Shown here piece by piece: positions 1 through 31,384 of a DNA stretch of 31,384 bases. Where the stretch lies: the IMG/VR virus record IMGVR_UViG_3300044535_000655, positions 1-31,384 of that record; one strand, 5' to 3'. The notes under the pieces are model-generated. The model had not been told where the DNA came from. It searched no databases and saw only the letters and a program-made list of their open reading frames with translations. The DNA is from a virus. The translations under genes were made by a program, and so were the position numbers. Within the stretch, counting starts at the first letter, position 1; each line of letters opens with the position of its first letter.

Positions 1-143
1 GAATCCCAATCGCCACGATAGCTGTTGTCTTTGATTAGCTGGATAACTCTTTGTGTCTCATACTCTCGCCCCGCTTGGAACCCTTTTGTGTATTGAGTTC
101 TAGTGTCTTTGCGGGGTTTTGGTTGTTCTTGCTGATTAGCCAT
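1..143 (-). CDS. Small conserved phage protein, partial at window edge
   Basis: Open frame of 47 codons from an ATG that runs off the window at base 1, so the C-terminus is missing. The start overlaps the end of the upstream gene by 8 bp and is preceded by a purine-rich AGAGAGAAG stretch. After a charged, Pro/Gln/Lys-rich N-terminus comes YTKGFQAGREYETQRVIQLI, an amphipathic helix of the kind seen in many short actinophage proteins (general family impression, not a database match). Function unknown. It is the last visible gene of the operon that starts near 2223. Confidence 0.6.
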   Translation of the reverse strand, partial: MANQQEQPKPRKDTRTQYTKGFQAGREYETQRVIQLIKDNSYRGDWD

Positions 144-369
144 AGATTCTTCTCTCTTTCTGTTCTAAATACTCCAATACCTCAGCTATAGCGTTATGCG
201 CATCCGTTGTATTTAACCCTTGTACATACATCCCAGCTAAAAACATAGTTCTTTGCTGATGCGTTAGCTTTGGCAGAACCTCATCTAACAGATCGTATCT
301 ATAGGGGCTTTTGCGATAACTGATGTCTATTCGCTCAGCTTCTAGTCTTTGAAGGTAATCTGGTATCAA
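136..369 (-). CDS. Small hypothetical protein, 77 aa
   Basis: Acidic and basic residues are mixed over a mostly helical protein. There is no signal peptide, membrane segment or recognised motif. The start is a TTG in a TTGA overlap with the stop of the upstream gene. No ATG or GTG in frame would give a reasonable alternative, and the same TTG habit is seen elsewhere in this genome (4733, 5461, 8255, 20295). The tight packing in the early operon supports translation. Function unknown. Confidence 0.6.
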   Translation of the reverse strand: MIPDYLQRLEAERIDISYRKSPYRYDLLDEVLPKLTHQQRTMFLAGMYVQGLNTTDAHNAIAEVLEYLEQKERRIYG

Positions 370-659
370 ACTAGACCCCAGACAATTGCTAAACGGTTGC
401 TGTGGGGCATTTTGACCTTTTCCCCTGTATCCACTACCAAACCCATTTCCACTAGCTCAGCGCGCCGTGAACGGATGCCTGACTCGCTAGCTATGTTCGG
501 ATACTCACTTTGGAACATCCTCACGATTTCGTAATCGGGTTTAGGTCCGCTAATCAAGGTGCTAATAACCAGCATCTGTGTTTTAGTAGCTTGACCCTTG
601 CTAATTGAGTCAGCTGCTAGGTGCGAAGTGATTGGATCTGTTGTTCTTGCGTGTGGCAT
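366..659 (-). CDS. Winged-helix DNA-binding protein, 97 aa
   Basis: Residues about 25-75 read as a winged helix-turn-helix. A helix (TKTQMLVISTLISG) is followed by a turn, a recognition-type helix (SGIRSRRAELVEMGLV) and a wing reaching the C-terminus. The N-terminus RTTDPITSHLAAD is a signature often seen in small phage wHTH proteins. An excellent ribosome site, AGGGAGG, sits five bases ahead of the ATG, inside the end of the upstream gene. The protein is likely to bind DNA, as a regulator or a modulator of host transcription; the target is unknown. Confidence 0.65.
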   Translation of the reverse strand: MPHARTTDPITSHLAADSISKGQATKTQMLVISTLISGPKPDYEIVRMFQSEYPNIASESGIRSRRAELVEMGLVVDTGEKVKMPHSNRLAIVWGLV

Positions 660-818
660 TTAGACCTCCCTCATATTTAGCACTATTAGCGTTCCCAGCA
701 TCCCGATAGCCAAACCGAAGCTATAAAGTGGGTCGTTTCCGTTGAGAATTGCCCCAACAAGGGAAGTGATACCAAGGAACAAAAATACGCTTGCGCCCAT
801 CTTTACATATCTAAGCAT
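660..818 (-). CDS. Small two-helix membrane protein, 52 aa
   Basis: A longer frame opens at 902, but the ATG at 818 is chosen. It overlaps the previous stop as TAATG, has a GGGGGTG purine run upstream, and starts just before two hydrophobic segments: residues about 8-24 (ASVFLFLGITSLVGAIL) and about 31-47 (SFGLAIGMLGTLIVL). The 28 extra residues of the longer version only read through the upstream gene in another frame. Probably an inner-membrane miniprotein expressed early. Superinfection exclusion or membrane remodelling are possible roles, but nothing in the sequence proves either. Confidence 0.6.
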   Translation of the reverse strand: MLRYVKMGASVFLFLGITSLVGAILNGNDPLYSFGLAIGMLGTLIVLNMREV

Positions 819-1063
819 TACGCCACACCCCCTATGCTGATTAGATTCTCTGCGTAATCCTTGGCTTGTTCTAAGCTTTGGATGTTGTAATTGGTGTTGC
901 ACTCAACAGCTTCCCAGCTACCCTTGCAGTTGTCTCCACACTTACCCGAAGCGCACTTTACGCGCTTGTAGGTGTTGAAGGTAGCTTGGTAGTTCCAAGT
1001 AATCAGATCGGTCTCTGTTTTGTAGACCTCAGCGGTCTGGTTAGATAGCGATAGTCCGCACAT
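818..1063 (-). CDS. Cys-containing small protein, 81 aa
   Basis: A short protein with a clustered CxxxxCxxxC pattern (ASGKCGDNCKGS) and further Cys at residue 2 and in VECNTNY, which could bind a metal or form disulfides. The C-terminal 25 residues look helical. Its start overlaps the stop of the gene upstream by one base and its stop overlaps the next start (TAATG), as expected in this operon. I do not recognise the family. Function unknown. Confidence 0.55.
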   Translation of the reverse strand: MCGLSLSNQTAEVYKTETDLITWNYQATFNTYKRVKCASGKCGDNCKGSWEAVECNTNYNIQSLEQAKDYAENLISIGGVA

Positions 1064-1293
1064 TACTTTTTACCTCCATCCTGTAGCTGAGCTAGCTGAC
1101 CGATAACCTTGCGCCATGCGAATCGCCTAACTTCTCCAGCTTCGGGGTTGTAATCCGCGATAAAGCGGTCGGTGTTATTTGCGAAGGTTTTACCCTTTGG
1201 CGCGATTAGCTCAATAGCGAATCGTGCGTATTCTTGGTTTACCTCTACGCCTAGTTCTTGCGCTTTGGCTAGTGCTTTGTCTCTTGTGTTCAT
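1063..1293 (-). CDS. Small hypothetical protein, 76 aa
   Basis: A basic and aromatic, mixed alpha/beta small protein with no recognised motif. The N-terminal MNTRDKALAKAQELGVEV is a predicted helix, followed by likely strands around YARFAIELIAPKGKTF. The ATG overlaps the stop of the DUF2958 gene in an ATGA junction, so translation is probably coupled. Function unknown. Confidence 0.6.
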   Translation of the reverse strand: MNTRDKALAKAQELGVEVNQEYARFAIELIAPKGKTFANNTDRFIADYNPEAGEVRRFAWRKVIGQLAQLQDGGKK

Positions 1294-1610
1294 CTGTTTA
1301 TCCTCTCTTGGATTGTTTTTAGTGGTGTTTTCTTGAAGGTAATGTCTCGCTCAATCGCGGGTATCCCAGCAAGCTCTTTTATTGTCATTCTCTCCATTTC
1401 GGATAGTGAGAAGTAGCCGAACTCTGGTTCCCAGAGATTTACCAGCCCATAGAATGTGTCGACGCCATCAAACTCCATCGCATACCATTCCCCCATGCTA
1501 CTCAACGAAAAGTAGCGGGCGTAAACTACGGCTTTGTCTCCAGCGCCATCCTGACCGTAAAGATCTGGGAGCTGTTTCCGCAAACCCTCTGTCATCAATC
1601 GGTTTTTCAT
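1290..1610 (-). CDS. DUF2958 family protein, 106 aa
   Basis: The sequence follows the DUF2958 pattern closely: KQLPDLYGQ near the N-terminus, a VVYARYF strand, then EWYAMEFDGVDTFYGLVN, EPEFGYFSLSEMERM and finally IPAIERDITFKKTPL. This family of about 100 residues is widespread on plasmids, integrative elements and some phages, and its biochemical function is not known. It sits mid-operon with 4-bp overlaps on both sides. The match is by remembered motif, not by search, but the order and spacing of the motifs make it firm. Confidence 0.75.
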   Translation of the reverse strand: MKNRLMTEGLRKQLPDLYGQDGAGDKAVVYARYFSLSSMGEWYAMEFDGVDTFYGLVNLWEPEFGYFSLSEMERMTIKELAGIPAIERDITFKKTPLKTIQERINR

Positions 1611-1825
1611 TTTACTGCCTCTGCTTCCTGTTGGTATCTAGTAATTATGCTGTGACGATCTTCTACTGTCCAATAAACTACATCCTTGAGCCAATCGCTA
1701 GGACTATTTGCAGCTGAGTATGCGAAGAAATCCGCATCCGCCGAATATTTGAACTGAGCTATCTTCTCCTTGTTTTGGTCTAGGTGACGATCTTCTCCAG
1801 TTTGACGATAAACATAAAAGCTCAT
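1607..1825 (-). CDS. Small hypothetical protein, 72 aa
   Basis: A small aromatic-rich protein (MSFYVYRQTGEDRHL...) that may form a short alpha/beta domain. Beta-prone segments lie at residues 2-8 and 24-30, with a helix near the C-terminus. The start overlaps the stop of the upstream gene (ATGA), and the stop overlaps the DUF2958 start in the same way. No recognisable family. Function unknown. Confidence 0.55.
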   Translation of the reverse strand: MSFYVYRQTGEDRHLDQNKEKIAQFKYSADADFFAYSAANSPSDWLKDVVYWTVEDRHSIITRYQQEAEAVK

Positions 1826-1959
1826 TTGCTTACTCCCAATCTTGCTAGCTCTGTCTCTAGCGCCTTGATTCGATCTGCATTCTCGCTAGCCTTGTCCCAA
1901 AGCTTTAGCAAAGCGATACCTGACTTGATTTGCTCTATGTATTCTTCTCTAGCGCTCAT
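1822..1959 (-). CDS. Very small coiled-coil protein, 45 aa
   Basis: A short gene with the best ribosome site in the operon: AGGAGG six bases before the ATG at 1959. An in-frame ATG two codons upstream sits directly against the AGGAGG and is less likely. The product (MSAREEYIEQIKSG...) is almost wholly charged helix with heptad-like leucines (ALLKLW, IKALETELARLG), suggesting a short coiled coil. It ends in an ATGA overlap with the next gene. The partner may be the coiled-coil product of the gene just upstream; that pairing is inference. Confidence 0.65.
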   Translation of the reverse strand: MSAREEYIEQIKSGIALLKLWDKASENADRIKALETELARLGVSK

Positions 1960-1969
1960 TTTCATCCTC

Positions 1970-2188
1970 CTAGATGTCGCCAAGCTCGCGGATAATTTTG
2001 CGCTTTAGATTCTCCATCAAATCCTCTAGCTCAATCAAAGTATCGCCGATCTTCTCGGCTTCTTCCTCATCGCCTCTATCTTGGGCTTGTTCTAGGAACT
2101 CTTGCTTTTCGTTTAGTTCCTCTACTAGCTCTTTGAGCTGTTCTAGTAGCTCATCAATCGTGTCTAGCTTTCTAAGCTCTCTGTCCAT
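1970..2188 (-). CDS. Acidic coiled-coil protein, first gene of operon, 72 aa
   Basis: Nearly the whole protein is a predicted coiled coil with regular leucine/isoleucine heptads (IDELLEQLKELVEELNEKQ ... TLIELEDLMENLKRKI) and strong net negative charge. It is the first gene after the repeated early promoter, and its ATG follows a GGAGAAGGA ribosome site. A Ser-rich open frame on the opposite strand is only its antisense. An acidic coiled-coil miniprotein made first in infection would suit a role binding a host protein, or mimicking DNA. That is speculation; the family is not recognised. Confidence 0.65.
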   Translation of the reverse strand: MDRELRKLDTIDELLEQLKELVEELNEKQEFLEQAQDRGDEEEAEKIGDTLIELEDLMENLKRKIIRELGDI

Positions 2189-2229
2189 TTTTCCTTCTCC
2201 GTTTCCCTAGCCATCTAGCTAGTAGGTAA

Positions 2230-2258
2230 AGTAAATCAACTGCCAGCTTTGAGCGCAA
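2230..2258 (-). promoter_or_regulatory. Early promoter for the 2188-1 operon
   Basis: On the minus strand there is a -35-like TTGCGC (2253-2258), a 17-bp spacer and a -10 TTTACT (2230-2235). Transcription would start near 2223 and give a leader of about 35 nt ending in GGAGAAGGAAAAATG. The same -10, the same spacing and the same leader core (GAAACGGAGAAG) occur upstream of the gene at 11065. The repetition makes it much more credible than either hexamer alone. Confidence 0.65.
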
Positions 2259-2276
2259 GCTTAGGGGGGTCATTTA

Positions 2277-2293
2277 GGTAACGATTTGGTAAC
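2277..2293 (-). promoter_or_regulatory. Direct-repeat operator GTTACC-N5-GTTACC
   Basis: Two GTTACC half-sites 11 bp apart (2288-2293 and 2277-2282), read on the minus strand, centred about 62 bp upstream of the predicted start. The same arrangement with GTTATC occurs at 11159-11175 at nearly the same distance from the matching promoter. The helical phasing and position resemble a class I activator site, but a repressor site cannot be excluded. The binding protein is not known. Confidence 0.6.
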
Positions 2294-2294
2294 G

Positions 2295-2318
2295 AAAAAG
2301 CCCCCTATTTCTAGGGGG
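2295..2318 (-). terminator. Rho-independent terminator of the recombination/replication operon
   Basis: On the minus strand CCCCCTA-GAAA-TAGGGGG forms a 7-bp stem with a 4-base loop, followed by C and five T's. It lies about 40 bp after the stop of the gene at 2356 and directly before the early operator, so it separates two transcription units. The plus strand also has four T's after the stem, giving weak bidirectional character. Confidence 0.8.
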
Positions 2319-2344
2319 TTTTAGGGGGTTTGGGCTGTGCGGGG
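2314..2344 (+). other. Putative G-quadruplex-forming sequence
   Basis: The plus strand carries four G-tracts: GGGGG, GGGGG, GGG and GGGG, separated by 5, 3 and 6 bases. It overlaps the 3' arm of the terminator stem and lies on the strand that is the template for the minus-strand genes. It fits the usual G3+ with loops of 1-7 pattern. Folding in the cell is unproven. Confidence 0.45.
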
Positions 2345-2355
2345 CTGTGAGACCC

Positions 2356-2643
2356 CTAAGCGGGATGATAAGGCTTTGGTAGGCGCTCTATCGCGGAAGT
2401 AGCCAAAAGAGCCTCAGCGCGGGCTTCAGACCTTCGTTTTTTAGCTAATTCGCGCCAAGATTCGTTCTCTAGCCAAAAATCCTGTTCCTTGTCTATCCGC
2501 GCTTGAAGCGCATCTAAAAATAGCAAATCGTAATCGTTTAGGGGTTGATACCTCATGCCTATGACGATCGAATGAACATGAACTAGCGAAAGCGAGTTGG
2601 CTATCTCTGATAAAGCTTCGTTTACTTTAGCGTTCTTCCTCAT
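2356..2643 (-). CDS. Hypothetical protein, last gene of recombination operon, 95 aa
   Basis: A helical protein. The second half is strongly charged with Ala/Arg/Glu-rich helix (ELAKKRRSEARAEALLATSAI) and a basic, Pro-containing tail (RLPKPYHPA). Its ATG overlaps the stop of the RusA-like gene (ATGA), and a terminator follows. No family recognised. The position suggests an accessory role in DNA processing, but nothing in the sequence confirms it. Confidence 0.6.
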   Translation of the reverse strand: MRKNAKVNEALSEIANSLSLVHVHSIVIGMRYQPLNDYDLLFLDALQARIDKEQDFWLENESWRELAKKRRSEARAEALLATSAIERLPKPYHPA

Positions 2644-3068
2644 TTGGTTACCTCTCTGATGTTTATAAAGACCCCAGTTGGTTCTCCGTTTTTAGCATAA
2701 ACCTTGCGAGCGCGACTGACTACTACCAACGAGTCATCTGTCCAGATTTTTGTAAGGGTCAAAGCATCCCATAATCCGCGTTCGAGCTTATCCAAATCAG
2801 GTGGGACTGTTGGTAGCTCTCGACGAACTGTAGCTGGCTTAGCGAGAATAAAGATTTGTTCCAATTCAACCGCACCTTCGAAGCGCGACTCTCCCTGTAT
2901 CGCAAAAGCTTTAGCGATTTGATCTGCGACTGCTTTTCGCCAAGGTTTGACTTTCTTGCTAGCCTCAATCATTACACCGTTACCGACATGGCGCTTGGAA
3001 CCTTGTGGCGCTGGTTCCCCGACGATAAAGATGCTAAATTCGCGACTCACTTTTTGTAATACTGCCAT
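2640..3068 (-). CDS. RusA-like Holliday junction resolvase, 142 aa
   Basis: RusA-family endonucleases cut four-way junctions as dimers, using Mg2+ held by conserved aspartates. The protein shows the family order: GEPAPQGSKR at residues 17-26, PDLDKLERGLWDALT at about 90-104 (Asp91 and Asp93; the usual Asn after the second Asp is Lys here), Asp111-Asp112 in WTDDSLVVV, and Lys122 in the final strand. Its length of about 140 residues is usual for the family. It overlaps a small membrane-protein gene by 22 bp and shares an operon with exonuclease and annealing genes, fitting a role in resolving recombination or replication intermediates before packaging. Confidence 0.85.
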   Translation of the reverse strand: MAVLQKVSREFSIFIVGEPAPQGSKRHVGNGVMIEASKKVKPWRKAVADQIAKAFAIQGESRFEGAVELEQIFILAKPATVRRELPTVPPDLDKLERGLWDALTLTKIWTDDSLVVVSRARKVYAKNGEPTGVFINIREVTK

Positions 3069-3202
3069 CCAGTTACAGCACCGCTAATGGTAAACAAGCC
3101 ACCCATTATGAATCCAGCAATTCTAAGCCATTCCGATTGAGCTTCGCCCGCTAGTCCGAAAACTAGCAAGGCAAAGACAAACGATACAAGTGCGGGAATC
3201 AT
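3047..3202 (-). CDS. Small membrane protein, 51 aa
   Basis: A short frame between the SSB-like and RusA-like genes. It starts at an ATG overlapping the previous stop (TAATG) and ends 22 bp inside the RusA-like gene. Two hydrophobic stretches are plain: residues 3-18 (PALVSFVFALLVFGLA) and about 29-46 (AGFIMGGLFTISGAVTGW). They are joined by GEAQSEWLR, and the tail is basic (QYYKK). It is the only sensible use of a 130-bp space in an otherwise packed operon. Function unknown. The topology resembles other phage membrane miniproteins, including small holin-like proteins, but it is far from the lysis genes. Confidence 0.6.
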   Translation of the reverse strand: MIPALVSFVFALLVFGLAGEAQSEWLRIAGFIMGGLFTISGAVTGWQYYKK

Positions 3203-3549
3203 TAGAACGGCAACGCGTCGTTGTGTGTTGGAACAAACGGAACTTCAGGTGCTGCAGGTCTCTTAGCGAAAGGCTCTGCGATCTGAATGTTGGTAGCCGA
3301 AACCACATTGTTGTTGTAGCTCTTGCCGTCGCGTTCGTTTTGTTCTGTCTTGAAGCGACCCTCAACCTCAACATATTGGTCCATCTCCCAAGCCTGTGAA
3401 CGCTGTGATTCAGGAATCCATACTTGGTAAACAGTCCAGCTAGCTACATACCAGTTGTTCTGTGGGTCTTTCTTGCTGTGTGATTCGCGCACTAGCAAAA
3501 AGCTAGGGTGAACCTTAGTTACTTTTCCTTTTAGTTTGATTTCCGCCAT
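3202..3549 (-). CDS. Second OB-fold SSB-like protein, 115 aa
   Basis: A longer frame opens at 3618, but the ATG at 3549 has AAAGGAA eight bases upstream and starts a typical OB-fold strand, MAEIKLKGKVTKVHP. Strands continue with WYVASWTVYQVWI and YVEVEGRFKTEQ, then NVVSATNIQI, the order seen in SSB proteins. The C-terminus is Pro/Ala-rich and ends NDALPF, like the acidic DDIPF tip through which SSBs recruit partners. The other SSB of this phage (9811-10194) lacks such a tip. This copy lies among replication and recombination genes and may recruit partners there. That difference in role is inference. Confidence 0.65.
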   Translation of the reverse strand: MAEIKLKGKVTKVHPSFLLVRESHSKKDPQNNWYVASWTVYQVWIPESQRSQAWEMDQYVEVEGRFKTEQNERDGKSYNNNVVSATNIQIAEPFAKRPAAPEVPFVPTHNDALPF

Positions 3550-3550
3550 T

Positions 3551-4396
3551 TTAGTTTCCTTTCTTCTTGGCTTCTCGTAAACATGTCTTGCAGGATACAA
3601 TACTAGCGCCATGCTCACACTTGGGCGCGGGAGACGCGCTTGCTTTTTGCTTCTCCATTTCAGCTAGTAGCTTTTCGGATTCTTTGATTCTCCGCTGTCG
3701 GTCTAATTCTGCCTTAGCTCTCAGAGCCTCTGCACGCTCGTCAGCGGTCTGTTCGCGCTCTGGATAAGGCTCATCTAGCCAACCCTCTCTGTTGAGCCAT
3801 GTAGAGGCGTGTGGGATGTATTGGGATTCGGGTAGATTGGGGTCATTCGCTAATCGTAAAGCTGAATCAATAATCTGCTTTGATAGCTCGTTTGCTCTTT
3901 GATCGTCTAGGTCCATTAGCAACTTGCCAAACACCCGCTCTGCTGCACCCTTGCCTACTTTGCGTGGGTATCTATCCCAAAAAAGTTCGAAGTTTTGAGC
4001 GTAATTATTCTTTAGTTCAGTCTTCTTATAATTGTTCTTCTTTAGGTGTTGGTTTTCCGCTATCGGCTCAGCCGTCGACGGATAATCCGACCACGGTTGC
4101 TGGGGGTCTTTTGTAGTCCATAGGGTGCTAGCTAGCGTGCCATCTAGGTTGCGTAGCTGTTCGCGCTTTAGGTATCCGATAGCTTCTAGTTCGCTAATTG
4201 CGCTAGCTATTGAGTCCCTGCCGTCTATCCCCTTGGATGCTAGGCGTTTGATTGATACTTCGTAGCCTATGCTGTGGCTCATTAGCTCAGCTAATAGCCC
4301 GCGGGCTTTGTAGGATAAGCGGATGTCTCTAAGCCATGCGTTAGGGACTTGAGTAAAGTGCGAATCAAACGAATGTTCGCCTCTAATTATCGGCAT
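3551..4396 (-). CDS. Winged-helix replication initiation-like protein, 281 aa
   Basis: Residues 12-100 form a winged helix of the type in phage replication proteins: FTQVPNAWLRD, LSYKARGLLAELMSH, VSIKRLASKGIDGRDSI and the wing ELEAIGYLKREQ. A central segment FELFWDRYPRKVGKGAAERVFG (about 136-157) is a motif shared by many such proteins. Residues 215-250 are a charged coiled coil. The C-terminus CEHGASIVSCKTCL looks like a metal-binding knuckle (Cys260, His262, Cys269, Cys272). It probably recognises the origin or loads a host helicase. No separate helicase or loader is in the window. The ATG overlaps the upstream gene by 14 bp. Confidence 0.7.
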   Translation of the reverse strand: MPIIRGEHSFDSHFTQVPNAWLRDIRLSYKARGLLAELMSHSIGYEVSIKRLASKGIDGRDSIASAISELEAIGYLKREQLRNLDGTLASTLWTTKDPQQPWSDYPSTAEPIAENQHLKKNNYKKTELKNNYAQNFELFWDRYPRKVGKGAAERVFGKLLMDLDDQRANELSKQIIDSALRLANDPNLPESQYIPHASTWLNREGWLDEPYPEREQTADERAEALRAKAELDRQRRIKESEKLLAEMEKQKASASPAPKCEHGASIVSCKTCLREAKKKGN

Positions 4397-4733
4397 CTTG
4401 TTCCTCTCTTACTTTGATGCGGTTGAACTCATTGTCTATTAGGTAGTATTCACCATCGTGCGCGTAATAAACAGGCGTGTCTAAAGGTTCTTGCCAAGAT
4501 TCTAGTTTCCACCCCCGCTCTTTAGCTAAGGATGCCCAGTTAGCATCAGCTTCTATAAGCCAGTTAAACTTGCTACAAAGAACGACTATGTTGCTCGGAA
4601 CATCCCGCTTTTTAGAACCACCCATTCCGCGATTCTTGCGGTGCTGTGGAATCAAGGTGCTATCCATCAAGCCACAGTGAACGCACTTATACAGATCGCG
4701 TAATAGATACTTCTCAAACTCTTTAGGTGTCAA
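4383..4733 (-). CDS. HNH-like endonuclease with altered active site, 116 aa
   Basis: The HNH pattern is clear: Cys17-x2-Cys20, QHRKNRGMGGSKKRD with His31, Asn48 in SNIVVLCSKFNW, and Cys53. HNH enzymes nick or cut DNA using a bound metal. The third catalytic residue, usually His in a CHxxIH-like end, is Asn57 here, and the first His is single where many relatives have two, so activity is uncertain. The start is TTG, with GGAG six bases before it and a TTGA overlap with the upstream stop. The position among recombination genes, not next to the terminase, argues against a packaging role. Confidence 0.65.
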   Translation of the reverse strand: MTPKEFEKYLLRDLYKCVHCGLMDSTLIPQHRKNRGMGGSKKRDVPSNIVVLCSKFNWLIEADANWASLAKERGWKLESWQEPLDTPVYYAHDGEYYLIDNEFNRIKVREEQDADN

Positions 4734-4963
4734 AATCTTCTCCGAGACTTATCATCAAAGGGGTCATACTCTTTAGCGGGAACATCTAGCCCAGACATCT
4801 GAAAACCAATAGCGTTCTCTACTTGGGCAGTTCCACTAATTGCACCATCTGTCTCTGGGTCAATTTCGCAGCGGTGATTCTTACGCCAGTCTCGCACAAG
4901 CTTTACAGCTTCGGCTTCATCAGTTTTGATAGAAGCACCACAAGAACAGCGTTCGTGAATCAT
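4730..4963 (-). CDS. Small Cys-containing protein, 77 aa
   Basis: The N-terminal 32 residues carry Cys6 and Cys8 (RCSCGASI), then a helix with LVRDWRKNHRC, giving a CxC...HxC arrangement that could hold zinc. This layout recurs in small actinophage proteins (family impression, no search). The second half is acidic and probably disordered until a basic SRRRF end. It overlaps both neighbours by 4 bp (ATGA and TTGA). Possibly an accessory to the HNH-like protein translated next. Function unknown. Confidence 0.6.
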   Translation of the reverse strand: MIHERCSCGASIKTDEAEAVKLVRDWRKNHRCEIDPETDGAISGTAQVENAIGFQMSGLDVPAKEYDPFDDKSRRRF

Positions 4964-5316
4964 CTGCTTGTTGCCATTGACGATCTGTAGGTTAGTTCGA
5001 CTAGCCTAGCTTGGGTCTGAACGCTCATCTGCGAAAGCTCTAAATGCTTCATCTTTATCTTGACTCTGTTGAACTCTGCCTTGGATACAGCGTATTCGAG
5101 CGCCTCATTCTCAGTCATAATCTTGACTTTAGCATTCCGTTCTCCAGCCGTTCCGTCGGCGTTTAGGTATGCGATAGCTTCGGCTTTGTCTAGCGCTAGC
5201 TCAAGCTGTAGCATCTTTAGCTCAGCTTGATACTGAACAGAGATACCTTTTTCGGCTTCTTGCCGTATCCCAACCAATTCATCAATAATTTGGTCAGGAG
5301 TGATTATTCGACTCAT
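4960..5316 (-). CDS. Helical hypothetical protein, 118 aa
   Basis: Almost entirely helical with long amphipathic stretches (QYQAELKMLQLELALDKAEA and NEALEYAVSKAEFNRVKIKM), suggesting a coiled-coil dimer. The ATG at 5316 has GGAG seven bases upstream, inside the preceding small gene. Helical proteins of this size often lie beside ERF/exonuclease pairs in phages, but the family is not firmly recognised. A structural or loading role in recombination is inference. Confidence 0.65.
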   Translation of the reverse strand: MSRIITPDQIIDELVGIRQEAEKGISVQYQAELKMLQLELALDKAEAIAYLNADGTAGERNAKVKIMTENEALEYAVSKAEFNRVKIKMKHLELSQMSVQTQARLVELTYRSSMATSR

Positions 5317-5461
5317 CGTCTAACTCCTTCATTATCTTCTCAAGTATTCTTTTAGCGTCTTGCTCTTGGGGTTTAGAAGACTCGCCCAAGTGTCTAAGAA
5401 CCAAAATAAGTTCCGACACCTGAGCGAGCGCTTCTATGAGTATGTCTTTATTCGAAGGCAA
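5294..5461 (-). CDS. Small helical protein, 55 aa, overlapping both neighbours
   Basis: A frame that fills the space between the ERF-like gene and the 118-aa gene. It starts at TTG 5461, inside the ERF gene end, and stops 23 bp inside the next gene. The product (MPSNKDILIEALAQVSELIL...) is a helix-rich protein with an acidic tail (KELDDESNN), and its codons look like those of its neighbours. The next gene's ribosome site GGAG lies inside it, so coupling is likely. No ATG or GTG start is available at the N-terminus. Function unknown. Confidence 0.5.
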   Translation of the reverse strand: MPSNKDILIEALAQVSELILVLRHLGESSKPQEQDAKRILEKIMKELDDESNNHS

Positions 5462-6020
5462 CTGACTTGTCTTTTATCTTTTTTAGCACCACAGCAGGTG
5501 CTTTAGCTTTTTGAGCTTTTAGATACAAGTCCCTTAGATCGTCTATCGTCGCTACTGTGTCTAATACCGCTAGCCAATCAATCTTGGCTTCGGCTTTGTC
5601 ACCTAGCTCATAGGTGTATGTATCTGGGTCTGGTTCATCTGTCGGTAGCGCTAGCATCTGAATCAAGAAGGTTCTTAGCGCCACGCTCATAGCCTTGGCA
5701 GTAGCCTTGTCTCCCGAATCAAACGCTTCGGCTGCTACTGTTCCAGTAACGCCGTCACCCTCTGACCCAACAATCGTAAACTGAACAGTTAGCCTAACTA
5801 CATTGAGCGACCCACCATTACGCGCTGGCATAACATCATGTGTCTTCTCAACTATAAAAGGCAGAATGAAACCGCCGTGCTTACGAAGGGCTGGACCAAC
5901 AGCATTTAGAACGGCATCAATACCTCTAAAGTTGAATCCCTGTGATTCGTTCTTGTTGTTTTTGCCAACTCCTTGAACCTCTTGCATAACCGCAAGTATT
6001 ACCTCTGGTGCTTTTGCCAT
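5448..6020 (-). CDS. erf: ERF-family single-strand annealing protein, 190 aa
   Basis: ERF proteins anneal complementary single strands and act with a phage exonuclease. The N-terminal half has the family signature: AVMQEVQGVGKNNKN, then FNFRGIDAVLNAVGPALRKHG, followed by beta strands around GSLNVVRLTVQFTIVG and the helix KATAKAMSVALRTFLIQM. The C-terminal part (about 140-190) is a separate helical domain (IDWLAVLDTVATIDDLRDLY). It starts two bases after the exonuclease stop, with AGAGAGG ahead of the ATG, so the pair is translated together. The two would support recombination, concatemer formation or repair of phage DNA. Confidence 0.85.
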   Translation of the reverse strand: MAKAPEVILAVMQEVQGVGKNNKNESQGFNFRGIDAVLNAVGPALRKHGGFILPFIVEKTHDVMPARNGGSLNVVRLTVQFTIVGSEGDGVTGTVAAEAFDSGDKATAKAMSVALRTFLIQMLALPTDEPDPDTYTYELGDKAEAKIDWLAVLDTVATIDDLRDLYLKAQKAKAPAVVLKKIKDKSVAFE

Positions 6021-6021
6021 G

Positions 6022-6951
6022 TTATTTACCTCTCTTGTTTACTAGGAACGGTGGGTTGCCCCCGCGCCCCGCTTGTCTGCTTACCATGTGTTCAGTATAA
6101 ACCAAACCGCGTTTTGCTTTGCCCATAGCGCTGATAACACGCGATTTCATTTCGTTTAGTTGCGCCGTAGCTTTTTCAGCATCCGCTACCGCATTGAAGT
6201 AGTGCATACCCAGATCGCCAAGCTCTACTTCGGTGTCTTCTATGTCTGGGTTGATTTTGCGGATAGTCTCTAGTGTCGCATTAGCCCCATCAAAATCGGG
6301 CTGTGTGTCTTCTACTAGGTGCTTACGGAATAGCTCAACCCGCGCTAGGTTCGCATCTTGCTCAAAGCTATCTGCGGTAATTGCTATTTCTATGTATTTT
6401 GACCCGCTAAACAAAGCCACAATAGTTGCTTCTTGGAGACCAAATACTTGCAGATACCATTGCACTTGCGCCATGTAGGACAGCGGGACTGTGTATTCGC
6501 CGTATCTATCACCTTGCCAATCTTCCTCATACCTAGCTGTTTTTACTTCTAGGACTCCATAAGTGCCGTCGGCTTTTTGATAAATGGCATCAGGATTAGC
6601 TATCTGCCACTCACGATCTTTGTGTTTCCACATCCCAGTATCCCGAAATACTTTGTAGTCGGGGTGGTTGTCTGCGAACTTATCTATGACTACAGGTTCT
6701 AACCTATTGCCCCATTCCATCGCCTCGTTCTGCTCAACAGGTTCTTCTACCCTGCGGGTCTTACGCGCCCACAAAGACATTGGTGAATCCCAACGCGAGT
6801 AGCCACAAATAATTCCAACATGACTACCCCCAATTCCAACAGAACGCATGTCGTGCCACTCTTGACTGTTTGACTTGGCGCGACTTATGCGACTCGCCGA
6901 TCCAAACTCGTCAGGAAGTTCGGGTGTTTGTGCTACAGTTTCTTTAGCCAT
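6022..6951 (-). CDS. YqaJ/lambda-type 5'-3' exonuclease, 309 aa
   Basis: YqaJ-like viral recombinase nuclease. GIGGSHVGIICGYSRWDSP (about 39-57) matches the family's GGSDVAAILG-type start, and MEWGNRLEP carries Glu85. The PD-(D/E)XK core is Asp121 in NPDAIY and Glu135-x-Lys137 in LEVKTAR. It resects double-strand ends so that the downstream ERF protein can anneal them. It is the first gene of the leftward recombination operon and diverges from the WhiB-like gene; its ATG follows AGAGAGGAAACA. The C-terminal third (about 230-309) is helical and ends basic. Confidence 0.85.
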   Translation of the reverse strand: MAKETVAQTPELPDEFGSASRISRAKSNSQEWHDMRSVGIGGSHVGIICGYSRWDSPMSLWARKTRRVEEPVEQNEAMEWGNRLEPVVIDKFADNHPDYKVFRDTGMWKHKDREWQIANPDAIYQKADGTYGVLEVKTARYEEDWQGDRYGEYTVPLSYMAQVQWYLQVFGLQEATIVALFSGSKYIEIAITADSFEQDANLARVELFRKHLVEDTQPDFDGANATLETIRKINPDIEDTEVELGDLGMHYFNAVADAEKATAQLNEMKSRVISAMGKAKRGLVYTEHMVSRQAGRGGNPPFLVNKRGK

Positions 6952-6990
6952 TGTTTCCTCTCTGGTTACGATTCCCTCAAGTCTTTTGAT

Positions 6991-7020
6991 TTGGGGGTTT
7001 CGTGTTTTTTATTGTATAGT
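6991..7020 (+). promoter_or_regulatory. Candidate promoter of the WhiB-like gene in the divergent region
   Basis: The 104-bp gap between the two divergent genes contains, on the plus strand, TTGGGG (6991-6996), an 18-bp AT-rich spacer and TATAGT (7015-7020), about 36 bp before the ATG with its GAGAGG ribosome site. On the minus strand ATTGTA (7011-7016) reads TACAAT, so back-to-back -10 elements overlap, but no -35 at good spacing is visible for the leftward side. The -35 is weak. There is no copy of the GTTAYC direct repeat here. Confidence 0.35.
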
Positions 7021-7055
7021 CATCCTACAAGAAGCATCCGACAAGAGAGGTATTT

Positions 7056-7346
7056 ATGAGCAACTTAGCAACGAGACTTCACACGCAACTGATACACACA
7101 GCTCAAGATTACGAAGTTGGGTGTCAGCAGTTTCCAGACGCTTTTTTTATGAGCGCTGAAAATCACGAAGAACAAAGCCTAAACAAGCTAGCTATTGCTA
7201 TCTGTAACGAATGCCCAGTAAAAGATCTGTGCTTAGCTTACGCTATCGAAGCCAGAGAAGCTTATGGCATCTGGGGTGGCAAGACAACTTCTCAGCGTAA
7301 AAAGCTAATTGCTAAAAATCTAAAGCTTTCCAAACAACTTCTTTAG
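7056..7346 (+). CDS. WhiB-like iron-sulfur transcription regulator, 96 aa
   Basis: WhiB proteins are found in actinobacteria and their phages. They hold a [4Fe-4S] cluster and act with the housekeeping sigma factor. All four ligands are present: Cys23, Cys50, Cys53 and Cys59 (CNECPVKDLC), followed by the turn GIWGG at 71-75 and a basic tail (SQRKKLIAKNLKLSKQ) that would contact DNA. Length is normal. It is the only rightward gene here, has its own ribosome site (GAGAGG) and overlaps the convergent gene's end by 27 bp. Phage WhiB proteins are known to interfere with host WhiB programmes and septation. Whether this one serves phage promoters or takes over host regulation is open. Confidence 0.92.
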   Translation: MSNLATRLHTQLIHTAQDYEVGCQQFPDAFFMSAENHEEQSLNKLAIAICNECPVKDLCLAYAIEAREAYGIWGGKTTSQRKKLIAKNLKLSKQLL

Positions 7347-7667
7347 TGTCTTGCGAGTAGCTATTGATTGCTCAGTCAAAGCTTGGTAAATGTAAATCTG
7401 CCTTTTGGTTTGCTCATCCCATTCTTCAAGAACATTCGGGATAGTTAGCTCTCCATCTTCTTCTGTCCATCTAGCTTTTTTACTAGGTTCTTCTTTCATC
7501 AAAACGCTGACGATCGCATCAATTTGGTCTTCAATGTGTCTGTATTCGAATTGAGTAGCGGTGTCTAGCAAGTTAGCCAAAGGGTGACGGATAGACTCAA
7601 AGTCCTCATCCCAGACTAAATTATCGTCTCGAAGTAATCGTATTGCTTTGTCAATTTGTGTATTCAT
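7320..7667 (-). CDS. Hypothetical acidic protein, 115 aa, convergent to WhiB-like gene
   Basis: A helical, acidic protein (DEDFESIRHPLANLLDTATQ, EEDGELTIPNVLEEWDEQ) with a basic C-terminal helix (RKTLKKLFGKL). No family recognised. The ATG follows AGGAAACT and sits just after the sigma-like gene stop, so the two are probably cotranscribed. Its last nine codons overlap the end of the WhiB-like gene on the other strand, so heavy transcription of one could affect the other. An adaptor of the sigma-like protein is possible but unsupported. Confidence 0.6.
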   Translation of the reverse strand: MNTQIDKAIRLLRDDNLVWDEDFESIRHPLANLLDTATQFEYRHIEDQIDAIVSVLMKEEPSKKARWTEEDGELTIPNVLEEWDEQTKRQIYIYQALTEQSIATRKTLKKLFGKL

Positions 7668-7673
7668 AGTTTC

Positions 7674-8255
7674 CTAAACGGTTAGCGGGGGTCCACCTAG
7701 CTCAAACTGTAGCTTTTTTAGCGCTCTGTCAATTCTCGCTTTTGCTGCCCTATCTGTAATCCCCAGCAATTCACCTATCTCTTTAAGGTTCAAGTTGAGC
7801 TGGAATCTCCATTTAAGAATAGTCTGATAGTCAAGATTTAGCGACTGAAACGCGAAATCCAAATCGGCGATTACCGCTAAAGCATTAGTTGAGTTTTCAC
7901 CCGAAGAAGCCTCATGCCTTATGGCTATTGTTTGAGGTCTCTCTTGCCAGACAAACGGCAGACCGCGTTCGATCTGCTCAATAGTGTAATGAAAATTGGT
8001 GTCTAGGGGCTTGTGGATGTTTGCAGCTGTTTCGCTAGCGCAGTATCTTGCAGCAACTCTCTTTAGGGATACAACTAATTCGCCTTCTCCACCAATTGAT
8101 TCCCGCCATCTATAGACAGTTTCATAGTGTTCTAGCATCCAAAGCAATAGCTCACTATTCAGATCTTGATGGTCAATAGTTTTCCATTGATAACTAAAGC
8201 GTTTAGCTATGCGTGAAGCAATCCTAAACTCGTCAGCGGTAATCTCTTTAATCAA
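7674..8255 (-). CDS. Sigma-factor-like transcription protein, about 193 aa
   Basis: The C-terminal 55 residues read as sigma region 4: FQSLNLDYQTILKWRFQLN, then the helix-turn-helix LKEIGELLGITDRAAKARID and RALKKLQFEL. The N-terminal 90 residues (helices with DEFRIASRIAKRF and DLNSELLLWMLEHYE) resemble region 2. Region 1 is absent, as in small ECF-type or phage sigmas. No ATG is usable. TTG at 8255 is preferred over TTG at 8270 because GAGG lies nine bases upstream of it. The gene overlaps the phosphoesterase stop. It may direct polymerase to phage promoters and could pair with the WhiB-like protein, since WhiB proteins bind sigma region 4 (pairing is inference). Confidence 0.65.
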   Translation of the reverse strand: MIKEITADEFRIASRIAKRFSYQWKTIDHQDLNSELLLWMLEHYETVYRWRESIGGEGELVVSLKRVAARYCASETAANIHKPLDTNFHYTIEQIERGLPFVWQERPQTIAIRHEASSGENSTNALAVIADLDFAFQSLNLDYQTILKWRFQLNLNLKEIGELLGITDRAAKARIDRALKKLQFELGGPPLTV

Positions 8256-9558
8256 TGAACTCTGCCTCAATCGGGGTCTTGCGCCAGAAATGGGGTATTA
8301 CACTCTCGACGATAGCTTCGCGGGTTGTGGTGCCACAGATAACAGCTGGGTCATTAGTAAGCCCCGCTGTCTGCGAGAACCAAGCTGACGAATCACACAG
8401 CGCGCCACCCTGCACCCAGTAGGTATTACCCACAAGTTGCTGGAATCTAACATGGTGATAGTGACCAGTAAATAGAAGATCTGAATCACCAATCGGGTCG
8501 CGAATTGCAGCCATTGACCTAAACCAGTTTGTGATTTTGCCCTCTACTCCAACACCGCCCCTAGCTATGTGTCCGTGTGTTAAGCCAACTATCCAGCCCA
8601 ATACTTCTACCGTTAGGCTAAGGCGCTCACGGGCGGGGAAGCTAAATGTGATGTTCTCAAACTTCTCAGATAGTTGTAGAGCTTCAGCCACTTGTTCGAC
8701 TACGGCAACATCGTCATTGTCGTGAAGTGTTGTATAGGCTTTTCCATTCTGTCTATTCTCACCATGGTTGCCCGGAACGACCGCAACATGAACTGGCAAA
8801 CCTAGCTGACCAATCTTCATAAGATACTGCAGTAGTATCCTGCGAACTATTTTTACTTGGTCTCGACGATCAAGCTCAACGCTAAATGTCTGCATCTCAT
8901 ACCAGCCACTAATGCCTTCTACTAAGTCTCCAGTAATCGGAATAAAGATTTGTGTGACTTCTTTTCCTGACTTCTTTAGAGTCTTGATGTCAGCGATAGC
9001 TAGGTCGGCAAGCTGTAAAGCTTTGCTAACCATACCTTCGATACCGCTACCGTCAGGCTGACCCGCTTGGAGGTCGGTAATCTGTTGCCAGTAAACTCGC
9101 TCAACCAGACCCGTAGTATTAGGCGTTTTAGCAGGGCTGTGCGCCTTCACAGCAGCCTGAATTAGATCTTCTAGGTCTATACCCCCGACAGCACCCAAAC
9201 GGCGTATGCGGGCTTTGAAGTAGTACATCCGCTTAGTGCCACCTTCGCCATCCCCTGAATCCCAAGCGCGAAGCTCAATCGGATACTTAGAGTCAATCGT
9301 GTAATCTTCACGATTTACATTCGGGGGTAGTAGCTCGTCGAGAATCTGAGACCAATCTTCTGGCTGTTCTTCTCTTGGCTCAGTAACAATAAATCCGCCG
9401 TTACTGGATACCTCAACTCTTGGTTCCCAGCCCGACGGATGTTTCGCGCGTGTTCTCTTTACTTCTTTAGCGCTACCATCGTTACCGATCTGTAGCAATC
9501 TATCTAAGTCTTTCAATCTAACTCCAATCGCATCTGCAAACTTTTCGTCTATGTACAT
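8248..9558 (-). CDS. Calcineurin-like metallophosphoesterase, 436 aa
   Basis: The C-terminal 280 residues carry the phosphoesterase motifs in order: Asp162 and Gln164 in TDLQAGQ (Gln where His is more usual), GD at 210-211, GNH at 263-265, THGH at 327-330 and GHYHH at 365-369. These hold two metals and cleave phosphomono- or phosphodiester bonds. The N-terminal 150 residues have no recognised fold and include an acidic WSQILDELLP region. Large actinophage enzymes of this type often lie among replication genes and are suspected to act on DNA ends or nucleotides. The substrate here is not evident. The start overlaps the upstream gene by 41 bp. Confidence 0.8.
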   Translation of the reverse strand: MYIDEKFADAIGVRLKDLDRLLQIGNDGSAKEVKRTRAKHPSGWEPRVEVSSNGGFIVTEPREEQPEDWSQILDELLPPNVNREDYTIDSKYPIELRAWDSGDGEGGTKRMYYFKARIRRLGAVGGIDLEDLIQAAVKAHSPAKTPNTTGLVERVYWQQITDLQAGQPDGSGIEGMVSKALQLADLAIADIKTLKKSGKEVTQIFIPITGDLVEGISGWYEMQTFSVELDRRDQVKIVRRILLQYLMKIGQLGLPVHVAVVPGNHGENRQNGKAYTTLHDNDDVAVVEQVAEALQLSEKFENITFSFPARERLSLTVEVLGWIVGLTHGHIARGGVGVEGKITNWFRSMAAIRDPIGDSDLLFTGHYHHVRFQQLVGNTYWVQGGALCDSSAWFSQTAGLTNDPAVICGTTTREAIVESVIPHFWRKTPIEAEFID

Positions 9559-9724
9559 TGACCATGTTGTGACTAATCCCGAACCCAGCTTCTGTTATTT
9601 CATAAGCTAACTTAGCATCACTAAGCCCGCCACTTCTGTAGCTCTTATCCAGCGCGGTCTGCAGGGCTGTCCTGTGCCGATCTGAAAGGCTTGCTAATAC
9701 TTCACCTAACTTGCATAACTTCAT
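9518..9724 (-). CDS. Small probable DNA-binding protein, 68 aa
   Basis: Helical protein. SDAKLAYEITEAGFGISHNMVNVHRRKVC looks like a helix-turn-helix, with ISHNMVNVHRRK as the recognition helix. The N-terminal helix is LGEVLASLSDRHRTALQTAL. Similar short proteins are frequent next to DNA-metabolism genes of actinophages. The ATG at 9724 has no upstream ribosome site, but TAGATT ends six bases before it, so the transcript may be leaderless. It is the first gene after a terminator and may set expression of the phosphoesterase and sigma-like genes that follow. Confidence 0.6.
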   Translation of the reverse strand: MKLCKLGEVLASLSDRHRTALQTALDKSYRSGGLSDAKLAYEITEAGFGISHNMVNVHRRKVCRCDWS

Positions 9725-9730
9725 GGTTCT

Positions 9731-9736
9731 AATCTA
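9731..9736 (-). promoter_or_regulatory. Possible leaderless -10 element
   Basis: On the minus strand TAGATT ends six bases before the ATG at 9724. In actinobacteria a TAnnnT hexamer at this distance is the usual sign of a leaderless transcript starting at the ATG. The gene lacks a Shine-Dalgarno sequence and follows a terminator, which fits. No convincing -35 is visible at 16-18 bp. Confidence 0.4.
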
Positions 9737-9747
9737 GCACTGCGGGG

Positions 9748-9775
9748 AAACAACAAACCCCCAACACAAGGGGGG
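9748..9775 (-). terminator. Terminator after the SSB gene
   Basis: On the minus strand CCCCC-TTGTGTT-GGGGG is followed by TTTGTTGTTT. The five-base GC stem and interrupted T-run make a moderate rho-independent terminator about 35 bp after the SSB stop. It closes the first early operon. Confidence 0.6.
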
Positions 9776-9810
9776 CGTGTCGGGGGCTGTTGCCTTTCGG
9801 AGAAGAAAGA

Positions 9811-10194
9811 CTATGCGGGAACTAATTCCTCATCTACTACAAACTGATTGCGGGTAAACTCAGCTTCGCCGTAGCATAAATCGTGACCAAGGCTAGTGAC
9901 ATCAACCTCAACAGATGTGCCTGTTCGTTCGCCGTTGTCCCAATCGCGAATCCGCAGATCGCCCGATACTATGACTCGCTCACCTTTGTGAACCGACTTG
10001 GCTACATTGATAGCTAGCTTGCGGTAGCAAGTAATCGTGTACCAATTGGTTTCGCCTTCGACCCACCTGTTCTCCCTTGCGCTAAACTTGCGGGTTGCGC
10101 TAGCCAACCGAAACGAAGTGATTTGTAGTCCCTCTTGGGTGACTAGGTGACGCGGGGTTGTGGCTACTAAGCCAGTTATTGTTATCTTTTCCAT
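9811..10194 (-). CDS. ssb: Single-stranded DNA-binding protein, 127 aa
   Basis: A plain SSB OB fold: MEKITITGLVATTPRHLV, FRLASATRKFSARENRWVEG, NWYTITCYRKLAINVAKSVH, KGERVIVSGDLRIRDWDNG and TSVEVDVTSLGHDL follow bacterial and actinophage SSBs strand by strand. The C-terminus (VDEELVPA) is acidic but lacks the usual DDIPF tip, so partner recruitment may differ from that of host SSB. It is the last gene of the early operon starting near 11104 and lies two bases after the preceding gene. A second, shorter OB-fold protein that does have an SSB-like tip is encoded at 3202-3549. Confidence 0.88.
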   Translation of the reverse strand: MEKITITGLVATTPRHLVTQEGLQITSFRLASATRKFSARENRWVEGETNWYTITCYRKLAINVAKSVHKGERVIVSGDLRIRDWDNGERTGTSVEVDVTSLGHDLCYGEAEFTRNQFVVDEELVPA

Positions 10195-10195
10195 G

Positions 10196-10426
10196 CTAAT
10201 CGTTTCCTTCCAATTTGCTTTTCATAATACCGAATAGAACATCGGCTTTTTTACTGTTTTGTGTAGTGCTTCCATCCGTAAATAAAGTGTTGAAGCTGTT
10301 GCCGTTGATTTTGCCATTGACCAAGTAAGCTCGCTTACCAGCTCTGCTTCGGATACCAAGGTGTACGAAGTTGTATTCGTCCTTCTCGAAGGTCTCCAAC
10401 ACCATCCAATCGGTTATCGTAATCAT
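10196..10426 (-). CDS. Small hypothetical protein upstream of ssb, 76 aa
   Basis: Beta-rich small protein (WMVLETFEKDEYNFVHLGIR, KRAYLVNGKINGN) with a helical basic end (KADVLFGIMKSKLEGN). The strand pattern would suit a compact barrel or an OB-like domain, but this is a weak impression. It overlaps the upstream stop by 4 bp and ends two bases before ssb, so it is translated with it. Function unknown. Confidence 0.6.
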   Translation of the reverse strand: MITITDWMVLETFEKDEYNFVHLGIRSRAGKRAYLVNGKINGNSFNTLFTDGSTTQNSKKADVLFGIMKSKLEGND

Positions 10427-10656
10427 CGGTCACACCAATCGCAATCATTGATAGTGCAGAGTTCCGCTAACCCAAGGTGTTGAAACACATCTTCCCAAGC
10501 TTCACTCTTTGACCCTTCTTCGTAATAACTGTTTAGCTCGTGGAAGTCATCCCAGAAGCTGTAGCCTTTAGGTGCCTCTAAAAGAATCGCCCCATCTATT
10601 TCCGTGATTTTGTATCCGAGACGATCGGCGCGCTTGCGGGTTCTTGTCGCGTTCAC
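10423..10656 (-). CDS. Small hypothetical protein with CxxC end, 77 aa
   Basis: A basic N-terminus (TRTRKRADRLGY) is followed by an acidic, aromatic body (SFWDDFHELNSYYEEGSKSE) and a Cys-containing end (LCTINDCDWCDR) that could bind metal. Parts of the N-terminal 30 residues (ADRLGYKITEIDGAILLEAPKGY) resemble small actinophage proteins of unknown role. It has 4-bp ATGA overlaps on both sides. Function unknown. Confidence 0.6.
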   Translation of the reverse strand: MNATRTRKRADRLGYKITEIDGAILLEAPKGYSFWDDFHELNSYYEEGSKSEAWEDVFQHLGLAELCTINDCDWCDR

Positions 10657-10847
10657 TTGCTCAACATCCTTGACTGGAGTCCCGCGATTGGCAGTCCCTC
10701 TGACTTAGCCCAAAGACACGCATTGTTTACAACCGCTACTCGCGAACCGCGTTCTTGGTAGTAATAAAGCGCACCGCCTTTGGTAAACAAAGTGATTTTC
10801 CATTCGCCGATCTTAGGGGTGTTATCGACCGCCATCCACTTGCTCAT
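10653..10847 (-). CDS. Small hypothetical protein, 64 aa
   Basis: A basic protein with Trp and Tyr clusters (KIGEWKITLFTKGGALYYYQ) that suggest three beta strands, and a C-terminal helix (NNACLWAKSEGL). ATGA overlaps join it to both neighbours. No family recognised. Its early position fits a host-directed or DNA-metabolism accessory role, which is speculation. Confidence 0.55.
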   Translation of the reverse strand: MSKWMAVDNTPKIGEWKITLFTKGGALYYYQERGSRVAVVNNACLWAKSEGLPIAGLQSRMLSK

Positions 10848-11065
10848 TTGTTTAGTCCCTTCTCAAGACCCAACACGATTGAATCTTCTACAAAGCTGAC
10901 GATTTCGCCGTTTCTAAAAAACTCAACAAAGAATGTTCCGTCATCTTCTCTGACTCCACCGCAGATACCCGCATCCGCTGGACCGTAAATTACCCATTGA
11001 TACCAACCGCTCATGCACTCTTTGACTACGGTGTAGCCCTTGTGCTTGATTGTCTCTTTACTCAT
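10844..11065 (-). CDS. First gene of early operon, hypothetical protein, 73 aa
   Basis: Small beta-rich protein (HKGYTVVKECMSGWYQWVIY, GTFFVEFFRNGEIVSF) with an N-terminal MSKETIKHKG and a C-terminal helix (DSIVLGLEKGL). It directly follows the repeated early promoter, with ribosome site GGAGAAGAAG before the ATG, so it should be among the first proteins made. No membrane segment or known motif. Function unknown. Confidence 0.6.
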   Translation of the reverse strand: MSKETIKHKGYTVVKECMSGWYQWVIYGPADAGICGGVREDDGTFFVEFFRNGEIVSFVEDSIVLGLEKGLNK

Positions 11066-11110
11066 TGCTTCTTCTCCGTTTCTCGACCCGCGTATCGGGG
11101 CGATGGGTAA

Positions 11111-11139
11111 AGTAAAGCAACTGTGAGCTGGCAGGTCAA
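11111..11139 (-). promoter_or_regulatory. Early promoter for the 11065-9811 operon
   Basis: On the minus strand -35 TTGACC (11134-11139), a 17-bp spacer and -10 TTTACT (11111-11116). The predicted start near 11104 gives a leader of about 40 nt. The -35 is close to consensus and better than in the sister promoter at 2230-2258. The spacer segments are also related (both contain CTG and CAGTTG), so the two look like copies of one element. Confidence 0.7.
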
Positions 11140-11158
11140 GCTTTGGAGAGCTTTTTTA

Positions 11159-11175
11159 GATAACAATTTGATAAC
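11159..11175 (-). promoter_or_regulatory. Direct-repeat operator GTTATC-N5-GTTATC
   Basis: Two GTTATC half-sites 11 bp apart, with AAATT between, centred about 63 bp upstream of the predicted start. The sister copy at 2277-2293 has GTTACC twice with AAATC between, so the R/Y change is shared within each pair, as if both half-sites were kept alike. This is a likely site for one regulator controlling both early operons. Confidence 0.6.
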
Positions 11176-11227
11176 AGCCCACAGCCCCCGAATCTAGCGG
11201 GATTTAGGCGCTATCCCCCAGATAGCC

Positions 11228-11263
11228 AAAAACCCCCCTACAGTCGGATGACCATAGAGGGGT
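11228..11263 (-). terminator. Terminator at end of late operon
   Basis: On the minus strand ACCCCTCTA pairs with TAGGGGGGT (9 bp, one G-T wobble) around a 14-base loop, followed by four more T's. It lies about 80 bp after the stop of the Ig-repeat protein gene and ends the roughly 20-kb late block. A second inverted repeat, GGCTATC...GATAGCGCC (11208-11227), follows directly. Confidence 0.75.
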
Positions 11264-11345
11264 AGGTGATAGCACTACTAAGGGGCTGAAATGGCGCGTA
11301 GAGGGCGCACAGCAGGGCTAAATTGGCTGTAAATCGGGGTTTTTG

Positions 11346-12638
11346 CTAAATTGCTGAGACCCAGCTTGTTCCGTTCCAAACCTTTACAACACCTGTGACA
11401 AACTCGTCGCCGTCCCAGACATCTAAAGATCCAATTACAAACTCGTCTCCATCCCAAACTCTTACAGGGCTAATAACTGTAATTGTTCGAGAATCCATGT
11501 TTGTAGAACCTGTAACGTTCGTAGCTCGAAGAACAAAAGTGTAATCTCCAGCTGTAGTTGGTGTTCCCGAAATAACACCTGTTGAAGTGTTTAGCGATAG
11601 ACCAAGTGGCAAGTCACCTGAAAACACAGAATAGCTTGCAGCATCAGTAGCCACGACTTGATCTGAATACGAAGAACCGATACTTGCTTCAGTAATCAGC
11701 GTAGAATCTGTAAACACAGGTGCTGGCGGATTTACTGTTAGCGACAAAGAAGGTGTATCAGCTGAGCTTGCGTAGTTAGAGGCGCGAATAGTAAGAGACC
11801 GCGATTGTAAAGTATTCGGTGTTCCAGTAATCGCACCAGTAGATGCGTTCAAAGACAGACCGCTTGGAAGTGAGCCAGCAACAATAGCGTAATTAGTCGT
11901 TTCACTTGCAGCAACACCGTCGCTGTAGGCAACACCACGAATTGCGATTGGCGCAATAGAGTTATCCGAGAAGATCGGCGTAGGCGGGTTTACAACTATT
12001 GTTCGGTTAGCATCTACCGCACCCTCAAAAGCGCCGTAAGCTCTAACTGTAAAGTTGAATGAACCGTCGGTAGTTGGCGTTCCAGTAATGTTTCCGTTTC
12101 CAGTATTAAAGGATAAACCTGGGGGAAATGTTCCAGCTATTACGCCGTAGCTTGAAGCTGCGTTAGCCGTAAAGTTTCCTGAGTATCCAACACCACGAAC
12201 TACAGGGCTTGGGGTGCTAATAGATGCCCAGCTAGGAGACCTATCGTAGTCAGACAAACCAATAGCGTTGCTAGCTGTTGCCGTTCCCAAACCAGAGCTT
12301 GAGCTAGGTGCGGCACAAGTAGCGCTACCTGAAACAGTTCCACCAACACCATTACTTTGATGCCCAACATAAAAAGAACCGCTACCAATACTTAGATTCT
12401 GTAGGGTTGTCGGTCTAAAGTCAAAAGCAAAGTTAGCAATAGCTGGCGCGGTGCTACCGTTCCACCACGAAAAAGATACAGTTCCAGAGCTAGCAAGGTT
12501 TAGGTTCCAAGTAGGTTGCTGAACAGTTTCGTTTAGTTGCAGATCCCAATAAATAAGAGAACGGTTGTTGCCGGGGTCATCAACCTTTGACATGTAAAGG
12601 TTTAGTGAAACGTTCGGTCGTAAGGAAAAAACTCCCAT
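11346..12638 (-). CDS. Phage surface protein with three Ig-like (He_PIG-type) repeats, 430 aa
   Basis: Residues 1-135 look like a beta-sandwich (SLNLYMSKVD, SGTVSFSWWNGS). Three domains of about 80 residues follow (about 140-219, 220-304, 305-391), each with AxSYxVxSGxLPxGLSLNxSTGxIxGTPTT-type cores, the signature of putative Ig (He_PIG) repeats. The end (392-430) has three short copies: VWDGDEFVIG, VWDGDEFVTG and VWNGTSWVSA. Such repeats bind surface sugars or decorate virions. As the last gene of the late operon, beyond the lysis genes, it may be a host-range fibre or decoration. No signal peptide is seen, so secretion is unlikely. Confidence 0.75.
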   Translation of the reverse strand: MGVFSLRPNVSLNLYMSKVDDPGNNRSLIYWDLQLNETVQQPTWNLNLASSGTVSFSWWNGSTAPAIANFAFDFRPTTLQNLSIGSGSFYVGHQSNGVGGTVSGSATCAAPSSSSGLGTATASNAIGLSDYDRSPSWASISTPSPVVRGVGYSGNFTANAASSYGVIAGTFPPGLSFNTGNGNITGTPTTDGSFNFTVRAYGAFEGAVDANRTIVVNPPTPIFSDNSIAPIAIRGVAYSDGVAASETTNYAIVAGSLPSGLSLNASTGAITGTPNTLQSRSLTIRASNYASSADTPSLSLTVNPPAPVFTDSTLITEASIGSSYSDQVVATDAASYSVFSGDLPLGLSLNTSTGVISGTPTTAGDYTFVLRATNVTGSTNMDSRTITVISPVRVWDGDEFVIGSLDVWDGDEFVTGVVKVWNGTSWVSAI

Positions 12639-12656
12639 TAGCTAACTACTCTCTAT

Positions 12657-13409
12657 TTAGTAAGAAATCCAAACATCGCCAATTCCGAAGCCACCTACAG
12701 GTGCTGTTGGTTGAGTTGGCTGAACAATTACACGCTTACCACCAATAAAAGTAGTAGATGCGGTTGGGGCGAACTTAGCTGTAGTTACTGCACCGTCAGC
12801 AATTTTAGCTGTAGTAACGGATGCGTCTGCTAGGAATGATACCCAAGCTGTTCCATTCCAAAACTCTGGCTGTCCAGAAGTAATGTTTAGTCCAGCTACT
12901 CCAGCTAGCGGGCTAGCGGGTCTAGTTGTAGTTGTCCATCTACCAAATTGGCTACCTAAGAATGACCTAGTATCAATCACGTTCGCTGGCGCAATAGTAG
13001 TTGCGTTTGCGGGAACATTTACTCTAGCTAGTTCTAGCTGAAACAAACCATCTGTAGTTTGAGTAAGCGTTGGTGCAGAAGGAGTGAGAGCTGGCGTTCC
13101 GTTTACCATTTTTAGAATGGTAGCGTTTGCTGTTGGGTTTAGCTCAAGAACTAGAATGTCAATTCTTGGGTCAGCAGCTGCGCTTGTAATCGCAATAGTC
13201 TCAGTTGCGTTAGAGAAGTAAGCGTGACCTCTAACAATAGCGAAGCCCGCTGGAACCTTTATCTGCATTCCAGAGCTGTCACCAAACGCTTTTAGATCGG
13301 CGGTAGTTGAGTCTCCAGATACACCGCTAAATTGGATTCTTCTAAAGAGGTCTGAATACTGAATCTCGGTAGTATTTTGATTCTCAAAAGGCCACGAACT
13401 CTGTGCCAT
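12657..13409 (-). CDS. Minor tail / receptor-binding-like protein, 250 aa
   Basis: The N-terminus (ENQNTTEIQYSDLFRRIQFSG) and following strands (GFAIVRGHAYFSNATETIAI, RIDILVLELNP) match a family of actinophage minor tail proteins with a carbohydrate-binding-like core (family impression). Residues about 160-185 carry PEFWNGTAWVSF, the same motif that ends the next gene's protein. The C-terminus has two VTTAKxADGAV-type repeats, typical of fibre shafts. The ATG overlaps the holin stop (TAATG). A virion adhesin is the best guess. Confidence 0.65.
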   Translation of the reverse strand: MAQSSWPFENQNTTEIQYSDLFRRIQFSGVSGDSTTADLKAFGDSSGMQIKVPAGFAIVRGHAYFSNATETIAITSAAADPRIDILVLELNPTANATILKMVNGTPALTPSAPTLTQTTDGLFQLELARVNVPANATTIAPANVIDTRSFLGSQFGRWTTTTRPASPLAGVAGLNITSGQPEFWNGTAWVSFLADASVTTAKIADGAVTTAKFAPTASTTFIGGKRVIVQPTQPTAPVGGFGIGDVWISY

Positions 13410-13672
13410 TATTTACCTTCTTCTTTATTTTTAGAAGACTTTGGTGTGCTGTTAGCAATCTTGCCAAAGCTCTTGTTGATTTCTTCTGGGTCAAGTTTGC
13501 CGTCAGCCAAGTAAGATCTGGACAACTCTTGGGATACATCAATGATACCAGCGAAAGCTGCCATTGCGATAGCTTGTGTCACTTCCAAGCCGATAGCAGC
13601 GCCACCGACAAAGATACCTGTGACTTTTAGAATGATAACCGCGAATGTTCTTCTAGCTATGTCTAGCCACAT
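13409..13672 (-). CDS. Holin, 87 aa
   Basis: Two hydrophobic helices at about residues 8-26 (RTFAVIILKVTGIFVGGAA) and 32-46 (TQAIAMAAFAGIIDV) are followed by a charged C-terminal tail (EEINKSFGKIANSTPKSSKN), the layout of r1t-like class II holins common in actinophages. It follows the M23/LysM endolysin by 8 bp and would make the membrane lesion that lets the enzyme reach the wall. Regulation by a dual start is not evident. Confidence 0.75.
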   Translation of the reverse strand: MWLDIARRTFAVIILKVTGIFVGGAAIGLEVTQAIAMAAFAGIIDVSQELSRSYLADGKLDPEEINKSFGKIANSTPKSSKNKEEGK

Positions 13673-13680
13673 ATTTACCT

Positions 13681-14334
13681 CTAATCTATTCTTAGAACTT
13701 GACCAGCAAAAATCAAGTTTGGGTTTTTGATTCCGTTTAGCGCAACTAGCTTTGGAACTGTAGTTCTAAACTTGTTTGCGATTTTAGTTAGGTTGTCTCC
13801 GCTAACTACCTTGTAGGTTCTACCTGTTGATACAGGTGCGATTGGCGGGGCTGGCTTTGGTGTGACAGGCGCTGGCTCTGCAACTACAGGCGCAGCTGCC
13901 TCTACTGGCGCGCTATCTGCTTCCGCTAAAAACGCTTCGAAGTCAATGTTGCCTGTTGCCATAGTCGGCTTACCACCAACGCGGAATGACAAGTGAAGGT
14001 GTGGTCCATAACCCAATTCTTTTCCAAGTCCTGAACCACCAGTAAGTCCGATAACATCACCCTTTTTTACTGCTTGTCCTTTAACAACATCAATTCTTGA
14101 TAGGTGTAGGTAGTCAGCTTTGTGACCTGAAGGAAAATCAATAAATACCATGCGCCCGCCAGCACCTGCGATTGTAGTTACGATTCCCGAAACAACACCA
14201 TCGGCAATAGCTTTTGCTGGTGTTCCAACGGCAACAGCGTAATCTGTACCGGGGTTTTTAGAAGTAGGTGTTCTATCCTTATGTGATTGAAAGCTAGCTG
14301 AAATCTTGCCTTCTAGTGGTCGCATCCATGTCAT
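13681..14334 (-). CDS. Endolysin: M23 peptidase domain plus LysM, 217 aa
   Basis: Residues 1-130 are a LytM/M23 metallopeptidase fold: [48 protein letters not shown] and [10 protein letters not shown]. Zinc ligands Asp31 and His114 and catalytic His77 and His112 are present, but the first ligand of the HxxxD motif is Asn27. A Pro/Ala-rich linker (140-170) leads to a LysM domain (about 173-217: [20 protein letters not shown]), which binds peptidoglycan. There is no signal peptide, so release depends on the neighbouring holin. It would cut peptide cross-bridges of the host wall, if active without the first His. Confidence 0.85.
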
Positions 14335-14335
14335 T

Positions 14336-14581
14336 TTATTTTCCTATCATTTGAACGAGTAATCCAATAACCGCGACTACTCCAGCGGTAAGACCTGCAT
14401 AAGCTATGCGTTCTATCCAAGCTAGCCTTGCTAGCGTAAGCTCAACTTCGCGTATGCGATCTGGAACATCGTCTAGGTGGTCAAGCTTATTTAGCACCTT
14501 GACTAAGATTTCCCCATGCTCTAATTGCTTTTTGTAAATGTCGGCTTGGGTCACCCTAACTGTTGTGTTTTCCTCAGCCAT
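14336..14581 (-). CDS. XhlA-like membrane protein, 81 aa
   Basis: An N-terminal coiled coil ([37 protein letters not shown]) is followed by one C-terminal transmembrane helix (about 60-78, [20 protein letters not shown]) and a short basic end. This is the layout of haemolysin XhlA-type lysis-associated proteins. It lies directly before the endolysin and probably helps membrane permeabilisation, or acts as a holin partner or antiholin. It overlaps the upstream gene by 8 bp. Confidence 0.65.
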
Positions 14582-14894
14582 TTGTCTTTGGGTATTTGGC
14601 TTTTACGGCTTGACAAGCAGCAATGTAAGCTTCAATTTGGTCATGGTCACCCTTGACTACGCCATCAATGTAATCAATAATCGGCGGGTATTCAGGAGCG
14701 CGCAGTCTTTGATACTCTAAAGCATCGTATTCCGCTTGAAGTCTTTTCATCTCAGCAATACATTCTTCTTCGGTTGGCATTTCCTGATCTGTATCAAGCC
14801 ATTCAAGACCTGAAAAATCTTCGCCAATTAGCGTCCATTGTGCGCCAAGCCTAAGTGACTGAAGCGCGTCTGGTAATCCAAATGTTCTTTTCAT
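14574..14894 (-). CDS. Tail-fibre-associated protein, possible assembly chaperone, 106 aa
   Basis: The C-terminal half has a pattern known from small proteins near phage fibre genes (XkdW-like in Bacillus phages and many aquatic phages): YQRLRAPEYPPIIDYIDGVV followed by AYIAACQAVKAKYPK. The N-terminal half is acidic, with ALQSLRLGAQWTLIGEDFSG. Such proteins are thought to help fibre assembly or be minor baseplate parts. The gene lies directly after the fibre cassette, with AAGGATAAAA before its ATG; this junction is a 17-bp repeat of the one at 17001-17017. Confidence 0.6.
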   Translation of the reverse strand: MKRTFGLPDALQSLRLGAQWTLIGEDFSGLEWLDTDQEMPTEEECIAEMKRLQAEYDALEYQRLRAPEYPPIIDYIDGVVKGDHDQIEAYIAACQAVKAKYPKTNG

Positions 14895-14905
14895 TTTTAT
14901 CCTTA
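14889..14905 (-). repeat. 17-bp direct repeat, downstream copy
   Basis: TAAGGATAAAAATGAAA read on the minus strand. It comprises the stop codon of the third fibre paralogue, the ribosome site and the start of the following gene. It is identical to 17001-17017, and the two copies bracket the five-gene fibre cassette. Confidence 0.7.
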
Positions 14906-15397
14906 CTGAGCTATTTCTAATAATACGATTGAAGTGTTTGGTCCACCGCTTTGGTCGCCATAACCAAAGAAATGGGTAATACCGCTTGTGCTGGCTGTAG
15001 CAATGTCATAGTTGTAAGTAATTGTTGTTCCCGCGGGGGCGTTAGGGGAATCTAATTGATTAAATGTGTGGAGAGTAAAAGTTAGGTTGTCTGTGTAAAA
15101 AGCGTATTGATCTGCGTTTATTTCAGTTGCGTCTCTTCTAAGTCTAGCTCTGGCTCTTTGGATACCCCCAGAAGTAAAACAAGTTGCCGAAGCAAGAATC
15201 ATAATTCTTGAGTTTGGTAATCTTGTAATAATTGATTGCGACATTAAACTACTAAAGGTTTGACTTGTAGTTGCTATTCTTGTTGACCTAGCTGAGTTAG
15301 CTTGACCCCTATCTATAAATTGAACCGCTTGAATAACCGTTCCGTAAGCTTGACCAAGGCTATTTTCCCATTTATCAAATCTCATTGTTGATGTCAT
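14903..15397 (-). CDS. Tail fibre-like protein, third paralogue, 164 aa
   Basis: Beta-rich protein in the same family as the two genes upstream. It has a central pattern of strands with SSLMSQSIITRLPNSRIMIL and DSPNAPAGTTITYNYDIATA, and ends VLLEIAQ. Its N-terminus lacks the GHVxQV opening of the other two and instead has FDKWENSLGQAYG. The fold is probably a C1q/TNF-like beta sandwich, as found in phage fibre tips. ATGA overlap with the upstream gene. Likely a receptor-binding or fibre-tip subunit, by context. Confidence 0.6.
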   Translation of the reverse strand: MTSTMRFDKWENSLGQAYGTVIQAVQFIDRGQANSARSTRIATTSQTFSSLMSQSIITRLPNSRIMILASATCFTSGGIQRARARLRRDATEINADQYAFYTDNLTFTLHTFNQLDSPNAPAGTTITYNYDIATASTSGITHFFGYGDQSGGPNTSIVLLEIAQ

Positions 15398-15924
15398 TGC
15401 GCTATTTCCATTGCTATTATTACTGCACCAGAATCAGCGCTGTTGTTTCCTTCGGTGTGCGGGTATGAACCGTTTACAGAACCGCTCAAAACCGCAAATC
15501 TAGCTGAATAAGTAATTGCTGAAGTTGTGGCTGGGTTATCTAAAATCATCAAGTTAGAATGACCCCCAAAATAATTAGTTCCTGAAGTTGCAACTGAAAT
15601 GTGCCCACCAAGTCCAGCGTGGTAGGTATTAGCCCCATCTCTTCCATCTTGTAAAATACGAGTGCTATTTCTGTAAAGGCTAACACCCATCCAAGGGTTA
15701 ATAACATTTCCCCAGCACCTATAAGGTGCATAAGCCCAAATCAAAATTCGGCTACTAGCAAACTTAGGTGTAATTACAACTTCATTACCAATAACTTCGG
15801 CTGTGCTAGTGATCGTCTTGTTTACAGTAACTCTATTTTGAACAAGCTGCACAACATGACCTTTGGCGTAAGTAGAACCATTACCGCTTACATCAGTTAG
15901 ATTGTTTACTCTTAGTTGGCTCAT
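15394..15924 (-). CDS. Tail fibre-like protein, second paralogue, 176 aa
   Basis: The ATG at 15924 (ATGA overlap, GGAG upstream) is preferred to 15954. The pattern is MSQLRVNNLTD, a GHVVQLVQNRV strand, EVIGNEVVITPKFASSRILIW and LDNPATTSAITYSARFAVL, and the end is IIAMEIAQ. The order GHVxQV / ITPxxxSSxIxI / DxPATTSxxTY / EIAQ is shared with the gene upstream and, in part, with the one downstream. This family is common as small fibre-like proteins of marine and freshwater phages. Probably part of the tail tip. Confidence 0.65.
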   Translation of the reverse strand: MSQLRVNNLTDVSGNGSTYAKGHVVQLVQNRVTVNKTITSTAEVIGNEVVITPKFASSRILIWAYAPYRCWGNVINPWMGVSLYRNSTRILQDGRDGANTYHAGLGGHISVATSGTNYFGGHSNLMILDNPATTSAITYSARFAVLSGSVNGSYPHTEGNNSADSGAVIIAMEIAQ

Positions 15925-16502
15925 TGAGCTATCTCCATCAACATCATTGAACAAGTTCCTAATTCATAACCGACTGATTGACCGCTCCAAACAACTGTTC
16001 TTCCAGTAAACAATGTTCCAGCGCCATCGGAAATTATTGTTCCCCTGTAAGTCACTTCTGAAGTTGTAGCTGGAGAATCAGAAGTAAAGTAGTTTATAGT
16101 TTCGGGCGTGCTTGCAGGGTCTTGCGCCCAATAGCTTATTGAAGCCATGTGAAGACCACTAGCTACAGTTCCGCTTGGGTCTGCTTGTCTATTTATTTGA
16201 ATACCATTTCTGGAAATACCCCAAACGGTATTGTAAACCCTATCTTGCGAATTAAATTCGCCAAACCATCTAACTTGAATTACAATTTTACTGCTAACAG
16301 ATCGCGGTGTTATTTTTGCTTCTAATCCAATAACATCTGTAATAGTTGACCCTGAAAATCCTTGTGAAGCTCTGCCCGCGTATTCAACATTTACAACTTG
16401 AATAACATGTCCAGGGGCGTAAAGCGTTTGACCAGAAGGAACTGTAATTATGTTGCTATTGATCGGCAAGCCTTTTAGCTGACCAACTGTTAGTTCGCTC
16501 AT
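15921..16502 (-). CDS. Tail fibre-like protein, first paralogue, 193 aa
   Basis: The start at ATG 16502 has GGAG six bases upstream and overlaps the previous stop. The sequence shows GHVIQVVNVEYAG, GLEAKITPRSVSSKIVIQV, DSPATTSEVTYRGTI and the end MLMEIAQ, matching the paralogue downstream. The N-terminal MSELTVGQLKGLPI resembles attachment peptides of fibre proteins in aquatic phages. It should form a trimeric beta-sandwich fibre end that binds the host surface. The receptor is unknown. Confidence 0.65.
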   Translation of the reverse strand: MSELTVGQLKGLPINSNIITVPSGQTLYAPGHVIQVVNVEYAGRASQGFSGSTITDVIGLEAKITPRSVSSKIVIQVRWFGEFNSQDRVYNTVWGISRNGIQINRQADPSGTVASGLHMASISYWAQDPASTPETINYFTSDSPATTSEVTYRGTIISDGAGTLFTGRTVVWSGQSVGYELGTCSMMLMEIAQ

Positions 16503-16840
16503 ACAATACTCCAAGAAGAACCTGCGGGAATTGTAACTACAACACCGCTATTGATTGTAATAGGTCCAGCGCTTACACCATTAAAGCCAGAAGGAATTGA
16601 GTAGTTAGCTGTAATAGCTTGCTCGTTTAACTGAATAGCAAAACGACCACCGCCGTCTATCCATTGAAAATCGTAGTCATCACTAGAAGCTTTACCTAAA
16701 ACCTGACCTTCAGTTCCACCGACTGGAACGCCAAAACCAGTAGGACCCTGTGGACCCTGCTCGCCAGTTTCACCCTTAGCGCCAACTACAAGAGTTTCCC
16801 ACTGAGAGGTGTTTGTATTGTAATACTTTAGGTTAGGCAT
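16499..16840 (-). CDS. Small collagen-like fibre protein, 113 aa
   Basis: Residues about 20-36 are Gly-X-Y triplets (GAKGETGEQGPQGPTG), which form a collagen-like triple helix, preceded by YYNTNTSQWETLVV. A globular beta domain follows (VPVGGTEGQVLGKASSDDYD, IQLNEQAITANYSIPSGF). A TTG at 16849 opens the frame, but the ATG at 16840 in ATGCCTAA, overlapping the previous stop, is a better start. The GGTxGQVLxK segment recurs in the large tail protein, so the two may share a shaft module. A trimeric shaft or adaptor is likely. Confidence 0.65.
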   Translation of the reverse strand: MPNLKYYNTNTSQWETLVVGAKGETGEQGPQGPTGFGVPVGGTEGQVLGKASSDDYDFQWIDGGGRFAIQLNEQAITANYSIPSGFNGVSAGPITINSGVVVTIPAGSSWSIV

Positions 16841-17006
16841 TAGGTTCAATTTCCAATGTTGGAATTACTTCTTGTTCTTCAGTCCATTCGGCTAAGGGCT
16901 CAAGTTGCTCAATCAAATCAGCATTACTTTGGATAGTAGTTGCTAAGGACTCGTTTTCCAACCTAAGTCTTTCAATAGTTTCTGCTACTAAATTTGCGGG
17001 TTTCAT
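16833..17006 (-). CDS. Small coiled-coil protein in fibre cassette, 57 aa
   Basis: A short frame between the large tail protein and the collagen-like gene, with ribosome site AAGGA before the ATG. The product (MKPANLVAETIERLRLENES...) is a coiled coil followed by a very acidic tail (LEPLAEWTEEQEV). It ends 8 bp inside the next gene. The size and acidity suit a fibre assembly chaperone or short linker. No family recognised. Confidence 0.55.
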   Translation of the reverse strand: MKPANLVAETIERLRLENESLATTIQSNADLIEQLEPLAEWTEEQEVIPTLEIEPNA

Positions 17007-17017
17007 TTTTATCCTTA
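17001..17017 (-). repeat. 17-bp direct repeat, upstream copy
   Basis: TAAGGATAAAAATGAAA on the minus strand: the stop codon of the large tail protein gene, a ribosome site and the start of the 57-aa gene. Identical to 14889-14905, about 2.1 kb away. Confidence 0.7.
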
Positions 17018-19432
17018 TGTCTTGATTATGTAGTTAACAACAATGTAAGGCTGAAGGTTGTTGTGAGCTGTTCCGCTACCTGTTGAGTTAGTTGTCGGCG
17101 CAGAGTTGCTTGTTGTTCCGCTAAGAGTGTGAGTGTGGTTTCCAGCGGCTTGTACATACCTAGTATCACCCCAACCAGAGTATTGCCTATTTCCAGCAAA
17201 CACAGTTGAACCGCCACCAACAGGCACACCCTGAAGATAACTATCTTCTAAAACGTGACTGTGGTTTCCAGCCGTTGAAGTAGTTGCGCTAAAAGTATGT
17301 GAATGGTTTGGCGTGGTGTGAGTATGCGAAGGCATTTCAGCAATAGTAAGCGCGTGAGTTTTAGCACCACCAGATTCACCTAAAGCATCAAATTCACTTT
17401 GAGTTGTGTCTCTACCAACAGGTATTCTACCCTGAAGATCGGGAATCTTAAAACTAGACCCGCCACCGCCATAAGCGTATTGAAGCACGGCAAATAAATC
17501 TGGATAGAGTGTTGTGCTAAGTGTTTGACCTTGACAAAGCAAGTATCCAATAGGGGCGGTAGTTCCCGCAAACTGAGAGATTACACCAGCGGGGGCAACT
17601 ATTTGGTTTATCCACTGAGTGTTGTAGTTGACCGAATCAATTTTGGCTAACACCTGTCCCGCAGTTCCGCCAATTGGAACAGGGATGTCAGATGTCTCGT
17701 CGGTGTCTAACCAAAGAACACCAGTAGATAAAGGCGCGTTTGGTGAAACAACTAGACCGCTATTACCGACTTGCGTTGCCGTAAGGATAATAGAAGGAAC
17801 GGCTGGGTAAACTGGGTTAGTTCCCGCAGGTAAAGCTTCAACTGTTAGTCCAGTATTATCTCCAGCCCAAAAGACTTGCACATAATCACCCGCAGCTGCA
17901 GTAGCCACATAGTTGATCGTCAAGACTTGACGGTTGGGATTACCTGCACCCTTACGGGGTTGCAAATCAAGTTCGGTTGATGAGTCTGCGTAATCAACGC
18001 CATTTTTCTTGACCCAAAATACAGATTTTACGGTTTGTGTAGTTGAGTTCGTAATTTGAATTGAGAAAGTCATGCTGTAAGTTCCAGCGTTAGCAAAAAC
18101 AACCCTGTTTGCACTAGCTAAAGAAATACCGTTAGCCTCTGCGGTTACACCGATAGCAATAGGCTGCGCAGCTGTAATAGAAGCAAGAGGCTGGTCGGTC
18201 ATGTCATAGAACGAACCGTAGTAGCCTATTGAGCCACCACCACCGCCACCACCGCCACCACCGCCAGCTTGTCCGTGGCGCTCAAGGTTGCTAATTCGAT
18301 CTTCTTGATTGCTTTGAACAGTTACAGTTTTGCTTTCTTTGGAAGCTGTGTCAGGTTGCCCAACTGTTGCTAAAACATAAACACCAGATTCAGTTACAGA
18401 GATTGCTACCTCAGTAACAACAGCAACTGCTATTGCGGTGTTAGCTACAACGCTTACCTTGTCACCAAGATTCCAGTCATAACCAAAGCGCATCAAACCA
18501 TCATCGGATGGTCTAACAGAGATACCCTCAAGAGTCTTGCCATCTTTGGCTAGTAGCTCAACACCTGTCTGTATAAGTAGCTCAGGCTCTTGACCGTCAC
18601 GACGATCTTTGAACACTTCAATTCTGCGACCCCAAGCTTCTTCTGAATCCTCAGATTCTGGAGTAGTAACTTCAAGTATTTCGCGCTGTTCGCCTTGACC
18701 TTGACCCGCAACAATAGCTCTGGTTGCTTTTGGATTCTCGTAAGTGTATTCAGAAAGGCTAAGTCTGTCGTTCTCAACATCAAGGCGGATGTCTCCAGAC
18801 CTATCAACTGGTTCGTAAACCTCAAAAATAAGTTCATCGCCTTGTTGCTTTATGTCAAAGCCCAAACCATCTGGCGCGACTAGCTTGCTAAACGCAGAAC
18901 CTAAAACATCAAACCTAAGCTTGCCAGTAATAGTAGAACCAATACCTGTATCGGTAGCTAGCTGTAAATTAGGAATCCGTCTCTCAACTGGCGCATCTGG
19001 TCCAAGGTTAGCGTTTACAAAGTGATAAAGAACTGTAGAAGTTTCCGCAGTGATTTCATCATACGCTTGTGTCTGTAAGCCAGCGTCAGGTTCGGTTGGA
19101 TCTGGGTATGCTAAGCGCTCAAGAAGAAGAACGGAATCATCCACGCCTTCTATTTCCCAAGTGCCTTGCGGGTCTTCTGTGGTCTGTGTCTTTTTCGCGG
19201 ATGTAGTAGGTCCTGTAAAGATAACACCATCTGGACCAGTCACGATTACACCAGCCCCAGGCTGACGAAGTGCTTCGGCTGCAAGGCTGTCGGCAGGTAA
19301 GATAGCTTTCCAAGAACCAACATTATTAAAGCGCAATACTACTGAAAAGCCAACTAGGTCTTCCTCAATAATCTGAGCTACTCGCTCAAGTGAGCTATTA
19401 CGAACCTCAACGGTTAGGTCGCTTACTTGCAT
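17015..19432 (-). CDS. Large tail protein: Gp37-like baseplate domain, Gly hinge and tail-collar domain, 805 aa
   Basis: Residues 1-380 match the ReqiPepy6 Gp37-like siphovirus tail family (VGFSVVLRFNNVGSWKAILP, GVIFTGPTTSAKK, GTWEIEGVDDSVLLLERLAY), which sits at the tail tip. A run of about eleven glycines at 390-400 is a flexible hinge. A C1q-like beta domain follows (about 405-560). Next come GGTAGQVLAK and, at about 615-670, a tail-collar domain (APIGYLLCQGQTLSTTLYPD, KIPDLQGRIPVGRD). The rest is His/Thr/Ser-rich (HTHTLSGTTSNSAPTTN, LQPYIVVNYIIKT), as in many fibre ends. It probably joins the baseplate to receptor binding in one chain. TAATG overlap with the distal tail gene. Confidence 0.8.
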   Translation of the reverse strand: MQVSDLTVEVRNSSLERVAQIIEEDLVGFSVVLRFNNVGSWKAILPADSLAAEALRQPGAGVIVTGPDGVIFTGPTTSAKKTQTTEDPQGTWEIEGVDDSVLLLERLAYPDPTEPDAGLQTQAYDEITAETSTVLYHFVNANLGPDAPVERRIPNLQLATDTGIGSTITGKLRFDVLGSAFSKLVAPDGLGFDIKQQGDELIFEVYEPVDRSGDIRLDVENDRLSLSEYTYENPKATRAIVAGQGQGEQREILEVTTPESEDSEEAWGRRIEVFKDRRDGQEPELLIQTGVELLAKDGKTLEGISVRPSDDGLMRFGYDWNLGDKVSVVANTAIAVAVVTEVAISVTESGVYVLATVGQPDTASKESKTVTVQSNQEDRISNLERHGQAGGGGGGGGGGGSIGYYGSFYDMTDQPLASITAAQPIAIGVTAEANGISLASANRVVFANAGTYSMTFSIQITNSTTQTVKSVFWVKKNGVDYADSSTELDLQPRKGAGNPNRQVLTINYVATAAAGDYVQVFWAGDNTGLTVEALPAGTNPVYPAVPSIILTATQVGNSGLVVSPNAPLSTGVLWLDTDETSDIPVPIGGTAGQVLAKIDSVNYNTQWINQIVAPAGVISQFAGTTAPIGYLLCQGQTLSTTLYPDLFAVLQYAYGGGGSSFKIPDLQGRIPVGRDTTQSEFDALGESGGAKTHALTIAEMPSHTHTTPNHSHTFSATTSTAGNHSHVLEDSYLQGVPVGGGSTVFAGNRQYSGWGDTRYVQAAGNHTHTLSGTTSNSAPTTNSTGSGTAHNNLQPYIVVNYIIKT

Positions 19433-20295
19433 TAGTGTAGAACCTCACGCCTTGGGTTGAATGAACCGCTAATTTTAGTTGTTGAGTTTGCGCCAGTCGC
19501 GGTAATGTTTACGATACTGTTGCCAGCGGGCAGATCAAATAGTTTAGGTGCGGGACCCAATCCACTATAAGCGTTTACGCCAGCTTCGGTAAGCACCGTT
19601 CCTAAATCTGTGTTGATAAGGATTGATTCATTCTCTAACAATTCTTCGTTGTATGTAAATCCTGTGCCGTTTAGCTGAACACTTACGGTGCTTGTGGGTC
19701 CATCAATACGCCAAAATACAGGGGCTTCTACATCCCCAGTATTAGTAATCAAAATCGTTCCCAAAGCCTGTCCTGAGCTAACCTGTAGCTGACTGAGTGA
19801 CCTTTGACCGCCATCAACACCTAGCAGACCCCTAGCTACTTCAGTAGCTTGAACGCTAAAGGTAGTCGCTGTTGCGCTAACCCAAAAAGGTTGTGGCGCT
19901 CTCGCGCTAATAACCCACTTAGCAAAATACTTATTGGCTTCAGAACCGAATGTAGTTTCAGCACCGCCGTCTAAATAAAGTCCAATAGACCAAACTTCTC
20001 CAGTAGCGTAAGTAGCTTTTAGTGTAAACCGCGAAGCCATAGCTCTTGCTAATCTACGAAGCTTAGGTTCAAGGTTCTCTTGCGCGTTGCTCAAAATGGC
20101 AATAGGCAGATCAACTACCCTTACGCCTCTTTTTAGAAACTTAAACTTACCGCCATTACCAGCGCTTGGGTCAATTCTAACTTCTGGCTGTGGAATACCA
20201 AAACCTGTCGCGCCAGTCTCCAAAATGTAGTCGGGACCCGCAAGCGAAATCTCGTCGTTGTTTGCGCCAACGATACTAAAGTTTATGTTTACCAA
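19432..20295 (-). CDS. Distal tail protein (Dit-like), 287 aa
   Basis: It lies between the tape measure and the Gp37-like protein, the usual Dit place. The N-terminal half (GPDYILETGATGFG, FKFLKRGVRVVDLPIAILSN, RRLARAMASRFTLKATYATG) matches siphophage distal tail proteins, and the C-terminal half is a beta sandwich (GTILITNTGDVEAPVFWRID). Dit forms the hub joining tube to tip. The start is a TTG overlapping the end of the tape measure gene (GGTTGGTAA); no ATG is available nearby. Confidence 0.75.
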   Translation of the reverse strand: MVNINFSIVGANNDEISLAGPDYILETGATGFGIPQPEVRIDPSAGNGGKFKFLKRGVRVVDLPIAILSNAQENLEPKLRRLARAMASRFTLKATYATGEVWSIGLYLDGGAETTFGSEANKYFAKWVISARAPQPFWVSATATTFSVQATEVARGLLGVDGGQRSLSQLQVSSGQALGTILITNTGDVEAPVFWRIDGPTSTVSVQLNGTGFTYNEELLENESILINTDLGTVLTEAGVNAYSGLGPAPKLFDLPAGNSIVNITATGANSTTKISGSFNPRREVLH

Positions 20296-22310
20296 CCTGT
20301 GATTACCCTAGCTCTCTTTACTGCTTGGAACAAAGCTTGCTCTGCATCAAGCGATTGATTAGGTGCAGCGTAATAGTTTACTACTTGACTACTACCGCTT
20401 TGTGCTTCTGTTGAGTAGCTTGCTTGCGGTGAAACTAACGAAGGCAACATACCAACCGAAGCTGTAGCGTTACCAGACAAAATAAGTTCATCAGCCATTT
20501 TGCTAATAGCTTTTGCAGGGTCTCCCGAACGCTTCTCAATACCTTGAGTCATACCAGCAATTACATTGTCACCAATAGACATAAACACCCTAGAAGGTGA
20601 TTTTATGCCCAGAAGTTTTTTACCAGCGTCAATAGCGTCACCGATACCCTTGCCAATCGCGCCAATAAGGTCAGGGATTGCCCCAACGATTCCAGCGATA
20701 AGACCGCCAATAAGCTGAAAACCAGCGCTAACAAACTGCGGAATAGCACCGACGATTGCGCCAATAAGCTTAGGTAATGAGCCAATAATCGCCCCAATAA
20801 TTTGAGGGGTAGCTATTACAAGTCCAGTAATTATTCCCAAGAATAATGCGATTGCAGCTTGAATAAGATCTGGTAGTGCATTAGTCAAGGCATCAATAAA
20901 CTTAGGAATGGAGTCTACAATAGCTTTAATTATAAGCGGTAGCGCTTCAATCAAACCTGTAATTATTCCAAGGAATAATTCTATCGCACCAAGAATAAGC
21001 TCTGGTAAAACGCTAAGTAGCGCATCAACTATTACAGGTATTAGATAAATAACAGCTTCAATAAGCTCTGGCAAAATTAGTAGTAAGCCGTCTATTAGTC
21101 CCATAAACAAAGCTATGGCACCGTCTATCAAAACAGGTAATGCATCTACTAATGCTTCTACAATTTTAGGAATTGCTTTGACGATCGCCGCGATTAGAAT
21201 TGGAATAACAGTTACAAAAGCATCAATGATAGCTGTAAAGAATTGAATAGCACCATCTATAAGTTGCGGTATTGCTTCGGTAAGAGCTGTTATTAGACCA
21301 ATCATCAAGCTAGACCAGTTGCTTACCAGTATTGGAATAAATGCGATTATCGCATCAATAATTCCGGGCAAGGCTTCCAGCATTGCATCTAAAAAGTTTT
21401 GGCGCATAGCACCAATTTGTGTAAATGTATTTTGGAGAGTCTCTATCAAACCATTGTCTCTAACCGAAATTAGAAAGTTTGAGAAAGCTGGCATTACCGT
21501 GCTAGTTAGAAGCTGAGCAGCGCTTGTAAATAGCGGTAGTAAAAAGTCACCAAGAAGTATTTTGATGTTTCCGAATTGTGCAGCTAAGATTCTCTGTTGG
21601 TTAGCTAGACCTTCGGATGTTCTCTCAAAGTCACCTTGTTGAGTTGCTGTCTGCGCAAAGATAGATGCGTTAGCAGCTAGGATTTTTTGCTGTGCGGTCA
21701 GAGCGCCGTTACCGCTATAGATACCCATTTCTAACGCTTGGGCTTTTAGCTCAGCGTCATTGAGTAGAACACCATAGCGACGAAGTGGCTCTGACTCACC
21801 TCTCAAACCAGAACCCAAAGCTAAGATAGCTTCATCAACAGATGTGTTGTTGAACGAAGCTAAGTCAGTAGCAAGGGTAATAAGATCGGTAGAGAATGCA
21901 GCGTTAGCTTCTCCAGCTAAACCCGCTGCCTGTCCATAAATACCGAATTGCTTTGCAGCATCAAGAACTTGTGTTTGTGTCTGTCCAAGGTTAGTGGCTG
22001 CACCTGCAGCAAACTTCCTAATTGTGTCGGATGCCTCACCGAAAACCTCATTGACCGCTGCACCTGCTTCTGAGAAGTCAGATGCTGCACCCACAGAATT
22101 AACTAGTAGTTTACCCAACGCAGCTGCAGCTACGGCAGTAGCAGCAATTAGCGCGGGTCCCACCATTGACTTGAATCCAGTTGCGAAGCTAGTTCCGCCA
22201 ACTGTTCCAGCGGTAGCCATTTGAGTGCTTAGTTGTCCGCTTATTCCAGCTGCGACACCATCAATTCTAGGGACTATCTGAACATAAGCTTCAGCAATTC
22301 TGGATGCCAT
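20289..22310 (-). CDS. Tail tape measure protein, 673 aa
   Basis: Residues 1-100 include the hydrophobic stretch GPALIAATAVAAAALGKLLV. Residues 100-300 resemble the conserved tape-measure core (RYGVLLNDAELKAQALEMGI). Residues about 315-560 consist of hydrophobic, proline-spaced segments such as IPKIVEALVDALPVLIDGAI, repeated with small changes. The motif GIKSPSRVFMSIGDNVIAGM (from 568) is typical of tape measures. At about 1.5 angstrom per residue the tail would be roughly 100 nm. It follows the two tail chaperones, as usual. The hydrophobic repeats probably help to cross the host membrane at injection. Confidence 0.9.
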   Translation of the reverse strand: MASRIAEAYVQIVPRIDGVAAGISGQLSTQMATAGTVGGTSFATGFKSMVGPALIAATAVAAAALGKLLVNSVGAASDFSEAGAAVNEVFGEASDTIRKFAAGAATNLGQTQTQVLDAAKQFGIYGQAAGLAGEANAAFSTDLITLATDLASFNNTSVDEAILALGSGLRGESEPLRRYGVLLNDAELKAQALEMGIYSGNGALTAQQKILAANASIFAQTATQQGDFERTSEGLANQQRILAAQFGNIKILLGDFLLPLFTSAAQLLTSTVMPAFSNFLISVRDNGLIETLQNTFTQIGAMRQNFLDAMLEALPGIIDAIIAFIPILVSNWSSLMIGLITALTEAIPQLIDGAIQFFTAIIDAFVTVIPILIAAIVKAIPKIVEALVDALPVLIDGAIALFMGLIDGLLLILPELIEAVIYLIPVIVDALLSVLPELILGAIELFLGIITGLIEALPLIIKAIVDSIPKFIDALTNALPDLIQAAIALFLGIITGLVIATPQIIGAIIGSLPKLIGAIVGAIPQFVSAGFQLIGGLIAGIVGAIPDLIGAIGKGIGDAIDAGKKLLGIKSPSRVFMSIGDNVIAGMTQGIEKRSGDPAKAISKMADELILSGNATASVGMLPSLVSPQASYSTEAQSGSSQVVNYYAAPNQSLDAEQALFQAVKRARVITGW

Positions 22311-22311
22311 G

Positions 22312-22716
22312 TTATTCCTTTGGGTTCATTCGTCTAAGTTGTTTTAGCACCGCAGATCGCGATTGTGCTTTACTTGGCTTCAGCCTATTTACATTCGGGT
22401 CGGGCCAAGGGGTCGGGTATGGCTTAGGTTTCTTCTTGCTATTTGCCATAGCCAATAAATCAAAGATGTGGCTAAATAAAATCCACTCATAAGATACTGG
22501 ATGCTTCCAGTGATTTACCGCGGCCTGTAAATGTGAATTGGGGTTAGCCATCAAAGCAGAGACAAGGTAGATGCCCTCTAGCCAAGATACGGATTTACCT
22601 AACTCAAAAACGCTTACTTGGTAATGAGTCCTAAAGTCGCTTGCTAATTCTTTAGTGTAAGAATCGCGAAGCTCTAGGACTCTTAGGATTCCCCCAAGGA
22701 TGCACCCTGAGTCCAA
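22312..22716 (-). CDS. Tail assembly chaperone, frameshift extension (GT product)
   Basis: This frame has no ATG start (only a TTG at 22716, inside the previous gene) and overlaps the gene at 22683-22937 in the -1 frame, the arrangement of lambda G/GT and most siphophages. Slippage at GGGGGAA (22689-22695) would join residues 1-82 of the first chaperone to the last 126 codons here, giving a GT protein of 208 aa. The part has helices (VSWLEGIYLVSALMANP, WILFSHIFDLLAMAN) and a basic, Pro-rich end (KKKPKPYPTPWPDPN). GT binds tape measure during tail assembly. Confidence 0.8.
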   Translation of the reverse strand: MDSGCILGGILRVLELRDSYTKELASDFRTHYQVSVFELGKSVSWLEGIYLVSALMANPNSHLQAAVNHWKHPVSYEWILFSHIFDLLAMANSKKKPKPYPTPWPDPNVNRLKPSKAQSRSAVLKQLRRMNPKE

Positions 22717-22937
22717 CCCTCTAAGAACTTCTGAAACTCAGCAGCTTTCATTGAATCTAGCGCTTCAAGTGCAGGTGCGTTTTCACCAAGTATTTCCTCA
22801 ATAATGATAAACGCTTTGTCTATGTCGTCAGTAGCCTTGCGAGCTTTACGAATAGCACCCATTGGTAGTTCAGTAAAGTATGGGATGTGGTAAGTCTTTT
22901 TGTTGTGTTCGAATTGGTATTCGTTTTTAGCGGTCAT
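22683..22937 (-). CDS. Tail assembly chaperone G-like, 84 aa
   Basis: Small helical protein (YFTELPMGAIRKARKATDDI, DKAFIIIEEILGENAP, AEFQKFLEGWTQGAS) of the size and position of siphophage tail chaperones, between tail tube and tape measure. AAGGAAATAAA precedes its ATG. Near its end TTG-GGG-GAA is a slippery stretch, where a fraction of ribosomes would shift to -1 and read into the longer frame. The unshifted product ends two codons later. Confidence 0.8.
   Translation of the reverse strand: MTAKNEYQFEHNKKTYHIPYFTELPMGAIRKARKATDDIDKAFIIIEEILGENAPALEALDSMKAAEFQKFLEGWTQGASLGES
22689..22695 (-). promoter_or_regulatory. Putative -1 frameshift site GGGGGAA
   Basis: In the zero frame the codons are TTG GGG GAA. 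A -1 slip at GGG re-pairs with GGG perfectly, and reading resumes as GGA ATC in the frame of the extension. The site lies two codons before the stop of the short chaperone, as expected. Pairing in the A-site is imperfect, so efficiency may be low. Confidence 0.6.
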
Positions 22938-22979
22938 TTTATTTCCTTTTTTAGAAGTTGTGCGGTCTGTGGGTGTAAA

Positions 22980-23017
22980 CCCAAGGGGTAAGTCGACCGC
23001 TTCGCCTACCCCTTGGG
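22980..23017 (-). terminator. Strong hairpin after the tail-tube gene
   Basis: On the minus strand CCCAAGGGGTA pairs with TACCCCTTGGG in a perfect 11-bp stem around a 16-base loop, followed by TTTA. The T-run is short, so it may be a partial terminator or an mRNA 3'-end stabiliser that lowers expression of the chaperone and tape-measure genes relative to the tail tube. Confidence 0.6.
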
Positions 23018-23023
23018 AGATTA

Positions 23024-23563
23024 CTAACCTTCTAGGTCACCCTCAAATTCAGAGTGGAAGATGTCAGCAACGCGACCTTCGGATGCGTAAGCTGTCATTG
23101 TGACTCCGTATGATACGGCTTCACCATTCTGAATGGTCTGAGCTTCTACTGATAGAACCTCTCCAGCTGGGATGTAGTGACGAATAACTTTTTCGCCATC
23201 CACGATGTCAATAACAAAAGACTTTCTTCCACCAGTGTTTACTGGGTTCAAAGTGATTTTGCCAGCGGTTAGAGGCGCACCAAAGTAAAGCTCAAGAGTT
23301 TCCTCAGTGGTCTCAAGAAGTGCGAAGGAGTAAGTAACGGTTCCTTCGGTGATAACTTCGCGAACAAGGTCAGCGTTCTGCCAAGCCCTGATCTGGTTGG
23401 TTGATTTTTCTGATGCAAATTCAACACCATCTGCGGATACATAACCCAAAGAGTTAAATCCGGTCAGAGTAGAAGTTGAAGATGTTGGAGCTGTTGCTGT
23501 AGTTGGACCTACATAAACTTCTCCTGTGATACCTACTACCACGTTTTCGGCGATAAGTGCCAT
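23024..23563 (-). CDS. Major tail tube protein, 179 aa
   Basis: A beta-rich protein with the layout of siphophage tail tube subunits: VVVGITGEVYVGPTTATAP, LGYVSADGVEFASEKST, IRAWQNADLVREVITEGTVT, and strands SYGVTMTAYASEGRVAD near the end. It lies between the tail terminator and chaperone genes, has a good ribosome site (AAAGGAAAACAAA) and hairpins on both sides, all fitting a highly expressed structural gene. Hexameric rings of this protein make the tail tube. Confidence 0.85.
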   Translation of the reverse strand: MALIAENVVVGITGEVYVGPTTATAPTSSTSTLTGFNSLGYVSADGVEFASEKSTNQIRAWQNADLVREVITEGTVTYSFALLETTEETLELYFGAPLTAGKITLNPVNTGGRKSFVIDIVDGEKVIRHYIPAGEVLSVEAQTIQNGEAVSYGVTMTAYASEGRVADIFHSEFEGDLEG

Positions 23564-23604
23564 TTTGTTTTCCTTTCGAAGGGTTAGCCTTTAGGGGCTT
23601 TGGT

Positions 23605-23621
23605 TTTCCGCCGCGCGGAAA
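23605..23621 (-). other. Intergenic hairpin before the tail-tube gene
   Basis: TTTCCGC and GCGGAAA form a 7-bp stem with a 3-base loop, directly after the stop of the gene upstream. No T-run follows, so it is not a normal terminator. It might mark an RNA processing point or protect the tail-tube mRNA 5' end. Confidence 0.4.
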
Positions 23622-23622
23622 T

Positions 23623-24033
23623 CTATAGTGTTGAGCCTTTAGTAATTAGCTCTAGTGTCATGTAGCGACATTCTTGCGGTCCTGCTTCATCTATCCGTAT
23701 CGGGGATAATACAACCTGACTTAGCTTGATTGATTCGCCAGTAAGTGTGATAGATAAAGCTTCAATTAGTCTGGCTAGTTCCGAAGCATCAGAATAAGTG
23801 TTAGCCCAGATAGTGATGCCAATACGCTCTGTTTTTCGCACCCAATCAATCTTAGGTCCACCGTCAGATCGAATAGTAATAATTCTCGCGGGGTAAGGTG
23901 TCTTGTCTGGCGCTGGCTTTTTGGTAGCTACATAAACATCTTGAGCGTAAGATTCTTCTCTATCTTCTAGCTCAGCTTTTATAGCTGCAACTAAAACGCG
24001 CTCAATGTCTGGGAAAATAACTGCGGGCATCAT
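23623..24033 (-). CDS. Tail terminator-like protein, 136 aa
   Basis: The gene lies just before the tail tube gene, where siphophages encode the tail terminator. The sequence (FPDIERVLVAAIKAELEDRE, YPARIITIRSDGGPKIDWVR, RIGITIWANTYSDASELARL) has the alternating helix and strand pattern of lambda gpU-like proteins, including ITIWA strands. It caps the tail tube and joins it to the connector. The ATGATG start overlaps the gene upstream by 4 bp. Confidence 0.7.
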   Translation of the reverse strand: MMPAVIFPDIERVLVAAIKAELEDREESYAQDVYVATKKPAPDKTPYPARIITIRSDGGPKIDWVRKTERIGITIWANTYSDASELARLIEALSITLTGESIKLSQVVLSPIRIDEAGPQECRYMTLELITKGSTL

Positions 24034-24287
24034 TTCTTAGATTCTCCTAATGCTCTTGCTAGTTTGCCAGTGCTCATTTCAATAAACCTAGCTTCTCTAC
24101 GATCGTCGACAACATTGACTACAACCCTAGATTTACGCGATTCATTATCAACTTCAGCTCTGTATTCAGTTCCAGCTTTTGATGCGACTGTTTCGCCAAG
24201 CGATAATAAATAGCTTGCTACCTCTGGGCTTTTGAGAAGCTTTCTAACTTCTTTGCTGTCAAGGTTTACATAGACTAAATTAGCCAA
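24030..24287 (-). CDS. Head-tail connector or minor capsid component, 85 aa
   Basis: A small, charged, mainly helical protein (DSKEVRKLLKSPEVASYLLS, EVDNESRKSRVVVNVVDD) with a basic C-terminus. It sits in the usual position of the HK97 gp10-like protein between head closure and tail terminator. It overlaps neighbours by 8 and 4 bp. The assignment rests on position and size more than on motif. Confidence 0.55.
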   Translation of the reverse strand: MANLVYVNLDSKEVRKLLKSPEVASYLLSLGETVASKAGTEYRAEVDNESRKSRVVVNVVDDRREARFIEMSTGKLARALGESKK

Positions 24288-24618
24288 CTCTGCGCCTTAC
24301 TGGAATTACCCTGCCACCCTCAAGACCCGCAAACGGACTTATCCATTCTTCGGTCTGTCCATCTTTGACCCAGTTGGTGTTGCGAATTACGAAGGTGTCA
24401 TTGTCTTGGATAACTACTTCGTTGGGTAGATAAAGGGTTAGGGTTGCATCTAGGGGGTTGCGAGAGGCATCAACAGGCTCTGTAGAGGCACCAATCGCCA
24501 CTAGAGCGTCTTTTACGGTGATTGTGGTAGTTGTATAGGTCGGGTTGCCGTAATCGTCTGTAGCGGTCGCAGATCGCCGCTTTATTGTGATTGTTTCCCC
24601 GCCCCTAATAAAGCTCAT
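24280..24618 (-). CDS. Head closure / head-tail connector protein, 112 aa
   Basis: The ATG at 24618 is preferred over 24642 because GGAG lies ten bases upstream and the family starts here. The protein is beta-rich: FIRGGETITIKRRSATATDD, TTTITVKDALVAIGAST, LYLPNEVVIQDNDTFVIRN. This resembles SPP1 gp16-like head closure proteins. It would close the portal channel and provide the docking surface for the tail. Overlaps the upstream gene by 14 bp. Confidence 0.65.
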   Translation of the reverse strand: MSFIRGGETITIKRRSATATDDYGNPTYTTTTITVKDALVAIGASTEPVDASRNPLDATLTLYLPNEVVIQDNDTFVIRNTNWVKDGQTEEWISPFAGLEGGRVIPVRRRVG

Positions 24619-25066
24619 TGTCGCTAATCTCCAGCCATTCAAATTCGTTTTCTAGCCCGAGGCGGAAGTCATCTACAACCGCTGGTGATTGAGCGTTGTA
24701 GCCTTGGTTTATTTCGAAGGCTTTGCCGCGCTTGTTTGGGGCTAGTAGCGCAAGCTCATTGTCCGACAACCAAATGTCAGAGTTTCCAGAGCCATAGTTT
24801 CGCGCTTGACCAAATGGTCCAGTTGTTTGTTGCCAGTAACTTAGGTTTTCAGGATTGCGAAGAAGTCGGCTTACCATCCTGCTTACGACTAGAACTACTG
24901 TGGCAACTGAAAGTTCTTCATCGTCAATTCTTGTTTGGATTGCAGGGAACTCAGAGAGAATTACTGCTTCGGCATCATTGATAAGTGCCTCTATTAGATC
25001 TGTATCTGTTGGCTTATCACTACCAACCCAGCGGTCTAGGATGTCTTGCGGGGTTGCCCAGCTCAT
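24605..25066 (-). CDS. Head-tail adaptor (Gp19/Gp15-type), 153 aa
   Basis: An N-terminal helical bundle (SWATPQDILDRWVG, TDTDLIEALINDAEAVILSE, LSVATVVLVVSRMVSRLLRN) is followed by GPFGQARNYGSGNSDIWLSD and ELALL. This is the pattern of Gp19/Gp15/Gp42-like adaptors that sit under the portal. It is the first gene after the capsid and its hairpin. The C-terminal 30 residues are acidic. Confidence 0.75.
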   Translation of the reverse strand: MSWATPQDILDRWVGSDKPTDTDLIEALINDAEAVILSEFPAIQTRIDDEELSVATVVLVVSRMVSRLLRNPENLSYWQQTTGPFGQARNYGSGNSDIWLSDNELALLAPNKRGKAFEINQGYNAQSPAVVDDFRLGLENEFEWLEISDNELY

Positions 25067-25098
25067 AGATTGCCTTTCAGCTAAAAAGTTTGGGGGGT

Positions 25099-25128
25099 GC
25101 TAGGGGCTAGCCGAAACCAGCCCCTAGC
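25099..25128 (-). terminator. Hairpin after the major capsid gene
   Basis: On the minus strand GCTAGGGGCT pairs with AGCCCCTAGC (10 bp, perfect) around a 10-base loop. A T-run (CTTTTTAG) comes only about 14 bases later, so it is a weak terminator or an RNA stabiliser at the end of the capsid transcript. Confidence 0.5.
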
Positions 25129-25142
25129 GGATTTGCCCAATG

Positions 25143-25991
25143 TTAGGCGGTTAGCTTCTTGAAAGCTGCGATGTCGCTGATGCGGAAACCAACTTCAATT
25201 TCAGCTAGAACTGCGAACATGTTCTGCTGGAATAGGTTTACGGTGTCCTCGCCAACGGTTAGAGTAGCTTGGTCGCTAATCTTAACGGTGACATCATCAA
25301 CCTGACCCCAAATAGCCTGAGTCCAGTCTCCAGTGAATCCTAGAACATCAGTTGTGGTGTCAAGGTAAGCTGCCTTGGACTTGAAGACTGGGCGACCCAT
25401 TACTGAACCGATTCCACCTTCTGCCTGTAGGTTGCTTACGAATAGAGGACGCTCGTTGCCGTCCTTCTCGCCTAGAAGCTTTGCCTCACCCTGTGGGGAA
25501 ACAATGATTCCGTTCATGTCGTAACCAGATGCACCAAGAGCTGACAAAGCTGCAACCATGCCGTCGTAAGTCAACGCGTGAGCGCCAGCTGCGGATAGGT
25601 TGTCGAAGTCAGAACCTGGGTTGGTTCCGTGCATAACAGTAGTGTCGAACTTCTTTGCCAACGCGTTTGGTAGGCGTGAAGCTAGTGCGTTGTAAAGCGC
25701 AGGTAGGTCGCGACGGAACTCGTTAGAGAATGTCTCGATTACAGCTAGCTTGTAAGGGCGAAGGATCTTAGTAGAAGCTGCACCGTTAGATACTGGCTTC
25801 GCTTCGGTCTCTCCAACCCAAGATGCTGCTGGCTCACCTGTGATTACATTTACAGCAGTTCCGCGACCCGGAAGGTCAATACGGCGCGCTGCACGCTGAA
25901 TTACAGAGGTCTCTAGGACTTTACCTAGAATCTCGCTTGATACGGCTTCTGGAAGAACGATGCTTCCTGAGCCTCTATTTAGATCTGCCAT
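25143..25991 (-). CDS. Major capsid protein, HK97 fold, 282 aa
   Basis: HK97-type coat protein. It has IVLPEAVSSEILGKVLETSV at the N-terminus, a P-domain helix around FSNEFRRDLPALYNALASRL, GMVAALSALGASGYDMNGII, and the end NLFQQNMFAVLAEIEVGFRI. No long delta domain is present; a separate scaffold gene lies directly upstream, as expected. Length is on the short side but normal for actinophages. The ribosome site AAAGGAGAG and the following hairpin fit high expression. Confidence 0.88.
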   Translation of the reverse strand: MADLNRGSGSIVLPEAVSSEILGKVLETSVIQRAARRIDLPGRGTAVNVITGEPAASWVGETEAKPVSNGAASTKILRPYKLAVIETFSNEFRRDLPALYNALASRLPNALAKKFDTTVMHGTNPGSDFDNLSAAGAHALTYDGMVAALSALGASGYDMNGIIVSPQGEAKLLGEKDGNERPLFVSNLQAEGGIGSVMGRPVFKSKAAYLDTTTDVLGFTGDWTQAIWGQVDDVTVKISDQATLTVGEDTVNLFQQNMFAVLAEIEVGFRISDIAAFKKLTA

Positions 25992-26006
25992 GTGGCGTCT
26001 CTCCTT

Positions 26007-26495
26007 TTAGAGTAGTTGACCCAACGCAGTAGCAAATTGGTCTGCTGTCGAACTTCCATTCGCAGAAGCTTTGCCCTGATTGATGTCTGGTTTGATTTGT
26101 GGTTTTGACTGATTCGCTATGAGCGATAGCAGTTTGTCGGCGGAGCTTTCCAGCTCTTCACGACTTGACCCAGTAAGCAGGTCTATTGCATCACTCGGTA
26201 TGCCCTTCTGAGAGGCAACTTCGTATCGCATTAGTTTCACAGTAGCCTCAGAAGCTTCTGCTTTGATTTGAGCTAGTTCCTCAGCTAAGCGTTCCTGCTC
26301 AGGCTTTAGACTTTTCTCGTATTCCCGCCATTTAGTGGCTGCCTCGCTGTCGGCTTTTGCAGCCTTAGCTCTTGCTTCCCACTTGCGGGCTTCTGACTTC
26401 CAGTCTGTCTCTATTGCCTCAGCTTGCGCCTGTGGTTCAGAGACGGTCTCGGTCGTTGCTGTTTGCTCGATTACTTCGTTAGTTTCATCGCTCAT
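26007..26495 (-). CDS. Capsid scaffolding protein, 162 aa
   Basis: An acidic N-terminus (DETNEVIEQTATTETVSE) is followed by a long charged coiled coil (KWEARAKAAKADSEAATKWR, EQERLAEELAQIKAEASEAT) and a C-terminal region with KPDINQGKASANGSS. This is the usual form of phage scaffolds, and it lies just before the capsid gene. It would guide procapsid assembly and be removed before packaging. A protease domain is not present. Confidence 0.8.
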   Translation of the reverse strand: MSDETNEVIEQTATTETVSEPQAQAEAIETDWKSEARKWEARAKAAKADSEAATKWREYEKSLKPEQERLAEELAQIKAEASEATVKLMRYEVASQKGIPSDAIDLLTGSSREELESSADKLLSLIANQSKPQIKPDINQGKASANGSSTADQFATALGQLL

Positions 26496-26520
26496 GCGGT
26501 TTTCTCCTATGCAGGATAAT

Positions 26521-26553
26521 CAGCCATGCGGCTGTATCTGGCGATCTGCCAGA
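26521..26553 (-). other. Two small intergenic hairpins before the scaffold gene
   Basis: Two inverted repeats: TCTGGC/GCCAGA (26537-26553, 6-bp stem, 5-base loop) and CAGCC/GGCTG (26521-26534, 5-bp stem, 4-base loop). They lie between the MuF-like stop and the scaffold ribosome site GGAGAAAA. Without a T-run they are not terminators. They may separate mRNA segments of differing stability. Confidence 0.35.
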
Positions 26554-26556
26554 ATT

Positions 26557-27318
26557 TTATTTCCACCCAGTAATTTGTCTTACTAGGCGAAGTCTATTTT
26601 CGGTAGTTTGAGTTAGTTCGGGGTAAAGCTTCGCAGCTTGTCTGGTCTTCATTGAATACCAACCGACTTCTTCTCTTTGTCTCTCAAGTTCTTTAGTAGC
26701 TAAACTGTATGAGTCCTGTGCTTCTTTGTAATAGGGTCTAGTCTCTGGCTCTTGTCCAGCAAAGATAGGACTGATACTGCAATTACAAAAAGCGTGGTAG
26801 CCGTCAAATTCTTCGCTTCTTTGGACTTCTGCTACTGCAGCCATAGTCTTACAAAAAGCACAAGCGTTGAAGCTGGCTACTCTTTGATACCTAGTCCCCG
26901 ACGGATCGGCGAAGATGTTTTGGTCGACTGTTGTCTTATCGTATTGTAGCACGACCCTAGATACCGCACCAGCTAGATTAGTCTGAAAAGTTTTGTAATC
27001 GCTTCCCTTGACTAAGCTCGCTACTCCGAACCCAATAGAGTCCTGAATAACATCATTAGATTGCTCAAACTTTTTAGGAACTGCTTTGTAATCAGTAGGT
27101 GGTTTGACCTCAGCCCTAAGTTGATTGTAAGCGGTAGCACTAACTACAGATGCTACAGTCCCATAGTTATTAGTGACCGCGGGTAAAGTTGCCCTTAGTT
27201 GCTGAGCTATCTCTGGGATAGTTCTATCTTTTAGAAGCTCAGTAATTTCGACGGTCTGCGCAATAGCAAGGGTTTTAGTTTCGCTTATGTATTTACGCTT
27301 ATCGTCAATTACTGCCAT
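26557..27318 (-). CDS. MuF-like minor capsid protein, 253 aa
   Basis: A helical protein directly after the portal. The central signature is FNACAFCKTMAAVAEVQ with a CxxC, followed by DGYHAFCNCSISPIFAG with His and CxC, the pattern of capsid MuF-like proteins in actinophages. The pattern probably binds a zinc ion. MuF-type proteins associate with the portal and enter the head. Here only the short MuF part is present, with no attached toxin or enzyme domain. TAATG overlap with portal. Confidence 0.75.
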   Translation of the reverse strand: MAVIDDKRKYISETKTLAIAQTVEITELLKDRTIPEIAQQLRATLPAVTNNYGTVASVVSATAYNQLRAEVKPPTDYKAVPKKFEQSNDVIQDSIGFGVASLVKGSDYKTFQTNLAGAVSRVVLQYDKTTVDQNIFADPSGTRYQRVASFNACAFCKTMAAVAEVQRSEEFDGYHAFCNCSISPIFAGQEPETRPYYKEAQDSYSLATKELERQREEVGWYSMKTRQAAKLYPELTQTTENRLRLVRQITGWK

Positions 27319-28715
27319 TATTCTGCTTCGGTGTCAGTATTACGATTAGCTAGTTCGGCTACTTGCGGATTCTGTGAAGCTGCTTGACTTGCTGCAGCTA
27401 GGTTAGCGATAAGGTTGTTAGCTTGCGCTACTTCTTTTTCAGCTCTCAATACTTGCTTGTCTGATTCGCTCAACCCAATTCGGTTGTAAGTTATTTCTGA
27501 ATCTGGCAAGAATACTCCCGCAGAAATTAGCTTGACTGCTTCGTCTGCAGCTGCAGCTCTAGTCGGTGTAGATGCATCTCTCCAGATCGGTCTGATTTCG
27601 CTTGCTTGCGGTGAGACTTCTCCATCACGAACTAGCAAAGCGAGTTTAGCTACCTCAGTCCAAGTGCGACCGAACTGGCGCTGTCTGCGTTCTGCTCGTT
27701 TGATAAGTCTTGATTCCATTTGGCGAATAGCATCCGCGCTAGCTGGGTTATCGGTTTGGAAACCTAAGTAGCTAGCTGGGATAGCGCTCTCAGCTGCCAT
27801 AAGTTGCGCATACGCTTTGATCTGCTCAAAGTATGGGCGAGTATCATTCGCGTTGAATTGCCCCACCTGTGGCATCTGTCCATCTTGATTAGCTGGAACA
27901 CCAAGGATGCGACCCTGATAAACACTCCAAGCGTCAAGCGGTCTGCCATCCGAATCGGTAAATAGGTCTTCATCCGCGCCAAGTATGTAGCGCTGTGGGG
28001 CGCTGTAGAACTCTCTAGCTACTTCAGCCCCAAGAAGGGTTCGCATGGCGCTGTCGGTCAAGCTACGAACGGCTCTGGTAATCTCTGTCCGACCGTAAGG
28101 GTCTCCAGAGCGCGGGTTGTTTGGAAGTTGAGCTACTAGCACCCGACCTAGATTGTGAACATCTCTGTCAATTACTACCCAAGCGCGGTTAGTGTAATCC
28201 AAGAAAATAGTTTGATCTGGCAGATACATTGTTCCGCTGATTGGAGAACCAGTCTCGTTGCGGTTTACAAGTAAAGCTGCGCTTAGTCTGCGGGTGCGCA
28301 AATCGTAAAGCGCGGTCATCTTCTTTGGAGACTCTATGGTAATTAGCGGGTCAGGCTCGCCTTCCATACCTCTACCAACGGTTACGAATCCTGTACCAAA
28401 AACAAGCGCGTCTTTGTGACCCATTGAGCTTTCTAGGTCAAGCTCGTTAGCCCTAAAAATCTCGTTGATACCAAGATCGTCGGGGGCAATAAATCCCTCT
28501 AGGTCAAGGCGTTCTTCTAAAACATCAACGGCGGTTCCAGCCCAACCAACAACCGTTTCAACGGCAGTTAGCTGTGGTGGAATAGAGATTCGTAAATCTT
28601 TTAGTTTGTTGCGACCCTCATAGTATCGCTGTAAAACATAATTCTTTGGGTCATGCTTTTGTAGCTTGCGGTAAAGATACTCTAGTAGACCGAGTTCGTC
28701 TGCTGTTAGGCTCAT
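27318..28715 (-). CDS. Portal protein (SPP1 gp6-like), 465 aa
   Basis: It begins LGLLEYLYRKLQKHDPKNYV, then YYEGRNKLKDLRISIPP and VVGWAGTAVDVLEERLDLEG, the standard opening of SPP1 gp6-type actinophage portals. It continues through ESPKKMTALYD, DLHNLGR-like and LTDSAMRTLLGAEVAREFYS, and then QMESRLIKRAERRQRQFGRT (the long helix of the portal stem). The C-terminal Ala/Asn-rich segment ends acidic. The dodecamer forms the DNA port of the head. ATGA overlap with the terminase. Confidence 0.9.
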   Translation of the reverse strand: MSLTADELGLLEYLYRKLQKHDPKNYVLQRYYEGRNKLKDLRISIPPQLTAVETVVGWAGTAVDVLEERLDLEGFIAPDDLGINEIFRANELDLESSMGHKDALVFGTGFVTVGRGMEGEPDPLITIESPKKMTALYDLRTRRLSAALLVNRNETGSPISGTMYLPDQTIFLDYTNRAWVVIDRDVHNLGRVLVAQLPNNPRSGDPYGRTEITRAVRSLTDSAMRTLLGAEVAREFYSAPQRYILGADEDLFTDSDGRPLDAWSVYQGRILGVPANQDGQMPQVGQFNANDTRPYFEQIKAYAQLMAAESAIPASYLGFQTDNPASADAIRQMESRLIKRAERRQRQFGRTWTEVAKLALLVRDGEVSPQASEIRPIWRDASTPTRAAAADEAVKLISAGVFLPDSEITYNRIGLSESDKQVLRAEKEVAQANNLIANLAAASQAASQNPQVAELANRNTDTEAE

Positions 28716-30220
28716 AGAACTATTGCCCTTCGTGGTGTTGTCTGGCGGTCTGATACTGCGTGTCTTGCCCCATTAGCTAAAACGGCACAAGCTAGTAAGT
28801 CAATCTTACGCGGGCTTGATTTCTTTTCCTTACGAAACGAACCCGCTTCTGTTGCTACTGCGTTTAGAACGTGTCTTTCCAATCGTTTGTCTCCATCGTG
28901 ACCTAAGTCTTTAGCAACTATGTCTGCTATAAACTGCTGGGCTAATGGTGCCATTCTATGGTTTGTCGGCGGTATTCTCTCTACGCGCCTTCTCCATTGT
29001 TTAGACCATTCTAAAACATCTGGTTCATAGAAGCTTGGGTCTGCCCAAAGCATTCTAACATTGTATTGCTCAAAAAGCTTCTGAATAGCAGCGTTTACAT
29101 CTGCCCTATCTACGACCCAATCTGGATCTGTTGGGTCAGGTTCCCAAACGGCGTGAACCTTTAGTGTCCCAGTCTTTACATCACAGAGAACGATACCTGT
29201 AGCATCCCCGCTAACAGAGCCGTCAAATCCTGCGACTACCTCAGCGCCCAAAGGTATTGTCTTTTCGCGCTTAGCTTCTGACCAAAAATGAGCGCTAATG
29301 AAATCTTCTCCAGCGAGGCGAACCCATTGATTTAGTCGGTATCTCTGGAATCCCGCGAATCCCGCTGAACCCGCTGCAGCGATAGATGCCTCAAAATCAC
29401 CAAGGTCAAGCAATCCTTCAGCAAGATTAGGGTTAGCTAGTTTCCAAACTTCGGGATCTGTTGGGTCAGCTTCTTGTCCTGCTTCCCACCACCAAAAACC
29501 ATACTGCGGGTCAAGCTCTCCATTAGATTCAACTACTCGCTTACCATGCTCATACAAGCGACCTAGTAAAGTATCTGTTCGACCGCCCGCTGTGGTAATG
29601 CCCACCACTAATGACTCAGGTCTATCGGCGGAGCCTTGGGTAAGTGCCTCCCAGAGTTCGTCACCCCTATTGTTGCTAGGGCTAGAAGGCCATGCGTGTA
29701 GCTCATCCGCAACCACGAGCGATGGTGCTAAACCGTGAGCGCGCATAGCATCTGCGGATAGTGCGCGATAGATAGAACCTTTGTATTCCAAGACATCACG
29801 ATAAACCTTGATTATCTTTGATAGCGCGGGGTTATCCATTACCTGATTACGCGCTTCTCCAAACACGATTCGCGCCTGTGAGCGGTCAGATGCAGCGGAA
29901 TAAACTTGCGCACCTTCGGGTCCATAGAGAAGGTGTTCCAAGGCAATCGCGGTGCCCAGCAAACTTTTTCCGTTCTTGCGTGGAAGTCCGATAACTGCCC
30001 TGCGATAGCGAAGCAATCCTGTCTCTGGATTTTCCTCAAGTAATCTATCTATTAGCCATCTCTGCCAAGCGGTTAGGACTAACGCTTCGCCAGCTCTAAA
30101 TCCACGACTTGCTTTTAGAAGTAATTGGGAAAAGTCTGCAACATCTTCGCCTCTAGTTTGATCTGAATAACTAGGCACATAGTAAGCAGGTTTCCAGTCT
30201 TTATCTGGTTCGGGCAACAT
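28712..30220 (-). CDS. terL: Terminase large subunit, 502 aa
   Basis: Walker A-like GLPRKNGKS (78-86) and Walker B LVVADEL with Asp172-Glu173 drive DNA packaging. The C-terminal RNase H-like nuclease has Asp333 in GFDGSVSGD, Asp394 in WADPSF and Asp474 in KIDLLACAVL. Length is typical of actinophage TerL. It follows the small subunit by 7 bp and precedes the portal. The packaging mode (cos or pac) cannot be told from this region alone. It is the best gene for placing the phage in a family tree. Confidence 0.92.
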   Translation of the reverse strand: MLPEPDKDWKPAYYVPSYSDQTRGEDVADFSQLLLKASRGFRAGEALVLTAWQRWLIDRLLEENPETGLLRYRRAVIGLPRKNGKSLLGTAIALEHLLYGPEGAQVYSAASDRSQARIVFGEARNQVMDNPALSKIIKVYRDVLEYKGSIYRALSADAMRAHGLAPSLVVADELHAWPSSPSNNRGDELWEALTQGSADRPESLVVGITTAGGRTDTLLGRLYEHGKRVVESNGELDPQYGFWWWEAGQEADPTDPEVWKLANPNLAEGLLDLGDFEASIAAAGSAGFAGFQRYRLNQWVRLAGEDFISAHFWSEAKREKTIPLGAEVVAGFDGSVSGDATGIVLCDVKTGTLKVHAVWEPDPTDPDWVVDRADVNAAIQKLFEQYNVRMLWADPSFYEPDVLEWSKQWRRRVERIPPTNHRMAPLAQQFIADIVAKDLGHDGDKRLERHVLNAVATEAGSFRKEKKSSPRKIDLLACAVLANGARHAVSDRQTTPRRAIVL

Positions 30221-30227
30221 CTGGCTA

Positions 30228-30614
30228 CTAACTCAATTCTTTACTAGATGGTGTGTCTAGTTGAGCTTTGCCCTCGCTTGCTTTTTTACCATACTGTGTC
30301 GGAACGGCTCTCTCTAGCCACCAAGCAGCTGCTTGCCAAGTTCCGTTACTAGCTGCAGTCTGAATTGTCGCTACATTGCGCACTATAGATTCAGCTCTTG
30401 CCATAGTTAGCTTGCCCCATAGCTCAAATTGAAACTTGTTCTGCGGGTCTAGCTTTGTTCCAGCGGTTTCCTTCTCAGATTCGCGCTTGCCAATTTCTAG
30501 CCATTCGTAAACTTGCGAAATGCTAATACCAGCGTAGTGTGCGGATGTTTCTAAGTCAGTTCCGCTTTTGATACCAAGCATTAGCTTTTGGATTTTAGGG
30601 TCTTCTATGTCCAC
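30228..30614 (-). CDS. terS: Terminase small subunit-like protein, 128 aa
   Basis: An N-terminal helix-turn-helix (IKSGTDLETSAHYAGISISQ, VYEWLEIGKRE) is followed by LWGKLTMARAESIVRNVATI, QTAASNGTWQAAAWWLERAV and PTQYGKK. This is the usual arrangement of small terminases that recognise phage DNA. The start is GTG with AGGGGT five bases upstream. The position directly before the large subunit confirms the role. Confidence 0.82.
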   Translation of the reverse strand: MDIEDPKIQKLMLGIKSGTDLETSAHYAGISISQVYEWLEIGKRESEKETAGTKLDPQNKFQFELWGKLTMARAESIVRNVATIQTAASNGTWQAAAWWLERAVPTQYGKKASEGKAQLDTPSSKELS

Positions 30615-30622
30615 GATTACCC

Positions 30623-31147
30623 CTAGTAATTGCTAATGAACTTGGCTTTACTGTAACCTGTTGAGCCTTCGGTCATAAGATTTAGGAAGTCATCCCTAGA
30701 GAAGTCAGATAATCTAAAGATTTCTTCTTTCTTCATACCAGTTTGCTTGACGATCTCATCCATTGTTTTGCCATTCTCAATAAGAGTCTTGACAATAACC
30801 TTCATTGGTTCTAGCAAGTGAGTTCCGCGAGCGCGGTTATGAGTAATGGTTCCGTAGATGTTAGCATCTCCGTCAGCGTGGTCCACGATAACTACAGGGA
30901 CTTTACCCTCAAGCTTTGTAAGAAGTGGCTCTCTACCCGATACTGTCCAGCGGTGAAAGCCGTCAATAATTGTGTAGTCGGGGCGAACAACGATTGGTAG
31001 TGTCCATCCGTTAGTCAAAATTGATTGTGTTAGCAGATCAAGATTGTCTTCTGATACCTTGTTCGGGTTGTAATCGTTAGCTTTCAGTAGGTTTCTATCT
31101 ACAAAATCTAATCTTGTAAGTGGCTTAAATAGCTCTGCGGTCGACAT
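30623..31147 (-). CDS. ParB/sulfiredoxin-like nuclease domain protein, 174 aa
   Basis: The ATG at 31147 (GGAAT purines upstream) is preferred to 31171. Residues about 15-95 carry the ParB/Srx core: LKANDYNPNKVSEDNLDLLT, QSILTNGWTLPIVVRPD, YTIIDGFHRWTVSG and then THNRARGTHLL. The GFHRW segment takes the place of the ParB nucleotide-binding GxxRxxA box. A helical end with TMDEIVKQTGMKKEEIFRLS looks like a helix-turn-helix. Such proteins are common next to phage terminases, and roles in packaging or host modification have been suggested. No ParA is present. Confidence 0.7.
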   Translation of the reverse strand: MSTAELFKPLTRLDFVDRNLLKANDYNPNKVSEDNLDLLTQSILTNGWTLPIVVRPDYTIIDGFHRWTVSGREPLLTKLEGKVPVVIVDHADGDANIYGTITHNRARGTHLLEPMKVIVKTLIENGKTMDEIVKQTGMKKEEIFRLSDFSRDDFLNLMTEGSTGYSKAKFISNY

Positions 31148-31384
31148 CAGCCATATTCCTTTCCCAGTCATTCTTGCGTAAGCTCAAAGTAATAGCTCTT
31201 AGAGTTCGTTCTTTGGGGTCTCCAGCAACCAACACTTCATAAAGCCTTTTGTAATCCTTTGGCAAAATGTCGTTTTGGAACTTGATTAGAAGCTGTCTGA
31301 CTCTAACGGTATTCTTGATTCTTACTTTACCATCAAGATTCTCAGGATTGGCGATAAACTCAAGAACTTTAGCTTTCCAGTCTA
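31125..31384 (-). CDS. Partial protein of unknown function, C-terminal 85 aa
   Basis: An open frame entering from the window edge and ending 23 bp inside the ParB-like gene. The visible part is helical and basic: VLEFIANPENLDGK, VRVRQLLIKFQNDILPKDYK, LYEVLVAGDPKERTLRAITL and RKNDWERNMADVDRRAI. In many phages a PAPS-reductase-like gene precedes a ParB/Srx gene, and this end could belong to one, but the catalytic part is not visible and the idea is weak. Confidence 0.5.
   Translation of the reverse strand, partial: DWKAKVLEFIANPENLDGKVRIKNTVRVRQLLIKFQNDILPKDYKRLYEVLVAGDPKERTLRAITLSLRKNDWERNMADVDRRAI

Follow-up and report, generated by a model that had tools for sequence, protein, structure and literature searches.

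Predicted boxes for the host response regulator MtrA at two promoters of a phage

The question raised by this locus is which protein binds a short direct repeat that stands upstream of two promoters in a single phage. Within the window (by which we mean the whole 31.4-kb phage record that was analysed), the operator motif GTTAYC-N5-GTTAYC occurs exactly twice, compared with 0.02 occurrences expected from shuffled sequence, and none of 100 shuffles reached two. MtrA is a near-universal OmpR-family response regulator of the Actinobacteria, indeed their most conserved one; it regulates the cell wall and the cell cycle, and it is essential in M. tuberculosis. Regulators of the OmpR/PhoB type bind 11-bp direct repeats head to tail. 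Judged by their sequence, the two operators are quite likely to be MtrA boxes of the host, through which host MtrA would activate two phage operons.

Two copies of one promoter

Both operators lie on the minus strand, at two leftward promoters, where the initial annotation had placed its repeats (2223-2293 and 11104-11175). The features of the two copies are as follows.

2301..2318, minus strand: terminator-like hairpin directly upstream of operator A
2277..2293, minus strand: operator A, predicted MtrA box (GTTACCAAATCGTTACC), two CGTTACC half-sites around AAAT; from motif matches and published consensuses
2230..2258, minus strand: core promoter A, with -35 TTGCGC (2258-2253), 17 nt and TTTACT (2235-2230); from the sequence, kept in the nearest relative
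2233-2228, minus strand: alternative -10 of promoter A, TACTTT, overlapping TTTACT; from the sequence
2207..2222, minus strand: short hairpin CTAGCT-AGAT-GGCTAG where transcript A is expected to begin
1970..2188, minus strand: first gene of operon A, 72 aa, function unassigned; small genes follow down to 136
11232..11263, minus strand: terminator-like hairpin that separates the structural-gene operon from operator B
11159..11175, minus strand: operator B, predicted MtrA box (GTTATCAAATTGTTATC; copy B is TGTTATCAAATTGTTATC), two TGTTATC half-sites around AAAT; from motif matches
11111..11139, minus strand: core promoter B, with -35 TTGACC (11139-11134), 17 nt and TTTACT (11116-11111); from the sequence, kept in the nearest relative
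11087..11099, minus strand: short hairpin CCCG-ATACG-CGGG in leader B
10844..11065, minus strand: first gene of operon B, 73 aa

On the other strand, operator A reads GTAACGATTTGGTAACGAA (plus strand, 2278-2296) and operator B reads ATAACAATTTGATAACAGC (plus strand, 11160-11178). The copies follow a common layout, in which the operator is succeeded by 18-19 nt, a TTGnnn -35, 17 nt, TTTACT, a short hairpin, GAAACGGAGAAG and the start codon; this confirms the shared arrangement first described for them (the gap between operator and -35, the 17-nt spacer, TTTACT and the leader element GAAACGGAGAAG). TTTACT is present at both promoters as annotated, but it lacks the usual A at the second position and is a poor -10, and the overlapping TACTTT (TAnnnT, with a 19-nt spacer) is, from the sequence, a possible -10 in its place. 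The observation that both half-sites of a copy carry the same base also stood, as this T or C is what the R (A/G) of the MtrA consensuses in the literature becomes when it is read on the opposite strand.

Because a terminator-like hairpin precedes each promoter, both appear insulated from upstream genes. Operon B continues with genes of 64, 77 and 76 aa and then an SSB-like gene (9811-10194). A strong terminator-like hairpin at 9756-9788, between the SSB-like and 68-aa genes, suggests that operon B may be split; beyond it lie the 68-aa, exonuclease (MRE11-like), sigma-like and 115-aa genes. The evidence favours the annotated picture of a promoter present in two copies, one per operon, each with an operator of the activator type near -62, while its designation as 'early' was drawn from gene content only, making the promoters putatively early.

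A perfect short hairpin (stem of at least 5 pairs) was observed at the expected transcript start in 12 of 16 promoters with a box, as against 23% of random stretches from the same genomes. Box promoters with a start-site hairpin are those of the window (2207-2222 and 11087-11099) and of L004, L009, L010, L015 and L019-L022. Such hairpins may protect the 5' end of the mRNA at box promoters of this phage group.

Similarity to MtrA boxes

The tightest of 294 MtrA sites measured in M. tuberculosis (KD 4.6e-8 M) is the fas/Rv2524c site, which contains TGTTATCAAATCGTTAT (PMC10609481). Operator B agrees with TGTTATCAAATCGTTAT at 16 of 17 bases, and its copy in the nearest relative at all 17. Published descriptions of the box include the C. 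glutamicum consensus RTAACAATttnRTAACAAT (PMC3353115), the M. tuberculosis motif (t/c)(G/t)(T/a)na(C/T)c, which occurs twice with a 4-bp spacer (PMC11215152), and the Streptomyces motif GTnACC-n5-GTnACn (PMC5650626, PMC13189361). The first of these is matched at 16 of 19 positions by operator A and at 17 of 19 by operator B, and when up to 3 mismatches are allowed it retrieves only these two sites from the window (0.14 expected). A strict form of the M. tuberculosis motif, YGTnAYC-N4-YGTnAYC, again found only operators A and B (shuffled mean 0.06); the loose form is too degenerate to inform, with two occurrences in the window vs a shuffled mean of 1.2. The operators also agree with the Streptomyces motif. 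The window therefore holds two direct repeats that fit the MtrA half-site at an 11-bp period, and the match covers sites measured or defined in three genera. An exact 18-mer, CGTTACCRAWTCGTTACC, is frequent in Bacteroidota genomes among the matches listed (genome contigs, L046-L165), so this string alone is not diagnostic of MtrA.

Conservation in related phages

As relatives we took 21 loci with a shared exonuclease gene. The conservation check proposed along with the initial annotation turned out in its favour, as the operator is kept in the nearest relative, and roughly half of the more distant relatives have it as well. The nearest relative (L003, IMG/VR 3300042898_000748), which is about 90% identical, retains both operators and both promoters; in each copy the second half-site is altered to GTTATAAAAA, with the TAAC core on the other strand intact. 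Among the relatives, RTAAC pairs number 16 at spacing 6, vs about 1.5 at other spacings, and nearly all of them are found about 65-110 nt ahead of a start codon, from which a promoter separates them. When a matrix was trained on the relatives alone, the window sites ranked first and second, with scores of 26.6 and 19.6; in 50 shuffles the second-ranked site scored at most 14.2. Since about half of the relatives are without a clear box, it has been gained and lost among them and is not essential to the phage group. No box was found in the Pontimonas phage phiPsal1, which is the nearest among small phages whose named host belongs to the Microbacteriaceae.

Position relative to the -35

To describe the phasing of box and promoter, IMG/VR was scanned for the exact box followed by TTGC within 30 nt, with the GTTAC orientation, a -35 and a fair -10 being required. 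Among the 26 viral cases, which are not independent because the viruses are in many cases relatives of one another (a connected group of 30 loci plus five small groups), the gap between box and -35 was 19-22 nt in 22, 9-10 nt in three and 18 nt in one, with no other gap between 3 and 31 nt; the window has gaps of 19 and 20 nt. Sites of the opposite orientation in the relatives have gaps of mostly 12-16 nt. The gap pattern is phased by whole helical turns, as would be expected of an activator that contacts RNA polymerase from one fixed face. In C. glutamicum, MtrA sites upstream of the -35 activate, and repressing sites lie near the -10 (PMC3353115). The window boxes stand upstream of the -35 at the activating position, in the same phase as in the other viruses.

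These positions bear on a different role for the same protein, namely that MtrA binds and represses, keeping the operons off until its activity falls, as a deferment switch. MtrA can activate or repress, and CtrA sites have either effect, depending on the phage (PMC9437464). However, a helically phased site well upstream of the -35 is the C. glutamicum activator arrangement, at a distance from the -10 region where the repressing sites of that species are found (PMC3353115), and we consider repression unlikely.

The host and its use of the box

The presence of WhiB-like and sigma-like genes, and a terminase nearest to those of Streptomyces and Pontimonas phages, point to an actinobacterial host. 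A prophage relative was sought by alignment of the exonuclease in genome contigs, where none was found. The Microbacteriaceae are a plausible host family. A search of 30 actinobacterial genomes found MtrA in every one of them, with 25 of the hits scoring above the curated cut-off.

Of two neighbouring Agrococcus baldri genes for secreted NlpC/P60 hydrolases, one has the identical string CGTTACCAAATCGTTACC upstream and the other a close variant of it. Hydrolases of the NlpC type are MtrA targets, as in the case of nlpC in C. glutamicum and ripA in M. tuberculosis (PMC3353115, PMC11215152). Because the NlpC/P60 loci of a mixed set of small actinobacterial genomes had no boxes except in Agrococcus, we used a family-level set of Microbacteriaceae. 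In 30 NlpC/P60 loci of this family, RTnAC pairs peak at spacing 6 (31 vs 5.8), whereas the RecA loci, which served as a control, have no such peak (4 vs 4.6), and the AmtB loci, which encode ammonium transporters, have instead the GlnR-type GTnAC-n6-G[AC]AAC (27 vs a background of 1.8) and low scores with the phage matrix. These scores were higher at NlpC/P60 loci than at RecA loci (p 3e-4) or AmtB loci (p 1.5e-5), and a matrix site lies at -350..+60 of the NlpC/P60 reading frame in 15 of the 30 loci. The candidate host family thus carries the box at known MtrA-type targets, as compared with the RecA and AmtB controls, and its members presumably share an NlpC/P60 MtrA regulon. The upstream regions of mtrA itself had no enriched box. 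Near the recA region, several Microbacteriaceae genomes (RecA loci, L341-L370) have GlnR-like GTAAC-N6-GAAAC boxes.

Candidate binding proteins

Of the host proteins, MtrA is the best match to the operators by sequence, and GlnR, the OmpR-type nitrogen regulator of the host, is the main alternative. GlnR boxes have the form GTnAC-n6-GaAAC or, in S. venezuelae, GTnAC-n6-GTnAC (PMC10704036). They share the 11-bp period and a similar core with the operators, MtrA and GlnR share sites in Streptomyces (PMC10704036), and the S. venezuelae form would fit the window sites, so that the core alone is also compatible with GlnR. Yet both half-sites of the window operators are RTAAC, and the GAAAC b-site that accompanies a GTnAC a-site is absent. 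Moreover, the two types of box are separate in the Microbacteriaceae, where AmtB loci are of the GlnR type and it is the NlpC/P60 loci that score highly with the phage matrix, and the closest MtrA consensus is that of C. glutamicum, which is said to be an exception without GlnR sites (PMC10704036). Taken together, these points make GlnR an improbable binder.

Alternatively, the phage itself might encode the regulator of a private two-operon regulon, be it the sigma-like, WhiB-like, 68-aa or 97-aa protein that the initial annotation had named or some other. The existence of two copies, the fact that both second half-sites changed together in the nearest relative and the DNA-binding-type proteins encoded nearby would all suit such a regulator. 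Against it, the four named proteins occur equally in relatives that have the box and in those that lack it. The box itself is found in viral fragments with none of the four, in fragments of phages that have no detectable gene in common with the window, and at NlpC/P60 genes of bacteria; nor was an OmpR-type DNA-binding domain (Trans_reg_C) found in the window. As the window has no such domain and the four candidates do not track the box, a host protein is the simpler reading, and a phage-encoded binder has, in our view, very little probability. Neither those four nor the 'unknown' regulator of the annotation is thus favoured by our results, since the operator fits host MtrA, an OmpR-type head-to-tail dimer on 11-bp repeats.

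Two further comparisons had been drawn for the operator. Its distance from the start does resemble a class I position, but the inverted TGTGA-N6-TCACA of CRP is absent, the window site being a direct repeat of GTTAYC. The parallel with lambda CII fails, as TTGC-N6-TTGC flanking the -35 occurs at neither promoter.

If MtrA is the binder, its known biology suggests that a head-to-tail dimer of the phosphorylated host protein would bind upstream of the -35, with one winged helix per 11-bp unit, and, centred near -62, would help the host's main RNA polymerase to start the two phage operons. A phage without such a regulator would in this way borrow that of its host. The benefit could be that phage genes are expressed when the host is active or dividing, or that the phage relies on a regulator that every actinobacterial host has. 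Computation shows the match to MtrA sites, the conservation in related phages, the helical phase and the use of the box at NlpC/P60 promoters of Microbacteriaceae; we infer that MtrA would occupy the boxes in infected cells, that it would activate rather than repress, that expression would be early and that the phage would benefit.

Arrays in Gordonia phages

A search of the named-phage collection gave 47 records of Gordonia phages with a match to the box. Three records were inspected (Avazak, Jodelie19 and Aflac); in these, the non-coding gap that separates the DNA helicase and HNH genes holds 2-5 CGTTACCAAAT-like units in tandem. The arrays (L433 3870-4300, L434 2890-3300 and L435 2890-3310, all Gordonia Deejayvirinae) lie in an AT-rich gap after the DNA helicase gene, which also has other short repeats, and from their sequence they resemble a replication origin, or else an array promoter. 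Distant relatives (L041-L045) have GTTAC/GTAAC repeats in 11-bp steps inside a replication gene, and these are possible iterons.

Both sets of repeats are in keeping with the idea that the window repeats serve as iterons, bound by a replication initiator of the phage, and not as transcription operators, but we think this most improbable, as the window and most relatives have just two units, in fixed promoter phase and about 90 nt before a start codon. Even an origin-like location would be compatible with MtrA, which itself binds the oriC of the host.

The hosts of the box-carrying Gordonia phages are cultured. We tentatively suggest, as a possibility that we would not rate as probable, that actinophages of several groups, including these culturable Gordonia phages, took up high-affinity MtrA boxes that gate expression, and perhaps origin use in the Gordonia phages, by the cell-wall and cell-cycle state of the host, as a counterpart of lytic deferment by CtrA. 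If phages do read MtrA output, infection would be tied to the cell-wall and division state of the host; MtrA boxes would then help to predict hosts and expression times of uncultured actinophages, and the phage promoters could be used as MtrA reporters.

Comparison with known systems

The window operators resemble the MtrA boxes of Actinobacteria (fas, C. glutamicum and Streptomyces) in sequence, in 11-bp period and in their place upstream of the -35. They differ in that those boxes serve host cell-wall and replication genes whereas these putative ones stand before phage operons. In cluster K mycobacteriophages, extended start-associated sequences (PMC3203893) likewise put an inverted repeat between promoter and start codon of non-structural genes; the 13-bp start-associated sequence of that cluster, GGGATAGGAGCCC, is absent from the window even with up to 2 mismatches allowed.

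Closer parallels exist in the use of a host response regulator. In phages of Alphaproteobacteria, CtrA sites underlie lytic deferment (PMC9437464), and there, as predicted here, phage promoters use a response regulator of the host cell cycle in more than one phage group. The phylum and the regulator are different, and dense clusters of sites there contrast with single phased boxes, as predicted, at two promoters here. In the cyanophages P-SSM2 and S-PM2d, PhoB acts at Pho boxes (PMC10976474), such that a host regulator of the OmpR/PhoB family drives phage genes through a direct-repeat box, as we predict for MtrA; the genes concerned are phosphate-starvation genes in those phages, but replication-type genes and small genes without assigned function in this one. 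We found no report of the use of MtrA by a phage, or of an actinobacterial case, in the literature searched. The use of host response regulators by phages is thus already known from Alphaproteobacteria (CtrA) and Cyanobacteria (PhoB), and the probable host MtrA operator described here would be a further case of such use.
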